This document shows positions 1 through 5,183 of a DNA stretch of 5,183 bases, in pieces. This DNA comes from Thermococcus sp. (lineage in GTDB: Archaea; Methanobacteriota_B; Thermococci; Thermococcales; Thermococcaceae): contig JAGGWM010000216.1 in assembly GCA_021157445.1 (NCBI GenBank), forward strand, positions 1 through 5,183, read 5' to 3'. Under the pieces are notes generated by a model that saw only the letters and a program-made list of their open reading frames with translations, had not been told where the DNA came from and ran no database searches. Position numbers and translations under genes: made by a program. Position 1 is the stretch's first letter. Every line of letters begins with the position of its first letter.

Positions 1-1250
1 GCAGGCTTATTTACAGCATAGTTATTTCAAGGAGATTTGGTGTCGAAGTTCTAGGAAGGGTAAATTCACTAATATCACAGGCATTTTTACTGGCTGTCCC
101 GTTAAGCTTTTTTGCCATGGCTTTAGGGAAATATACCTCTGAGTTCTTGGGAAAGGGAGAGATAGAAAAAATAAAGTCCATGACCATGTTAGGATTTTCT
201 TTTCCTTTTATTGGCCTAGTCTTGATTCCTTTTAACTTTTATTTGGCTATTTTAGCAGTTTTGAGAGCGCTTCAGCTAACATTTCGGAGCTTTATTTATG
301 GTCTTCACCGGGGTGAGATTTACGCCTATGCAATGCTAGGGGCGTTTATCCTGTTTGTTGGGGGATTTTTTTCAGAAAATTACTATTTTCCCTATATCGG
401 TCTTCTTTCTGGCGTGGTTATCTTCGGATTTTTATATCTCTTTAAGGAGAGACTATTTGGAAAACCCACTCCCAGTACCTTTAAACTTCTCTTAGAATAT
501 TCCAGCTTTGCATTTCTTGGAGCAATTTCGGGAGTTTTCCTTGTCCAGGCACCATATTTCCTAAGCGAGAGGTTGGCTTCTCCTAAAGTTGCCGGCGTTG
601 TCTCGGCTTCTCTGTCAGCGGCGTTTTTGCTGACCTACCTACCCCAGGTTTTTCAATCGGCGATAATGCCATTGTACTCCTACAAATACGGAAAAGACGA
701 AATGGAGTACGTAAAGTGGCTTGCCGAAGAGTCTACAAAGATACTCACTCTTTTAGTAGCTTTGGTTGTTTTCTCTCTTTTACTTGTGGGCAGAGAGATT
801 TTGTCGCTTCTCTTTGGGTTTTATCTGGGCAGTGAGTTCTACTTAGCTCTCATAGCAGTGGAAACCTACATAGCCTATAACCCTAGTATAGTGGCATTGA
901 ATTCAACAAAATATGTGAGAGAAGGGACCGTTATTGCTCTTTTGGGAGCTGGAGTTTCTCTAGTTGCCTGGCTATTATTGATTGGGCCCTTTAAGGAATA
1001 TGGGGCTGTTTTGGGGCTCTTCTTGGGATACCTCTCGATACTGATTGGAACATCTCTCGTGGCAAACAAAAAACTAAAAGTCTCGTTTGACTGTTACACT
1101 CAATTTACCGTGGCTATTTTGTTGCAATCTGCTGTATTCATTTCAAAAATCCTTCTGTTATTGGCTTTCGTAGTATACCTATGGCTCTTCAGAAAAGAAA
1201 TAAGAGAGACACTAAAGCTTCTCAAACCTTTCCGTGGTAGAGGATTTTAA
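1..1250 (+). CDS. Polysaccharide flippase-like membrane protein (MOP/Wzx type), 5' end missing
   Basis: Probable integral membrane transporter that flips lipid-linked sugars across the cytoplasmic membrane, as in glycan or S-layer N-glycan assembly; the substrate cannot be read from the sequence. The frame is open from base 3 and gives about 415 residues in the window, with no stop and no ATG, GTG or TTG before the ATG at 117. The stretch before that ATG reads RLIYSIVISRRFGVEVLGRV, typical of the first helix and following loop of MOP flippases (ISRRFG, then LGRVN), so the ATG at 117 is internal and the gene starts outside the window. About 11-12 hydrophobic segments can be counted, with basic loops between them and a Lys/Arg-rich tail (RKEIRETLKLLKPFRGRGF). 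The gene ends in TAA at 1248-1250, 29 bases inside the convergent neighbour. Fold class is fairly sure, exact role is not; another MOP exporter is possible. Confidence 0.8.
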   Translation, partial: RLIYSIVISRRFGVEVLGRVNSLISQAFLLAVPLSFFAMALGKYTSEFLGKGEIEKIKSMTMLGFSFPFIGLVLIPFNFYLAILAVLRALQLTFRSFIYGLHRGEIYAYAMLGAFILFVGGFFSENYYFPYIGLLSGVVIFGFLYLFKERLFGKPTPSTFKLLLEYSSFAFLGAISGVFLVQAPYFLSERLASPKVAGVVSASLSAAFLLTYLPQVFQSAIMPLYSYKYGKDEMEYVKWLAEESTKILTLLVALVVFSLLLVGREILSLLFGFYLGSEFYLALIAVETYIAYNPSIVALNSTKYVREGTVIALLGAGVSLVAWLLLIGPFKEYGAVLGLFLGYLSILIGTSLVANKKLKVSFDCYTQFTVAILLQSAVFISKILLLLAFVVYLWLFRKEIRETLKLLKPFRGRGF

Positions 1251-1977
1251 TAAGCTCCTCCGGTAACCCTTCTGCTTTGATCTTATCTTCTATAATCTTC
1301 TTGTCGTAGTCAACCTCTACGAATTTTGTGTGCAGGTTGTCAACGTTTATGATGGCAAAAGTTGCTTTATGTTCCTTTCCGAGAGGGAATCCAATGCTAC
1401 CCGGGCATACTACCCTTCCATATCTCGTCATGGCATTCATGGGAAGTTTTGGAGATGCCACTAACAGGAGTTCATACTCCTTTACTGGTCTCATAAGGGC
1501 TTCATAATACGTGGTGGGTTGCTCTGGAAGAACCTTACCTTCGAATGGGTTTAAGGGACTCCCATAGACTCCAAAAATATCGTTTTTACCGATTTTGTCG
1601 ACGAGATATATTGGCAGGTCTCTTATGAACTCCCTTCCCTCATGGCCGAGCTTTTCCCATGTGTATTTTAAAGCTTCTTTTACGTATGGTTCAAGGGCAA
1701 GTTTGTCGAGATAGCCGGGCCCCTCTGCATGTGGATCGCTCATAGCTATTATCTGGTCGAATTCCCCCCGAATTATCTTCACATGGTTGTCCTTCATTAG
1801 GTCATCGAGAACATCGAGAACTTCCCTTGGATATGGGAACAATCCAATGATGTTTCCGAGTATGTAATATTTTTCAATGTCGTAGCCTTCTTCCTTAAGC
1901 TCCTCAATTCTTCCAAGGGCTTTTACAAGGGCGGGGAAGTTTCCGTTGATATTTGCCAGTACTGCCACGTATGTCAT
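1222..1977 (-). CDS. Metallophosphoesterase-fold protein lacking metal ligands (probable pseudoenzyme)
   Basis: A 251-residue soluble protein that follows the layout of the YfcE/MJ0936-like calcineurin phosphoesterase family (Metallophos_2) from end to end but without its active site. Family DxHGN is NINGN (residues 9-13); family GDxxGxGPxPxEV is GNIIGLFPYPREV (41-53); family GNHD is GEFD (71-74); family HGSP is YGSP (138-141); family GHTH is ASPK (174-177); the late PGSxGxP element is intact (PGSIGFP, 192-198). The metal-binding Asp, His and Asn positions are thus nearly all changed while the structural Gly and Pro residues remain, which suggests a maintained fold with a binding or regulatory role rather than decay. 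From memory, P. furiosus has a close homologue with a solved structure; this should be checked. The ATG at 1977 is set by a perfect ribosome binding site 3 bases upstream. The ligand is unknown. Confidence 0.88.
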   Translation of the reverse strand: MTYVAVLANINGNFPALVKALGRIEELKEEGYDIEKYYILGNIIGLFPYPREVLDVLDDLMKDNHVKIIRGEFDQIIAMSDPHAEGPGYLDKLALEPYVKEALKYTWEKLGHEGREFIRDLPIYLVDKIGKNDIFGVYGSPLNPFEGKVLPEQPTTYYEALMRPVKEYELLLVASPKLPMNAMTRYGRVVCPGSIGFPLGKEHKATFAIINVDNLHTKFVEVDYDKKIIEDKIKAEGLPEELIKILYHGKV

Positions 1978-1980
1978 CCT

Positions 1981-1989
1981 ATCACCTCC
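1981..1989 (-). promoter_or_regulatory. Ribosome binding site of the phosphoesterase-like gene
   Basis: On the minus strand this reads GGAGGTGAT, fully complementary to the 3' end of archaeal 16S rRNA (AUCACCUCC), and is followed by AGG and then the ATG at 1977. It fixes the start codon. The 13 bases 1977-1989 are identical to 2141-2153 upstream of the small ORF. Confidence 0.9.
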
Positions 1990-2020
1990 CCAATTTTTCT
2001 AACTTTTATTTACTAAAAGA

Positions 2021-2040
2021 GGTATTTAAGCTTTTCGAAA
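2021..2040 (-). promoter_or_regulatory. Promoter of the phosphoesterase-like gene (BRE/TATA)
   Basis: On the minus strand the segment contains CGAAAAG followed by CTTAAATACC, an acceptable archaeal BRE plus TATA box. The TATA centre near 2026 predicts transcription starting near 2000, giving a leader of about 20 bases that just contains the ribosome binding site. It lies immediately downstream of the stop codon of the 29-codon ORF, so the phosphoesterase-like gene may be transcribed both from here and by read-through. Confidence 0.6.
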
Positions 2041-2050
2041 TCATAAGGGA

Positions 2051-2140
2051 TCAGAAGGGCAAGAGCTTTCGTTTCTTTTTCTTTTCTTGTTTGGTTCTTG
2101 CATTGCTGAGCAGATAGAGCATAAGTGCATCTTCTATCAT
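2051..2140 (-). CDS. Small basic protein, 29 residues, unknown function
   Basis: Starts with ATG at 2140 and stops with TGA at 2051-2053. The product reads MIEDALMLYLLSNAR, a short amphipathic or hydrophobic helix, followed by a strongly basic tail (residues 15-26, including KKKKRK) ending LLPF. It is too short for usual ORF cut-offs. The main argument that it is real is the perfect ribosome binding site GGAGGTGAT placed four bases before the ATG, in a 13-base context identical to that of the next gene downstream, plus a good TATA box further up. The hydrophobic head with a lysine-rich tail would suit binding to RNA, to a membrane or to a partner protein, but none of these is shown. It precedes the phosphoesterase-like gene by 73 bases on the same strand. 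No family is recognised; a regulatory leader peptide is the alternative. Confidence 0.6.
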   Translation of the reverse strand: MIEDALMLYLLSNARTKQEKKKKRKLLPF

Positions 2141-2144
2141 TCCT

Positions 2145-2153
2145 ATCACCTCC
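2145..2153 (-). promoter_or_regulatory. Ribosome binding site of the 29-codon ORF
   Basis: On the minus strand this reads GGAGGTGAT, a nine-base perfect match to the anti-Shine-Dalgarno sequence, then AGGA and the ATG at 2140. A match this long in an otherwise AT-rich gap is unlikely by chance and is the deciding evidence for translation starting here. Confidence 0.8.
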
Positions 2154-2227
2154 TTGCTTTGTTAGAACATTATTTTTATTTTGAAGCTCTCCGAAAGAAA
2201 CGCTCTATGTTTTAACTACCAAGTGTT

Positions 2228-2243
2228 ATTTAAAAATTTTTGG
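2228..2243 (-). promoter_or_regulatory. Promoter upstream of the 29-codon ORF (BRE/TATA)
   Basis: On the minus strand CCAAAAATTT runs into TTTAAATA, a strong archaeal BRE/TATA pair. The TATA centre near 2232 predicts a start near 2206, giving an unusually long leader of about 65 bases before the ATG at 2140. It lies just beyond the 3' end and probable terminator of the tRNA-Arg gene, so it starts a new transcription unit. Weak TATA-like character on the plus strand is expected from the AT-rich sequence and has no matching gene. Confidence 0.6.
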
Positions 2244-2270
2244 TTATTTTCATGCTAAGGTTACAAAGAC

Positions 2271-2275
2271 AAAAA
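2271..2275 (-). terminator. T-run terminator of tRNA-Arg
   Basis: Eight bases after the encoded CCA the minus strand has CTCTTTTTG, a run of five T followed by a further short T run (TCTTTG). Oligo-T stretches are sufficient for archaeal RNA polymerase termination, so this is the likely end of the tRNA transcript. No hairpin is needed or seen. Confidence 0.55.
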
Positions 2276-2282
2276 GAGGTTT

Positions 2283-2360
2283 TGGCGCCCCGGCGGGGAT
2301 TTGAACCCCGGACCTCGAGGTCCGCAGCCTCGCGCCCTATCCAGACTAGGCCACCGGGGC
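2283..2360 (-). tRNA. tRNA-Arg (anticodon GCG)
   Basis: Full cloverleaf on the minus strand. The acceptor stem GCCCCGG pairs with CCGGGGC (7 of 7), the D stem is GCCT with GGGC (one U-G pair), the anticodon stem CGAGG pairs with CCTCG, the loop CTGCGGA carries anticodon GCG (plus-strand 2323-2325), and the T arm is CGGGG-TTCAAAT-CCCCG. The discriminator base is G and CCA is encoded at 2283-2285. There is no intron. It decodes CGC and CGT arginine codons. The GC-rich stems suit a hyperthermophile. Transcription is leftwards from the TATA element at 2386-2393, whose expected start lies a few bases before the mature 5' end, so 5' processing by RNase P would remove only a very short leader. Confidence 0.97.
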
Positions 2361-2385
2361 ATCAAGGGAACTTTTGGGAGAGACC

Positions 2386-2397
2386 TTATAAATTTTG
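2386..2397. promoter_or_regulatory. Symmetrical TATA element shared by tRNA-Arg and the M24 peptidase
   Basis: The plus strand reads TTATAAATTTTG and the minus strand reads CAAAATTTATAA. On the minus strand this is a strong BRE (GCAAAA) plus TATA, with a predicted start near 2363, three bases before the tRNA 5' end. On the plus strand the same near-palindromic TATA predicts a start near 2412-2415, just before the ribosome binding site of the peptidase, but its plus-side BRE (GAGAGAC) is poor. No other TATA box is apparent in the 65-base gap, so one element probably serves both genes, favouring the tRNA. Confidence 0.6.
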
Positions 2398-2414
2398 CCC
2401 GCAAGTTTCCTTAT

Positions 2415-2420
2415 GGTGAT
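2415..2420 (+). promoter_or_regulatory. Ribosome binding site of the M24 peptidase
   Basis: GGTGAT, part of the canonical archaeal Shine-Dalgarno sequence, lies five bases before the ATG at 2426 and selects it over the out-of-frame ATG at 2413. The predicted transcription start is nearly at this site, so the leader is very short. Confidence 0.65.
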
Positions 2421-2425
2421 TACAT

Positions 2426-3493
2426 ATGGACAGAATGAAAAGATTCTTAGAATATCTTGAGGAATACGATGGGGCATTGATAACCCCCGGTAGCAATCTC
2501 TATTATTTAACCGGAATGGCACCTCAAGCAACTGAAGAAAGGCTCTTTCTTCTTGTGGTCAATAGAGATGGAGAAAGCGTTTTAATAGCGCCCAAGCTCT
2601 ATGAAAACGAAGTTGAATGGAAAAATGTTGTGTTCTGGAGAGATGAGGAGAATCCTTATGGGGTTCTTGAAAGAGTCCTATCTTCCCTAAACTTGAAAAG
2701 CGGTAAGATTCTGGTGGAAGATACAATGAGGGCGAGCTTCTTAATTCATATCGAACGGTTTTTAGAGAATTACACTTTTTACCCTCTGAGTGTAGTTACA
2801 AAAGAAATGCGAATGCGTAAAGGTGAAAAAGAAATAAGGCTGATGAAAAAGGCCGCTGAGATTGTAGATAAGGTTTTTTACGAAATAGCAAGCAGAGACT
2901 TAATGGGAAAAAGCGAAAAGCAAGTTGCCTTGGAAATCGAGTTTCTTATTAGGGAGCTGGCAGATGATGTGGCCTTTCCTCCTATAGTTGCTTCCGGCAA
3001 AAATGCTGCAAATCCTCATCATTCGCCTGGTGAAAGAAAAATAAGGCATGGAGACTTTGTGATACTCGACTTTGGGGCAAGATACAAAGGTTACTGCTCG
3101 GATATAACGAGAACTGTGGCAATAGGTCACGCCAATGAGAAGCTTAAGGAAATCTATGAAATCGTTAAAGAAGCTCAAGAAAGGGCTTTCCAGAGTGTTC
3201 GTGAGGGGATAAAAGCTGGGGATGTCGACATAGCTGCAAGAGAACACATAGCTAGGAAAGGTTATGGAGAATACTTTATCCACAGAACAGGACATGGATT
3301 GGGTTTGGAAGTCCATGAAGAGCCCTATATAAGTCAAGCAAGCGAAAGGATTCTTGAAAATAGCATGACATTTACAATTGAACCCGGCATCTACATCCCA
3401 AATTTGGGCGGTGTGAGAATAGAAGACGATGTTGTTGTGGAGAAAAAAGGAAAAAGACTTACAAAAGCTGAAAGGGAACTAATGGTTCTTTGA
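2426..3493 (+). CDS. M24 family metallopeptidase (prolidase / Xaa-Pro peptidase type)
   Basis: A 355-residue cytoplasmic metal-dependent peptidase that probably cleaves X-Pro dipeptides or removes the residue before a proline in short peptides, helping to recycle peptides. Residues 1-125 form the N-terminal creatinase/prolidase domain (YYLTGMAP at 26-33); residues 130-355 form the pita-bread catalytic domain. All five dinuclear metal ligands are visible: Asp215 (ILDFGA), Asp226 (SDITRT), His290 (HRTGHG), Glu319 (TIEPG) and Glu333 (RIEDD). The accessory histidines in NPHHSPG (198-199) and His297 are also present, so an active enzyme is expected. The length is close to that of archaeal prolidases (about 350). 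The N-terminal domain, which sets substrate choice, may differ from the well-studied P. furiosus prolidase, so an aminopeptidase or paralogous role cannot be excluded. The 3' end overlaps the convergent amidohydrolase gene by 15 bases. Confidence 0.93.
   Translation: MDRMKRFLEYLEEYDGALITPGSNLYYLTGMAPQATEERLFLLVVNRDGESVLIAPKLYENEVEWKNVVFWRDEENPYGVLERVLSSLNLKSGKILVEDTMRASFLIHIERFLENYTFYPLSVVTKEMRMRKGEKEIRLMKKAAEIVDKVFYEIASRDLMGKSEKQVALEIEFLIRELADDVAFPPIVASGKNAANPHHSPGERKIRHGDFVILDFGARYKGYCSDITRTVAIGHANEKLKEIYEIVKEAQERAFQSVREGIKAGDVDIAAREHIARKGYGEYFIHRTGHGLGLEVHEEPYISQASERILENSMTFTIEPGIYIPNLGGVRIEDDVVVEKKGKRLTKAERELMVL
3442..3455 (-). terminator. Possible T-rich terminator of the amidohydrolase gene
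   Basis: On the minus strand CTTTTTCCTTTTTTC lies about 25-35 bases after the TAG stop of the amidohydrolase, inside the 3' end of the peptidase gene on the other strand. Two T runs of five and six are enough for archaeal termination. The tract also encodes Lys-rich residues of the peptidase (EKKGKR), so it may be coincidental. Confidence 0.4.
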
Positions 3494-4999
3494 ACCCGCT
3501 ACATAGACCTCAAGAACTTTTATGTCTCTCAGCTCTTCCTCTTTAGCTTCAAATGGATCCCGATCCACTATAATAAAGTCTCCAAATTTGCCCTCTTCAA
3601 GGGTTCCAAGTTCATCCTCGGCATGCATTATGCAGGCGGAGCCATAGGTATAGCTGTGGAGGCTCTCCTCAAGAGAGAGGCATTCACCCTTTGTGTAGTT
3701 ATAGGTCTCAATGCCTTCGAATTTGCCCCTGGTCACTGCCGCATAGATGCTTTCCCAGGGATTTGCGGGCTCTATAGGAGAATCTGTACCAAAACCTATC
3801 ATAACCCCTTCTTCAAGCATGCTCTTGAAGGGGTAAACCCATTTTGCCCTTCTTTTTCCAACTCTCTTCACTACCCACCAATCGCTTATTACAAACCTTG
3901 GCTGGACCGAAGCAACAACTCCAAGCCTCTTCATCCTCTTTATTTGGTCTTCCCTTAAAATTGATGCGTGTTCTATGCGGTTCCTCTCTCCTCCGAGCTC
4001 ATCATAAATGCCTAGAATCATGTCTGTGGTTTTATCCCCTATTCCGTGGATTGCCATCTGGAGACCTAGCCGATGGGCTTCTTGAACTATTTTCTTTAAC
4101 TCTTCTCTGCTTATGTTGGGGTGTCCGGTTGTAGGGGCATCTTCATAGGGTTTGGAAAGCCATGCTGTCCGGGCTCCAAGGCTTCCATCGGCAAGAACCT
4201 TTATCCCCATAATCTTTACCCTCTTACTCCCGACTCCTCTGGTAAGGCCAAGGCCTTTCAATTCTTCAAGAAGGGAAGGATTTAGGTATACAAACACCCT
4301 AATAGGGAGCTTACCTTCGTTATCTAGCTCCAGAAGCGCTCTAAGGCTTTTCTTATTTACACTCACGAAGCCGACACTTGTAACACCCTGTGAAAGGACG
4401 AACTTAGCCCCTTCTTCGAGAAAGTGTTTGTAATCTTCGACCGTTAAAGTCTCGTTGATAATCTCTCTTACCTTTTCCAGGGCGTTTTCTTTTATTATCC
4501 CGGTTTCAAGGTCTGCATCTTCACCTTCTTCTAAGCTTACCATCTCCATAGCTTTCGTGTTTAAAACAGCTGCATGAAAACAGGTTCTATACAAAAGCAC
4601 TGGTTTGCTGTTAACAATCTCGTCCAAATCCTTTTTTGTGGGGTACCTTCCAAGCTCTTCCTGATCCCATCCAAAACCGAGAATCCAGCTTGTATTCGTT
4701 TTGTTGGCATAATCCTTGAGCTTCTCCTTTAATTCTTCTATGCTTTTTGTCCCCTTTAAATTGAGCATTTTCAAAGACTGCCCGAGGGAATTTAGATGAA
4801 TATGGGAATCTATGAACCCCGGCAGGGCAATTTTTCCCTTTAAATCTACCACTTCTCCTTCAAGTTCCTCAGCAATTTTGCGAGCCTTTTCACTATTTCC
4901 GGTATAGAGTACCTTTTCATTGCCTATAACAATGGCTTCTGTAGTTTTCAAAGGTTTAAAAGATATGTATATTTTCCCGTTCACAAAAGCCCTGATCAA
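3479..4999 (-). CDS. YtcJ-like amidohydrolase (metal-dependent TIM-barrel hydrolase)
   Basis: A 506-residue member of the amidohydrolase superfamily (Amidohydro_3 group, including YtcJ and N-substituted formamide deformylase), expected to hydrolyse a C-N bond of a small amide; the natural substrate is unknown. A short N-terminal beta domain leads into LPGFIDSHIHLNSLG, with metal ligands His66 and His68. Further family motifs are ILGFGWDQ (106-113), KVLADGSLGARTA (268-279, Lys268 a candidate metal-bridging residue), AIHGIGD (His318), NRIEHAS (His344) and FGTDSPIEPANPW (catalytic Asp406). The C-terminal part returns to the beta domain (LGTLEEGKFGDFIIVDRDP). The set looks complete, so it is probably active. 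The start is TTG at 4999, chosen because AGGGGAG lies five bases upstream and no other start codon occurs in frame nearby. The gene has its own promoter and overlaps the peptidase gene tail to tail, so no shared operon is indicated. Confidence 0.92.
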   Translation of the reverse strand: MIRAFVNGKIYISFKPLKTTEAIVIGNEKVLYTGNSEKARKIAEELEGEVVDLKGKIALPGFIDSHIHLNSLGQSLKMLNLKGTKSIEELKEKLKDYANKTNTSWILGFGWDQEELGRYPTKKDLDEIVNSKPVLLYRTCFHAAVLNTKAMEMVSLEEGEDADLETGIIKENALEKVREIINETLTVEDYKHFLEEGAKFVLSQGVTSVGFVSVNKKSLRALLELDNEGKLPIRVFVYLNPSLLEELKGLGLTRGVGSKRVKIMGIKVLADGSLGARTAWLSKPYEDAPTTGHPNISREELKKIVQEAHRLGLQMAIHGIGDKTTDMILGIYDELGGERNRIEHASILREDQIKRMKRLGVVASVQPRFVISDWWVVKRVGKRRAKWVYPFKSMLEEGVMIGFGTDSPIEPANPWESIYAAVTRGKFEGIETYNYTKGECLSLEESLHSYTYGSACIMHAEDELGTLEEGKFGDFIIVDRDPFEAKEEELRDIKVLEVYVAGSKNH

Positions 5000-5004
5000 T
5001 TTGT

Positions 5005-5011
5005 CTCCCCT
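5005..5011 (-). promoter_or_regulatory. Ribosome binding site deciding a TTG start
   Basis: On the minus strand AGGGGAG is followed by ACAAA and TTG at 4999. The site supports the unusual start codon of the amidohydrolase; further upstream the frame has no ATG, GTG or TTG within the short leader. Confidence 0.65.
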
Positions 5012-5030
5012 TTTCTGGTTTGTTGTTTGA

Positions 5031-5048
5031 CTTTTATATTTTCTTTGG
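5031..5048 (-). promoter_or_regulatory. Promoter of the amidohydrolase gene (BRE/TATA)
   Basis: On the minus strand CCAAAGAAAA runs into TATAAAAG, a close match to archaeal BRE plus TATA. The predicted transcription start is about 5008-5014, giving a leader of only 10-15 bases that begins at or just before the ribosome binding site. Confidence 0.65.
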
Positions 5049-5057
5049 TTGGCCTAT

Positions 5058-5073
5058 CAAAAAGTCCTTAAGT
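5058..5073 (+). promoter_or_regulatory. Possible promoter of the C/D box sRNA
   Basis: The plus strand has CAAAAA followed by TCCTTAAG. This is a weak TATA box, but the spacing of about 25 bases puts the start near 5094, exactly at the predicted 5' end of the sRNA. Support is positional rather than from sequence quality. Confidence 0.35.
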
Positions 5074-5093
5074 TGGGAGATGTAAGATGTGAT

Positions 5094-5151
5094 AGCCGAT
5101 GAAGAGCGGTTTCGGAACTGAAGGGTGATGTCACCAGCTATCGCTGAGGCT
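5094..5151 (+). ncRNA. Candidate C/D box methylation-guide sRNA
   Basis: About 58 bases with the order of a dual-guide archaeal C/D RNA. A C-like box CCGATGA (5096-5102, consensus RUGAUGA) is followed by a 15-base guide, D' box CTGA (5118-5121), three-base spacer AGG, C' box GTGATGT (5125-5131), a guide of exactly 12 bases CACCAGCTATCG (5132-5143), and D box CTGA (5144-5147). AGCC (5094-5097) and GGCT (5148-5151) can close the ends. The 3-base D'-C' spacer and 12-base C'-D guide are the preferred archaeal values. The RNA would bind L7Ae, Nop5 and fibrillarin and direct 2'-O-methylation at the base paired five positions upstream of each D box. The D guide is complementary to GATAGCTGGT, a conserved stretch of 23S rRNA domain II, which independently supports the call. 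The first two bases of box C are off consensus. No protein frame fits this gap. Confidence 0.75.
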
Positions 5152-5153
5152 CA

Positions 5154-5165
5154 TATTTATAAATT
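5154..5165. promoter_or_regulatory. TATA element near the right edge, direction unresolved
   Basis: TATTTATAAATT contains a palindromic TTTATAAA, a strong archaeal TATA core. On the plus strand the start would fall at about the window end, so it probably drives a gene to the right. A minus-strand start would fall near 5134 inside the sRNA, with no ORF to match except the already promoted amidohydrolase. The rest of 5166-5183 shows no recognisable feature. Confidence 0.45.
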
Positions 5166-5183
5166 CGTCCGGTAATCATACCC

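Follow-up and report, generated by a model that had tools for sequence, protein, structure and literature searches.

The locus and the parts of the RNA

The window (i.e., the whole stretch of DNA analysed, 5,183 nucleotides) carries an amidohydrolase gene and, on the same reverse strand, a tRNA-Arg with the anticodon GCG at 2283-2360 (RF00005 at 2286-2360), and its last 184 bases, beyond the amidohydrolase gene, hold no reading frame of at least 60 codons. In this terminal part, an earlier note made from the letters alone had read a C/D box guide RNA divergent from the amidohydrolase gene. The gene indeed points away from it, and the covariance search that the note had proposed, run with the Rfam models, returned the archaeal C/D box sRNA sR28 (RF01136) at 5095-5149 of the forward strand, with model positions 1-55 of 55 aligned and a score of 59.9 bits (E = 5.5e-14), the cut-off being 39; under stricter filters the score was 47.2 bits over model positions 2-54. 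Eight further C/D families matched the same place, every one below its own cut-off, as is expected among related RNAs. The stability of the single-strand fold was not unusual (z = 0.23), which is expected because the family model contains no base pairs. The features of the locus are as follows (D' and D targets in E. coli numbering).

3479..4999, reverse strand: amidohydrolase gene (Amidohydro_3), divergent neighbour of sR28
5059..5072, forward strand: predicted promoter of sR28, BRE/TATA-like, AAAAAGTCCTTAAG, conserved in the genus, with a putative function
5094..5155, forward strand: sR28 C/D box guide RNA, with presumed ends taken from the 62-nt T. kodakarensis counterpart (Rfam match proper, 5095-5149)
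5094..5097, forward strand: 5' arm of the terminal stem, AGCC, possible 4-bp stem with GGCT
5099..5105, forward strand: box C, ATGAAGA (alignment of 79 copies; one mismatch to the consensus RTGATGA)
5106..5117, forward strand: D' guide, 12 nt, predicted target 23S G674
5118..5121, forward strand: box D', CTGA (alignment of 79 copies)
5122..5124, forward strand: spacer AGG between box D' and box C'
5125..5131, forward strand: box C', GTGATGT (one mismatch to RTGATGA)
5132..5143, forward strand: D guide, 12 nt, predicted target 23S A804
5144..5147, forward strand: box D, CTGA (alignment of 79 copies)
5148..5151, forward strand: 3' arm of the terminal stem, GGCT (alignment of 79 copies)

These parts were set by the in-register alignment of 79 copies, namely the window and 78 fetched loci (those of G052, G053 and G054, although above the cut-off, were left out). 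Note that the patterns of the copy parser include parts of both guides, so that the conservation of those guide letters is not independent of the parser, and that no fetched locus was lost to it. The window RNA displays four boxes close to RTGATGA or CTGA and, immediately ahead of D' and of D, a guide of about 12 nt. Compared to the RF01136 family, the boxes, guides and spacing are alike, the match is full-length and above the cut-off, and the differences are point differences only (box C ATGAAGA and box C' GTGATGT in the window). Among the 79 copies, box C reads ATGACGA 48 times, ATGAAGA and ATGATGA 12 times each, ATGATGT 4 times and GTGATGA 3 times, and the guide length is 12 nt throughout (79/79). 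The possible terminal stem lies one base before box C, and its first three pairs are all formed in 68 copies. The ends given by the earlier note (5094-5151) coincide with this stem, and its CTGA, AGG, GTGATGT, 12-base guide and second CTGA fall exactly on the parts now assigned to 5118-5147. Its first half needs correction, since box C had been read three bases too early, as a C-like box with a GATGA core, leading to a first guide of 15 bases; the relatives place box C at 5099-5105 and leave a guide of 12 nt.

Guide pairing with the 23S rRNA

No 23S or 16S rRNA was found in the assembly of the window (61% complete), and the guide targets were therefore read in relatives. The 23S target region was obtained from 61 genomes, 59 of which carry sR28; G064 (71% identical) and the second G002 copy were excluded. 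In all 59 genomes with both parts read, positions 3-11 of the D' guide and 2-11 of the D guide are paired with the 23S rRNA, and the N+5 base lies within the guide-rRNA duplex in the right register (59/59). Position 8 of the D' guide forms C-G in 24 genomes, U-A in 22 and U-G in 13, and is never mismatched; its positions 1, 2 and 12 are often unpaired, all three of them in the genus of the window. In G074, which belongs to this genus, the pairing sites in the 23S rRNA are 785 for the D' guide and 917 for the D guide. The N+5 bases correspond to E. coli 23S G674 and A804, a numbering that was checked against one marker, presumably position 745.

Shuffled guides reached the observed run somewhere in the 16S or 23S rRNA in 42 of 1000 trials for D' and in 6 of 1000 for D. 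The D' match alone would thus be weak, and the D' target call relies on the register, on the consistency from genome to genome and on the printed sites. As for the latter, the predicted sites in G004, which we take to be P. abyssi, are 810 and 942, counted from the start used for G006; Gaspin 2000 is reportedly the founding Pyrococcus paper and the primary source for the P. abyssi data. Table 2 of PMC11542601, in which all sites are headed as experimentally mapped, lists Gm809 and Am941 for this species, i.e., the same nucleotides as the predicted targets, both one base of start numbering apart. In that table, the Gm809 row corresponds to yeast Gm805 and human Gm1522, and the Am941 row to Arabidopsis Am945. 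The 16S rRNA was set aside as the main target, since the longest Watson-Crick run of the D guide is 6 in 16S versus 10 in 23S; a 12-position run of this guide with three G-U pairs occurs at 16S 238 of G074.

We therefore consider that the stretch 5095-5149 is almost certainly a copy of the known guide RNA sR28, predicted to direct 2'-O-methylation at 23S G674 and A804. In the proposed mechanism, L7Ae, Nop5 and fibrillarin would form an sRNP with sR28, each 12-nt guide would pair with its 23S target, and the target base lying five positions away from box D' or D (N+5 rule) would be the methylation site, leading to the predicted 2'-O-methylation of G674 and A804. The annotation is settled to the extent that one more genome holds the guide RNA of two sites that are on record for archaeal 23S rRNA; for one of the two, methylation is also listed in yeast and human (PMC11542601).

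According to the Rfam archaeal 23S structure, the first target contributes its bases 2, 3 and 5 to pairs with bases 10, 9 and 7, respectively, of the second target, and its bases 9-14 to pairs with the six bases immediately preceding the second target. The two targets are thus opposite strands of one helix, and sR28 would bind only while this helix is open. It can be asked whether, beyond methylation, the dual guide is mainly a folding helper, which keeps the two strands apart and lets them pair after departure of the sRNP. Such a role is proposed in PMC4644070 for guides with targets close in secondary structure, with Pca sR2 and Iho sR472 given there as 23S examples of similar spacing. The N. 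equitans sR15 and sR17, which the same source proposes as rRNA chaperones, likewise address the facing strands of a single rRNA helix with their two guides, but in the 16S, whereas the predicted targets of sR28 are in the 23S. However, two genomes that are 99% complete (G015 and G035) retain the target sequences, apparently without sR28, and a folding role would be compatible with methylation anyway. Altogether, this reading, based on the partnership of both targets in one helix, is rather improbable, and we retain sR28 as a predicted methylation guide.

Counterpart RNA, promoter and gene neighbourhood

In G024, which we take to be T. kodakarensis, the stretch 558818-558879 is exactly the sR28 copy of this genome, with GTGATGA as box C, CCGA as box D' and GTGAGGA as box C'. 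These are also the coordinates of sR20 in Table 1 of PMC9014305, which gives a size of 62 nt, with aligned reads numbering 1,622 in the wild type and 1,400 in the RNA ligase knockout, and circular reads 21 and 0, respectively; in total RNA-seq, the corresponding pairs are 84 and 46 (wild type) versus 37 and 0 (knockout). According to these published counts, the counterpart, which belongs to the same family as the window RNA, is transcribed and partly circularised, and the RNA of the window may behave likewise. Note that the RNA named sR28 in PMC9014305 (832364-832425) is not this RNA; its counterpart in that table is sR20.

The window copy would be transcribed from its own promoter. Indeed, AAAAAG (5059-5064) precedes a TTAA box (5068-5071), the centre of which is about 25 bases upstream of the presumed 5' end at 5094, and this arrangement recurs in 12/12 aligned loci of the genus (window included, G083 not aligned). 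In G078, which has another gene on the left, conservation starts just ahead of the AAAAAG/TTAA block. The AT content also has its maximum 31-36 bases ahead of box C in the groups g2, g3 and g4; for g1 and g5 the maximum is found further upstream, yet a CTTAA box can be seen at about -30 to -36. A clear TATA box was not seen in seven of the 8 g4 rows viewed (of 48), among them the T. kodakarensis copy, where, unlike in the window, nothing clearly TATA-like stands in the 70 bases upstream.

The amidohydrolase gene is the left neighbour in 11 of the 13 loci of the genus (one contig being cut and one rearranged), and it was not seen beside sR28 outside this genus among the two nearest frames per side. 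A second TATA-like stretch lies at 5033-5041 of the window, placed where the reverse-strand amidohydrolase gene could use it; in G078, which lacks this gene beside sR28, the bases aligned to it differ. On the right, an SRP-type GTPase gene (ftsY-like) follows in 12/12 same-genus relatives, in 44/48 g4 loci and in 4/7 g5 loci; this assignment comes from a Pfam run on the G074 protein only. The contig of the window ends before the gene.

This recurrent neighbour (12/12 relatives and 44/48 g4 loci) would fit a leader regulator, in which the element, as a kink-turn bound by L7Ae, controls the downstream GTPase gene and is no free guide RNA, and PMC4247193 points out that part of the snoRNAs predicted in leaders could be cis-elements. 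However, a TATA-like box stands between sR28 and the GTPase gene in 10/12 aligned loci of the genus, the 9 g3 loci have other first genes on the right, the guides are conserved, and the T. kodakarensis counterpart is published as a discrete and circular RNA (PMC9014305). We regard such a regulator as very improbable.

Occurrence, kink-turns and protein partners

sR28 is a catalogued family of the heat-loving Thermococcales archaea, and the window copy is a true and ordinary member of it, not a new RNA. It is present in 82/94 Thermococcales genomes, 78 of them above the cut-off and four at 37-39 bits (G075, G076, G080 and G087), the latter confirmed by sequence. In the other 12 genomes, an exact search for the D-guide core gave 25 places, and none of the 20 viewed is an sR28; one of the five unviewed places falls inside the 23S gene of G015, and a diverged copy could have escaped this exact search. 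Among these 12 genomes, G015, G035 and G093 reach a completeness of 99%. Apparently without sR28, G015 and G035 keep both 23S targets, with one change in G035 at position 13 of the first target. Of 14 named control genomes, that of the distant archaeon Sulfolobus acidocaldarius was the sole one with RF01136 above the cut-off.

The view of the earlier note that this gap encodes a methylation guide and not spacer DNA is therefore borne out by the RF01136 match, the conservation across the order, the targets in the 23S of relatives and the published counterpart RNA. Its further proposals, namely an rRNA target search, an alignment with other Thermococcales and a discrete or circular small RNA, all turned out in its favour, through the 59/59 in-register fits, the boxes and guides aligned in 79 copies and the linear and circular reads of the 62-nt T. 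kodakarensis RNA (PMC9014305). That spacer DNA would resemble C/D boxes by chance is hardly conceivable, since nothing was found in favour of it and both the E-value and the conservation across the order refute it.

At position 3b.3n of the kink-turn, where base 5 of box C faces base 2 of box D, the 79 copies show C.C (43), U.U (19), A.U (12), C.U (4) and C.A (1), and for base 5 of box C' and base 2 of box D' they show U.U (72), G-C (5) and G.U (2). A strong U:U bias at this position is reported in PMC5689011. Co-variation was tested on a tree of the 59 neighbouring GTPase proteins, in which 13 of the 55 inner branches are well supported. The C/D co-variation, strong at first sight, comes down to 7 changes and to 3 independent pairs on branches that are well supported (two changing the same way and one unchanged), a number with which the test cannot reach significance; the C'/D' turn has 2 independent pairs, one changing the same way, and guide-target co-variation at D' position 8 has 2 independent pairs, mostly without change, neither being significant on the same tree. 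Co-variation of kink-turns and of guide and target is thus mildly new, but not significant when relatedness is allowed for. The combined proposal that sR28, as an rRNA folding helper, clamps both strands of the 23S helix until both are methylated, and that its two kink-turns co-evolve as paired units, box C with box D as U.U, C.C or A-U and box C' with box D' as U.U, G.U or G-C, is a tentative one that we rather doubt. The kink-turn and guide changes among relatives provide a small set of data for testing how the match between a guide RNA, the turns that bind its proteins and its target is maintained.

The kink-turn pair of the window is A-U. Kink-turns with Watson-Crick pairs at this position fold poorly in ions according to PMC4382518, suggesting that the turn of the window would need L7Ae to bend. 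Regarding the partner proteins, the fibrillarin and Nop genes adjoin each other on contig C194 of the same assembly, which also encodes one L7Ae-type protein of 101 aa, similar to the second one of G074. The 129-aa L7Ae-type protein of G074, which is the likelier L7Ae, found no match in the assembly of the window, and this may reflect a gap, the assembly being 61% complete. The same assembly holds two further catalogued C/D sRNAs on opposite strands of contig C192, about 36 bases apart: sR12 (47.8 bits) at 4161-4212 on the reverse strand and sR34 (76.5 bits) at 4249-4302 on the forward strand.
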